From Liolophura sinensis (taxonomy: Eukaryota > Mollusca > Polyplacophora > Chitonida > Chitonidae): a DNA stretch of 64,000 bases. The position numbers and the translations under genes are program-made. Shown piece after piece: positions 1 through 64,000 of this stretch (its first letter is position 1; each line of letters begins with the position of its first letter). Under the pieces are notes generated by a model. It saw nothing but the letters and a program-made list of their open reading frames with translations, did not search any database and was not told the origin of the DNA. The stretch covers positions 68,048,984 to 68,112,983 of the forward strand of contig NC_088300.1 of the NCBI RefSeq assembly GCF_032854445.1, in the 5' to 3' direction.

Positions 1-26
1 ATAAATATATATATATACATAATTTA

Positions 27-118
<92 letters not shown>
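1..118. repeat. AT microsatellite
   Basis: Almost pure alternating AT dinucleotides, beginning at the window edge. It directly abuts the 5'-truncated SINE that follows. No gene signal is seen in it. Confidence 0.95.
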
Positions 119-121
<3 letters not shown>

Positions 122-253
122 TAACCTGCAGATGGTCGTGGGTTTACCCCGGGGCCTGCCCGGTTTCCACCCACCATAATGCTGACCGCCGTCGTATAAG
201 TGAAATATTCTTGAGTACGGCGTTAAACACCAATCAAATAAATAAATAAATAT
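119..253 (+). repeat. SINE copy, 5'-truncated
   Basis: Core and tail of the main SINE family of this window (full copy described at 45819-46081). It starts in the core near CCTGCAGATGGTCGTGGG, keeps the block TAAGTGAAATATTCTTGAG and ends in the AATAAATA tail. The tRNA-like head is missing. Confidence 0.9.
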
Positions 254-556
254 CAGTATAAATTATTCTATTTATACTCTTAACATTGAAATAGTTGGGA
301 AACAATAGTACATGCACATCCTTTACGTTGAACTTTACGGTGTTAGACGTTATCTGACACGCCAAGTCCACATATCCTATACATACAGTACCAGGCCACG
401 AATTCATGAAGCTATCTTCGACTTGAGTCAAAATTTAAAATCACTTTAAAATTGTTATTTCCTATGTAACCAGGTTAAAATATTGAGCGACAATTAAAGT
501 TACTGTACAACAAATTTCAACAACGGAAATGAACAAACCAAATTTAATGATTAAAA

Positions 557-768
557 TTTTGACTTACGATCGCTTCCTGATCCCGGGGGCTGATTCGACA
601 AAGCCATTTCTGATGCTCAGTTTTTGGTATTAAAAGTCGAAATTTGGATACATTTGGCTTAAGATAACATTGATGAGTTGCACAAAGTTTTACTTTATGA
701 AACGGAAAAATAAACTTTAGGATTGTATTTCAAATTTTGACTTAAGTCAGAAATGAGTTTTGCGTGTG
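557..768 (-). repeat. Dispersed repeat, copy 1
   Basis: When reverse-complemented, this stretch aligns with 21005-21210 for about 200 bases. Shared blocks include TTTCTGACTTAAGTC near one end and AAATCAGCCCC-like sequence near the other. No coding potential is seen. It lies in the 3' flank of the lectin-like gene. The class of element is not recognised. The rest of 254-800 holds nothing I can name. Confidence 0.7.
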
Positions 769-800
769 AACCAAAGTTAGGAGTAGAGACACCATCTTAA

Positions 801-1051
801 CTATACATTGCTCGGAAATGCATTTGTCGGAATGAGTTCTACTTTTGAACCAAAATTGGTGACGGAAAAATCTAACGGTGGCGTTTTCTCGTGGTCAAGG
901 TCGGGCTTTGTACTGTTTACGTACTTCTGTTTTTCCCTTTTCACGTGTAAGTAAAAGTCAATGGACAATGTCACGAAGAAAGACAGAAGGATAAAGGCTC
1001 CGACAGCAATGGCCGCAATATCTCGTGGTGCCAGCGGCTGGTGCTCTGAAT
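801..1051 (-). CDS. Lectin-like gene, exon 3: membrane helix and cytoplasmic tail
   Basis: The acceptor is a run of T followed by CACAG, ending at 1052. The exon opens with two bases that complete an Asn codon begun in exon 2. It encodes a short stalk (SEHQPLAPRD), a hydrophobic stretch of about 24 residues, a stop-transfer HVKREK and an acidic, Pro-rich tail ending at a TAG at 801-803. No ITAM or ITIM motif was seen in the tail. Confidence 0.85.
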
Positions 1052-4000
1052 CTGTGAAAAAAAAGACAAAAAAACAAAACAAAACAAAAACAATAGAGGT
1101 TTAAGTAAAACCCTCACATTTGCATCATATACATGTACCCTCCACAAATCAATCTGTTAATTTCAACAGGGAGTCTGTTGTCTGAGTGATGCTAGAATGT
1201 ATTCTGTTATTATTGCGCAGTATTGTGTTATATTCAGCATATCATTAGGGGGCTTCGTGGCTCAGTTCTCATTTCCGTTCTCTTATCAATATACCTGCAG
1301 TTAATAGGGTAATGTTCTAACTGTTCATGTTGTATAAATACTAAAATGGTAGGGGGGGGGGGGAGGGGGGCTCCGTGGCTCGGTTGATTAGCGCGCTAGC
1401 GCAGCGTAATGACCCATGCAGGAGCATCTCACAAATGCGGTTGCTGTGAGTTCAAGTCCAGCTCATGCTGGCTTCCTCTCCGTCCGTACGTCTCCCAGAA
1501 GTAACCACACCCTGCTATGAGCCTAATGCAGTGCAAAATATAAGGAAATATAGCGTGTCAACTTTTTTTAGTCTAAGTAAAATGAGGATCCCCTGAGGTT
1601 ATATAGGATAAGTGTGGTTATATGTAAAAAAAAAACTAAATATCTAGAAAGAAACCGCGTATTTATCATTAGGTCAGTCAGGTTTATTTTTCTGTCTATC
1701 TTTTTTTTTTCGATAGAAATTCTTTGGCTTCTCGGTCTCCAATTCAAAAAAACATGATTGACTATATACTATTTTACACACCCTGGTTCGTTTCCTCGTG
1801 TGGTTGTTTAGATCTGTTTTTAAAAGGGCATGGCGACCACCTGAAGGCATCATCAACAAACATGTATGAAGTGGGCTATGCATGCTACACTACACATGTA
1901 TGAAGTGGGCTATGCACGCTACATTACACATGTATGAAGTGGGCTATGCACGCTACACTACATATGCATGAAGTGGGCTATGCACGCTACACTACACATG
2001 CATGAAGTGGGCTATGCACGCTACACTACACATGTATGAAGTGGGCTATGCACGCTACACTACACATGTATGAAGTGGGCTATGCACGCTACACTACACA
2101 TGTATGAAGTGGGCTATGCACGCTACACTACACATGTATGAAGTGGGCTATGCACGCTACACTACACATGTATGAAGTGGGCTATGCACGCTACACTACA
2201 CATGCATGAGGAAACAATCGCACTGATTTCAGCTTTTGAAAATCAGACTACAACTTAGGAGTGGGCCTCTGTGGCCGAGGTGGATAGCACGTCAGTGCGG
2301 CGCAATAAGCCAGGAACCGCTCACCATTGTGGTCGCTGTGAGTTCAAGTCCAACTCATGCTGGCTTCCTAAAGGTGGGAAGGACTCTCATCAACCTGCGG
2401 ATGGTCGTGGGTTTCCCCCGGATTCTGCCGGGTTTCCTCCCACCGTAATGCTGGCCGCCGTCGTATAAGTGAAATATTCTTGAGTACGGCGTAAAACGCC
2501 AATCAAATAAATAAATAAATAGAATATGTGTGATATATTTAACAGAATAATTTTCTGCAATAAAATAATACACTTTCAGCATCACACACTCAGATGAAAC
2601 ACTTTCTGTTAAATTTAACATTCATTTTTTGAGAGTAGTAAATAACGACGTTAATAACTTGACCTTTAACAGGACAGCACTGGCTTCCAGCGCTCGTCTT
2701 ATGGAATGCTTGTTGCTTCACTATTGACTTGCTCACTAAATAAGGTGAGCGACTTCTAACCGCGAGGCATACACACGATGATCCCGATGTTAGGCTAAAT
2801 TTTGTAGGTTCCCACACTGCCATGTACTGTATACTGCTCATAATGGCTTTGGTGACAGTATGCGATCGACGATGCTCGTTGACCTATAGTCTAACTTTCG
2901 TTGATGACCACTGGTATTCCACAAATATGGAGCGCAAGTTTACGATGTCACAAGTAGAAAAGTTTATCAGTAACTTGCCAAAGGTCAGTGGTTTACCCCG
3001 GGCAATTTCTTCCTAGCACATATGATAAACTGACCGAAATATAAGTGAATATTAAACAACAATCAATTCGTCTTTGCGGACATCCTCTTTCATTACAGGC
3101 TACTTCCTCGTTCAACACAAGAATTACATTAGAAAAGTCCCCATCCTCACCCCCACCCCCCAGGGTTGTCGCCGTCTAATAGACACTATCCTAATTATGT
3201 TAGCTGAGATTCTCAGTGAGTATAATTACTTAATATCCACATCTTACTTTGAGTACGATGACAGACAAAGCTGTGCTCCTGTTGACAGTCCGTTGTAGTC
3301 CACGTCAAGAACGTGTTGGCGGTCACGTAAGCGCAGACACGTGTCACCGACTGGTTTCTCACTTCTGAGGACTGGTCAAGCAGTGACTGGCACTCACCGC
3401 ACGATGACAGCTCTACTTCCGTACCGGAACCATCAAATAATCGGTACCTAGGGCCGTGCAAAACCAAAAGGTACTCAGTCCAAAAAGAGAGGCGTCTCTC
3501 TCTCGAGCCAAACGACTTTTGCAGTATATCTGTTTTGTCAGGCGTTGTCAAATGTCCCGCCCTACTCCTACAGTCTTCTCGGGCCGAGTCATAATCCAGT
3601 CCCGTCTTAGACAGCCACAGGCAGCGATTGTGTTCCTCATCAAGCTCCCACTCTTCTGACGGGCACTCTGAAAACGCTGATAAATTATTTACTATAAGCA
3701 TCACACCGTTCAAGCATGCATACATATATTGCCTTACATCTTCAACAAGCTTTGTAGTATTCATTAATTAAACAGGTGAACATTTTCTGGGGGGGGGGGA
3801 AGGTATGTGTTATACCAGCTTGTATTGAAATCTCCATTTTTGACTCAATATATGAGCACCCCCCCCCCCAGGAGTCAGTAAATGCACTCATGATGATGCC
3901 TAGATGAATTATACACTGTACTTTGAAACGGCAATGTCAGAGATGGTGACTTAGGCCCCAATTGAGTCTTTAAGTTAATGTCACAAACTTAGGGTAGAAC

Positions 4001-6892
4001 CCAGAATATCAAGGAAAAGATGCTTATTGATTAAGCCAGGTCCTCATCTATATAGTGCTCCTACCGTTTGATAAGGCCAGTTACCTGAACATTTAGATTC
4101 ATTAAAAAAATAATAATAAAGCACTTTTTCTCAAGAGAAACGTAAGTAAATCTCTATAGGTAGATAATTAACTGAAAAACAATTTGCTAGCCACAGTGCT
4201 CCTGCAAGTGATCAAACCCCACAAATTCATATGTTCACAAGAAGTACCTCGTGCCGTGGCGAACATGTACATGCATAACGCATGCTCCGCCATATAGAGC
4301 GTACATGGACATACAATGGCGTAAAGGGTAAAGAGCATCTCAGCACATTGCACTGTACTGTTATCATGTAATAGCGAATGGACACATGTATACACAATCG
4401 ATATGGATACGGCACGGTCGTCAGATTGCACCACCAGGGAGGGATTTGGGGATTCCGTGTATACATTCAGATATTGTGTTTATATTACGATTATCTGCGA
4501 AAGTGCTAATATATACACAGGGCTTTGGTAAAATATTCAGTGTTTGCGTTCGCGTAAGTAGAAGACAAGACGGAGGGGCACAAGATCGAGTTTGTCTGCA
4601 GAATGCTCTTTTCTTACTTTGTCTTAGTGTTATTCATATTTTATAAGATTAAGAATGCGTGCAATATACGATATTACACAAGCACGTGGAAGCATCCATC
4701 TCGGTCTGCGCATGTGCATGATGTACTGCTCCACAGCGATGAGGGATAGGCATGCAAATACGATCTACAGACCTGTTGATACAGAGGAATTGATAAAAAG
4801 TTATCAAACAAAAAAAGCCGTACAACATTTTAATCTTCACATATTCTGTGTGATCAAAGGCTCGAATCCTGTCTCCTGTCCTACCTCTCTTCCTGGATGC
4901 TACAATTCACCTTACAGTCTTCTTATTCTATTAATTTAAAATACAGGTTGTGTTAGCCTAAGAGGATATTATGCTGAATTAGGCATTGTCATGTTTTATG
5001 CTAAGAGATTAGGTTCTAGCATCTCTCAGACAGCAGACTGAGAGACAGACAAAATTGACAGATATTTTTGTTGAGTGAAATTCTTCTTAAGGATCGAGTT
5101 ACAAGTCAGTAGGTAACTTTGTATCTATAATGTTTAGCTCTGTGGAGATATGTTTATGTAACAACATATATTTGTACATATACATATAGCCCCATACAGC
5201 TATTTCATTATCCTATGTTGTATTTATTTATATTTTTTATTTTTGATTGGTGTTTTATGCCGTACTCAAGAATATTTCACTTATGCAACGACTTCCAGCA
5301 TTATGGTAGAAGGAAACCGGGCAGAGCCAGGGGAAACCCACGACCATCCGCAGGTTGATGAGAGTCCTTCCCACCTTTAGGAAGCCAGCATGAGTTGGAC
5401 TTGAACTCACAGCGACCACAATGGTGAGCGGTTCCTGGGTTATTGCGCCGCACTGGCGTGCTATCCACCTCGGCCACAGAGGCCCACTCCTAAGTTGTAG
5501 TCTGATTTTCAAAAGCTGAAATCAATGCGATTGTTTCTTCATGCATGTGTAGTGTAGCGTGCATAGCCCACTTCATACATGTGTAGTGTAGCGTGCATAG
5601 CCCACTTCATACATGTGTAATGTAGCGTGCATAGCCCACTTCATACATGTTTGTTGATGATGCCTTCAGGTGGTCGCCATGCCCTTTTAAAAACAGATCT
5701 AAACAACCACACGAGGAAACGAACCAGGGTGTGTAAAATAGTATATAGTCAATCATGTTTTATTGAATTGGAGACCGAGAAGCCAAAGAATTTCTATCGA
5801 AAAAAAAGAGAGACAGAAAAATAAACCTGACTGACCTAATGATAAATACGCGGTTTCTTTCTAGATATTTAGTTTTTTTTTACATATAACCACACTTATC
5901 CTATATAACCTCGGGGGATCCTCATTTTACTTAGACTAAAAAAAGTTGACACGCTATATTTCCTTATATTTTGCACTGCCTTAGGCTCATAGCAGGGTGT
6001 GGTCACTTCTGGGAAAAGCAGCTATAATCATTGATCGTTGTTTTCCGTCATACACTGAAGGATTTTTAACTTAAATATGACATGGAGAATCAGTTTTATG
6101 GCTATCGAAAACCCGGGTTAAACCACAAACCTTCTTCAAGTTACTGACGGTCTTTCCTGCGTTCTGTGCACAGATGAGTACCTAATATTGGTAAATATTG
6201 GCAAAAGTGAGACAACGTAGACCCTCCCACAAGTAACGTCGACTGGTAATACCATGCAAGGCCCTATGAACAGTCAGAAGTTCACGGCCCATCCAAGGTA
6301 CTGAGCCCTCTCCTCAAGTGTAATAGCTATAACAAGACGATAGTGTTAACCACTGGGCTAAGTCAGGCTCCTTGGCATTGTATAATACGTGTTTATTCAC
6401 CATTCCACGCGTTGGAAAATATATATGTACCGTATATAGTGAGATGTAGGACCTAGCTTGGAAGTTGAAACTACCCTGTATATAGGGTAGGGTCATACCA
6501 AAGACTTTAAAGATAATGTTTGTTGCTGCCTCGCCTGACATTCACAACTGAGAGGTTAGAGCAAGGAAACAGGACTGGTTGATCGTGTGTCAGTATAATG
6601 TGACTAGGTGGGGTGTCATGTCTGGTGTCTTCTGCATGATACTTCAGTAGCGGCATGTACTCGCCTTGCCACAAGACGTATACATGTACACACGCCGAGT
6701 TACTCTTGTCTCTTGTCATATATGACTGAAAAATTGTTAAGTATGACATGAACCCCCCCCCCCCCCCCGCCGTCCCAGGGCATAAATACATACATACAAG
6801 GTTCAAAATTAGGACTTACCTGAAGCCCCTGTCCCTAGGATGAGCCCCGTGAGGAGAGTCAGAAGGACACCCACCCTCCGTATCACCGCCAT
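801..6892 (-). CDS. C-type lectin-like single-pass membrane protein, complete gene (3 coding exons)
   Basis: Coding exons on the minus strand are 6892-6820, 3667-3248 and 1051-801. Joined they give 744 nt, or 247 residues plus stop. Both splice junctions are phase 1 with good GT-AG borders, so the frame runs through. Residues 1-24 form a signal peptide. Residues 26-164 are a long-form C-type lectin-like domain with eight cysteines. Residues about 176-199 are one hydrophobic helix followed by basic residues (HVKREK), which predicts a type I plasma-membrane protein with a tail of about 48 residues. The lectin fold is recognised from the cysteine pattern and the FVCHR ending. The usual EPN/QPD and WND calcium-sugar motifs are not visible, so calcium-dependent sugar binding is doubtful. 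The role is probably cell-surface recognition; the ligand is unknown. The start was chosen because it opens the signal peptide. Confidence 0.85.
1137..1248. mobile_element. Palindromic MITE, half copy
   Basis: Matches the left half of the MITE family described at 43935-44178, including TCTGTTGTCTGAGTGATGCT and the following ATTCTGTTATTA block. The right half is missing. It lies in intron 2 of the lectin-like gene. Confidence 0.75.
1368..1489 (+). repeat. SINE head fragment (tRNA-like)
   Basis: Carries the tRNA-like part only: the box A region TGGCTCGGTTGATTAGCG and box B GTTCAAGTCC, stopping at the first part of the core. It ends next to the left arm of the large inverted repeat. Confidence 0.8.
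1861..2215. repeat. 34-bp minisatellite, about 10 units
   Basis: The unit contains ATGAAGTGGGCTATGCACG and CTACACTACACATGT. About ten near-identical units are present here, but only about three in the matching arm at 5541-5650, so copy number changed after the duplication or by slippage. Confidence 0.95.
2261..2519 (+). repeat. SINE copy, full length
   Basis: Head GTGGGCCTCTGTGGCCGAGG, box B GTTCAAGTCC, core and AATAAATA tail are all present. The head differs from the commoner subfamily (GTGGATAGCACG in place of the GTTAGCGCGCTAGCG form). The same subfamily copy, reversed, forms the inner end of the other arm. Confidence 0.9.
2520..2641. mobile_element. Palindromic MITE, half copy
   Basis: Right half of the MITE family, starting in GAATATGTGTGATATATTTA and ending TTTTTTGAGAG. 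It directly abuts the SINE tail, so the SINE probably inserted into the MITE or the left half was lost. Confidence 0.65.
2940..3067 (+). repeat. Old SINE-related repeat
   Basis: Resembles 13331-13460: a CAGTGGTTTACCCCGGG-like core, then a degraded tail ending in CAATCAATTCG. No intact head was recognised. Confidence 0.4.
3248..3667 (-). CDS. Lectin-like gene, exon 2: C-type lectin-like domain
   Basis: The acceptor TTTTCAG ends at 3668, and the donor is CAAA|GTAAGA with the GT at 3247-3246. The exon is 420 nt, phase 1 to phase 1, and encodes the whole domain. Visible landmarks are CPSEEW at the start, the second Cys in NRCLW, SAREDCRS of helix 1, RVCAYV, TTDC and SFVCHR at the end. An extra pair, SSCGEC, sits in the long-loop region. 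The usual WIGL core is replaced by FWTEY. Because both ends are in the same phase, skipping this exon keeps the reading frame. Confidence 0.88.
3668..4940 (-). other. Intron 1 of the lectin-like gene, proximal part
   Basis: No coding exon is seen here. It holds a G-run at 3791-3799 and a C-run at 3861-3869, otherwise plain AT-rich sequence. Frames of 80-95 codons between 4168 and 4939 lack splice borders and recognisable protein sequence. Confidence 0.6.
4941..5052. mobile_element. Palindromic MITE, degraded half copy
   Basis: Contains AGGATATTATGCTGAAT and TTCTAGCATCTCTCAGACA, matching the right half of the MITE family at 43935-44178. Confidence 0.55.
5232..6018 (-). repeat. Large inverted repeat, right arm
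   Basis: Reverse complement of the left arm at 1491-2519. It contains a reversed SINE (5232-5495), about three 34-bp satellite units (5541-5650) and the same unique segment (5650-6018). It lies in intron 1, so the two arms flank exon 2 of the lectin-like gene. Confidence 0.9.
6100..6380 (-). repeat. Probable tRNA-derived SINE of a second type
   Basis: On the minus strand a tRNA-like box A (TTAGCCCAGTGGTTAA) begins the element near 6365, and a core-like stretch follows toward 6110. It is diverged from the main family and no tail is clear. Confidence 0.4.
6560..6750 (+). repeat. Dispersed repeat with GACTGAAAAATTGTTAAGTA tail
   Basis: Shares with 7918-8103 a block like TCAGTATAATGTGAC, a middle with CTTCAGTAGCGGCA, and an end GTCATATATGACTGAAAAATT. 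This is a second interspersed family, different from the main SINE. It ends in a C-run at 6751-6768. Confidence 0.65.
6820..6892 (-). CDS. Lectin-like gene, exon 1: signal peptide
   Basis: ATG at 6892-6890 starts a 24-residue peptide with two arginines, a long Leu/Val/Thr/Gly core and a small-residue end (GTGAS), a standard signal peptide. The donor is TCAG|GTAAGT with the GT at 6819-6818, phase 1, which fits exon 2 exactly: the split codon becomes Glu before the first lectin Cys. This exon was too short to stand out as an open frame. Confidence 0.85.
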
Positions 6893-6999
6893 ACCGCGTA
6901 TATACACAGTCAGTGCCCCTCCTCTGTAGATCTAAAGGCCTGTCTATCTGTATCCCTCACAGGTATCAAGCTGAGATGACACTTTAATTGATTGATACG

Positions 7000-8937
7000 T
7001 CGTCTTAGTGTTCTCAAACGTCAGCTGTAAATTTACCTAGTGCGACTGAGACGAGCCGTCATCCAGGGATCAATGATCACAGAGGGATAGACTGACAGAA
7101 CGGCATCTGGGGGTAAAGCCTGTCAGCTAACTGTTTTTTTATAATAAAAGTCTGCTGTTCCTATATAAACCACCTTGCTATCTGCTGCTCTGCATACTTC
7201 CGTATAAGCCTATGTCTATATTTACTTGCTAGGTTTATGTGATTGTTACCGGTGCCGAAATTTTGTCTCCCAAAACTCTGACCTCTTCCACCCCTCCCAC
7301 ACAGGACAATTACATGTACATACGACAATGACGACAACCTGGTCAGGCTTGTGCACTGCAGGTCACTTGGTCATCCAAACAGCTGATCTATGTGGTGTTT
7401 TATTACCTTACAAATGCAAAGAACCACATTTGATCTATATAGATTGTCACAAAGGAATATGTCCTCAGCATATAGGTCGAAAGGGGTACACGGCCATTGT
7501 ATTGGTATATATAAGGGTTGGCCTGATGTATAGGCCTATGTTCACTCAGACAAAAAAAACCCTCAGCACTCAAAACTCATAACTCTTTTTCATGGTAATC
7601 GAGAGTTTAACACCAGTTCAAACAATTGTTGGAATAATTAATTAATTTTGGTGTGTTGTTCTGACATAGTAAACTATTACCGATATAATTTCCTACATGT
7701 ATATCAGAACAGCCCGTCAGAGGTAAAAGAAATGAGATACTTTTACATACACATTGTAGGTTAGAAACCTGAGCCATATAGTTGTATATCATGTATTCAA
7801 TTGTAACTCGCCATTGATTCTCCCAGTTACACTTTTGGTGCATGTGTACCGACCCCGTTAGCACAGTTATTAGAGCCTCTGCTTTGGGAGCGGCAGTGTT
7901 CTCAAAGTCATTGCGGTAGTGCAACGGCTGGTCGACCCGTATCAGTATAATGGCTCTGGCGGGCAGCTTACTTGCCTTCGGTAAGGCATCTTAGTCAGAA
8001 GCAGCACTAGATAAAAGAGCGGCGGAAATCCGTCCTTACATGCACTCTGATGACTCCTTCGTTGTCATATGGCTGAAAAATTGTACGACACTCACTCACT
8101 CGCTTGGTGTGTGTAAATAGATACATGAATAGATTAGTATTTTAATCATTCCATTCATTATAATGATAAATTGAAAATTAACCCATGAGAGAAATGGCTG
8201 CACAGCACAATATCATAGTGTGTCTTCTAGATTAGTGAAATCTAGCAAATTGCTATTATCATCACTGCATTTTTTTTAATTTTTAGTACTTAATTCTGCT
8301 TCAGCCATGGTGCTTAGAGGTGTGTATTTTGCTTCTATTTAAGCATTTAAATGAACAATTAGATTGAAATCTCAATTGAGGTAAATTGACAAGAGGCCGT
8401 ATTTCAGTGCTTTCGTGTGGCCATTTGCCAATTATCAGACTCTCGTCGATGTTCTGGTTTTACTCTCTACCCTGTAATTCTTTTTATTGTATTATATTTT
8501 ATTTTCCATGATTTCATACCAGGCCGAAAATGGCCAAGAGCTATAGAATATAGAGATATATAGAACAGAGAGATAAACTGTCAAGTGTTGAATACGACTT
8601 CATTCTATTTATGCAAATAATGGGAGTGTAACGGTCATGCTATTGTAAGATGATATGGATCATTGGTTTTCTTTACAAGAATAAACCTTTGTTGAACTGA
8701 ACCTATTCTACTATATCTTAATTCTTTACTAAAACGGGGCAAGAAATGAAGAACTGCCTCATTTCTTTAAACGACTATAAGGTCATCGGCGGCCAAAGCA
8801 AACTCACATAAAGAATACATACCTTCTAGAAATATATCAATTGTCAGAGGCCACGGTAATTCGGGAGTGACCTATTAAGAACACACTGGATTTACGCGGG
8901 CCATTCAAAATCATATTTGGAATAACTCCATTTTATG
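7000..8937. other. Intergenic region between lectin-like gene and alcohol dehydrogenase gene
   Basis: This should hold the promoter of the minus-strand lectin-like gene and may hold the missing first exon of the plus-strand dehydrogenase gene. A weak TATA-like stretch (reverse of CTATATAAAC) lies at 7161-7170. A dispersed repeat sits at 7918-8103. No exon could be supported. Confidence 0.4.
7918..8103 (+). repeat. Dispersed repeat with GACTGAAAAATTGTTAAGTA-type tail
   Basis: Second copy of the family seen at 6560-6750. It ends in GTCATATGGCTGAAAAATTG followed by ACTCACTCACTCG. A tRNA-like stretch may precede it (from about 7850). Confidence 0.65.
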
Positions 8938-9340
8938 CATTTCTACGGAAGCCCATCAGTGCACGGTGAAAAAAACATCTCGCGGAAGAAAGTCAAAATT
9001 TCAACATAGGAAAGTCGAAATTCCAACATAAGAAATTCGAAATTTCGACCTTTTACTACATGTTCATGTGCTAAAAAGAGCAGAATATATCGGGATAGTT
9101 CAACCTGAGGTGAAAACAGAACATGACACAGTTCCACACGACCTGCCGTTGTCATCAACGTATACTGATATAATGCCGAGGAAGACAGCATGTCACAATA
9201 AATTTTGGCGAGAAGAAGCCTAACTGTAGAGAAAAGGGTGGAAATTTAGTCGCAATTTCGAAAAAAGTCGAAATTTCCATGTATAAATTCGAAATTAAAA
9301 AATTTTTCACCGTTGACACCGATGGGCTTCCGTACATTTC
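8938..9340. mobile_element. Non-autonomous DNA transposon with terminal inverted repeats
   Basis: The element spans 8944-9334 (391 bp). Its ends are inverted copies of TACGGAAGCCCATC followed by GGTGAAAAA-like sequence, about 30 bp with few mismatches. The hexamer CATTTC sits immediately outside both ends (8938-8943 and 9335-9340), a likely target-site duplication. The interior has several GTCGAAATTTC-like subrepeats and no transposase, so it would depend on an autonomous partner elsewhere. Confidence 0.8.
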
Positions 9341-9726
9341 TGTCAATCAGAGTGTAATTTAAATTGGTCTACCAGGCCATGTGTTAAAATTATATTTCTT
9401 GTCATCAAATGTTTAATATAAGAAAATCCAAAACAATTTTCAACAATATCTTGATCATATCCAAACTACAGAAAATCCTAAATCCGAAAATGGAATAAAC
9501 GGTCATCCGAATAAACAGAAGCTGTTGCGCGGTTGTAAAGTCAATTTAGCTCTTAAGCTGCGAAAGAAATGTGATAATTGTCGTTTATATGTAGGCCCCA
9601 ACCACAGTTTTAAACTTTTTTTCTCGACTTTACTGAAAATCACGTTGGTCAAATCGTAACGTGCTCCTCACATACCAACAAATGCATGCATCTATTTGTG
9701 AGCCCGCATACAGGCTCTTTCCGAAA

Positions 9727-9903
9727 ATTGATTTTATTTATTTATTTGAATGATGTTTTAAGCCGTATTCAAGAATATTTCACTTATGCGACAGCGGCCA
9801 GCATTATGGTTGGAGGAAACCGGGCAGAGCCCGGAGGAAACCCACGACCATCCGCAGGTTGTTTACAGACCGTCTAACTTACGGTCGGAGAGGAAGCCAG
9901 CAT
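9727..9903 (-). repeat. SINE copy, partial
   Basis: Reversed tail TTTATTTATTTGAATG, then core ending in the CCAGCATG block of the head junction. The tRNA-like head is absent. Confidence 0.85.
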
Positions 9904-10442
9904 GTCGAAAATTGAGGATTATACCATGCTTATATTACACATATGTAGGCCTATATCTTTCTGGATGCACTCCAGGTCTGGGTTCATTCCGGTCCTACAA
10001 TACAAAAAAAAGCTTCGCAATTTTCTTATTGGGGCATGAGAACGTTTTTAAACTACAGCTTTCTGAAGACCCCAGCGGCCATACCGGAATTAGCCAGCTG
10101 TGGTCTTCTCAAGAGTGACAACTGGGGCTCGCTGGTCCCGCGCTCCCAGAATGTTCAGCGATTGCATTTCCGAGTATTTCCAACCTGTGATGGAAAACAT
10201 GCATATTTATAGAGATGTTATTAGAAGTTGGAAAATATGCTTCAAAAACCATGTTTTCCCTCATTTTTGGCGTCTCGTGTTCCTTCAAAACATACTCATC
10301 GTTTTGTAATACCTTTACATGTATTCTTTTACTGTACAGAGAATACCCGGCATTCCTAGGATTCTTTGGGGGACTTGATGGCAGTATTACAGACGTACGA
10401 AAATCAATAAATCAATTCGGTATCAATTTTCTATATCCACAG

Positions 10443-10563
10443 ACATCATTTGGGGGTGTTTGTCACACGGACATTCACTTACAAGATGATAAAATCCCTC
10501 TGGGAGGAGATAAAGTCATGAAGTTTACAGACACGCCCACGTACAAATTTCCTCAGGTTTTAG
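10443..10563 (+). CDS. Alcohol dehydrogenase exon: catalytic Cys
   Basis: The acceptor CTATATCCACAG ends at 10442, the donor is TTAG|GTAAGT, and the exit phase is 1. It encodes TSFGGVCHTDIHL with the first catalytic zinc ligand and ends YKFPQVL. The open frame continues upstream of the acceptor, but that part does not resemble the family. Confidence 0.85.
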
Positions 10564-13500
10564 GTAAGTGTGATCTGTCATATGCAGCGAACGCCGAGTT
10601 GACACCAAATGTCACACGATATGTATATATAGATGACATATGTAAGAGGAAAGCAAAATTTGAACTGCTTGTCCCAGTGAAATCTAGACGAATATCACTT
10701 TTATTTGTGAAAAAAATCCTGGGGTTTCTGATGTATATATGTTAAAGGATATATGACAATGGTTTTATTTCTTCATGTGTAGATTATCATGTGTAATAGC
10801 ATATAACAAGTACAAACAAATTTTTCAACTTTCACGTTGGGGGATAAAAAAAGTACAGTTTTCTTAATGCCCCAGCGGTCAGTCCGGAAATTAAGTAGCT
10901 GGCAACGGTGACGTCAACGAAGATCTCCGTTTAAAAAGAGCTCTGTGGTGGACAGACCGAACGGGTCTAGCTGAATAGGGGCGAGGGCGAGGGTGTTGCA
11001 GCGCGGAGGGGGCACTAAGCTGACCCAAAGAACAGGAATAAAAATACCCCCAAAGTTAAATTTTCTTAGTAAAAATTCTGGGGCATAATTTTCTTCATTT
11101 GACATAGAAACATAATCTTTGTTTTATATAGTTCCTTTTCATGTATCCTTTAAAGGACCCCTCCCAACTAGATGGGAAATTGTCTATCGCTAAGGCCGAT
11201 TGACAACTTGCCCACATTGACAGGTCTGCACAACGACGCAAGGGCTTTCCCTGTCTGCGGTTGAACCTGTTATGTAACAGGTGTAGCCGATGAAATATAG
11301 GCCAAGCTAAAAATATTCGTTGCTAACCATCAGCCTACTGTATTACAGTAATGCATCGGTTAATAAATGACAGTGTCTTCAATCGACATTTATTACGAAG
11401 CTAAGCTGATAAACAGGTGCTCCCACTTCCTCAATGTAATTGTACGATGTCCTGTTTAATTAAAGTAAATAATGTTTCAGACATTATATTTCTTTTTTTT
11501 TTTTTTTTTTTTTTGATTGGTGTTTTTACGCCGTACTCAAGAATATTTCACTTATACGACGGCGGCCAGCATTATGGTGGGTGGAAACCGGGCAGAGCCC
11601 GGGGGAAACCCACGACCATCCGCAGGTTGCTGTCAGACCTTCCCACTTACGGCCGGAGAGGAAGCCAGCATGAGCTGGACTTGAACTCACAGCGACCGCA
11701 TTGGTGAGAGGCTCCTGGGTCATTACGCTGCGCTAGCGCGCTAACCGACTGAGCCACGGAGGCCCCGACATTATATTAGAATAATATATACGTAGGTGTT
11801 GTTGCACAGGTGGTTGCAAGCGTGGCGCAATGACTTAGGAGTCTTTCACCAATGCGGTCGCTGTAAGCTTAAGTCCAGTACATGCTGGATTCCTCTCCGA
11901 CCGTAAGTAGTACGGTCTGCCAATCAGCTGCAAATGGTCGCGGGTTTCCCCCTAGCACTCTATGCCCGGTTTCCTCTCACGAAAATGCTGATCGCCGTCG
12001 TATAAGTGAAATAACCTTAAATACAAATCGAAAACGTGGTTGTGGGCTTGGTGTGATGAAACCAGTAACCTGTAGTAGATTAAACACAGTATCATTATCA
12101 TACTGACCCTGTTTTTTGTTTTGTATGTTTTTGTAATTTAGGCCACGAAATCTCCGGCGTGGTACATTCTCTGGGCAGTGAAGCTAATGCAGGTAGTACA
12201 GTCTTGGAAATGAGAATGGAACAGTTTCATTCTCACAAAAATCTGACATAGTAATCGCACCTTATTCAGACTTTATAGGCTTGATACGTTTATTTCCTGT
12301 TGCAGTGTGTCCGTTTTTCGTAAAATCGAATTCTCTCTAGCTTATTTCGAACATTATATCGCGTCTCTTCAGGTCTTGTCACTTCACGCGTTTGTGTTTT
12401 GAAACGACGATCGTGATTGATGGTAATTTTTGACCTCTCCATTAAAAGAGCGGTCGTGGGAAGGTGCTAATTATGTCACGGTACTTCAGAGCTAATCATC
12501 TATAAGCCAGTATGGTCAGCGGCATGTATATCTAGTACATGGAGAATAAAATGTTCTTTTTTATCCGGGTTTCCCTTTGATCATCAGCTCACTCAAGTCG
12601 CTATATTTAGAAACATGGCCGAAGACCGACTTAATTGACAAGAGAATTTCTCTCTCTGTAACACATTCCATTCATTCTCTTTAATGCTACAAAGTTGGAT
12701 AATCTAAAACTAGGCACTGGGAGTGAAATATAACTATACACGATTTATGTTTCCTTCTTGAAAAGATGGTGAAGAGCTGAAGGTAGGAGACAAGGTGTTA
12801 GTGTACCCATGGCTGGGGTGCTGCTCCCCAGATTGTGGGCTGTGCCGAAATGGAGAGACAAACACATGTTCGGTGTGGACAAACGCTTTAGGGTTAGGAG
12901 CCCCCGGAGGGTAAGTCATGTACAGTATTCACAACTTTGCAGTATACTTGGCTATACAGAATTGCCACTTTGCAGTATCCTTAACTATACTGTATCCACG
13001 ACTTTATACAGTATCCACAACTTTACAGTATACGGGCTATACAGAATCTACCACTTTGCAGTACCCTTAACTATACTGTATCCACCACTTTACAAAGGAT
13101 CCACATCTTTGTAAAATATTCACAACTTAATACAGTGCACATGACTTTTTCTGGTATCAATGACTATATACAGTATCACGACTATTCATGAATATGGACG
13201 ATTTTATACAATATCCACAACTTTATACACTGTTCACAATATACACGACTTTTACCGTATCCTTGACTTTATTCAGCATCCTTGACTTTGTACAGTATCC
13301 ACGACCTTATAATGTCCATTTGATTTACCAGACGCGTGAGAAAGTTCATCAATAATTTCTCAAAGTTCAGTGGTTTAACCCGAACAAACGGTTTCTGCTA
13401 CTATAACATTGACTGTTATCTTGATATGGCCTAAAGCAACTATCAATAAATCAATCAACCAACCAACCAACCAATCACTTGTCATATCTGGATAGCGATA

Positions 13501-16500
13501 TGTCAGAATATATAGAGAACTACTACTTTTGATCAGGCTTAAGCAGTATAGACCTTCTCCCTTCTCCATTGCAGATATGGTTCGTACATTTCTGTGCCCG
13601 AGAGACGGTTCGCCTTGAAGTTGCCGGAGAACATCCCCATGGATACCGCAGCATTGATGACATGTAGTGGACTGACATCTTACTGTGCTATCAAACTCGC
13701 TAAACCCACCATCGACATGTTTGTTACCTGTAATGGTGAGGTTCCTGTATTTATTTACTCCTGGTCAACCAGTCCTGTTTCTGTGCTCTAACCCCTCTGT
13801 GCTGAGCGTCAAGCGAGGCAGCTATAGGCCTAAGTACCATTTTTAAAATGTTTGGTATGACCCGACCGGGGTTTGATCCCGCATGAGTCACGCAACTTCG
13901 AGACTGACTCTCTAAACATTAGGCTACCAAAGTGGAACTTTTGTACTGTATAACTGACTATTTTTCTTCTTAGTATGTTGTGTTTTGTAATACGTATTTC
14001 GAAGACCATATATAGATTTGTTTTTGCATCCATATGTCGCTCACTGGTCAAAATGGGAAAACACTGAAAATGGGTCGAAGTTTGCAACCATCAAACAACC
14101 GGAATAACCCCGAAAATGTAGCATAATTCCAAAAATGCAAAACAGGTTAAGAACAATGAACAATCAGAAGTGCCTGAAATGCATGACACATGCATGGAGG
14201 CTTATCCAGTTGGGTTCTGCGGTAATGCTTGCGTTAAAAAATCGAGTCCATAGAAAAACTTCATCGTATTTATGTAATTCTCTTTCTCGCAAAGAACTAA
14301 CGGACGAGTAATCGCATGTCCGTGGAAACACAGCATTACTGATACAAATTGCCGTTTTAATCATATTTATTTTAATTTCAAAGGTCGAGCCAGTTTGCTG
14401 ATCATTGGGGCTGGGGGCCTGGGCCTGTGGTGCATCCAGCTCGCCAAGGCAGTCTTACATAATACTACTGTTGTCGTGGCTGACATTTCTGTAAATATGT
14501 TCTACTTCCATGATATGTATTACCTTGACGCGGAGAAGCTATGTAGGTCTTGACGAGATTTATTGCATGGCTTATCTGCGTGTCTCTGTGTGTGCATATC
14601 AACTCAACTAGTTAACTTCCTGTGTTACGACTCAAACTGTCTGTATTATAAAGAGATGGCTTGTTCGACATACACGACAGTTTAGCCGCACAAAAAAGTA
14701 ACCAAAACCAGCAGATTTTATTTTACAACAGTTTATTAGGTTTAACAAGAACAGATAACAAAACTTATACAAATACTAAAGTACTTAAGTTTAACAAGAA
14801 AGGATAGCAGTATCTATACAAATACTAAAGTACTTACATGTACAACGGTGTCCAAACGGACGCGTATATTCCACAATGCTTAAAAATGAGGCAATATTCA
14901 CAAGAGGGAAAATCCACAGTATGATCGAGTGTATGACGAAAAATACACAAAATTACACAGGCAGGGTCCGTGTACTAATAAGCACTGTGTACACAAGAGC
15001 ATAAATAAAATATACAAGTTCAGACTGAACAAGTGCTCGGTGGAGATAGGATATAACAAAGCCAGAGGCTATAAGGACACCAAAATTCAGCACAAAAGGC
15101 CTACTAAAGTAACGCACAGCGAAAAGCATCCAAACTCTCAATAATTCTCCTTTCTCCTCCTTTCCCCTCCTGACCTGCTTTCATAGGTCTTATATAGACT
15201 GGTGGAATTTTCTAGAATAAGAAAATTCTTGAACACTTGTTGTAAACAAACAGGCTCCGAACTGAGCGTATTCTGGAACATTCTAAGGTAGAGGCAGACA
15301 GCAGGCCCTGAACTTAGCATATGTAAACAGTGGCAAGCTAAATTTAGAAGCTGACGGCAGTTGTGCACATAACACCTGTCATAGAAATAGTGTTGAGGGC
15401 GCTGAATAACTAAATACAGTTGGCTCAGTCATAAAGGCCTACCATATGCTTACACAACGCACTGAATTTTTTCACAGGAAGAGAAACTGGAGGTGGCTAA
15501 AAAGCATGGCGCTGATAAAACTGTATTGTGGAATAGTGACGGTGAGTAACTTAATGGTATAACAATCCAATATCAGAGTCAGAAATCGTTTTGAATTGTG
15601 AATTCGTGAATTACAAAAATTGTAAAAATTGGATACTTGGTGGAGTGGTCGAAAAATGATCTGATATGATCCTGACCAATAAGAGCACAGGTTTGATTCC
15701 AGTTACGGATGAGTCTGATGCTGTTTTAAATTTAAATCTGTAAGGTTCAAACCAAAGGGTTATGCAGGTTTAATTACGTTTACTGACGAACTATCCTATT
15801 TGTGACATGATGAAGAAGAGTGATTTTCAGCGAATATTAGGCTGCAAAAATACGAGGGTCGCCGATTGCTTAATTTTTCTCACCGTCGCCATCACAAGAA
15901 GAGGGGACCTCGGTGAAAATAATTTGACAACATAGCGTGCAGGTTCGTACTTCAAATCTAAGTTGACAAAAGTCGGTTGTTTCCTTTGTACATTCGACCC
16001 ATAAAATTTACCGTCATTGAATAAATGAAAAATTTTTGAGTATTGCTGCTTTAAATCAACAGCGAAATAAATAAATACGAGGCCACACGAACAAGGAGAG
16101 CACGGGGGAAAATTCCGTGTCCACGATCGAGATTGACGTCAAAGTGCATCTAACTTAGCTGATTGGGCGATGTCCCACTCCGCCGCAGCGGTAGTAAAAG
16201 CGGTGTTAAACACCAATGAGTTAAATGAATTATTTAAGAAATGCTGATGAACATTTAACCCCTATATTGGCTTTCCGGCTTATCTTGACTATACATGTAT
16301 TGGATCAATCCAGTTCGTTCATGGCATTCATGCCTTTAGCTCAAGCCAGCTGAGGCGCTCACAGAAAATTTCACTAACCCTAACGAGTTGAACTCGTTCT
16401 TTATATTTGGTATACATTGATTCTAATCCGAAGTGCAGACAATGTAAAGCCGACATGGGTAAACCAACCAACTGTTTAAATTTTGGAATCAAAGAAGTCA

Positions 16501-18971
16501 AACCAAGTTTTGAATTTGAACTTCCACCAAGTTACGACCCAGTCTTAGGCCTACTAACATACTTAGGATAACCGTACATGGGAAGGTCTGCCAGCAACCT
16601 GTGGATGGTCGTGCGTTTCACCCGGGCTATGCCCGGTTTCCTCCCACCATAATGCTGGTCGCCGTCGTTTAAATATTCTTGAGTAAGGAATAAAACACCA
16701 ATCAAATAAATAAATAAATATTTAGGATAACGAGTGTGTGCAGACAAATCATACCGTACTTATCAAACATTAAGTCGATAACTGTTTCTTTGAGATATTG
16801 TATGAGGATCGTCTAACTGTTCTCTTCGTTAGATGAAGCGGAGATCGAAAAACGAACGCGTGCTGCAGGTGATGACAACGAGATACACGCTGCAATAGAT
16901 CTGGTGAACATGCCAGTAACAGCCAGCAGGGGAAACGACTGCCTTGCAAAGGTAGGTGCTCAGAGTTACCTCCCATAAAATGTGTCTGTATCAACTGATA
17001 AAGGAGATCATTTTTTATATGTCGGTGTGTATGACCGCAGCTTTGTGGAGGACATTACTGACGGATTTGAATGAAATTCTGCACACAACTTGGCCTTTGC
17101 TTAAGCACCAGTCAGTTTTGGTAATAATGGCAATATGTATCCAGGAAATCTTTAAACGATTCTCCACCACTGTGGATAGGACACATCTTTGTAGAGCTTC
17201 GTCTTCATATAATGGAATGTATGAATTTGAATGTGGTTTGCTCTCTGGTTTTTATTTTGGTTCTTTGTTTGCTGTGGAATTAGTGTCGTTTTCATCATGA
17301 TTTTAGCCATATAACGATGCTGTCACATTATTGCAGATCGATACCTTTAAAATACCATTGTACATAACTGTAAATAGCTTACCAGACAAAACGCCTCGCT
17401 CAGCTAGTATGTTGACGCAGAACCCAGCAGTGGTTTTGCTTGGCCATATGTGGTTCGAAGGTAGCTTCGGGCGTTTTGAACTGTTTAAAACATCTGTGGA
17501 TATCTGGGATAATCCTTTTAACTGTCTAGTGCCCCATTTATATATTTACTTGACTGACGTTTTACACTGTAAGCAAGAAAATTTCCCTTATCCGACGGAA
17601 GTTGCCAGAATTTTTGTGGGCGGAAACAGGGCACAGCCCAGAGGAAACCCACGGCCTTTCGTAGATTCTCTAGTACCACAATAAATCCGCAGTATCAACG
17701 GGTTGGTGATAATGGGTCTGTATATGTAGCGCCATCATAGTATTTCCGTGGGGACCCTGGATAGACGAAGTGTCTTTGAAAGAGGGTGACAACACTGTTT
17801 GCTCAGTGGCTGTGCTCAGCACCACTGCGGATGTCCCCGGATATAACCCCAGAGGATCCGAGGTACGTCACCGGGGGTCGTCCTGGATGAATGTTGACCA
17901 TGATGTTCCATACCGTGAGCACCATTTTCACACCATTTTGAATCCGGCACGTTTAGCGTTTACACTACTGACCTGCTACGGTCTACGCCGGACCATCGTA
18001 GTTATCCGCATTTATTTATTTATTTATTTGACTAGTGTTTTACGCCGTACTCAGTATTTCACTTATACGACGGTGGCCAGCTTTATGGTGGGGGGAAATC
18101 GGCTAAAGGCGGCTGACAGACCTTCTCATGTAAGGCTATGACGGGAGTCGGTAGTCATAACTTGATTATCCGTAGTCTTACTCTTACCGCACTGACAAGG
18201 TAAAATATTTCATCAGCTTTCTAGTCATATCCTGGTTATATGTGACTGAGGCTATAGGACTGACATAGGACATTCATCTTCGACAGTAGCCTAAATATTA
18301 AGGTGTTGATGTACCAGAAACATCGGAATTTCCAAAACATTTGAAAGTCATATACGATGAATACATTGATACACAGCATTAAAGTCCGTTCTTTTGTTGT
18401 TGTTTTTGTTTGCAGGGTGGAGCCTTGGTTTGCGTCGGTCTGTTTGGAGGAGGTATGGATTTATGTCTGCCTCTTCTGCCACTACGAGGGAGGAAGATCT
18501 TGGGGTGTTATGTGGGAAGTTTGCCTTCGATGAAAGAGTTAATCCAATTGGTGTCCGAGAAACAGGTGAGATTGGGTGTAAGATTTCTTTAAAACTAATA
18601 AAGTAATAATTTTTCTAGAAACATTTTCTTGTGAATATGGTTACGTTCCCATAACGTTTATTCTCGTATATATCAACATTCTGTATCGCCTGCATGGCGC
18701 CCAAGAGATGGTCTGGTAATATAGGCGTATAATGAAACCGTCAGAATTCTTGATAAAGGCATGATAAGTTTCATGTTCAAACGCCTTTGCAAACAGAGGA
18801 AGGGAGTACCGGTAGTTACGTTTAGCAGAACCCAACTTAATGAGCTGTATTCGTCTCTTTTAGGTCAACCCCCCTCCAAAGGAGTACGTCAAACTGGACG
18901 ATATCAATGACACCTTGGATCGCTTACGTGCAAGAAAGATTGCTGGTCGCTGTATCATTCGCTACGACTGA
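10443..18971 (+). CDS. Zinc-dependent alcohol dehydrogenase (medium-chain family), 9 exons, first exon not found
   Basis: Exons: 10443-10563, 12142-12192, 12766-12910, 13575-13735, 14384-14490, 15478-15541, 16833-16951, 18416-18565, 18864-18971. All borders are GT-AG and all phases agree. Together they encode 341 residues plus stop; the family usually has 340-380, so about 30-35 N-terminal residues are missing. Catalytic zinc ligands are present: Cys in GVCHTD, His-Glu in GHE and Cys in MTCSGLTSY. Four structural-zinc cysteines lie in GCCSPDCGLCRNGETNTC. The nucleotide fold has GAGGLG, and an Asp after strand 2 (VVADIS) argues for NAD rather than NADP. The protein probably oxidises a primary or secondary alcohol in the cytosol; the substrate cannot be told. 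It is closer in motif spacing to propanol-preferring (AdhP-like) enzymes than to the vertebrate liver type. Confidence 0.88.
11480..11777 (-). repeat. Young full-length SINE with 11-bp target-site duplication
   Basis: The element runs about 11491-11766 in reverse orientation, with a poly-T (poly-A tail) at 11492-11514 and an intact tRNA-like head at the right end. GACATTATATT flanks it exactly on both sides (11480-11490 and 11767-11777). This proves retroposition and suggests fairly recent insertion. Confidence 0.95.
11801..12035 (+). repeat. SINE copy, diverged
   Basis: Head with the GCGCAATGACTTAGGAG-like block, core and a decayed tail. It has more substitutions than the neighbouring copy, so it is an older insertion. 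Confidence 0.8.
12142..12192 (+). CDS. Alcohol dehydrogenase exon: GHE motif
   Basis: The acceptor TTTTTGTAATTTAG ends at 12141, and the donor is GCAG|GTAGTA. It encodes HEISGVVHSLGSEANA. With the split Gly codon it forms the GHE zinc-ligand motif. It is only 51 nt long. Confidence 0.85.
12766..12910 (+). CDS. Alcohol dehydrogenase exon: structural zinc loop
   Basis: The acceptor is TTCCTTCTTGAAAAG, the donor GGAGG|GTAAGT, and the exit phase 2. It encodes GEELKVGDKVLVYPW and the four-cysteine lobe C-x3-C-x2-C-x7-C (with an extra Cys before the first). Confidence 0.87.
12920..13325 (+). repeat. Degenerate tandem repeat in intron
   Basis: About twenty loosely related units of roughly 20 bases built on ACTTTATACAGTATCCAC. 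Units vary in length and sequence, so the array is old. Confidence 0.75.
13331..13460 (+). repeat. Old SINE-related repeat
   Basis: Resembles 2940-3067 around CAGTGGTTTAACCCG and ends in CAATAAATCAATCAACC. Confidence 0.4.
13575..13735 (+). CDS. Alcohol dehydrogenase exon: third catalytic zinc ligand
   Basis: The acceptor TTCTCCATTGCAG ends at 13574, the donor is AATG|GTGAGG, and the exit phase is 1. It encodes YGSYISVPERRFALKLPENI and AALMTCSGLTSY, the Cys of the latter being the usual third zinc ligand. Confidence 0.87.
13736..14383 (+). other. Intron of alcohol dehydrogenase gene
   Basis: No exon was found. A tRNA-like reversed SINE remnant may lie at about 13830-13945 (GGGTTTGATCCCGCATG resembles a reversed box B). 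The rest is plain. Confidence 0.45.
14384..14490 (+). CDS. Alcohol dehydrogenase exon: nucleotide-binding GxGxxG
   Basis: The acceptor is TTTTAATTTCAAAG, the donor TCT|GTAAAT, and the exit phase 0. It encodes LLIIGAGGLGLWCIQLAKAV and VVVADIS, the first two strands of the Rossmann fold with the Asp that favours NAD. Confidence 0.88.
14690..15430 (+). other. Intron region with an unclassified repeated segment
   Basis: Within this intron, TACAAATACTAAAGTACTTA occurs twice (about 14768 and 14819), each after TTTAACAAGAA. The segment is less AT-biased than its surroundings and looks like part of an inserted element, but I see no inverted ends, coding frame or tail that would classify it. Confidence 0.35.
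15478..15541 (+). CDS. Alcohol dehydrogenase exon
   Basis: The acceptor TTTTTTCACAG ends at 15477, the donor is GACG|GTGAGT, and the exit phase is 1. It encodes EEKLEVAKKHGADKTV, the helix after the adenine-binding strand. Confidence 0.85.
15542..16832 (+). other. Intron of alcohol dehydrogenase gene
   Basis: No exon is present. It contains a SINE at 16569-16721; otherwise the sequence is featureless AT-rich intron. Confidence 0.6.
16569..16721 (+). repeat. SINE copy, 5'-truncated
   Basis: Starts at GGGAAGGTCTGCCAGCAACC and ends in the AATAAATA tail; the tRNA-like head is missing. Confidence 0.9.
16833..16951 (+). CDS. Alcohol dehydrogenase exon
   Basis: The acceptor is TTCTCTTCGTTAG, the donor AAAG|GTAGGT, and the exit phase 0. 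It encodes EAEIEKRTRAAGDDNEIHAA and DLVNMPVTASRGNDCLAK. This exon has a decayed copy at 22715-22783. Confidence 0.83.
17534..17671 (-). repeat. SINE copy, diverged
   Basis: Reversed tail TTTATATATTTACTTGAC, then the core with many substitutions. Confidence 0.75.
18008..18143 (-). repeat. SINE copy, partial
   Basis: Reversed (TTTA)n tail and the GTTTTACGCCGTACTCAG block; truncated after the core. Confidence 0.85.
18416..18565 (+). CDS. Alcohol dehydrogenase exon
   Basis: The acceptor TTGTTTTTGTTTGCAG ends at 18415, the donor is ACAG|GTGAGA; 50 codons, phase 0 at both ends. It encodes GGALVCVGLFGGGMDL and GRKILGCYVGSLPSMKELIQ, the late Rossmann strands. Confidence 0.87.
18864..18971 (+). CDS. 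Alcohol dehydrogenase last exon
   Basis: The acceptor is TCGTCTCTTTTAG. It encodes VNPPPKEYVKLDDINDTLDR and then RARKIAGRCIIRYD followed by TGA at 18969-18971. The GRCIIRYD ending matches the usual end of this family. No canonical AATAAA follows closely. Confidence 0.87.
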   Translation, partial: VNPPPKEYVKLDDINDTLDRLRARKIAGRCIIRYD

Positions 18972-20429
18972 TGAACTCTTTTCATCAAAAGTTCTTCAAA
19001 CTGTGTGTGTAGTATAAATAGAATAACCTAGATAAATTGCAACTTTTTGGGGTGTTTTTAAGCTACCTGCTCATTTGGAGCTCTTCATCGACTGGAAATT
19101 GTGCATGATACCTATAGGTCAAGGTTCGGAATTTTATTAGATGATGTTGTATTTTTGTGCCTGTCAAGAAACATAAAAAAAATCGCTGTGAAGATTTCTA
19201 TAACAAGCCATAATTCGGAAACACAATGAAATCAGGAATGAATTTCCCAGGTTTAAACAGGCTGACATTTTCAGTTTGTGATGTCTGAAAAAAATCCAAG
19301 CTGACTGTATTCGTTCACAAACACTGTGATGTGATTCTATCAGTATGTCCGCAAGCATCAAAATGTGTATCAAAGGTAAATCAAAATATATCCTCATCCA
19401 CATCCACATTCAAAATAAGATGGACACCAATGCCTTTATGGAGACTGCGACTCTGAAAATTTACATGGTCATCTTGATTCCTCATATAAGGAATTCCCGT
19501 GACATATCATGTCGTGTTATCAATATATTTAAATTTGAATCGTATCATATGATTGGTAAAATCCGGGTGTCAGCTTAACCAATGAAATGGGTGCTATAAT
19601 TATATAGTTTTACGGCCTTGGATGTTCCTACCGGCAAACCAGGAGTGCAAAATCTAGCCAAGATTGGTATTTACACGGAGCGGCCAACAAGCAACCTCTA
19701 ATTCTTATGCATGTACTCTAACTTGGTCGTCCGATTGCAGTGCTGCAAAATATCAGAAATTGTAATCGATCAGTCTTTCGACACGAAACTGACAATGTGT
19801 ACAAATAAGTGCACTGTGCTTTTTTTGTAATTGTTTTAAAGTTGTGCTTAGCTACATTAAACCATGTGCATTTGAGAAAAGTATTATGATTTTTAAATTT
19901 TCAAATGAAACGAGTGTGTATTAAAATACAGCTTTTCACTGGAAACATGCCTTGTCTTCTTCAATTCATCTTTCGATTCTTTAGAGTGATTCTGAATCTA
20001 TGCGTTGAAACAGATATTCGTATACCAGCCGTCAACCAATAAGGTCGTTCCGGGTCAATAATCGCAATTCCCAGAACAACGTTGAACACAAACTACTTAA
20101 TGACTAAGAAAGTATAAAAAGTACGAAAATAGGATGGAATCATACAAAAAGAAGTAGTCAACGGGACTATAAATGGTGGAGAACGTTGAACTGCATAGTA
20201 AGTCTGTCAATTGGGTGTTTTATAGCCGAAGAAATCGTGCGTTATCCTCGAGGCACAACCATTTTCGGACAAGGAATTTCCCAGGTTCCTCAGTTTCATT
20301 GTTGTCGGATCTTTGTCACAATGAGCGAATTTCCGAGATTCCCCTGTTCATTGTAGTCGGGCCGTAGGGACAATAAGCAATCGACAGTGGTCTCTTGTCT
20401 GGTATTCCTTTAAGTTTTCTCTGTATGAA

Positions 20430-20523
20430 AATGTTCCTCCCACCATAATGCTGGCGGCCGTCGTATAAGTGAAATATTGTTGATTATGGCGTAAAACACC
20501 AATCAAATAAATAAATAAATAAA
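20430..20523 (+). repeat. SINE 3' end
   Basis: Only the last part of the core (CCACCATAATGCTGGCGGCC) and the AATAAATA tail are present. Confidence 0.9.
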
Positions 20524-21004
20524 TCGTTGGTAGCGCACCCTGGAGTCAGATGGTGTCAACATTGGTGTGAAGTGAGGACTTGAGGACTTGAGTGAGTCAA
20601 TGGTCGAAAGGAAACCCCGGACAAAACTGAATATTTGATTTTTCAGTTACATATCAGTAGACATCTGGAAGTCTCAACTGTGTGTGGATGAGATCTAAAA
20701 TAAAAAAAGTTTTTCGTCGTTGGCAATTACTCCGAGATTGCCCTGACCTTAGGTTTAGCAAAATTTTGGCGCCAAACCAATATCAGATCGCGCCCCATTT
20801 AGCAGTTGCAGATGCAGTGTGTCACGGCGTTTGAGACAAAAGTTATGTATCAAATACGCCTCCATAACTTTGCAGACAATTATGTTCCTTATCTTTTCGT
20901 CTGTCATCTATTACCGCATGGGTTCGAGATTTCTTGGTGATGCTCAAAGAGAACGGCTGTACTAACGGCATCGACGTATTTGACAAGGGCAGGTAACTGC
21001 ATCA

Positions 21005-21210
21005 GCGGCCGATTCCACATTTCTGACTTAAGTCAAAATTTGAAATGCAGTCTTCAAGCCTGTTTTTGAAATTAAAACTTTGTCCACCTTATCAGTGTTA
21101 TCTAAGGACAAATACGTCTAAATTTCAACTTCCAGTACCAAAACCTTGAGCATTGTGAAGGCTGAAGTCACGAACGGATTTGTGAAATCAGCCCCAGCTT
21201 TGGACATAGA
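21005..21210 (+). repeat. Dispersed repeat, copy 2
   Basis: Aligns with the reverse complement of 557-768 over its length. It begins TTTCTGACTTAAGTCAAAAT and ends near AAATCAGCCCCAG. No coding frame, tail or inverted ends are seen. Confidence 0.7.
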
Positions 21211-22341
21211 GGGCGCTCTGACGCTGGTTTGGGGCCATCCTAGGCCAAATCTAACGTTAAAGCAATATCGGCTTGTGGACAACATTTCTTTTCAATCACC
21301 CCATTATTAGACACACGATGTGGATATTTATCAGCCATCTTCGCCAACAATTCTTCATCTCAAAGGCAGAAATAAACAATAGCGTAGAATGTCTTGGCCT
21401 AATTTATTGTCGGTTGTAGATCAGTGGTTTTCGCTCAACAGGCTATCCTGTATATTAGTTAATAAATAAATTCATTTGTAATTTTAACTTATGTATACTG
21501 TATAAACGACACGATTTTAGGCCTATATAAAATACTTGTGGTCATTTTAACAAAGTTCATGCAGCACCGATCTTGGGTGTGGCTTACTGGATCAGGTTTT
21601 TTGTCTGAGCTCAGTTTCCAAAACAACATTTAACTCAAACCACCAAAAAAACTAAGAAAGTATATAAAATAGGAAATCAGGACGGAATCATGCAAAGAGA
21701 ACCACTCAACAGTTGTCAACGATGTTGGAAAAACGCAAGGATGTTCTGAGCTAATGTACCATGCTAAGTTGTCAACAATCAAAATGTGTATCTCAAATGC
21801 GCTTTGATTGTAACTGCTCATAAATACAACGTGGTGATCTAATTCAACACGATGAATATACTACCCATATAGACCTGCCTGAGTGAAGCGGAATTTTACA
21901 CAATTATGAAGCAGAGTGCTAGAGAATCTGGACGAATACAAGAGAATTATACTAATTGTAAGAAACCTAGAGTGAAGGCGTTTGATGCAATAACCTTGAC
22001 ACATAGTTTATGTAGTAATAACTTGTGGCTTTGATTGTAATCGTCACACACCGAAGGGTTCTGCACATGGCGTGTGCATATCTCGCCTTGTAGTATTTGT
22101 TAGATCTTCTTTTATAAAGCTCGTAATGACTTGACTAAACATTTCTGCTTTGTATGTATATGATTTTCTTCACAATTCTCGAATAATGTTTTGATTAAAT
22201 CTTATATTCTTGTACGATTCTTTTCATAACACATATAATGTAGTTACCGACCTTACAATCGTACATAATTTTTATCATATTACGTTAGTAGTGTAGTGAC
22301 TAAAGTCGTTCAAGAGTGTATTGACTAAACGTTATATTTTC

Positions 22342-22471
22342 TTGTTGTGGATGGTCGTGGGTTTCCTCCTGGCTCTGCTCGGTTTCCTCCCACTATAATG
22401 CTGACCCCCATCGTTGAAGTGAAATAATCTTGAGTACGGCATAAAACAACGACCAAATAAATAAATAAATA
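22342..22471 (+). repeat. SINE copy, 5'-truncated
   Basis: Starts at GTGGATGGTCGTGGGTTTCC and ends in the AATAAATA tail; moderately diverged. Confidence 0.88.
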
Positions 22472-22714
22472 TACAATCTTGTACGATTCTGTCCATAAGG
22501 TTCACAGTCTATTCGCTAAACTTTCCACCTTACTTCGTTAAATAATAAGCTAATGACGAGCGTGAATTGTCATCGGTCTTTTTGACATTCTATTCTGGAT
22601 AATTCATTTGTAATATATTACACCATATCTACTCAAATCTAGTGCCTATATTACAATATCATTCAGCCATTTCCCCCTTTCTGGGGAGCGAAAGAGGCTA
22701 GCTCCAGTAAACAG

Positions 22715-23699
22715 ACAAATGTCGTCCCAGACATGGTGAACAATCCCACGACAGCCCCCAAAGCATTTAACTGCCTGTCAATGGTCAGTGTTTTTATCTT
22801 TATATATAAGATTTGTTATTGTTGTTCTTGCTGTTGTTTCTGTTTCGGTTTACTTCTGTTATTACATTATCGTTATTTCTGCCCAGTATATTAACCACTG
22901 ATACTGAACCAAGATAGAAATAAAAAAAATGAGGGAAGGGAATAACGATTAAGGTAAGTTTGGAAATCTGAATTTCCTCCTTACAAATGATGAGACGTTG
23001 CACTTTGTCTAGCGAATTTTGTTATATTCCCTTACTAAAATAGTTCATATATCTGAACTTCCAGTCACTAGCTTTAAACAAGAGACTTATCTGGTGTGTT
23101 ATTTTGTATATGCCAGCTCTCATGTTTAGCTGCGACTACACATTATTATATTTACAGGCCGGTACCTTGGTATGCGTAGGGTGGTTTGAAGGCAGTATGA
23201 ATTTATCCCTAAATGATATCGTTCGTTTTGGACAGACACACGAACTCACCTTTTTGGACAGGCGCATGTGTCGTTTCGGACAGGCCCGCACGCTACATTT
23301 GGACAGGCACGCGCGCTACGTTTGGAATGGCGCATGGGTCGCTCAGGACACATCTATTCACCCTCTTGAACAAGAACACCATTTTGATTAGATTCACTTT
23401 TGGGCCGATTCAAATGTTTGGGCAAGAGTGAATAGTAATTAAGTTTCATATCTGCCAAGTTCGCAGTTACACCATAATTTCCATATATGAACTCTTTAAC
23501 ATATCTATCGTAAAAGAGAAAACGAAACAAATTTCTTTTTTTTATTTCAATAAAGGTGTTTTATACAAGCGGTGTGCTCTTTTTTGTGTTGATTATGGCT
23601 CCACCCAAGGTGAATATCAGACTGGATGATATTAATGAAGCTTTGGATCGGTTAGGCGCGGGAAAAATTTCTGGACGATGTGTTATTCAGTACGATTGA
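22715..23699 (+). pseudogene. Decayed partial copy of the alcohol dehydrogenase 3' exons
   Basis: Three segments match the last three exons of the gene upstream, in the same order. 22715-22783 gives NVVPDMVNNPTTAPKAFNCL (parent: DLVNMPVTASRGNDCL) with a weak donor GTCAGT. 23158-23211 gives AGTLVCVGWFEGSMNLSL after a good acceptor TTTACAG, then the likeness stops and a short GGACAGGCAC-type repeat takes over. 23595-23699 gives VNIRLDDINEALDR and GKISGRCVIQYD plus TGA (parent: YVKLDDINDTLDR and RKIAGRCIIRYD). The middle exon is cut off, the acceptor of the last is poor, and no earlier exons were found. It looks like a broken tandem duplicate. Conservative changes in the last segment hint that it was once under selection. 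Confidence 0.8.
23222..23350 (+). repeat. Short tandem repeat inside the pseudogene
   Basis: Four to five loose units of about 24 bases with TTTGGACAGGCACGC. It replaces the second half of the copied exon. Confidence 0.65.
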
Positions 23700-26440
23700 A
23701 CCTTTGCTGTTTCGTAAAAAAATTCCTGAAGAATATACTTGTTTAAACTTTCGGTATAAGGTATACATGCTTAGGACGATTTATAAAGATCGTCCTCTAC
23801 CTCAACCTTGCAATTATAACACAATTCATTTCCATCTTTGTTGTGCGTTACGTATGTGGTATATTCATACATCCTAACGCGTTTTCACTTCCAACTCCGG
23901 AAGTCAATTACAATCGAATGAAAAAGAAAAGTAAATGTAACTGATGTTTTAAATGATTCATTCAAATCTGAGTCCTCTTAAGTCCCGGTTGTTCCGCGAC
24001 CTTAGATTGCCATATATACGTATTCTTCAACAAACATTCAAAGTCGAGGCATCGAGATATGGGGGTTAAAGTGTACTGAGTCGTAAAAACGACATGGTTA
24101 AAAACAGTTTTAAAAGACTAAAAGTTGGGGTCCGGGTCGGAGATGGTCGCTTAAAAGGCTATCCGCTCCCCCTAGATTGTCGTACAAACAGTTTTGAGCA
24201 ATTCAGCATTAATTGATGTCCCGAAACGTTGGATCTAGAAAAGTACGAGCCGAAAACTGACAAAAAGTGTAAGGAATTTTTTTATATGAATGTATAAAAT
24301 GTATGTAGGCCTTGAGTTTATGGATACGAAGCAAACACCGCGGGCGTATGGCCAATACCGCAATAACCTCGTATTTGTATAGCCCTGGCGTCAGGAGCAC
24401 ATAGTGTCTTCCCAGCCAGTCAGTCTTCCAAAATTCTAAAATGGGTTGCGTTGGTATTTCATCGATTCTCCCCATTGGGGAATAAGAGAAATACATGTCT
24501 GTCCGGTGTCCGTGTACTTTGACAGACTCTAAAAGGCATTCGTAAATCCCTACATACCAGTCTTAATGCAGACAGAGTTCTAGCGAGACAGGTCTATAAA
24601 TATCAGATACATGAGAACCTCAGGTAGCCACCTAAACAGAAAAAAAATAAAGGCTCGTAATTATGTGTACTACTTGTCTCTGGTAATGTGTTCGAGGCCA
24701 CTTAAACCTGGAAGTAAACAAGCAGACAAGGTATAATTGATCTATATCCTTTGTTACAAAGACACGGTGGGTGACATGAAATTGATTGGTTGACAGGCTG
24801 GATAATTGGTGGATTTTATTGGATTGGATTTGTGTTCAACTACGATCAGGTGGAAGGGTGGAAGAACAGCCAGGTTATAGTTGGGATTGTTTAGATTGAG
24901 GCTACAATGAAATATTTATCGAATGGAAAACCCTTAAAACTGTATAGGAAAATAGTTGGATTTATTTTTTCTAGAATTTTTATGACCGAGTAAAATGTTA
25001 TTAAAAGATCGGATTCCTGATTGTGACTCAGAACGTTATATCTTTTTTCTGCCTGAAATAATTCGTTTCAAGGTCTAATCGGCGACTGCATTCATAGATC
25101 TATGTGTGTATGCATTTTGAATGATGAAATGTAGCAGTCTAATGTGTGTTAAGTGGCAAAAATCTTATATGACGTCACTGGCCCAATTGTGGTTTAGAAA
25201 ACACTACCACAGAATAAAATATTCAAATGCATTTTACTAGTCTAAACAAATTGTTAAATATAATAAATCTAACTATTTTTCAGGACAGTTTTAATGGTCT
25301 TTCAACTAATACATACTTTATTTTAGTGTTTTCTTTAATCTCGAACCAGAAAGAAAAAGGTAATTTGTATCCTATCTTGTAAAAACGGATGAGTTGTTGA
25401 ATGGTCGATTGATTGGTTTGATTTATGCTGCAATGAGAGATGTTGTTTGAGTCGAAGAAATCGGAATGTCCGGAGTAAACTGTCAACCTTCGCCAGGTAC
25501 CTGACAAACCGACTGGCTTGCAGACGCAGCCGATAAATGGATGGATTTGATTGAATTCAAAATTGACTTTAGGCAGAAGCGAACACGTGCACCAACGTGA
25601 AAACTAGTAGTGCACACGTGGGTTGAATGGCTGACAGTTGTGCTTGTCATTTCTTGCCTCGTATCGTCAGTTGAACTGACATTGGAATCTGCTATTTTTG
25701 GCGAGTTGCCTGGGGATGCGTAAGTTCGTGATGAACGGCGAGAGAAGAACTAGCTGAAATTTTTACTTGATGACGTCATAGACATTGCTCTTGTTTGTTC
25801 ACTGATCATAATGCATCAGTAAATTTCTCCCATAGAACAAGTGACCATCAATGAAATTTGCTTTAGTTTAGGCAAGACAGAAAATGTATATATCACAGGT
25901 TCAGACGTTACAGGTTTACGTTGACATGCATCCATTGTAATATTCAGTTTGTTTCTGTACAGGCAAATAATAAAAATGCATTAAAGAATCTTTTTAACCT
26001 TTATTCGATCAACGTGTTAGTTGTTTTCTCATACAATGACACAAACAGGTGTCTGAAATGTTAATGCATGACGTCACAGACGTAGCAAGTTTGTTGTTGA
26101 CAGGTTCCACATGTTGTTGATTTCAGAAATATTTTCCGATAAAATCTCCGAGGATCTCCGTGAATCCAAAATATTTCTCACCAATTGTTGTCAACGAAAG
26201 TTTTTTTAGGTCATCTTGTATGAATTTCCAAAACATCTCAATGTGGCATACATTTAACTTTGTTTTCACCCAGCATTACTTTGATAACAAATAAACTTTA
26301 ATGCAAGTCTTTGGAGCAATTCATTTGGCCCTTTATTTAATCAATACATTCGCAGAAACTTATGTGGAGTGTTGGATTGACTATGCCGATATAATTGAAC
26401 GTGACAAATGTTTATCAGACGTACAAGACATCAAAATACA
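23700..26440. other. Intergenic stretch without recognised gene
   Basis: A minus-strand frame of 95 codons at 24209-24496 has no recognisable motifs, splice borders or repeats and is probably chance. The remainder is AT-rich and plain. Confidence 0.5.
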
Positions 26441-26570
26441 TTTGATGTATTTGAGCAGTGTTTCACGCCATACTCAAGAATATTTCACTTTACACGATGA
26501 CGTCAAGCATTATGGTGAGACGAAATCCGACACAACCTGTACACGTTACTGGCAGATCATCCCACGTACG
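26441..26570 (-). repeat. SINE copy, diverged
   Basis: Reversed core with TCACGCCATACTCAAGAATA and AGCATTATGGTGAGA; the tail is degraded. Confidence 0.75.
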
Positions 26571-27127
26571 TATCAAGACATATGTAGGTCTATATAGATC
26601 TCTCTTCAAGCTGTTAGTGGCCTATATTTATACCATACATATGCAATATAACACATATAACAATTCCCCAGACGATGAAAACAGATCCGTTGGTCATATG
26701 GCACATAGGCAGCGGATCGTAGTTTGGTGACTCATCCACATGTACGTGTGCTTTGTGGAGCAACAAGTACCTGAATGGGGTTACCTTTTAGGGCCGGTAA
26801 GACACCATGTGACTGTATTGATGACGAGACTTGCTTGCAGTTTCCTACGGTATCACACTCATTCCGTGGTTACGCTCTTGACGGCAGTGGTTTCCAAGGA
26901 CGTGTACTATATCAGGGAGCTTATGGGTACACTACATATACACTGTTAGAGGATAAGCGAAGAAGAGGTCATACACTGACACAGACTGCTTAAACCTGCA
27001 TCGCGGTGAAGACGAGATACAATGTACTGTGTTAACCGTTAAGCTTCAGTTAGACAAATCTTTACATGCCTTTGCTTTTCGGAAACAAAAGTGTGAAAAT
27101 CGAACAAATCTAACAAGTGGCAAATAG

Positions 27128-27163
27128 GAATGGAAATGCGGATGGCCGTGGATTTCCTGTGTG

Positions 27164-27231
<68 letters not shown>

Positions 27232-27232
27232 T
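27128..27232. repeat. SINE scrap plus AT microsatellite
   Basis: A short SINE core scrap (GCGGATGGCCGTGGATTTCC) at 27136-27160 runs into about 65 bases of alternating AT. Confidence 0.8.
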
Positions 27233-27239
27233 GTTCATT

Positions 27240-28630
27240 TATTGCAAGTTCTCATGCATGTAAAGAATAAAAATGCATGGGTAGATAGATGATGTATAAT
27301 GAAGATAGTGTTACCAATTATTGCGCAGTATACGTAGGGTGTATCTTTTCCCGTTGGCCGAAGCATGCCTGCAAGGGAATACTCATGAATGCTACTCGCC
27401 GTGAATCTGACAAATTCTTGAGCGGTTCTCTCCACTGCTCAATAAGGTGATATCAAACTACCACAGTCCATGCACAGAATTTCAAAATAATTGTATATAT
27501 ATGCCGCAACAACATTTCAAAATATTTGTGTTTTATTAAAAAGAGATATTAACATGGTCAAATATTTTGAGCGAAACATTAAGTGTAAAGATCACAGTGT
27601 AACTTGATCCTTCTCATTTGACACATTACATAATGTAGTATATGTTTATATTTCCTTGTGTTTACGATTTGTAAGCACCTAACACGCGCATGTATTAATA
27701 TCAGTGTATTATATTTTTCTTCTGACATGAGCTGTTCCCAGTCTCACGACCCCACTCATTATTCCCATCATCTTAATTATTTCTTCGAATATTTTTCGAA
27801 GGGTAAACACACTTTTCAGCAATCTGTTCATATAAGCATATTCTCACATTATAAACTAGAACCTCTTCCAAACCATATGAATGTCTATGTTTTAATGACA
27901 TACTCCTCAAATGTACGTAAGTTATTTTTAAGTCATTTAGATGAACAGTTCAAATGAAACCCTGAGTCATATTGATCAGTGGGCGAGTTACTCTGGTTAC
28001 GTCTGACCTTTTGTCAACTATCACACTTTCGTCGCTGCGTCTTGTTTTACTCTCCATGCTGAGGGGTTTTAAGCGTATTACAACAAGTTGGTATTTGGGA
28101 CTAAGTTCTTCATAGTAGTAAATGTAAGGATTTTATAGCAAGAAGGGCCTTATTCAACCTTTCATAGCGTGCAAATACCGTACTGTGCCCTACCGCTAAA
28201 GTTCCTATCTCCTAAGCCAAAAAGTCAATCTCCAGGTTGCCAAAATGTATCGTGTTTAAAATATTGTAAAGCAAAGCGCTATATACATCATTCCGGAGAC
28301 TACGGCAATGTTTAAAGGAAGTTGAAGAAAGCCCTGAAGTTTTCAAAGCGCGGGCCTGACCGACAGAAAGCAGTGCGCTCCATCGAGTGATGTCCCTGAT
28401 GACCACGAAGTCGTCCACTACTGCCACAAATTGATAATGGCGTATACGCTTTTGTATAGCTAGAATCCGTCAGGATATCGTGACCTCGAAATCTCAGATT
28501 ATAAGACTGAACGGGACGACATGTGTGACGTCATGAATCAGCAGAGGCGGATCGTGAAAAGGGCCTATTTTTGGATATACCCTTCCACAGGGAGGGAGAA
28601 AACAAAACCACGTTTTTTGTTTTGTTTGTT
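27240..28630. other. Intergenic stretch without recognised feature
   Basis: No gene, tandem array or known repeat was recognised on either strand. The longest frame (27658-27957, 99 codons) has no family likeness. Confidence 0.5.
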
Positions 28631-28639
28631 TTTATTATT

Positions 28640-28828
28640 TTTCTTTTCCTTTTTTTACATCATTTAAATCTATATCACTTATGAAATGAATTGTTGTGAA
28701 AACAAAAAAACCACATTCGCATATCAATATAATATTTCTTTTTTTACATCATTTAAATATATATCATTTTTATGAAATGAATGGTTGTGAAAATCAAACA
28801 ACTACATTCGCATATCAATATATCAATA
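28640..28828 (+). repeat. Direct duplication of about 93 bp
   Basis: Two adjacent copies share TTTTTTACATCATTTAAAT, TATGAAATGAAT, GTTGTGAAAA and CATTCGCATATCAATATA, with small gaps. Confidence 0.85.
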
Positions 28829-29004
28829 TAAATATCTTAACCTAAAACACATACGTGACCACTTCAGTACCAGTAGACTGAAAAGGAGGTGTACGGATAA
28901 TTGAGCCAATATAAATGCACTCATTCGGTTATGTATTAGCTAGAATTTTGAACGTCATTTTCATTATTTTATCATCCCACTGTAACTCCAGGAAAAATGA
29001 ACAA

Positions 29005-29107
29005 AGGGCTCTGCCCGGTTTCCTCCCACCATGATGCTGGCCGCCGTCGTGTAAGTGAAATATTCTTGAACATGGAGTAAAACACCAATCACATAAAAAA
29101 ATCAAAT
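29005..29107 (+). repeat. SINE 3' end
   Basis: Starts at GGGCTCTGCCCGGTTTCC; the tail reads CAATCACATAAAAAAATCAA, a decayed form of the usual one. Confidence 0.88.
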
Positions 29108-29299
29108 AACAGAAAACCATTTCTGATTTTAGTTGGTTGAAAAACGTAGTCGAAATGATACCTATCTTTGTACAAATACGACTGTATGCAAAAATTATTA
29201 AAGAGTAATCGTTATACCGTTTAGTGAATAAGAATCATCGAGCCTCGTTATGATATTTTTCTAGCGTTAAACAATCCATATATAGCAAAATGTATCTCG

Positions 29300-29834
29300 C
29301 CTGTAGCACTGAATCCTGTGTGCTGTGTGACGATTCCAAACCATCATACTTTCGGCGCCCCCATCGATCAGTCTGCACAGCACAATCATCGTGATAACGT
29401 TCACCACTTCGACGTCAGGCACGTGTATGTCCATCGGCGTTCCTGAGGTGAAATTTGGATTTGATGAGATTTGGACGTCATGCCAGCGTCGAAGTCACTA
29501 TTGCTTTAGATTCCATCGGGTCAACGCAAGGACGACGGACACGTAAACCAACGACGCGAAGACGCCAGCGTACGATCTACGATGGTAACTGCTGTTCTCG
29601 ATGCCGGAAGTTTTCGATCGCGCAGGTGAGCCCTCAAAATCTATCGGTCTTCCCTGACTGTTGGCACGTGGTTGCATTGCTCGTTGCCGGTCTATGACAC
29701 GTCCTGTTTGCTGAAATGGCTGGTTCAGCCTTGTGGTGGCTGTCATGACATCCAAACCCTGCTGCTATGGCCCCTGTAGCCTGACCAATTTCAGTCAAGA
29801 CAATGGCGCGCTCCTTAGGTGTCATTCGCGGCAT
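29300..29834 (-). pseudogene. Tc1-type transposase remnant
   Basis: The minus strand carries pieces of a Tc1/mariner-type transposase in three frames. The start is MPRMTPKERAIVLTEIGQ followed by a helix-turn-helix-like AIAAGFGCHDS. Then comes QQTGRVIDRQRA and, one frame over, REDR-stop-ILRAHLRDRKLPASRT, typical of the second DNA-binding domain linker. Further on, RR-GERYHDDCAVQTDRWGRR matches the GERY...DRWG...VMVWG stretch of the catalytic core. In-frame stops and frameshifts interrupt it. The final catalytic residues and the inverted terminal repeats were not found. It is clearly inactive. Its GC content is higher than that of its surroundings. Confidence 0.72.
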
Positions 29835-29839
29835 TGCGT

Positions 29840-30711
29840 CCGGAGTGCTATTCCCCTGCTACAGCGACTATGCGGATAGGCTTTGAATGTCTTATCTTCA
29901 TACCCCATTCCTTCACCCACAAGTAATGACATTTTGAACTTTTCTCGCTTTTCAGGAGTAAAAATGCGTTTTTCAGTCCTGTTTCCTCTTGCGTTTTGAT
30001 CACGACTTACATAAAGGCTATCAAACCTGACAACACCTGTGGAGCCTCCCTAATCCCTAACCATGGAGATTTCCATTGCTATTCTCAAACTACTGTGATA
30101 TTTTCATGGTTTTTAAAGCGGGTCAGTATATATTTTTGTGCGTTGTTATCTGTGCCACTTAGACTGTGTCTGAGCATTTTTCAAATCTTCCTATAGTTCC
30201 CCCAGGCCTTCAATACTAATTGGCGGATTCACCTGAGTGTATAATCAAATCCACTGTTACCCAACCCATCTTGTAATTTAATTTTAGTTATAGTGCAGGG
30301 AGTTCCACTTTTTAACAAAGCTGTAGTGCCTGTCGTCAGGAGAAGCGACGTGTTCAGGTTTCTTTGTTAAACGTGTTAACAAATTTCCAGAATTCTTTTG
30401 GGTTTCTGTTATTTTTGCTTGTCTACAAATTAAGAATTTCATTGACTTGTCTTCTGTTTTGTCGATATTATTCCGGTGAAATATTGCCACCTGTTCCAAG
30501 GTCCCTATACTCTTTGTCAAATCAAAACTGGCCATTGCGAGAAGTTGTTTGGTGCTTTGTGTTTTCAAACTTCATATATGAGCTGCCAAATGTTTGTAGA
30601 GCTGGTGGCATTAAGATATACTGTCAATTTCTTTGGGGACTTGCTTAATACTATTCTGGCATATACGTGTATATAAATTGTACATCTGCCACTGTAGAGA
30701 AACCCACAACC

Positions 30712-30712
<1 letters not shown>
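29840..30712. other. Intergenic stretch without recognised gene
   Basis: Overlapping frames of about 94 codons on both strands (30284-30648) have no family likeness or splice support. Confidence 0.5.

Positions 30713-30801
<89 letters not shown>
30713..30801. repeat. AT microsatellite
   Basis: About 88 bases of alternating AT. Tyr-Ile repeats in frames across it are an artefact of this repeat. Confidence 0.97.
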
Positions 30802-30803
<2 letters not shown>

Positions 30804-30927
30804 AAGAATAGTATTAACCAAGTCTCCAAAGAAATTGACAGTATATTGATATATATTTGTATCAGGTATAACAGGAATTCCTGTCGATTGTTTGGTTGTA
30901 CGCCGCGAGAAGGAAGACGGTTTCTTT

Positions 30928-31203
30928 GAGGTATTTCTATTTCTTTATTTATTTGATAGGTGTTATCCGCCGTACTCAAGAATATTTCGCTTATACAAGG
31001 TTGATCATCATTACGGTGGGAAGAATCCGGGCAGAGCCCGGGGGAATCCACGAGCTGACAGACCTTCCCACGTACGGACGGAGAAGAAGACAGCATCAGC
31101 TGGACTTGAACTCAGAGCGACCGCATTGGTGAGAGGCTCCTTGTTCATTGCGCCGCCCTGGCGTGCTAACCTCTTCAGCACGGAGGCCTCCGAGGTATTT
31201 CTA
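30928..31203 (-). repeat. Full-length SINE with 12-bp target-site duplication
   Basis: The reversed element lies between two exact copies of GAGGTATTTCTA (30928-30939 and 31192-31203). Tail, core, box B region and head are all present, though somewhat diverged. Confidence 0.93.
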
Positions 31204-31433
31204 GAGGCTGCAAAAATTTCATCTGGACAATATTTGATACTATTGGCCATATTGTGTATACAAGTGTCACACAGTGACATACAACATTCTGTTTACAGAG
31301 ATATGTTTTTATATACGTGGTTCTTTGAGGAAGCCGATCGCTAGGCCGCGGTGTGTGGATAAAGGCAACCCACACACCTCGCCCGGTACCTGAACAACAT
31401 TTTGTCGATTCAGCAATAAATGAGTCTGCTCTG

Positions 31434-31517
31434 ATTTTATTTATTTATTGATTGGTGTTTTACGCCATACCCAAGAATATTTTACTTATACTACAGAGGC
31501 CAGCATTATGATGGGTA
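31434..31517 (-). repeat. SINE 3' end
   Basis: Reversed (TTTA)n tail, GATTGGTGTTTTACGCCATA and part of the core. Confidence 0.88.
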
Positions 31518-31727
31518 CCACTCAATAATGTTTACATGCGATGTTCACATCACGCTGGAAGAAATTACTTGGGAGTCCAACTGTCGTAGAGAAACATAAA
31601 TGTATCTTGCGTCATCGAAGGGATATTTGTTGGAGAGACATCTTAAAGATAATGAAGGCAAATATAAATTTAGTACTCACATAGCGACAAACGTTAGTTG
31701 ATAGCAGAGTTGTAGATTGCCTACACA

Positions 31728-31960
31728 TACTACACTCCAAAAAATTAATTTGTTAATTTTAATAGAAAGTCTGTTGTCTTCATTGGTGGTGCTAGAATAT
31801 ATTCTGTTGTTGCAGCACATTGTTCTGTTAAATATAGCACATATATTCTATTAATTCAACATAAACATTCTATTAGACTAACAGGATATTATGTTCAGTG
31901 GGACAGAATACATTCTAGCATTACTTAACAGTAAAACATAACATTGCTGTTGCATTTAGT
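31728..31960. mobile_element. Palindromic MITE, near full length
   Basis: Starts CACTCCAAAAAATTAATTTG and keeps the GAAAGTCTGTTGTCT, GGTGCTAGAATATATTCTG and ACAGAATACATTCTAGCATT blocks of the family at 43935-44178. It lies about 400 bp upstream of the predicted promoter of the BTB gene. Confidence 0.8.
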
Positions 31961-32060
31961 AAGTGTAACATTTATAAGAAAGACTTCGGGTTTTGCGATA
32001 TTCATATAGCACTAATTAACGAAGCATATAGTTTAGTTACTTATTAACATAGCGTAGAGG

Positions 32061-32068
32061 TGACGTCA
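32061..32068. promoter_or_regulatory. CRE-like palindrome TGACGTCA
   Basis: A perfect 8-base cAMP-response-element palindrome, about 270 bp upstream of the TATA-like box of the BTB gene. Known as a CREB/ATF site in animals; its use here is inference. Confidence 0.4.
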
Positions 32069-32313
32069 TGTTTGCTAATTAGCCGTGTTTTTTCTCTAAC
32101 ACACAAAAGCTTGACGCTTTTGGCAGGTACGCTGTTTGTGCCAGTAGATCTGTATGACTAAGATCACACAAGTAAGACGCAGTTCGTTGAACCACTAAGA
32201 TAGTTTCCTGTAGTATCAGTTATTTTCGTACAAACCTGAATTGTTGCCAAGTGGCAAGTATAAGTATACAGAGTGGTGGGGAGAAAAAACGACGTAATCA
32301 CATCCTCTTGTAT

Positions 32314-32335
32314 CACGTGACCAGCAGCATATAAA
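32314..32335 (+). promoter_or_regulatory. Candidate core promoter of the BTB gene (E-box and TATA box)
   Basis: CACGTG (32314-32319) is followed by TATAAA at 32330-32335. A donor-like CTAAG|GTAAGG lies 60 bp downstream at 32396/32397, which would end a short non-coding first exon. The first coding exon begins after a strong acceptor at 34112, so an upstream exon is needed. Confidence 0.5.
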
Positions 32336-32359
32336 CCTGGTACCCGGAAGATGGGACAA

Positions 32360-32396
32360 AGCTGATGTCGAGACGACTATGAACACATAGCCTAAG
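32360..32396 (+). other. Predicted 5' non-coding exon of the BTB gene
   Basis: Placed between the TATA box plus about 25-30 bp and the donor CTAAG|GTAAGG. The exact start is not determined. It would splice to the acceptor TTTTTCTGGTTGCAG ending at 34112. Confidence 0.45.
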
Positions 32397-32906
32397 GTAA
32401 GGTTACAACCTCGATCCTATAGGTATACGGTGTCTGAGAGGAAATTTAGTACTTAAGGCAGATTACACTAACAATAGGTAAATACCACAAATGAATTTCG
32501 TTTGCATTGGGAAAGAAATGTAATCTTATAGATTTGCATCAGTTAATATCTGATTCGGTAACACTGAATGGTTTTTTTTTTGGACAGATTTAAATATGCA
32601 CTCAGTTGTTATGATTTTTGTAACATTTTTCGGGATAACGTTTTAAATTACTTCGAGATAACAGAATAGTGATATATTTGACAGGTGTTTCATGCTTCAT
32701 GCAATTTTGATACCCTACCTATATGAATGAAGCAAATCGCTATGCATTATATTTCATATTCATATATTCCGGGATAATCATAAAATTCGTAATTAACCAT
32801 GTTATATGCGCATACGTTTATGAAACAGCAGTAAATCTTTATTTAAATTGTGCTCAGTGCGTTAGTCTTATAACTCTAAAAGAGAAGGAATGTATATTTA
32901 ATGTTG

Positions 32907-33152
32907 TACGCTCAAAACATTAATTTGCCCAGTTTAACAGAAAGTCTGTTTTTTGAGTGATGCTAGAATGTATTCTGTTATTACAACACAATATTCTGAC
33001 ATACTGAACATAGTATCCTGTTAGTCTAATAGAATCTTTATGTTTATTTAAAAGAATATGTGTGTTATGCTTACCAGAATGGCTTCAATAACAGGAAACG
33101 TTCTAGCATCACTCAGACAACAGGCTTTCTGTAAAATTAACACATGTAACTA
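32907..33152. mobile_element. Palindromic MITE, near full length
   Basis: Left half with TGAGTGATGCTAGAATGTAT and right half with GTTCTAGCATCACTCAGACA, the two being inverted copies. It sits in the presumed 5'UTR intron of the BTB gene. Confidence 0.85.
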
Positions 33153-34112
33153 CATTCACGGTTGACTTACCACAATGAAAATGACACACAGGCAAAAGTT
33201 CAAGTTTTGAGAAAATTGACGCCATTGTGAAAGTTGTAGTAGAAAGAATGATCATGGCCTAACGCCACTTCGTGCAGCCATATCGTGGAGAGAGTTGTAA
33301 CAGATAACAGGCGTGAAGAGATGAATCTGGAACACGATGTAGAACGTTTGGAGTTTGTGTTAGTTGTGTAAAGCGTTCCAGCAGATTGTCTTTTCATTCT
33401 CTTATGACAAGTGCGTGTACTGTTCCAGTTTATTGAAAGTAAATGTTTCGTTGAACATATGTTGAGTTAAACCTGTCATATTTGTGCCATATCTAGGAAG
33501 GCACACTGTGAGAGATCTATATTAATTTCCAAAATAGAGTCTATAATTGAAACCATTATTTTTTGCGGTTGCTTGCATTATCTATAAAAAAATATATAAA
33601 TGTTAGTGCGTAAAAAGACTATATCCTGTTATACGAAAATCGTATAAAGTTAATCATCTATGGCTGAAAATCATAGGTACCGTATTTATTTTGTTAATTT
33701 CAAGCGAACAGTGATAAACAAGGTCTGTGGAGCAGATCCTCATTTTTCTGATATCTGACAGCATCCAGAGTTCAGAGTTCAGAGAACAGGGTGGGTCTTT
33801 TGGCATCACTATAATAACACTCGTTTCCACACCCATCAGAGACGTTATTGTTGGCGTGTGGGGATAGCTAAACAATGCAGTGATACACAGGTTCGAAATT
33901 TCCGAGCGAGCTCTTTCTAGCTGGAGCCTGGAATCTCCGTAAATATGACGTCATTAAGGGGTTCTGGTTACCATGGCAGTCTGCCCGACTGGTAAACAAT
34001 CTGCAGTCAAAAGCTCCCTGTATCTCTATACCAGCACCAACTGATGGCATACCTCGAGCTCCAGCTAAGATACTACAGTTACACGATGTTGCTTATTTTT
34101 TTCTGGTTGCAG
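33153..34112 (+). other. Presumed 5'UTR intron of the BTB gene
   Basis: No exon was found. It ends in a strong polypyrimidine tract and CAG at 34110-34112. Confidence 0.5.
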
Positions 34113-34123
34113 ACTAAAGCATC

Positions 34124-35329
34124 ATGTACACGAACTCACCATCAGTCACCGCGCTGCACAAGCAAGTAGCGGTCGACTACAGAGAGCGGAGTAAGATGGC
34201 TTCTACAGGAGGAAGCCCCTCAAGCTGTGGTTCCTCCCCAGATGTCACGATCCAGAGAGGGTTGATTGAACAGCACCTGCTGGACAAGAAACTGGTCGAA
34301 GGGGACTACTGGTACATCGTTGTCTCCGAATGGCTGGAGCAACTGAAGAAGTACCTGGGAATCGCATCGGCAAGAAAGATCTATTGCCCACGCTCTCCAC
34401 CCGGGCCGATCCTCACCAAGAAGGAGTTTGCTCACACGGTCGACGTAGTGCACGAAGACGCCTGGCGCTACCTCTATCAGTGGTATGGCATGGCGGAAGG
34501 CCACCGACCCATTAAAATGGTCGTCTACTCATACAACAAGACGCCCGGCATTGAGCATAATCAAAACTCCTTCAAGATGATGGTTTGTAACGCACCGCCC
34601 GAGGATTTTCAAATCGTAAGATTCAGCAAACTTGAAAAGATCGGCCACTTGGAGTGGAAACTTCGGGAAATCAACCGAATCCCGCGAAGTCAGTCCACGC
34701 GCTTGTGGGGAAAGTCCGACACGGACGCCGGATGGAAACCATTATTTTCTCGTGATAAAGTCATTGGGAAAGTCTTGGAAGTAGATTCGGATTTCACGCG
34801 CCCAGTCATCGCCATGGAGATTCAAGACGCCAACGACACGTGGACGAATTGTCCCGATGGCGTTGAGAATTTCCAGGAGGAACCAACTGGACCGTTATAC
34901 GACCACGATATTTTCGAAGACGTTAAAGAATCGTGGGAGATGGATATCCATGAACAAATCGACGGTATTGGAAGGACGATCGCAGAGAAACTGCACGGAA
35001 CGTTTGGATTTTTTATGGGACGTGCGAAGGACTACATCGATGAAAAAGAGAACAGCCTTCGAGAGCGAGAACGTGAAATAGGCGAACGAGAAGATTTTGT
35101 TGAAGTTCGATTACGGAAGATGGATGACAAAGAAAAACTTCTCAATTCCGAGCTACGGGCCTGCCAAAGCCGAGCTGCTGAAATTGAACGAATCTATGAC
35201 ATCAAAGAGGCCGAACTGGTAAAAAACATCACAGCCAGAGAGGCAGAAATTCAACAAAAAATCGAAGCTCTGGCAAAGGAAAGAGAATTTTTCGAGCAAG
35301 AACGTGAGTTATTCGAAGAAGAGCTCAAG
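34124..35329 (+). CDS. BTB gene coding exon 1: DUSP, UBL and coiled coil
   Basis: The exon starts after the acceptor at 34112 and ends CTCAAG|GTGAGT. It is 402 codons, GC-richer than its flanks, without internal stop. The whole DUSP-UBL module lies in one exon, which is consistent with capture of a processed or shuffled block; that origin is inference. Read-through past the donor adds only five residues before a stop. Confidence 0.9.
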
Positions 35330-36465
35330 GTGAGTTTAATTATGTAGGCAATTATATATTTATTGATATGTGTTTACGCCGCAATAAATATTGCCATACT
35401 TATATTCTGGCTAGCATTCACACTGTACCGTATTGAAAGCATTCGTACTTTCAAAAAAAAGGCACAGTGATATAAATTTAATAAAAAGTCTGTTGTTTTA
35501 GTAATGTTGGAATGTATTTCCTCCCACCATAATGCTGGCCGCCGTCGTATAAGTGAAATATTCCTGGTTACGGCGTAAACCACAAATCCAATAAATAAAT
35601 AAATATTGTGTTGAATATGACGGTTATGTTATAATAACAGAATACATTCTAGCATTACTCATGCAACAGAATTTCTGTGAAAATTAACAGATTATTTTTT
35701 AGTGTATATAAGCTTTGCCACAGGTATGTTCCAATCTCCAGCGTCGTAGCGCTTGATTTCAGAGACTGTTCGCAATGAATTACTTCCCTTGTCACATGAC
35801 AGCATTTCACAGGTCCGAACTTTCTACAGAGCACTCCAAAAAAACCCTTTTTTTATTTATAAGAGTGGATGAACTAAAGGGATGATTTTTTGATGTGGCC
35901 TTATTGTTTGTCAGGCCAATAAATCCTAGGATTATATTCGGTAAATCTTTCATTGAGTCATTGCACCAATATGCACCTCTGTATTGTTTTGTAGCCATTG
36001 CAAATTTTTCCTCCCTTCAACTTTCCACTGTTTCACCATCGTACATATGTTTTTTCTCTTTTTTCACAGCGAGTGTCAGAAATGAACCAAATGCAGGAAG
36101 GTCGAATCAAATTGGATATAGGCGGTACACAGTTTACTACCTCGTTAATGACTTTGCAGAAAGATCCCGACTCCATGTTGGCAGCCATGTTTAGTGGACG
36201 CCACAAGTTAAAGACTGAATCTGACGGAAGTTACTTCATCGACCGGGATGGAGCTCACTTCCGGTACATCCTGAACTACCTCCGAGACGGAGGGATCAAA
36301 GAAGGGACATTACCCAACAGCGACACATTCAGTCGGGAACTTCAGGCGGAGACCGAGTATTATCAGATCTCCGGACTGTTAGAGTATCTTGAAGATCTGG
36401 CCAAACCCAAAGAAGCCTTGGAGGCTACAGAAGTGCGGTCAGAATCCGAGGATTCAAGATCATAA
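34124..36465 (+). CDS. DUSP-UBL-coiled-coil-BTB (KCTD-type) protein
   Basis: Two coding exons, 34124-35329 and 36070-36465, join in phase 0 to give 533 residues. Residues about 46-135 form a DUSP domain (GDYWYIVVSEWLEQLKKYLG, PGPI, then YQWYGMAEGHRPI). Residues about 148-243 form a ubiquitin-like domain of the USP4/11/15 type (IVRFSKLEKIGHLEWKLREI, IPRSQSTRLWGK, end NDTWTNC). Residues about 300-412 are a highly charged coiled coil. Residues about 415-510 are a KCTD/T1-type BTB (IKLDIGGTQFTTSLMTLQKD, SYFIDRDGAHFRYILNYLRD). No USP catalytic domain follows. KCTD-type BTB domains usually oligomerise and many bind cullin-3, so I infer a ubiquitin-ligase adaptor or scaffold; this is untested. A second in-frame ATG at 34196 has a better start context (AAGATGG). 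Confidence 0.88.
35470..35705. mobile_element. Palindromic MITE interrupted by a SINE
   Basis: Left half AAAAAGTCTGTTGTTTTAGT to about 35518, right half from about 35609 with ACAGAATACATTCTAGCATT to the end TTTTTTAGTG. The SINE between them starts in its core and ends in AATAAATA, so it entered after the MITE. Confidence 0.85.
35519..35608 (+). repeat. SINE 3' end nested in the MITE
   Basis: CCTCCCACCATAATGCTGGC to the AATAAATA tail. Confidence 0.9.
36070..36465 (+). CDS. BTB gene coding exon 2: KCTD-type BTB and C-terminus
   Basis: The acceptor TTTTTTCACAG ends at 36069. The exon encodes the last turn of the coiled coil (RVSEMNQMQEGR), the BTB/T1 domain and an acidic, Ser-rich tail of about 20 residues, ending in TAA at 36463-36465. 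Nothing after the BTB resembles the pentapeptide repeats or other C-terminal domains of named KCTD proteins. Confidence 0.9.
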   Translation, partial: RVSEMNQMQEGRIKLDIGGTQFTTSLMTLQKDPDSMLAAMFSGRHKLKTESDGSYFIDRDGAHFRYILNYLRDGGIKEGTLPNSDTFSRELQAETEYYQISGLLEYLEDLAKPKEALEATEVRSESEDSRS

Positions 36466-36473
36466 ATTGTGCC

Positions 36474-36600
36474 GGCTTATTGCCGTCGGGTGGCAGAGTT
36501 AATCAACATATAAAGATAAATTGATTAAATGGCACCGAGATAACTTTTTATCTCATACTCAGCCGTGCTAATCAACTCTGTTGCCCGATGGGGATAAGCC
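36474..36600 (+). other. Imperfect 32-bp inverted repeat in the 3'UTR of the BTB isoform
   Basis: The left arm 36474-36505 and right arm 36569-36600 would pair in the mRNA with 24 Watson-Crick pairs, 5 G-U wobbles and 3 mismatches around a 63-base loop. It begins nine bases after the BTB stop codon. Its function, if any, is unknown. Confidence 0.7.
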
Positions 36601-36833
36601 ACAAAATTGCTTATAACAATGCCCCGCTTCTATACAACTGTGCACTATAGCGATACTAGACAGAAAATCCTGCGCAAATATGGTAATCCCAGTCGGAAGA
36701 TGGCCCCACATTGCCGTGTTTCCATCCTACATGCTTTAGACAAAAATCTTTATGAAACCTCCAGCGAGATTTGTCAAGAAAGCCTATAAAAGCAGAAGCA
36801 AAGCAGACCGTGTGTCTTGACAGTTTTTGGCAG

Positions 36834-36899
36834 GTGACCAAATTGCAGCAGGCTACAGAGCAGCTGGCAGATACCAAGCATAGGACTGGAATGAAAGAG
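36834..36899 (+). CDS. Alternative coiled-coil exon of the BTB gene
   Basis: Lies between CAGTTTTTGGCAG and GAG|GTAAGC, 22 codons, phase 0 at both ends. It encodes VTKLQQATEQLADTKHRTGM then KE, a heptad-like helix that would continue the coiled coil of exon 1 when exon 1 is spliced here instead of to the BTB exon. The compatible phase and helical character support it; expression is not shown. Confidence 0.55.
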
Positions 36900-37409
36900 G
36901 TAAGCATTGTTATGATAGAGACGCACCAGACGCGGTTACATGGCCACTAATTAGGGAAACAGATATTGAAAACAGACTTTCTGCTTGGATATGAATTGTA
37001 TCCAATTTCCAAGGAAGTTTTTATTGTTTACATCGACAAACGCAAAATCATATCTAGCTGATCGAATTTAACACATTATAGTTTCTTTTATTCATAAGCA
37101 TATGTACATGTACATCCACTGAACGGCAGACCACGGTTCATTTCACAGTGAAATTTAATTTAATTCTATTTTTCTTTAAAGATTATTTCTTACAGGATAA
37201 CTTCCACCCGGACAACAAACAACATAACAACAAACAAATTACGAATACAGATACATACATACTTATATACGCAAAGACATAGTTATAAATTAAACAATCG
37301 GCCCAAAATTAAGCTAGCATTTTAAATGGCGTTGTTTACCTTAAAATGCACCCTTCCTCTCACTCATTCCCGTATTATAATGTCCGTGTCTCGCCGCAAA
37401 ATATTGATT

Positions 37410-37575
37410 CCTGACTAACGAATCCTGTGGCTCGAATCCAGCACTCGCTAGCTGAGCTTGGGCTTTGAGTCATTATGTTTGTCATTTACCATGCAAAGAG
37501 CCTTGGTTCTCCTCCATCCATAAACTGAATGATCCCTATATAAGTTCCTCACCAACTGAATTAATAAATAAATTA
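37410..37575 (+). repeat. tRNA-derived SINE of a second type
   Basis: Box B-like GGCTCGAATCCAGCAC at the left and an AATAAATAAATTAA tail at the right. It resembles 44890-45106. Confidence 0.6.
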
Positions 37576-38235
37576 ACTGACACGTGATAATGGCGCGATA
37601 AAAAGTAGTTCTGTACTAACTTATCTTTGACCTTCAGCTCCTGATGTGAGACTTGATTATATCTTTATGTTTTCGTTTCATACCGGTTTATACTAATTTT
37701 AAAATTTAATCGATCCATTTATGTGGTTTAAAGCCTGGGACAAACTAGACGACTTTTTTCGCTCGTGTAGGCGCATTTTGTAAATTTCTGGGAAACCGCC
37801 TAATGTGCCCATGCCGGGAAAGGCGTATTTTACTGCCGATCTTGTAGGCCCCGAATTTCACAGGCATCAAATATGTCAGATACTAGAGCAGAAATACGCT
37901 GCCTCCTAGTGTGTGCGCACCAGCGAGTTTCGGCGATCGAGACGATCAAGCTGACCAATCAAGCAACACGGAATTGTGCTAACTTGTGACATTTTCTTTG
38001 TGTCACATGGGTTACTACGTCACATTACTTAACTTATTGATGAAGACCAACGGAAAAATCAGCCTAGTGTGTCTGCAACTACGGTGGGAATATCGTGAGC
38101 GTATTTCGCGGGCGGTTAAGTTCCCTACAAGCAAAAAAGTCCACCTAGGGTGTCCCCGGCTTATGCGAACTTATAGACGTGCCTTTAGTCGTGTATTACT
38201 TCGTACATCTCTATTACAACGTTCACCAACGTTCA

Positions 38236-38348
38236 CCAGCAACCTGCGGATGGTCGTGGGTTTCCTCCCACCGTAATGCTGGCGGCCGTCATATAAGTAA
38301 AATATTCTTGAGTACGGCGTAAAACACCAATAAAATAAATAAATAAAT
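38236..38348 (+). repeat. SINE copy, 5'-truncated with core deletion
   Basis: AGCAACCTGCGGATGGTCGT to the AATAAATA tail; part of the core is missing between GTGGGTTT and CCTCCCACC. Confidence 0.9.
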
Positions 38349-38740
38349 TACTACGTTCACGTGTTTTGAAACATTGCATATCAAACAGATCTTGCGTTGC
38401 ACCAGGTAGGATAACCATATAAAAACAAGCTCTGATAGCAGCATCAGGAACAGATTTAACTATAGAAATATCTTCGCACTATTTAAAGTGCCTTACTTCA
38501 TACCAAGAATCCTCCTTTGTGTTGTTCCTGTCCCATTCTCGTAGATGGAATATCTTTGAATACCTTGTTACTACAGCTGGAAAAGCCTTTAATGCTGTAA
38601 TCGATCAACAGCTAACCGTTTAACAGTGGAGCTTCAATTTGAACTCGCAAGGTCCTAAAGTGAAATAATCTCAATATTAATTTTCTTCATCCACTTTTCC
38701 TTAGTCTAATTTCCTTATTCTCCTTTCCTTCTTGTTTCAG

Positions 38741-38797
38741 AAAGCAAAATGCCGAATCGGCGCCGCCTGGGTTGGGAGCGTGAGAGATCTGCCATAA
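38741..38797 (+). CDS. Alternative last exon of the BTB gene
   Basis: A long polypyrimidine tract and TTGTTTCAG end at 38740. In phase 0 it encodes KAKCRIGAAWVGSVRDLP and TAA. Joined to exon 1 and 36834-36899 it gives a 442-residue protein with DUSP, UBL and coiled coil but no BTB. A possible AATAAA follows at 39204-39209. The peptide itself is not recognised. Confidence 0.5.
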   Translation, partial: KAKCRIGAAWVGSVRDLP

Positions 38798-39257
38798 CCA
38801 GCGACAAACAGACGCAAGGTACCATGTGAAGGTACCAACATGGCTGCTGTGTGAGAGACGAATAGATAGGAGTTTGGTTACTTGTCCAAGTCATGCATTT
38901 TCTCTGAGAAACCTGGAAATCTCATAAAGTTGAAATAGTTTTACATCCGGATGTCTAAAGGTAACTTTGTCCGAGAGATGAAGCTGACTACATAACAATA
39001 ATTAAGTATTGTAGTGTTGAGACAGGGCAATGTATGTAACGGGACACCCGATTGGTCTACTTTTGGATGCAGGTTCATTACAGACAGCAATAACCTGACA
39101 AATGGCAACCAGCCAACTTGAATATTTTAAATTTATTGAACTGATTGAGATTATTTCATAATACACAGAACTTTATGGAAACCAAAAGAGATGTTAGAAC
39201 AAAAATAAAAGTAAAACTTGATATTAATTTTATAAAATCGTACATTCTTGTTCTTTA

Positions 39258-39368
39258 CTTATTTATTTGTTTATTTACTTAATTTTGATGTTTTAAGCCG
39301 CACTCCTGAATATTTCACTGACACTATGGCGGCCAGAGAAAACCAGGCCCCGAAGAAACCACGACCAT
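39258..39368 (-). repeat. SINE 3' part, diverged
   Basis: Reversed (TTTA)n tail, TGTTTTAAGCCGCACTCCTG and the core. Confidence 0.8.
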
Positions 39369-39806
39369 GATTTCTTCACTCACTTACCTTGTATATGTAT
39401 TTGTTTCTTTTTCTTGTTCACTTGTTCACAAATTACTTTTTTCAAACACTTAGCAGATCGATTTGTTGTTTGTGGCACATACCTCTTTTCTTGTTTTTCC
39501 TTTTCTTTGCTGTTTATACATCAGCGGGTTGTTAATAGTTTTAGGAAACTGGAACGATTACTTCAGAAATTTCCTGGATCTTCGCTATGCTCTCAGCGTC
39601 TAAAGGACACGCAAATCTTAAAGGAGACGTTATCTTGACAAAACATGAGTGGTTCATTATTTGTAGATTTGTATATATACACAATATTGTATACTGAAAA
39701 TCCCGCTCTGCTCGGCTCTGGTGCAACTGCAGCTCAACATACTGTAAGGGAGTGTTTGTGAAGTTGCGCATGTCACTCTGGCAAGCTTATGAGCCAGAAC
39801 TCTTAA

Positions 39807-40100
39807 AATTTATTTGAGTGTGGTTTAACGCCCTACACTAGAGGTTTTCACAGTTTTATGGATCGGGGAAATCGGAGTGCTCGGCCTAAATATGCTACGT
39901 ACAGATAGATATGCACACCATATTAGTAGAGGACAACTGACCTTCCAGAAATATTAATTTGCATAAACGGCCACACGAGAGTCGTCGATCGGTTGTTGAT
40001 GCCAGTACCCCACAAGTGATAAGGAGAGTGGAGACATCTACAAATACCCTGGCCAAGGCCGGGTTTGAATCTGCACCTCGTGTGTAGAGCGACGCCGATA
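39807..40100 (-). repeat. Probable second-type tRNA-derived SINE
   Basis: Reversed TTTATTTGAGTGTGGTTTAA tail at the left and a reversed box B-like GGGTTTGAATCTGCACC at 40060-40076. Confidence 0.55.
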
Positions 40101-40611
40101 TTGTCCACATATCCCCAAAGTGTAAATGTGTGTGTATATATTGGTATAAATTAAACATGCGCCTAGAAACAGTGTTCGATACACCTTCATTCTTGAAACC
40201 GTAAACATTTTTATTTCAGCTGCGTAGTATGTGCCCGGGGCAATTTGCCCAAAAGTGTATTTGAGGTAAAGACAGACGTACACCTTAATACCAATCTTAT
40301 CCCACTGCAAAACTAATGAACCTTTCTCCAAACTAAAATCAATACCTTGCTTGACTGCTGATACATTTTCTGAACAAAACTGGGTCGGATAGGGTATGAC
40401 TTCTTTGCTAATGTTCTACATGATTATATAAATAATGGTCCCGCGTCTAAACATTGACGCCAACTAAAACATCAGAAGAACGTTCAACAAGCAGGGTTGC
40501 CAGCATATAAACAGGACGCCAGTGAAAATATGTTTGATGAGATCTCAATTTCGTTATCACCTTGTCAGTTTTAACAAACCACCAAAAATCTCTTGATCAT
40601 TACTACAAGAC

Positions 40612-41290
40612 GACAATGACACTGACACTCTGACACCCGACACCCTGATTCACGTCACTCTGACACCGACACTCTGACACTGTGACACCGGACTCCCTAA
40701 TACACGTCACTCTGATACACACGACACTCTGACACACACGACAATCTGACACACGACACACGACACAAAATACATGATACTCCCACATTACACCATGATA
40801 ACGAACACAGGGCACCCTTCAACAATAACACATGACACCCTGACACACACGACACCCTGACGCACACGACACTCTGGCACCCGACACCCGACACATGACA
40901 CCCTGACGCGTCACTTGACGGCATCACTTGACACCCTGACACAGGACGATATCACTTGACACCCTGACAAACCATTCTGATATACCACCACTGACACACG
41001 GCTCCGTAACACACTATACTCCGACCCACGAGAATAACACACTTTGATACACCACCGGCGATACACAACACTGACACACGACACTCCGACACACGAGAAT
41101 AACACACCTTGATACACCACCAGCGATACACAACACTGACACACGACACCACGACACACGAGAATAACACACCTTGATACACCACCGGCGATACACAACA
41201 CTGACACACGACACTCCGACACACGAGAATAACACACCTTGATACACCACCGGCGATACACAACACTGACACACGACACTCTTACACAAT
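40612..41290 (-). repeat. Compound CA-rich satellite with 65-bp units
   Basis: 40612-41030 is an irregular ACACGACACTCTGACAC-type array. From about 41031 to 41290 it becomes four near-identical 65-bp units beginning AGAATAACACACCTTGATAC. Long minus-strand frames (up to 157 codons) exist only because the unit has no stop in those frames. Confidence 0.93.
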
Positions 41291-41399
41291 ACTCGCACAT
41301 GACACCCGGAGAAGAAACCACGACGAACTCACGACATCCTGAAACACATGTGATACTCCGCACGTTATAAATATTACAATACACATCAATACAAACAAT

Positions 41400-41614
41400 G
41401 TATTTATTTATTTATTAACTTGATTGGTGTTTTACGACATACTCAAGAATACTCCCCTTTCACAACAAGGGCGAGCATTATGATGGGAAGGAAACTTGGT
41501 AGAGTTCGGGGAAAATCCACAACATTCCCATTTGGGCTGGACTTCAACTCAGAGATAACATGGAGGCCATTGGGCCATTGTGCTGCCCTAGCGCGATAAC
41601 CACGAGGCCACGGC
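41400..41614 (-). repeat. SINE copy, nearly full, diverged
   Basis: Reversed tail, GATTGGTGTTTTACGACATA, core and a decayed head ending GCGCGATAACCACGAGGCCA. Confidence 0.85.
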
Positions 41615-41619
41615 AAACA

Positions 41620-43165
41620 TTGTAGTAGTTTGAAAGTGCGGTTTTATTTCAGAGATTATGATACATCTCGTTTACATTTACGTATTTTGTAACGTAAATG
41701 TTCAAATCGCGATCTGATTGTTCCCTGCGGCATTACTACATCTGCATCAACTGAGTCATACTGCTACTGCTCTATCGATTTTTGCTTTATCTAATACAAT
41801 CAAAAAATCAAAATTGCACTGAATAGATACAGATAGTGAAATCCAAGTATGAACGCAATTTTTCAGGTAAGTACAAGGGTTGTTTAGCTGGATAGGTGGT
41901 TAGGTTATACAGGGTACTTTGTCAGAGAAACACATGTGACCGCCATTCTCATGACTGACTGACATTTATATGTATTGATTTTTCTGTTGGAAGTGAATAC
42001 TTGCAAATTTGCCTTGTATTAATATCTATATTTAAGGAAACGTAGATCGGCCTACAATGCAGCAAAACTCAACATATATAAAAATTCTATTCAATATTGG
42101 ATAAACCATAGAGGATGGATGGAATAAAAAAAATCAACGTGAAATTGTTGCAATTCATAATACAAATGTGGAGGTGCATTATATGCATAAGTTTACCAGC
42201 ATCACATAGGCCAAATGCGTGCGTTTCTGAATGCCAATAAAATCAATGTTTATTTTAACATAGGTGTGTTTTCTCCGCCGCATGCTGCTGTTTGAAGTAC
42301 CTGGTTGAATATTACCATTATGAATACCAGCATGGTGTGAGGGCAGCCAGGAATACTGATGAGCTGCTTGAAAAGAAAGCAAGTCATTGGTTCGCTCGTG
42401 TGATATGAACATTCATAGGTATTCCTTATAACTGTATACATCGGAGCGGACCCGGCCACGTGTGACGGGCCAGTTGACAGCCGGTCTCACATACTGATAG
42501 GAAAATAAAGGCTGAATGGCTGGGTTAGCGGCCTGGCAACAGGTGGGTACGGGGATGCTGTAGCAGGTGTTATTAGTACTGTTTCTGTGTGTGGTGGTTA
42601 GAGCACTGGGGCTCAGGGAAGCATCTTGACAGGAGAGCGGACCGATACCATGCAACCGGTATCGACTAATGACTTCATCCTTTTGGCTACATACATGGAC
42701 ATATGTATATGCACACGGGTGTTAGAGTAAAAATGACAGCTTGTCATTTTGCTGTCGAGTTAGGTCATATTATACTTTTACCTGTAATTCCAGTCAAGCT
42801 CTGCTGCTAAGGTCTATGTTTAATTTTACAACAAAAGCACTTGCTTAGAAAAGGTTAGAAAGAGGTGTTGGTGTAGTCAACAGGACATTAAAACAGCTAT
42901 TCACATCTTCTTCATAGCTTACAATTAATCCTAAATATAATTGTAAGCGAAAGTCGAATTCGACTAGTCGAATGTAAAATAGAACACGCGATTGCAGCAT
43001 TATAAAACAGACTTGTCTTTTTTCACCAAACTTGCTGAATTTGACGAGTCGATGAGACAAATTACATTGTCTGAATACAGCTTTATGCAGATATTTTTCA
43101 TTCATGTCTGGAATTATGGTGAAAATAAAGGCTGGATTAAAACTACCTCAGCTTTAACGTTTATT
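41620..43165. other. Intergenic stretch without supported gene
   Basis: A tRNA-like box A (TGGTTAGAGCACTGGGG) at about 42594 may mark another SINE head. Frames of 70-86 codons show no family likeness. Confidence 0.45.
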
Positions 43166-43170
43166 AATTC

Positions 43171-43362
43171 AGTTTTATTTATTTATTTATTTTATGCCGA
43201 ACTCAACATTATTTCAGTTTTACGATGGTAATGGCTGGAATCGTGACCCTCTAGTTCTTTACAGGGTTAGTATAATCTGTGTCCAGTTGTTCAGAAGTTG
43301 CATTAGTTTTGTCAAGACTCAAGAATACTTCAGTTATTCGACAGAGACAAGCATTATGGTAT
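43171..43362 (-). repeat. SINE fragments, broken
   Basis: A reversed tail and start of core at 43171-43240, then a further core piece at 43313-43362 (CAAGAATACTTCAGTTATTC) after unrelated sequence. Confidence 0.65.
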
Positions 43363-43619
43363 GATAACTTTCAATACGTTTTTGAACAACCAGTCCCAGA
43401 ACGAAAGGCTTCAACAAGGTAACAGCGCGGTGAGCGAGAGCGGTACAATATGAAAATACAAATCAAAAACTAATATCAAGCAGAAAAATGCTGCTGTATA
43501 GAAAACACACCAGTACTGTGTCAGTGGTATGAAACATTCTTGTTAGTGTCACAACAAAGAAAGACCATTTGGTGTAGTCATTTTGAAGTCATTTTGTACT
43601 TACTGAATACCAGTTCTCA

Positions 43620-43850
43620 TTTGTCTATTTATTCCTTGTTGATTGGTGTTTAAGGCCATAATCATGAATGATTTCACGTATATGATAACGGTCAGATTTT
43701 GTGCTGGAGGAAACCTTGAAGACCTCATATGAAGTCATGTACTGCACCTCACCAAAACATCCTTATAATCCGTAGGAGACCCAGCCCTAGCTGGATTCGA
43801 ATGTGCAACCTCTTCCTTCAAGAGTTAATGGACATTAACCGAACTAGCCA
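43620..43850 (-). repeat. SINE with alternative head, diverged
   Basis: Reversed tail and GATTGGTGTTTAAGGCCATA; the distal part (GCTGGATTCGAATGTGCAACC) has a box B different from the main family. Confidence 0.7.
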
Positions 43851-43934
43851 ATAATTCCTGTCACTCAGCAGTAAGCATATTTCTCTATTTCTCTAGTTGC
43901 TTTCTAGTCTCTTTAACACTCAACGAAGTAATCT

Positions 43935-44178
43935 GGTAATTTTGGTAACAAAAGATCTGTTGTCTGAGTGATGCTAGAATGTATTCTGCTATAACAACAT
44001 ATTATTCTGTTAAATATAGACACACATTCTATTATTTCAACATAAAGATTCTATTAGATTAACAGGATATTATGCTGAATATGATACAGTATTATGTTAT
44101 AATAACAGAATACATTCTAGCATCACTCAGACAACATACTTTCTGTTGAAATCAACAGATTAATTTTTTGAGTGAACA
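43935..44178. mobile_element. Palindromic MITE, best copy
   Basis: About 245 bp in which the two halves are near-perfect inverted copies over at least 75 bp: TCTGTTGTCTGAGTGATGCT at the left, AGCATCACTCAGACAACATA at the right. The end reads TTTTTTGAGTG, and other copies start CACTCAAAAA, so the terminal repeat is CACTCAAAAAATTAA or similar. No coding capacity. Seven other whole or partial copies lie in this window. Confidence 0.88.
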
Positions 44179-44889
44179 TGCATAACTGTAATTCAGTGTT
44201 TTATAACGTTTAATGTATTGACCCAGATGTAGTGATCTAACTGGATTTATTTTAAAGTTACAATTTAAGGTATTCACAGTTCACTTGTAATACTTTTTAA
44301 ATCACTATTAAAGTTTTACTAAAGCCAAAAACCGCTTTGTTCATGAAATCGCACCAAGGAAACTTTTCGTAAACAGATAACTATCTGCAAACAGAGAGGA
44401 ACTTGTATAAAGTTGTTCCCTTACTTCCATGATTTCTGGTGTATCATGAGGCTAGTGGGCTTTTAGAACTGTATATCTCCTTGCTTCGTCAGCATTTTGT
44501 CGTGCTTTTGCCATAAACCGGTATGTTGAAAAGATATTTAACAGCTTATGGCTCGGTCGATACGTGATGCGTTAGGAGATGTTGCAACTGTACGTGGCAG
44601 CATGCACCACAACCCATTAAATACACGTATACGTGTATACATAATTAGACTACGTGTTCATGATCTGAGGGCGTTCCACAGTCCTCCTTACAAAATCTTA
44701 ACTACAACCTTACAGAAACATCTTCACTTTGGCATATGTCTGTTTGATTGTTACAAAATCGAGCAATAAAGAGCATTTTAGAATAAAATCGTACTGATAT
44801 GCAGATCTACCCCTTGAGAAGCATATATAAATTTTAATGAGAACTTGAATAGCGTGCTCAATTATTACGGAACGGAATGTAAATGGATT

Positions 44890-45106
44890 CAACTGTCGAG
44901 CCATTGACCTAGGAGGTCTCGTGTTCGAATCCAGCACTTGCTCTTTCAAATGACGCTTTAAGTCAAGGTTTGCCAGGTGTGTAGCGAATGGCGGTAGTTT
45001 ACTCCGGGCACCCCAGTTAGCTCAACCCATAATCCAGACCGCCATCATATAAGAGAAAAATTATCGGGTACGGCGTTAAACACGATTCAGATAAATAAAT
45101 AAATGA
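44890..45106 (+). repeat. Second-type tRNA-derived SINE
   Basis: Head with GTTCGAATCCAGCACTTGC (box B), a distinct middle (AATGGCGGTAGTTTACTCCG) and the common end GGTACGGCGTTAAACACGAT with an AATAAATA tail. It shares only the 3' end with the main family. Confidence 0.75.
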
Positions 45107-45818
45107 ATCATAAGGAAAAACAAAAATAATAGATGTTTGATTTTCTATAATTAATATCAAGCTAATATTATAAGCTAAACCAGGCTTGTCTTAGTACAAA
45201 CCCAATGGCACTTTATTCCAGACTAAAGTTAAAAAAAAACTTAAACTCAAGTTCTGCATTATTTCGGTAGAACCTCAGTTTTGTGTCGCATTGTTGACAG
45301 TCGTTTACAGCACTATCTTTCTGGATAGCTATTAAGAGGACACCATGCCGACATGACGCCCCATTCGTGCAGATACACACATGCATTATGATTAACACGT
45401 GATCAACACGCCCATAATCTATATGAAGTCCTTAGGCTCTCGTCTGACTTTTCCGGGTATCGCTCTTATTCCACAGGAATTTCTTTAATCTCTCGGCCAC
45501 TAACACATTGGTACATTTTCTTATTACTGTTAATGCGATTGTAATTTAATGGTTAGCTTTATGTGTGCTGAAGCTGAGAGGCTTGTATACCTGTTACAGT
45601 TGCTTAAGGAATAATACTGGATTTCTTGGTATATAACCACTAATAAAAGTGAAGAGATACTCTTGATCATACATAACACGACATATAACATATATATATA
45701 ACATATATAAAACTGAGGTGTTCTTGAATGGAATAACACTGCTTGACCTCCAGAAATATATAGAGATTTCCTATATGAAATCTTTCCAGTATAGATGCAG
45801 TTAATTTATATAGGCCCA

Positions 45819-46081
45819 GGGCCCTCCGTGGCTCTGTTGGTTAGCGCGCTAGCGCAGCGTAATGACCCAGGAGCCTCTCACCAATGCGGTCGTTGTGAGT
45901 TCAAGTCCAGCTCATGTTGGCTTCCTCTCCGGCCGTAAGTAGGAAGGTCTGCCAGCAACCTGCGGATGGTCGTGGGTTTCGGGCGGGCTCTGCCCGGTTT
46001 CCACCCACCATAATGCTGACCGCCGTCGTATAAGTGAAATATTCTTGAGTACGGCGTAAAACACCAATCAAATAAATACAT
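45819..46081 (+). repeat. Main-family SINE, full-length reference copy
   Basis: Order of parts: tRNA-like head with box A (TGGCTCTGTTGGTTAGCG) and box B (GTTCAAGTCC); a linker CTTCCTCTCCGGCCGTAAGT; a conserved core with CAACCTGCGGATGGTCGTGG, TGCCCGGTTTCCACCCACC and AATGCTGACCGCCGTCGTAT; a 3' part TTGAGTACGGCGTAAAACAC; and an ATAA-type tail. It is transcribed by RNA polymerase III if active and moved by a LINE partner; both are family knowledge. Frames across it are not proteins. Confidence 0.95.
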
Positions 46082-46431
46082 TTATAGGCCTACATTTAAA
46101 TTAAATGTGAGGCGAAACTATAGGCCAGCTTTGTGGAACACGATTACAGCATTTAAATATGCAGAAAAGACATGACGAGATGAAATACATAATGAATGAA
46201 ATGAAGGAAAACTGCCGTTGGTTTTGTTGCGCTTCTAACGCGAGGACATCGTGTTAATTTTTACAGATGTACTTACAAGCACAATGCGTAATGCAGCTGA
46301 ACCCCAAAGGCGACACAACAGGGATTACATTTAGCCATTGGACAGTAAAATCCTATATATTTGACCTTTAGTCGCATAATGAAAAAAATGGGAAGAATAT
46401 ATAGGTCTTCTCAGTGCCAATTTATCATACA

Positions 46432-46590
46432 TGTACATACACACACACACACACAAACGTGTATATACACACATACATGTATATACACACATATACATGC
46501 ATATACACACACATACATGTGTATATACACACATACGTGTATATACACACATATACACCCATATACACACACATACGTGTATATATATAG
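46432..46590. repeat. CA/TATG compound microsatellite
   Basis: ACACACATACATGTATATAC-type units over about 160 bases. The many short frames on both strands here come from the repeat. Confidence 0.95.
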
Positions 46591-46690
46591 AGAGAATAAA
46601 TACAAACTCTCCAAACACAAAAACAGGTAGACAATATATAGTTTTCAGAATACAAGCTAAACACCGTTCAACTTGATAAATTTATTATAT

Positions 46691-46937
46691 ACACTCAAAA
46701 AGTTAAGCTGATTTTTAACAGCAAGTCAGTTGTCTGAGTGATGATAAAATGTATTCTTGTAATATTGTGTCATATTAAACATAACATGTTGATTCTAGTA
46801 GAATTTCCATGTTAAATTAGTAGACTTTATGTGTTCTATTTAACAGAATAATCTGCTGCATTAGCCGAATACATTCTTGCATCACTCAGACAACCGATTT
46901 CCTATTAAAATTAACATATTCATTTTTTGAGTGAATA
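46691..46937. mobile_element. Palindromic MITE, near full length
   Basis: Starts CACTCAAAAAGTTAAGCTG and ends CATTTTTTGAGTG, with both inverted halves retained. TATA- and AATA-like bases flank the ends, so the target duplication is not clear. Confidence 0.82.
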
Positions 46938-46939
46938 TC

Positions 46940-48189
46940 TGTTTAAAGGGATTGGTGATGGTCATGGGCTTTGCTATTAGAGATTTTGTCTTTTTCTTCC
47001 ATTAACGGCTGCTATGCGAATTTGGCATATGTCTGTTTGATTGTTAGTTTAAGTGTGCTGCTAAGAAAGCATCAGTGACTACTGGAATACAGAGAAACTG
47101 ATACTGCCATGCACCCTCGTTCAGTCCGATATACGAAGTGCAAGAGATATATTACAATCAAGGTCGATACTTATCTGGAAAATCAATAATATATCATGGG
47201 AGAAAAAAAGAAATAAAAAAGCAGTAGACGTCAGTTTTACCGATATACAATTATATAGGTTTCCAAAAGAAATAAAATATAAAACATGCACGCAAATCAA
47301 TACAAACTACAGCGAAAAATATATACCTTAATACATGTACAGAGAATATTCTTTGTTTGATTTTTAGAAACTAAATATTTATTTGAGTGTATTTTAGACT
47401 TGATGGCTGCAATCTGTTTCATTAATTTCATAAGTGACATATCAATCCATCAAACAATACAAGGTCATCGATAGTCTGATTTGTAAGGAAAATCTCTGTC
47501 GTTTTGGAGATGTAAAGCGATAGCACAGTTCTCTTTTCCAGTAAATAGAGTTTTCTGTCGCGAGCACATTATGCCTTCGTCAAAATATAGTACAGAAAAT
47601 TGTGTAGCAGTTAGCGTCCTCAGTTGAATATATTTAAAGCATTAGGAATTCACGGAGCACGTACACGCTGCAAATATTAAAGTCGTATAACGTGTTTTTA
47701 AAAACACATGCATTAATGTTCAAACGCCTTGCTGTTTTTATTCTGAACGCATACGTCTTATCCATAAACGCGTTACATGTATACGGTGGGGCTATACACA
47801 CATACGTTTATGTTAAAACACAGGCGGGCATCTTTTTTTAATAACACTGACGTTTTCAGTGATTTATTTCCAACGTTTTCTCCAAAACATTGGTGTTTTA
47901 TAGGGTGTCTGCTAGGTGTCTGCTAGGGTGGTCAAATAGCCGTTTTTATTTTAACATGTATATGGTTTTGCCCTGTAGGTGTATCGTAGACGTGCGTTTG
48001 GCAGCTAAATGACATGCTTATGCCTATACAAAACTGCATAATAATAAATGCATATACACGTGTGTATGTTACACTGTGGAGAGTTTAAAAATCAATTTAA
48101 CGATAGTTCAGTTCTACGGCTCGATATGCAGTATACATGTACGTATGGAATATCTCTTGACGTAACCATTGGAGCAAAGTTATACATAT
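46940..48189. other. Intergenic stretch without recognised feature
   Basis: AT-rich, no supported gene, array or repeat family. Confidence 0.5.
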
Positions 48190-48243
48190 GCATGCAGAGT
48201 AACGGGTGTCGTAACAGTTTACGACACCCGTTACTCTGCATGC
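48190..48243. other. Perfect 25-bp inverted repeat (hairpin) with 4-base loop
   Basis: The left arm 48190-48214 and right arm 48219-48243 are exact reverse complements, separated by CAGT. The arm reads GCATGCAGAGTAACGGGTGT and five more bases. There is no mismatch, which is unusual for old sequence. No gene is next to it. Confidence 0.95.
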
Positions 48244-50860
48244 GTTAATATACATGGCATTGTTTCAGAGAGTTGACTTAAGACGCAGCAGTTTGCAATT
48301 CTAATGTAGGAACAGGTAGGCCATGCCAATGCACGGCATGGTAACACATGGTGCTTTGGCATTGTTCTGCGACAAATGCATTGGCCACGCGACACATTTC
48401 TTTGTGTATACAAGACAGCCGGTGTATGCAGATCACCCGAGCCAGGGGACAAGGCGGGGCGGATTCGAGCTTGGCTCTCCTATAAATGACTTTACCCGAC
48501 CTACCAGCTCAATATCCACATCGGACTCAACAGGTACAGTGATGGTTACACAGGTAGCATTAGTCTGGGCCGATACGGCGCCTACGGCGCACCTGTCCGT
48601 CATAAAGCATTACGATGATAGGTGATGAGAACGTCATTACTAGAGACCTACGATCACAGTTTTTACCTGGCCACTGGAGCTGCATTGTTAAAGGTAAGTC
48701 ATATCGCTAGTAACGACATAAAGACAATTAACGTGAATATAGTCATTTTTGTTCTCCTTCTTTGGTGAAGTTTTATCCGTGCGATATTACATATCCAGGG
48801 ATAAATCAGGATCCAAATAAATTACAATACAAGCGATTTATAGAAAAAAACCTGTCTAGCATAGGAAAACTAATATTGAAATTCATATCGTTTTTTTCAT
48901 ACTTTAAACACATCTATATGCATGTAGGAGCATATTGGATGGAAGTAAAACCTGTTTATTTGCAATATTATACCATTAAACAATTTTATCCAACGATATT
49001 GCATTTTTGTGGTTGCATGTCACCGTATCCCTTGAAATTTTGCGAACATCCTATTCTAAATATACACTCAATTCAAAAATAGTGCACATGTGTTCTATAT
49101 AAACGGTCAGCTGGATTATCGATGTTTATAACGTTTATGAAGTTATAAATGCACAACACTATATTCGCAGGAGACACGTGTTGTCGGTTCCTGTGCGAAA
49201 AGCTATAGCCCTAAAACGTTGACAAAGCTAGAAATTTAACTTTACAATTCAGCATCATTGTTCAATGCAAATATGAATTGTGAAGCGTATGCCGGGTTTG
49301 ATCGATGCCAGAGTTGTGCCGGTCACAGGCTGGTCTGCATACAATAGTAACACTGCCTTCGTGGACCATTGGCACTATATGTGTTCCGCATTTCCCAATA
49401 AGTGTTGCCATGAAAAAAATCCTATTAACTGCAATTATAGATATACAATCTTCTACTGTACGGATTTCCAATCTGGGTCATTGAAAAAAAAAACACACAC
49501 ACACGCACGCACATCTAAATGAATGGTGTATGTAAGCTATAAATGCGCTTCTCTATGCCAGTATAGAATTATATACCCCTTTCCTTTAATTGGGTAAATT
49601 TACTACATATAGTTTTGGCTTTATTAATGTGTTAAAAAAACACAGCGTTAACATTTTTAAAATCTACTATAGCCCTTTTCATGAACTTAAATATTTCTTT
49701 AAACCTGTACTTTATTTCCAATGCTTTATCCCGGTAATATTTTCAAATAAATTTCATTATTTTCGTGAACTCCATATGTAAGGTACATTAATTCGAACAA
49801 TTTGCTATAGCGTATATGTAGATGATAAACCTGCTGGCGTGTTAAAGCGTCTGTCCATATATGGTTGGCACAACATCGGCAACAGCTTGTACAATTCACA
49901 AGGTAGTCAAGCATGGCTCGTTATTATTAAAATATACAGCCATACAAAAGTCTGCAACAGCCGTGTGGACCTATGTATACACTGAATCAGTATAAAGAAA
50001 ACAAACCGCCCTGCATAGGTTGAAAAATGGTATGTTTCTGTAATTACGAATGCTTTGTAATAATTTTACAGAATTGTTCCCTCTTTGTTAAAGAAACAAA
50101 TTTTGTTGAACCACATAAAACAAGGGAGAGGGAGAGAGATGGAGAATGAAGGTACGCAAAAACCAATTCACAGGTTTTACGGAAACGCCCTTATATTGAG
50201 AGATTGCACGCTGATTGCACCTATACCGTTGTGACCGTTATAATGGGCATATGACATATAGAATGTCCTTTACAACGTGCACAATAGTACAGAAAGCTTC
50301 TGCCGTCTGTGGACTTGTGCCTGGAGAGAATGCGAGGCGACAGACTTGCGGAAGAAACCATTGCGTGAATATGCCTAGAACATGTTACAGATGGACACCA
50401 TAATTGTTTTCTTTGATACAAAAATATATTTCACGCGTTTCTCAAGGTTATAGAACTGTTTAAACCTCTCCTATTGCAGCTGGTCATGTGAGTGTTTCTT
50501 CAATGGCACAGCGCTTACCTGTGGGTGTTGGACGGCATAAGTAGTGGTGCCGCAGGTAGAGGTGGTAGGTACCTGCACATCCCTGCTTAAATCGTACTGC
50601 ACTCATGTCGACACCTCTGGTATTGGGTGAATATCAACCCACGGCTAAATTCCCACAACCCTACCCTGCTTTTCACTCCACTCTTCACCACATGTTAGTA
50701 GTGCACTGATCAACAAGGTTTAATCTTGGTTGACACGAGAAGATCCTAGCATAATGCATGGAGCACAGAAATCGGCATTTCTGGTCAAAAGCACATTTGG
50801 ATTCCGCATTGCTTGCAGCTTAAATTGCCCAAATTTACTATTGTTCAAACCATAAAAAAA
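48244..50860. other. Intergenic stretch without supported gene
   Basis: Frames of 60-106 codons (48323-48625, 48762-49082, 49280-49522, 50215-50403) lack family likeness and splice support. Confidence 0.45.
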
Positions 50861-50929
50861 CTACTGGATTGAGGAGTAATGACAATCACAGTTGTATGCA
50901 ATTTCACCGCAGCTCCTATCAGAAAGAAA

Positions 50930-51335
50930 GCCAGCATTCAGCAGTAAAAAACAGCAAAAGAACATCTAGATTCGGCAGTGCATGCAAGGAAAAACAACAC
51001 CCGAATCCTGTCACAGTTCGAACCACAGAAAGCACGCCTCAGCTCCGCACTACTGCTGTAGTAGAAGTGCCATCAGCAACTCGTATCTGGATTCATCGAC
51101 AATGGCACGAAAAAGCACGCCAAGATTCAACTGCTCGCAACAGAAAGCACGCGTAGATTCTCTATAGTACTTGCACCAGAATACGCATCAGTATCAACGC
51201 ATACGCATTCAGCACTCCTCGCACCAGAAAGCACGCCAGGATTCAGCGCTGCTCGCACCACAAAGCACACATAGCTTCTCTATAGTACTTGCACCAGAAT
51301 GCGCATCAGGATTCGTCGATACTTAAATGTGCACA
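50930..51335 (+). repeat. Degenerate minisatellite A
   Basis: Loose units built on CACCAGAAAGCACGCCAGGA and ATTCAGCACTGCTCG, with a longer superunit ending CTCTATAGTACTTGCACCAG that occurs twice (about 51160 and 51280). Confidence 0.75.
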
Positions 51336-51839
51336 TATCATTTCAACACGGACGCAAGCTAAACTTTGCAACCAGTTTTGAAACTATACCGATGCGCCCA
51401 CTTTTCAAGCTGTCGCAACATTATGCCAAGCTTATTTACTACAAGGTGACCTATCTCTTTACTAATGTTGTCATGGAAATTACGTCAGGCGCACTTTGCG
51501 ACTCTCAAACAACTATACTATTGTAGCCTTTTGTTGGTGGAGGTTATTTTAAAATCGGTAAGCAGTCGCTGAAAATTAAGATGAATTAGCAGGAATATAT
51601 ATGATCGTGGGATGCTCATTCCCCGACCTTCCGCTTGACTGAATGAATGCATGAGTATGGTGTCACACCGCAACGACAGTACTTCTGCCATGTCGTGTCG
51701 ATCATTCATCAGAATCTAATGCCTTAGCTCTTACATCACATAGACGGGTTGTTAGAATCCCATGCTTCAAGCTCACTACTAAGTACTAGTGCCGCAGGAG
51801 TGCATGTTCAAATCTCCTGCAGCTCCGGTGCTTAATATA

Positions 51840-52165
51840 GGGCAGGGGCGTATTCAACATCAGCCAGAACATAGGACAGGGGCGTATTCAACATCAACCT
51901 GAACATAGGACAGGGACGTATTCAACATTAGGCTAACCAGAACATATGACAAGGGCGGATTCAATATTAGCCAAGAGATAGGACAACGGAGAATACAGCA
52001 TCAACCAGAATATAGGACAGGGACGTATTCAACATCAACAATAACACAGGGCAAAGGCATATTGAACATCAACAAGAACATAGGGCAGGGGCGTATCAAC
52101 ATCAACCTGATCTTAGAACAAACGCGTATTCAACATCAACCTGATCTCAGTACAAACGCGTATTC
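51840..52165 (+). repeat. Degenerate minisatellite B
   Basis: Nine or so units of about 33-35 bases with GGACAGGGGCGTATTCAACA and TCAACCAGAACATA. Confidence 0.85.
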
Positions 52166-52199
52166 AACATAACCAGACAGGAGATGGTATAGATAATAT

Positions 52200-52885
52200 A
52201 ACTTATTATTGGAATCAGCGATGTGTAAGCTTTGGCAGTTTGTCTAAATAAACCCATCACTGGAATCAGCGATGTGTAAGCTTTGGCAGTTTGTCTAAAT
52301 AAACCCATCACTGGGATCAGCAATGTGTAAGCTTTGGCAGTTTGTCTAAATAAACCCATCACTGCAATCAGCAATGTGTAAGCTTTGGCAGTTTGTCTAA
52401 ATAAACCCATCATTGGAATCAGCAATGTGTAAGCTTTGGCAGTTTGTCTAAATAAACCCATCATTGGAATCAGCAATGTGTAAGCTCTGGCAGTTTGTCT
52501 AAATAAACCCATCACTGGAATCAGCGATGTGTAAGCTTTGGCAGTTTGTCTAAATAAACCCATCACTGCAATCAGCGATGTGTAAGCTCTGGCTGTTTGT
52601 CTAAATAAACCCATCACTGGAATCAGCGATGTGTAAGCTTTGGCAGTTTGTCTAAATAAACCCATCACTGCAATCAGCGATGTGTAAGCTCTGGCAGTTT
52701 GTCTAAATAAACCCATCACTGGGATCAGCAATGTGTAAGCTTTGGCAGTTTGTCTAAATAAACCCATCACTGGAATCAGCGATGTGTAAGCTTTGGCAGT
52801 TTGTCTAAATAAACCCATCATTGGAATCAGCAATGTGTAAGCTTTGGCAGTTTGTCTAAATAAACCCATCACAGGAATCAGCTTA
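52200..52885 (-). repeat. 51-bp minisatellite C, about 13 units
   Basis: The unit has TGTAAGCTTTGGCAGTTTGT, CTAAATAAACCCATCACTGG and AATCAGCGATG. The period is exactly 51, so the minus strand stays open for 251 codons with a 17-residue repeat (MGLFRQTAKAYTSLIPV). Degenerate, spaced relatives continue to about 53110. No signal peptide or splice support favours a real protein. Confidence 0.95.
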
Positions 52886-53820
52886 ATTGATTCAAATATC
52901 AACTAGAATCAACGATGTCAACATCTTGGCTGATTCAACCAGGAATTGAAATTAGCGAAGTCAACATCTTGAGTGATTCAACCAGCCATTGGAATCGGCG
53001 ATGTTAACACCTTGATTAATTTATCCAATGATCGGAATCGGCGATGTATAAGCATTGGCAGCCACTGGAAATCAACCTATTATTGGAATCGGCAATGTCA
53101 ACATCAACAACAGCACAGCTATTTCAACAACTGCCCTCTATACCTGAGAACAGCTTTCTGAAAAAAGACGTATATCATACGTGTGACATCCGGATTGTTT
53201 AGTCATTTTAGTAAGGAAAGTCGAAGAAGTGATTTCTTTAATTTTAGTCAAAATTTAAACGTCTGTCACACTAAAAGGGTATATCATTATGTTTTATAGT
53301 AAATTCGAATTCAAAACCTGTTCTCCACTATAGAGGGATGTTGTGAAACTCTGTGCTATACGGCATAAGCTGTGAATATGACGGGTTGAACAGGATGCTA
53401 CAAAACACACTATCAGTACATGCTGGGACTAAGATTTGTATATTTTCCTGCATTAATATACAACTAAAATATTTACTAGGCTACCACGCTGAAAGCTGGA
53501 AGCCTACTGTGTTTGCTCAAACAATTAAAAAAAAAATTCTTTTTGGACAGTGCTGTTTGTCTTTTTTCGAACAAACTACAATCTCAGCCCTGACAGAAAA
53601 CATCTCGTGCGTGTTATCTTTTACGGTTTTTGAAGTTTGTTCGTCTAGGTCGCATAGAGCGACGGTCATATTACGTTTCGAGTAAAACCTTTAAACCTCT
53701 TCTTTTCAAGAATCAGTTGACGGTCGCTCTAATATTTGATATGAATGTAGAGCGACACTAGTTTCATAGTTTCTACAAGTTTGCAGAAGATATTAACAAC
53801 CGTTAAATCCGTCGAATATA

Positions 53821-54026
53821 TGCGACTGCTGTGAGTTCAAGTCCGGCTTATGCTGACCTCCTCTCCGGTCGTGCGTGGGAAGGTCTGCCAGCAACCTTCG
53901 GATGCCGATAATAGTGGGTTCCCCGGGACTCTGCCAGCTTTACTCATACCATAATGCAGGTCGCCGTCGTATAAGTCAAATATTCTTGAGTACGCAGTAT
54001 TCTAAAACACTAATCAAAAAATAATG
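53821..54026 (+). repeat. SINE copy, head partly missing
   Basis: Starts just before box B (GTTCAAGTCC) and runs through the core to CTAATCAAAAAATAATG. Confidence 0.88.
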
Positions 54027-54293
54027 ATACAGTCTTTATATGTCCAGTTAACTAATCATGATTTTCTAAAACGGACTGTGCATGGCAATATACCAGCATC
54101 AGTGTGTTTCTGGTCGACCGTTACGACATTATTATGTTCTAAACTGCTTTGTGCTGAAGTGGCGGCTGAAAACCATTCGTTAAATCTGCTTGGAAGCCGT
54201 GAAACGGCACATTTCTAATTAATTTATGTGACTGCATCATATTTGACGCAGAACCAAATCTAGTATGTTTAATTTTTAGTTTTTCTCCAACAG

Positions 54294-54430
54294 AACAAGC
54301 CTACCCTGTGAAACCTTCGCATCTCACCGAGAGAATTATTCACAACGTTCCCCTGTACAGCGGGAGCCGGGTTTTTACAGGCTACTTCATATGTCCAAGG
54401 CCAGTGTTGTCCAAGGGGAACAACGCTTAG
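54294..54430 (+). CDS. Possible isolated terminal exon, unknown
   Basis: After TTTTTCTCCAACAG an open frame (entry phase 1) encodes QAYPVKPSHLTERIIHNVPL, then YSGSRVFTGYFICPRPVLSK and GNNA, ending at TAG 54428-54430. The composition is protein-like and the acceptor is good, but another frame is also open here and no upstream exon was found. Not recognised. Confidence 0.22.
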
Positions 54431-54469
54431 AATTAGCTCACTGATGACTCTGGAGCTTTAATATAAACA

Positions 54470-54545
54470 AGAAGAATGTAAAAAAAAAAAAAGAAAGACA
54501 AAAAAAAAAAAAACAAAACAAAAAAAAAACAAAACAAAAAAACCC
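54470..54545. repeat. A-rich low-complexity tract
   Basis: Runs of A broken by single C or G residues. Confidence 0.9.
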
Positions 54546-55177
54546 CAGAGAAATAAAAACCTTAGATTTTTATGAAATGACAGGTTTGCGGACATTATTG
54601 TATGCACGTGTCGTATGATACAGCGATACAGCAGTATTTTCATCCAGAAGCAAGTCAACATAAAGAGTTAAGAACGCTAACACGGCTTAATCGATGAATG
54701 TTGTTAACGATTGGCTGCACTCGTAACATATGTGCGTATAGTGACAGAACGAGCACGGGTCACAGCTTGCTTAGTATATGACTAGGCTCCTATATCAACG
54801 ATAAACGAAATCCCTCACAATAAATGCCAGTAAAGAATATAGTGTCTTTTACCTTGCATTTCACCAGTCTGAATTTTACAATGACATCAGATGTGTATTC
54901 TTTTGTTATACACAATGTTCAAGTGGAAATACACTTGTGGACATAGATGAGTTTCCTATAACCAAGAAACTTTCACCACTGTTACAAGGCATAACCGCAA
55001 TCCGCGTAACGCATGGAAATGCACACTAGCTGCGACATTCCATATAAAACCGATGTAGTCTTTCATCTGCTGCTAATGGCACGTTAAAAAGACAGCATGC
55101 CAAAACTTTCCTCGACGACAGACGGTCTGACAGGTAGAAAGACTGAACGAGTTCTGTTTTAAACAACTTGTGGGATT

Positions 55178-55215
55178 ATTTATTTATTTGATTGGTGTTT
55201 TATGCCGCACTCACT
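55178..55215 (-). repeat. SINE tail scrap
   Basis: TTTATTTGATTGGTGTTTTA and a few more bases only. Confidence 0.85.
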
Positions 55216-56636
55216 TGCGGGATTATCATAGGCGCCTATCCGGGGAGGGGTGGAGGGGGGTGGGGGTGAACGTCAAAACAGGTGTGTTCACAAAGTATGT
55301 CACAGGTGTCGGCCATTGCCGGCTGTTCTAGGGAGAAGAAATTTTAATGCCTGGGCAATGATTATAGAAAATGTTGGACGCTAAAACACACCAACAAAAG
55401 AAAACGATGGCATTTTTTTAAAAACTATTTTTGAACTCCTGATGGTAAGAAAGAGATAAAATGTGTTTTCCATGAAGCACACCCCAGACAACAGTGGAAG
55501 AAAATGGTAGAATTCTATGTAGTTACCAAGGCGTTATTCACATTGGCACACGTTTGATTTCTTACAGCTTAATGAATATTTCAACGTGTGGATACTTTCC
55601 CAAGAAACCTTGTGGTACTTAAGAGTGGCCGCAAGAAGCCAAGTTTGTATGTTACACTGTCTTTTATTTTCAAAAACACGATCTATACCTTGCACTTGTA
55701 TCCACATTAAATGGATACAATTGAGATTTTGAATTAACAATACGTAGTAAATCAGCTGTAGCAAGTTTTCGGAGTCAGTCATCACATATTTTATTCCATC
55801 ATAAAGGATACAGAGTTCTCAGTGAATGCACAACAACAACAACAACAACAACAGTGTTCACAACCCAGTGTTTGATACTTCTCAGTAAGAGACCCGATCC
55901 ACACAACCTTGATTCACCGCAAAATCTCCGCCTATTCCATATGCCCGTCCTTTGACTGAGATTCTACATAACGTAAAGGGGAATTTCACAAATCGTCCAT
56001 AATCAGTTTTGGGTAAATTTTCTCGTAAAGGCCATTTCGGAAAAAAAAAAAGAGCAAAAACTGCATTTACTTATTTTTTAAATGGCAAATATTAACACAC
56101 AATAATAATCTGTATTATTACTACATTACTACATAACGGGCAATCATAGAACAGTCCACTTCATCAAAGCGGACTTCTCTGGAAAAACACCGTGAGAAAG
56201 CAGTCATCTTAACACCGCCAAAAGTTGGGATGGGTATAGTACCTTATAACCTTACGTCTGAAAGAGCAATGCATTGCCTAAAATATTGATGCAAAACTGC
56301 ATGATTATACGATTTCGCCCCAAGGGGTTTTTAGGATACTCAATGATGTTTAAATCACAACTTTAGCTCTGTTATATGGTTTCAATAAATACAACTTTTC
56401 TACACCAACCACCTGTACATGGAAGAGTCCACATTTCCTGGTTATTATAGAGTCAAATCTCAACAAATATGTCAGACGATTATCGGATTAGATTGTCTGC
56501 AAAACCATGTGTTACAATATAGATTAATATCTGCTAACTCAACAGATGTATTGTTCTTCATCTGGGAAAGAGGTGGACAAACTTACTGATCGTAAATCAG
56601 AACAAATGTTCTGAGAGATCAAAACTGACAAACGTG

Positions 56637-56688
<52 letters not shown>

Positions 56689-58363
56689 ATGAGAGAGAGA
56701 ATTAACATAAAATGTTTCAAAATACAATGTAATGAATTCTGTAACCACTGCAAATCAACAGTTACAGTTACAGTCATAGTTACTGATATCTGAAAACCAA
56801 AGATAAAACAGACAAGAGAAGTTTTGTGAAAGTGTTCATTTCTGTTAGTCTGGAAACAAGAGAATCATATCTGCAACAGGATTTTTTGCTGTTGGATATT
56901 GTCTGGCCTCTGGCCTACGAAGATATGTTGATTTTATATTGTACTCACTCATTCATTAACAGACTGTAACAATCGTCTTGCGCAGACTTCAGTTGTAGTC
57001 ATTATACAGAAGTCACAGTTGACAGTGAAAAGATGGACAGGGCACAGGTCATTAACCATGACTGATACCAATACCACTGTGAAATATTGGGAAAAGTTTT
57101 CAGTGAAAAAAAAAAGGATTTCACCCCAAAACCTTCACATATTCACCTCAGCACAACTGAACTGAATCTCACATCATGGAAATACAAATGAAAAAGAAAC
57201 ATATTTCAATGCATTTCAGATACACATAGAGATCAGAAAATACTGAAAGGAAGACATATTAACAAGATGATAGACAACCATATGTGCAAGAAAACTTTAC
57301 ATGGTAGGCTGACTGCCATCAGAACACAACTGTGGACAGGTCAGCTGTTATAAAACAATCAGTATTTAACATCATTATAATACAGGTATAATAATGGCCT
57401 TTGACCGCATAGCTAATGTTAACTGATATAATGGGCCTCATGTACAATACTAGTTTCTCCATTTTACCACCATTATCAGTTTTATGGGTAGAGAAAACCA
57501 GAGGGCTCAGGTGTAAACCACCGACCTTTGGTAAGTTACTGCTGAATGTGGCTCACCAGCCTTCTGCCAAGGGAAGTAATTCTTGTAGCTGAGGGAACAA
57601 CACTTTCTTCTACCTGAATAATAATACCAGCTACGATTATTCATAATCAGTAGAGCGGTTATTAAAATAATTGGCACTGCTATTGAACTAGACAGATGGC
57701 ACTGCTGTTCTATCAGTTACAAGATTTGCTTCCCTTTGTAAACAACTGGAGAGTCCTACTTCCTCACATGTGAGGTACAGTTGAATGTACGCACACCAAA
57801 TTCATGGAAGACAAGTCAGCAATGTTAGACTGTACAAGCAGTTACATGAACCTCCACCATTTATCGTTGCCAAGCCCTACAAACCATGGTAGAAGGGGAA
57901 TGTACAAACTCCCGATGTCCGGCTAGCGACTTTTTGTGTCTGACATAACAGTTAACCTCTGTGACAGCTGTGTCCCTAAGACAAGAGCACCATAAGACAC
58001 AATAATGGACGTGAAATGGAGAGGCTGTACTGTAATGTTTACAGGGTCAAATCTGGTGTCTACAACTATAACTACTTGTAAGTTTCTTCTGCACTTCATA
58101 TAAAAATGCAACATTCAACCTTTAACACAGAAGTATCTAAATAAACCCAAACAAATACAATTTAACTTGGCACTAGGGTTCCAAAACACTTTTCTTACTG
58201 AAACTAAATTGCTCTAAAATCACAACTACAACTGGAAAACAAAAAAATGTGGTTCACAACCTTTTAAAAACTGCAGAAATCCACACAGATTTTTAAAAAA
58301 ATACAAATACACAACTGCACACAGCTGCAAGAAGAATTAAAACAACAGACTTAACAACTTTGG
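55216..58363. other. Region downstream of the tetraspanin gene
   Basis: No gene is supported. It contains (CAA)n at 55829-55851 and an AT microsatellite at 56639-56686. A short piece at 57485-57560 resembles second-type SINE sequence. Confidence 0.45.
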
Positions 58364-58369
58364 TTTATT
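58364..58369 (-). terminator. Candidate polyadenylation signal of the tetraspanin gene
   Basis: AATAAA on the minus strand, about 1.16 kb after the stop codon. It is the clearest one in reach; the true 3' end may be elsewhere. The intervening 58370-59528 would be 3'UTR and has no other feature. Confidence 0.3.
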
Positions 58370-59528
58370 ATCGCGGGAACTAACCCTTGCTTTGTTAACA
58401 CTCACCACACAGCACTTTATGCTTCTTTCTTTTCTTAGTCCAAGCTTGTTGGCTGACAATATGGAACCTACATAGATTTTGATGGTTAATCTCAACAAAC
58501 ATTTTATATTTTTGGCCATTTCTGAACTTGTTATTTTCTGTTGCTTTGGAACTCTTTAGCTTAGGTTTACAGATGTAGAAACTGCTTTAGCGAGGCATCC
58601 TGAATATGAACATTTCCTAGAATCACATTAGAATGTGCAAAGCAAAGTATCAAAAATATACCAACCCAAGAGAAGATAACTCTTTCTAACGCCGTTCACA
58701 CATGCCTATATATTCTTGTGTAAGGGGCACAAAGGGAGATAGCCCCATGATATGTAAATATTCATCATGATCTACACAACTAAAGTGTTCATTTTCCAAA
58801 AATATTCTTATCAACTACTTTAAGGAATGTACAACTTAATAAAACTTTAAATATCTGGAATGTGATTCTTCCTGTTAAACAGTCTTTGTGATTACATCAC
58901 AAGATTATACATGTTTATGACTGACTAAATTGGAGCTGAATTTAACTTGAAGTCATACTATTCATCAACACCAAGTCATAGTAACTATATAACAGTGAAC
59001 AACCAACGTGATCTATTTTAACAGTCAGGCATTGCAGCCATCTTGGACAGGGGTATGTATCACATGATATTCCAACAAAGTCAATTTCTAGGCAGTGACT
59101 AGATGAATAAAAATCACATGTGTTTAAAGGGCAAGGATATACGAGTGCATCTTAACGCTAAAATCATGGGAACCAGGATTTCCACCCTGAAACATGGAAA
59201 AAACATTTAAATTCCATCCTGTTTAGGAAATTCAATCAAAGAACGTCTCCTGCCCATTGGCCATTGAAACATCCACATCACTGGTGAAAACCCCAAACTG
59301 CAAGTCTGCCGTAAGTCATTCAATAATTACGGCGCACACTTTAAGCAGAACCGCAAATGTCATTCTCAACCTCACCACCTTCTCTTATTGTCACAGCATC
59401 ACACTCTTCAATTCAGCACTATTTATAGTAACAACAACATGGACATGTGACGGACTGCCTCTGGTCACGCTAGTCTGATGGATGCCGAAGGGTGTGGCAC
59501 ATCAGATACAGACAGCACTGAAAGGTCT

Positions 59529-59588
59529 TCATTGCCTGAACTCCTTGATCTTCATTGACAAACAGCAGGCAAATACAATCCCAAATAT
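59529..59588 (-). CDS. Tetraspanin last exon
   Basis: The acceptor CCTTGATTTCAG ends at 59589. It encodes IFGIVFACCLSMKIKEFRQ and TGA. The CC near the end of helix 4 is a usual palmitoylation site in this family. Confidence 0.87.
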   Translation of the reverse strand: MFGIVFACCLSMKIKEFRQ

Positions 59589-62500
59589 CTGAAATCAAGG
59601 AAAACAAGGGCAATGAGGAGCATGGGGAAGGCCACCAAGAAATGAAAGCAATTACCAAGTACCACTTTGCCAGCATTGAGTAAAGGCAGGGCAATAGTTA
59701 TATACATGTAATTTATTTATTCTTTTGATTGGTTTTTTATCGAAAAATGTTTTACTTACATTTATCGTCATTTATTTGATTGATATTTTATGCCTTACTC
59801 AAGAATATTTCATTTATACGTTGGCTGTCAGCATTGTGATGGAAGGAAACCGAGCAAAGTCTGCAGGTTGCCCCCTATTGAATGCGGGTCGCTGCCTGAG
59901 AAGATACAAATGTAATATAGTAATACTGTAAGCGTGTCGGGCTACACATGTTTTCAACGAGTGCTGAGTAGGAACCCATGTTGTAAGTAACCATATAAAA
60001 ATGGACACGAAGAAAGAAAACACAGAGTACAAGATCTGTTACCGTTGTCTGGACCTTACCTGTAAACAACACAGTCCTAAGCCTATACCTCCTATAATGA
60101 TCAGGTGTCTCTTAAGATATGCCTCCAGTCTGTCAATACAAGCCTACAACGACATAAATACTTGTAGTAACAATTCACAGGCGGGTACAAGTATCCACAT
60201 TGTCCCTGAACATGAAATATACGTTTAGGTTATGTAAGGGATAGATGTCATTACATATGGTCTAGAAAAATACTAGCAATCTGCATGTAGCATAATGAGT
60301 ATCCTACAGGTCACAGAGGTCATTGTCTTACCGAAAAGTCAGATATTACATCTGCAACAGTTTTAATACGGCAAGTACATCATCTTTACAAGTCAAAAAT
60401 ATGAATCACTAGTACTGTTACACACAGGCATAAATCACCAAATGTTATCACAAAAAACATCATATTTAGACAAGCTTTTAACAACAATGACGATATTCTT
60501 TTAAAGTGAATGGCAGCACCTGTCTAATGTTCATGTCCACTGAAAGACTACCATTCAAAGTATTTTTTTAACCCAGAAAAAGTTTCGGGAAAACTTATAT
60601 AATAGATTTAGATTTAATTAATAAAAGAAATTGTCCAGTGAGATGCTGTCTTCTCATTCCCATAAACTTCAGCATCCCTAATAAATTTTGCACTGACTCA
60701 GATATTTGTTATTTAAAAACTGCTGACTAAACGGTAAAATTAACTGCAAAAAATATTTGGGGGAGATGAAAATGGTTTGAGCTGAGGCGGTATGCTACTG
60801 TCTGACATAATTTGTAATACAGTCAATGAATATTACAGCCCTTGTAAATCAACAAATTTTGCATCTGTGGTGGTCCATAAATGATACAGACCTGTGTTAC
60901 AACACTTTGTGAAATGTCCTTTCAGCTACTTGAAACTAAATTGTTGTAAACGATCTCAAAATGATGTCTGATGCAGTAGTTCTGAGTTATCATATGTCAC
61001 TTCATGGAGTGAATTGGTAAAGGCTATGTCACAGCTTGAGTCACACAATCTAATTGCAATGTGTTTGACTGGGTAAAATTCTCAAAATGGCTGCCTCAAC
61101 TCACACCAGCCACTTGTGCTGTACTATTGTTTTGGTCTACATGTTACTTGGTGAAATCTCACAGAAAGCTTGAGTATCCTGCTTTCGATTGAAATACGTT
61201 TTAGCCAGGTGATGTCTTGTCCTTTAGCTAATTTTGGACTAAATACCTCAGACTTGTAATTCGTGTTGGAAAAGGCCGAAACATTAATAACCCAAATATT
61301 GTGATAAAATTGATACACTTAAAGGGATGAGATTGGATGGATGGTGTTACTTACTGGAGGGATGATACTGGATAGGTGATGTCACCTGCTGGGGAGATGA
61401 TAATGGGTAGGTGGTGTCACTTACAGAGGGGATGATATTGGATAGGTGGTGTCACTTACTGGGCAGATAATATTGGATAAGAGGTCTCACTTGCTGTTGA
61501 GTTGATATTGGATAGGTGGTGTTACTTACTGGACAGATGATATTGGTGGTATCAGTTTCTGTGGAGTTGATATTGGATAGGTGGTGTCACTTACTGGGGA
61601 ATTGATAATGGATAGGTGGTGTCATTGCTCTGGAGTTGATATTGGATAGGTGGTGTCACTTAATGAGGGGATGATAATGGATAGGTGGTGTCACTTACTG
61701 GGCAGATGCTATTGGATAGTCTGTGTTACTTACTGCAGAGTTGGAATTGAATAGGTGGTCTCGCTTACTGGGGAGTTGATACTGGATAGGAGGGGTCACT
61801 TACTGGGGAGATGATATTGGATAGGAGGGGTCACTTACTGGGGAGATGATATTGGATAGGTGGTCTCGCTTACTGGGGAGTTGATATTGGATAGGAGGGG
61901 TCACTTACTGGGGAGATGATATTGGATAGGAGGGGTCACTTACTGGGGAGATGATATTGGATAGGTGGTATTTACTTACAGGTGAGATGATAATGGATAT
62001 GTTGTGTTACTTACTGGAGAGTTGATATTGGATAGGTGGTATTACTTACTGGAGAGTTGTGATTGGATAGGTGGTGTCACTTACTGGGCAGCTGATATTG
62101 GATAGGTGGTATTACTTACTGGAGAGTTGATATTGGATAGGTGGTGTCACTTACTGGGGAGTTGATATTGGATGGATGGTCCCGTTCACCACACTTCAGA
62201 CGGTAGGAGATACAACAGCTATCTGGAACTATGTTGCTTGTGTTGAATGTGGAAATCCATTCACTGTATTGCCAGTCCTCAAATCTCCTTGACCCACAGC
62301 AAGCAAACTGCAACAAAAAGTGGACACAGATTAAATGATTCATTTTTTTCTAAAATTAATTTGAAGTTCATGCTCAGAAAGATTAATCTCACTTAAATAA
62401 GTACTGTCTACTTTACAAGCCATGGGAGCAAGGACAGCCTTGGGAAAATAATTACTGTCTACTTTACAAGCCATGGGAGCAAGGACAGCCTTGGGAAATA

Positions 62501-64000
62501 ATTACTGTCTACTTTACAAGCCATGGGAGCAAGGACAGCCTTGGGAAAATAATTACTGTCTACTTTACAAGCCATGGGAGCAAGGACAGCCTTGGGAAAA
62601 TAATTACTGTCTACTTTACAAGCCATGGGAACAAGGACAGCCTTGGGAAAATAATCACTGTCTACTTTACAAGCCATGGGAACAAGGACAGCCTTGGGAA
62701 AATAATTAGTCTACTTTACAAGTCATGGGAACAAAGACAGCCTTGAGAAAATAATTACTGTCTACTTTACAAGCCATGGGAACAAGGACAGCCTTGGGAA
62801 AATAATTACTGTCTACTTTACAAGCCATGGGAACAAGGTCAGCCTTGGGAAAATAATTACTGTCTACTTTACAAGCCATGGGAACAAGGACAGCCTTGGG
62901 AAAATAATCACTGTCTACTTTACAAGCCATGGGAACAAGGACAGCCTTGGGAAAATAATTAGTCTACTTTACAAGCCATGGGAACAAGGATAGCCATGGG
63001 AAAATAATTACTGTCTACTTTACAAGCCATGGGGACAAGGACAGCCAAGGGAAAATAATTACTCTCTACTTTACAAGCCATGGGGACAAGCACAGCCTTG
63101 GGAAATTTGGCTTCATTAATAAATTCAAACACAAAAAGGAAGGCTCAAATAAATGAATTGGCGCTCATCACAAATATATCATGCTGGAGTCAGTGTAAGC
63201 TCAATGTTCACTCAGCATCCTATCCTCTGCCAACAAGGCATACATGAAAACAAATTTAGCTGACATTTGAAAATAGAGAAAAAGAATCAAGTACACTACT
63301 CATGCCATGTTGTAGGCTGTTTATGGACCTGGTTTTGTCAGGATCTATCCTAGTGAGTTAGGTATGAAGTATTCAGATCATGTTGTAGGCTGTCTGTGGG
63401 TCATGTTTCGTCAGGATCTATCTAAGTGACAGTTAAGTATCAAGTACTCACATCATGTTGTAGGCTGTCTGTGGGTCATGTTTTGTCAGGATCTATCTGA
63501 GTGACAGTTAAGTATCAAGTACTCACATCATGTTGTAGGCTGTCTATGGACCTGGTTTCGTCAGGATCTATCTAAGTGACAGTTAAGTATCAAGTACTCA
63601 CATCATGTTTCAGGCAGTCTATGGACCTGGTTTTGTCAGGATCTATCTAAGTGACAGTTAAGTATCAAGTACTCACATCATGTTTTAGGCAGTCTATGGA
63701 CCTGGTTTTGTCAGGATCTATCTAAGTGACAGTTAAGTATCAAGTACTCACATCATGTTGTAGGCTGTCTGTGGGTCATGTTTTGTCAGGATCTATCTAA
63801 GTGACAGTTAAGTCCCAAGTACTCACATCATGTTGTGGGATGTCTATGGTCCTGGTTTTGTCAGGATCTATCTAAGTGACAGTTAAGTATCAAGTACACA
63901 CATCATGTTGTAGGCTGTCTGTGGGTCATGTTTTGTCAGGATCTATCTAAGTCACAGTTAAGTTCCAAGTACTCACATCATGTTGTGGGTTGTCTATGGT
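59529..64000 (-). CDS. Tetraspanin, 3' part of gene (runs off the right edge)
   Basis: Minus-strand coding exons are 62307-62155, 60143-60060 and 59588-59529, all phase 0. They encode 51, 28 and 19 residues plus stop. The first starts FACCGSRRFEDWQYSEW and has PDSCC and KCGE: the CCG and PxSC motifs of the tetraspanin large extracellular loop. The second begins ACIDRLEAYLKRH and runs into the fourth membrane helix; the third completes it (IFGIVFACCLSMKIKEFRQ). The preceding exon is represented near the window edge by units encoding DPDKTRSIDSLQHD before a GTGAGT, in the matching phase. The first three helices lie outside the window. Tetraspanins organise membrane-protein microdomains; the subfamily cannot be fixed from this part. 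Confidence 0.87.
59710..59872 (-). repeat. SINE, two stacked 3' ends
   Basis: A reversed tail at 59710-59745 is followed by a second reversed tail and core at 59770-59872. It lies in the last tetraspanin intron. Confidence 0.75.
60060..60143 (-). CDS. Tetraspanin exon: end of large loop and start of helix 4
   Basis: The acceptor TTATGTCGTTGTAG ends at 60144, and the donor is TACAG|GTAAGG with the GT at 60059-60058. It encodes 28 residues, ACIDRLEAYLKRHLIIIGGI and GLGLCCLQ. It was too short to appear as an open frame and was found by looking for the fourth helix. Confidence 0.87.
60144..61320 (-). other. Tetraspanin intron, unique part
   Basis: No exon or repeat was recognised. Confidence 0.6.
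61325..62165 (-). repeat. 35-bp tandem array made of a tetraspanin exon end and its splice donor
   Basis: Twenty-four units with an almost exact 35-bp period. On the gene strand the unit reads CCAATATCAACTCCCCA then GTAAGTGACACCACCTAT. The first unit (62149 side) is the real exon end and donor; the other 23 run on into the intron. By my count 19 of 24 keep GTAAG. Confidence 0.93.
62155..62307 (-). CDS. Tetraspanin exon: large extracellular loop
   Basis: The acceptor CTTTTTGTTGCAG ends at 62308, and the donor is CCCCA|GTAAGT with the GT at 62154-62153. It has 51 codons, starting FACCGSRRFEDWQYSEW and ending DHPSNINSP. Five cysteines here plus the one in the next exon give the usual three disulphides of the loop. 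Confidence 0.9.
62400..63110. repeat. 51-bp minisatellite in tetraspanin intron
   Basis: About 14 units of 50-51 bp with CTTTACAAGCCATGGGAACA, AGGACAGCCTTGGGAAAATA and ATTACTGTCTA. It is open on both strands, which is a side effect of the unit. Confidence 0.95.
63298..64000 (-). repeat. 75-bp tandem array carrying an exon-like unit and splice donor
   Basis: Ten units with a 75-bp period, reaching the window edge. On the gene strand each has CTTAACTGTCACTTAG, then GATCCTGACAAAACC, then AGCCTACAACATGAT and GTGAGTACTTG. Units at about 63523-63600, 63600-63675 and 63675-63750 encode IDPDKTRSIDSLQHD before the donor; others have an in-frame TGA. Confidence 0.92.

Follow-up and report, generated by a model that had tools for sequence, protein, structure and literature searches.

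The ubiquitin-specific proteases USP4, USP11 and USP15 carry a single N-terminal DUSP domain followed by a ubiquitin-like domain (UBL), a compound module that stands ahead of a bipartite catalytic domain with a Cys and a His box. In USP4, this DUSP-UBL activates the protein's own protease through named DUSP residues and also works in trans on the catalytic domain; the mutant Y136A still binds the catalytic insert and has lost activation, and R40E is an activity-reducing mutant (PMC4243247, Clerici 2014). On the side of the ligases, KCTD proteins such as KCTD7, KCTD10 and KCTD13 are cullin-3 adaptors whose canonical order is an N-terminal BTB domain and then a C-terminal domain, although KCTD3, SHKBP1 and KCTD9 have been termed non-canonical members. 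The main cullin-3 interface of KCTD7 comprises D74, M76, M80, R84, H85, D98 and Y131 and the minor one R65, and loop length or stiffness is held responsible in those KCTDs that do not bind (PMC10856315). Seven KCTD proteins with extra domains are listed in Table 1 of PMC13361646, none of them with a DUSP, and the word is absent from that paper's main text. KEAP1 is likewise described as a BTB adaptor of CUL3. USP15 reportedly meets KEAP1-CUL3, as the title of a 2013 study by Villeneuve has it; there the deubiquitinase and the BTB adaptor are separate proteins, whereas the locus considered here appears to bring both kinds of module into one chain.

This locus lies in a stretch of 64,000 nucleotides of the polyplacophoran mollusc Liolophura sinensis (contig NC_088300.1, positions 68,048,984 to 68,112,983; hereafter the window), and is, judged from its sequence, a two-exon gene for a protease-less DUSP-UBL-helix-BTB protein (Table 1). 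Behind it are two open frames, of 409 codons at 34118-35347 and of 156 codons at 35995-36465, and since only ~1e-8 frames of 409 codons are expected in the window at its base composition, the longer one is not a product of chance. Joined at 35329/36070 in phase 0, the exons yield a product of 533 residues in which Pfam places DUSP, Ubiquitin_3 and BTB_2 each above its curated cut-off, the Ubiquitin_3 match only barely so (24.5 bits against 24); the first-pass annotation had named this very profile search beforehand as a possible refutation of its reading. An acceptor-like TTGCAG, noticed by eye, ends 11 bases upstream of the ATG, which makes a 5' UTR exon likely, and the gene is presumably expressed. 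The bipartite catalytic domain is missing from the protein, as had been claimed: the product has no Pfam match to the UCH family at E up to 1, and the six frames of the window hold no match to consensus patterns for the USP Cys and His boxes. Such patterns would overlook any box interrupted by an intron; they do match both boxes in the genome's canonical USP4/15 gene, which served as a positive control.

Table 1. Features of the predicted gene; nucleotide positions are those of the window and residues those of the 533-residue product.
Feature	Position	Strand	Residues	Details
Coding exon 1	34124..35329	+		402 codons; N-terminal tail, DUSP, UBL, beginning and greater part of the long helix; consensus donor AAG/GTGAGT
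DUSP domain	34301..34522	+	60-133	Pfam PF06337 1.7e-8; genome scan with the DUSP family agrees
Ubiquitin-like domain	34616..34843	+	165-240	Pfam Ubiquitin_3 2.5e-5
Long charged helix, possible coiled coil	34913..35326	+	264-401	AlphaFold, single sequence (exon 1)
Intron	35330..36069	+		GT-AG, phase 0, 740 bp; acceptor TTTTTTCACAG
Coding exon 2	36070..36465	+		Helix end, BTB, 28-residue tail, stop (included)
KCTD-type BTB	36106..36378	+	415-505	Pfam BTB_2 1.7e-20; same bounds in the scan of the own genome

The surroundings of the gene contain several other elements. Window positions 32001-34320 are 95.6% identical to C6:68034726-68037080 through a segmental duplication, 2.36 kb long or more, that copies the upstream region of the gene together with its first ~67 codons to a place lying 12 kb ahead of the window. 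Within the intron, at 35517-35606, lies a ~90-bp dispersed element with 19 further BLAST matches across the window in both orientations, one of them only 44 bp long, which looks like a SINE. On the minus strand there are an open frame for a C-type lectin at 3213-3767 (Pfam Lectin_C 1.7e-6) and one of ~17-residue repeats at 52147-52902, the latter likely a tandem repeat and no gene.

The front of the protein has the DUSP-UBL compound domain of USP4/11/15, as the first-pass annotation proposed. When residues 41-245 were compared with PDB sequences by phmmer, 13 of 16 matches were USP15, USP4 or USP11, the remaining three having E values from 0.32 to 1.6, and a single alignment ran through both domains in USP15 (6.3e-14), USP4 (9.7e-14) and USP11 (2.9e-6), the UBL prolonging the USP4/USP15 alignment begun in the DUSP. 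Identity to USP4 over the module is 31%, and the DUSP, though of USP4/11/15 type, is shortened ahead of the VHEDAW segment. Single-sequence AlphaFold gave an unusable model of the DUSP-UBL alone (pLDDT 34), as did the exon 1 model for this part, and no relatives of exon 1 were found in viral contigs. For the helix that follows, the block pLDDT is 88-94 over residues 301-400 and 44-74 in the preceding blocks. Hydrophobic periodicity peaks at 3.56, a value reached by 26 of 1000 shuffles; thus, of the long coiled coil originally claimed, the helix is predicted and a classical heptad coiled coil is no more than moderately supported.

The C-terminal BTB belongs with the KCTDs, again in keeping with the earlier assignment. 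Its best PDB relative is KCTD7 (1.6e-23; 53% identity over 94 aligned positions), followed by KCTD10 and KCTD13 (BACURD3 and BACURD1), whereas T1 domains of Kv channels reach 1.5e-6 at best. A BTB_2 scan of the 609 Mb assembly found 53 places. In a tree of 37 rows (the window, five PDB KCTDs and 31 loci of the genome, with no labelled Kv row and without four repeat loci, L008, L057 and most of the 23 BTB_2 places that have no locus) the window BTB falls within a 12-row KCTD group supported at 100/100 that includes all five PDB KCTDs; its sister there is the genomic locus L002, at a moderate 91/83 that is below the mark for firm support. The order of domains departs from the canonical one, since the BTB ends at residue 505 of 533 and leaves no room for a KCTD C-terminal domain.

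The BTB was also compared with cullin-3 adaptors at the level of residues. With KCTD7 numbering anchored on D74, a placement under which the other seven letters matched the residues named in PMC10856315, all seven main-interface residues are identical in the window BTB. The binders KCTD10 and KCTD13 have six of seven each, the non-binders KCTD1 and KCTD15 two and three; among other loci of the genome the count is seven in L007 (KCTD7-like) and in L003, four in L002 and L004, and three in L005. At the minor interface R65 is replaced by S, where the binders KCTD10 and KCTD13 have T. The R84-D98 stretch has no insertion relative to KCTD7, so that the loop associated with non-binders is of KCTD7 length. 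Because of the complete main interface and the length of this loop, the window BTB is a credible cullin-3 dock, which lends residue-level support to the earlier proposal of a cullin-3 scaffold, binding itself being predicted.

The reading we prefer, with confidence that is about evenly balanced, is that the protein is a cullin-3 adaptor in which a diverged USP4/15-type DUSP-UBL serves as the client-binding head, followed by a long helix and a C-terminal KCTD7-like BTB. Most likely the BTB would form a KCTD-type oligomer and dock onto cullin-3, and the helix would hold the DUSP-UBL apart from it. The DUSP-UBL heads would most likely replace the usual KCTD C-terminal domain in binding clients, since with just the 28-residue tail behind the BTB they are the only recognised folded part left for this task. 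Clients so bound would be brought to the ligase and ubiquitinated, and the protein may thereby send a deubiquitinase's partners to ubiquitination.

The first alternative is that the protein competes with or regulates USP4/15 and takes no part in a ligase, its multimeric DUSP-UBL heads either titrating USP4/15 partners or engaging the USP4/15 catalytic insert in trans with no activation as a result. The residues by which USP4 activates itself bear directly on this. The USP4 row was numbered from M24, whereupon R40, F51, E134 and Y136 matched the letters named in PMC4243247, and ten sites were compared (M24, R40, F51, 88-92, E134 and Y136). Only D89 is identical; the window protein has L and V at positions 24 and 88, E, I, S and K at 40, 51, 134 and 136, and a deletion of 90-92, the phmmer alignment giving E and N instead at 134 and 136. 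With the self-activation residues mostly changed or deleted, stimulation of USP4/15 in trans is unlikely, and a receptor or a non-activating competitor appears more likely. A DUSP-UBL that acts in trans, and a Y136A mutant that binds the insert yet fails to activate, give such a competitor a precedent, and the separate USP4/15 gene of this genome could be its target. The complete cullin-3 main interface, however, would be needless in a pure competitor, and an identity of only 31% to USP4 makes shared partners uncertain. Competition for USP4/15 partners, raised in the first-pass annotation, is only partly supported, and we consider it rather improbable as a full account of the protein.

Returning to the cullin-3 adaptor, the paralogue L002 (on C6, 48 Mb away) bears both on the architecture and on its age. 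It is a single frame of 534 codons with helix and BTB contiguous, and shares 35% identity with the window protein over 280 positions spanning the exon junction of the latter. Since helix and BTB lie here in one frame, the exon join is no artefact of reading; the joining of helix and BTB is well supported by this comparison, and separate transcripts for the two exons, which the first-pass annotation had named as another possible refutation, are unlikely. The front of L002 is harder to judge. By hhalign it gives a weak collinear DUSP-UBL signal running through both domains (136 columns, score 34.1; 34.2 for a slightly longer stretch, reached by none of 200 shuffles, the highest at 23.4), although the hhalign probability is only 44-46% and the profile used contains the window protein. 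The Pfam DUSP match is below the cut-off (0.0037; 18.1 of 29.3 bits), Pfam has no match for the UBL, no USP was among the PDB chains matching the N-terminal half, and the genome scans, whether run with the DUSP family or exon 1, do not list the locus. Two small DUSP-UBL profiles scored 4 and 1 of 1000 shuffles, respectively, above this front. A search with two DUSP-UBL profiles covered L016 and 37 BTB loci at 34 distinct places, with flanks of just 1.5 kb; it clearly recovered the window gene alone, and L002 (also numbered L049) stood at noise level and, with the USP-only profile, scored lower than several unrelated frames. BLAST can hardly align the front of the window protein with that of L002. 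An old DUSP-UBL fusion common to both genes is, on these comparisons, likely but not certain.

With only four of seven interface residues in L002, cullin-3 binding may not be the family's reason for retention. This count, and the barely alignable fronts, would suit a KCTD-like scaffold in which the diverged DUSP-UBL now binds an unrelated ligand and the BTB serves for oligomerisation only; the seven of seven residues in the window gene speak against it, and we regard it as quite doubtful. That two neighbouring genes have been wrongly joined, or that the copy is decaying, is very improbable even though the nearby 5' copy, cut off after ~67 codons by the segmental duplication, indicates that the region yields broken copies, for the splice sites are of consensus type and in phase, the frames are intact and L002 is alignable across the join.

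As to the origin of the front, a DUSP scan of the genome found five places, two of them belonging, as exons, to the canonical USP4/15 gene, which lies on C7 and runs on to both catalytic boxes, and others at L011 and L012. In the canonical gene the DUSP-UBL is split among five matched pieces (E <=0.004), with a sixth at 0.51, whereas in the window gene it lies in one exon; the whole L002 frame is open. The single-exon form fits the capture of a processed copy, and piecemeal intron loss could also have produced it. In the canonical gene itself, two similar copies of the piece that begins the UBL (L021:3068-3211 and L021:3589-3744) are possibly mutually exclusive exons.

Two further loci were considered as fusions and set aside. 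L003 on C1 has a helix and a KCTD BTB, but Pfam at E up to 1 found neither DUSP nor UBL in two open frames ahead of it; by eye, a phase-0 intron lies directly before GRIK, unlike the intron position in the window gene. At L016:8093-9175, also on C1, there is a cysteine-containing front (CFICGEVLQNSVEPGVHLCP) without a Pfam match above cut-off, and that it belongs to the L003 gene is a guess. L004 looks, by eye, like an ordinary KCTD.

Compared with the described systems, the window protein thus shares its DUSP-UBL order with USP4, USP15 and USP11 and differs from them in having a helix and a BTB behind a shortened, single-exon module in place of any recognisable protease, while from KCTD7 and KCTD10/13 it is set apart by what precedes its BTB. 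By description, KCTD9 comes near in that a ubiquitin-like domain stands before the KCTD BTB, but a beta-solenoid lies behind that BTB and no DUSP is listed (PMC13361646, Table 1). Among the matches listed, titles and the openings of abstracts on DUSP with BTB or KCTD, on KCTD evolution and on bivalve KCTDs name no DUSP-UBL-helix-BTB fusion, those that join DUSP with BTB dealing by title with USP15, Hedgehog and HIV, and literature searches joining the DUSP domain with molluscs, or PF06337 with PF02214, returned nothing.

A bolder form of the cullin-3 adaptor is also conceivable, in which the client-binding front of a deubiquitinase, probably as an intronless copy, was captured onto a cullin-3 adaptor, so that clients of USP4/15 would be ubiquitinated through a receptor of the same kind, and the window gene and L002 would form an old family that keeps opposing activities on one recognition surface. 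We hold such an antagonist by domain swap to be unlikely. The protein offers a natural test of whether a DUSP-UBL can by itself recognise clients, and of whether evolution has moved the receptor of a deubiquitinase to the opposing, ligase side.
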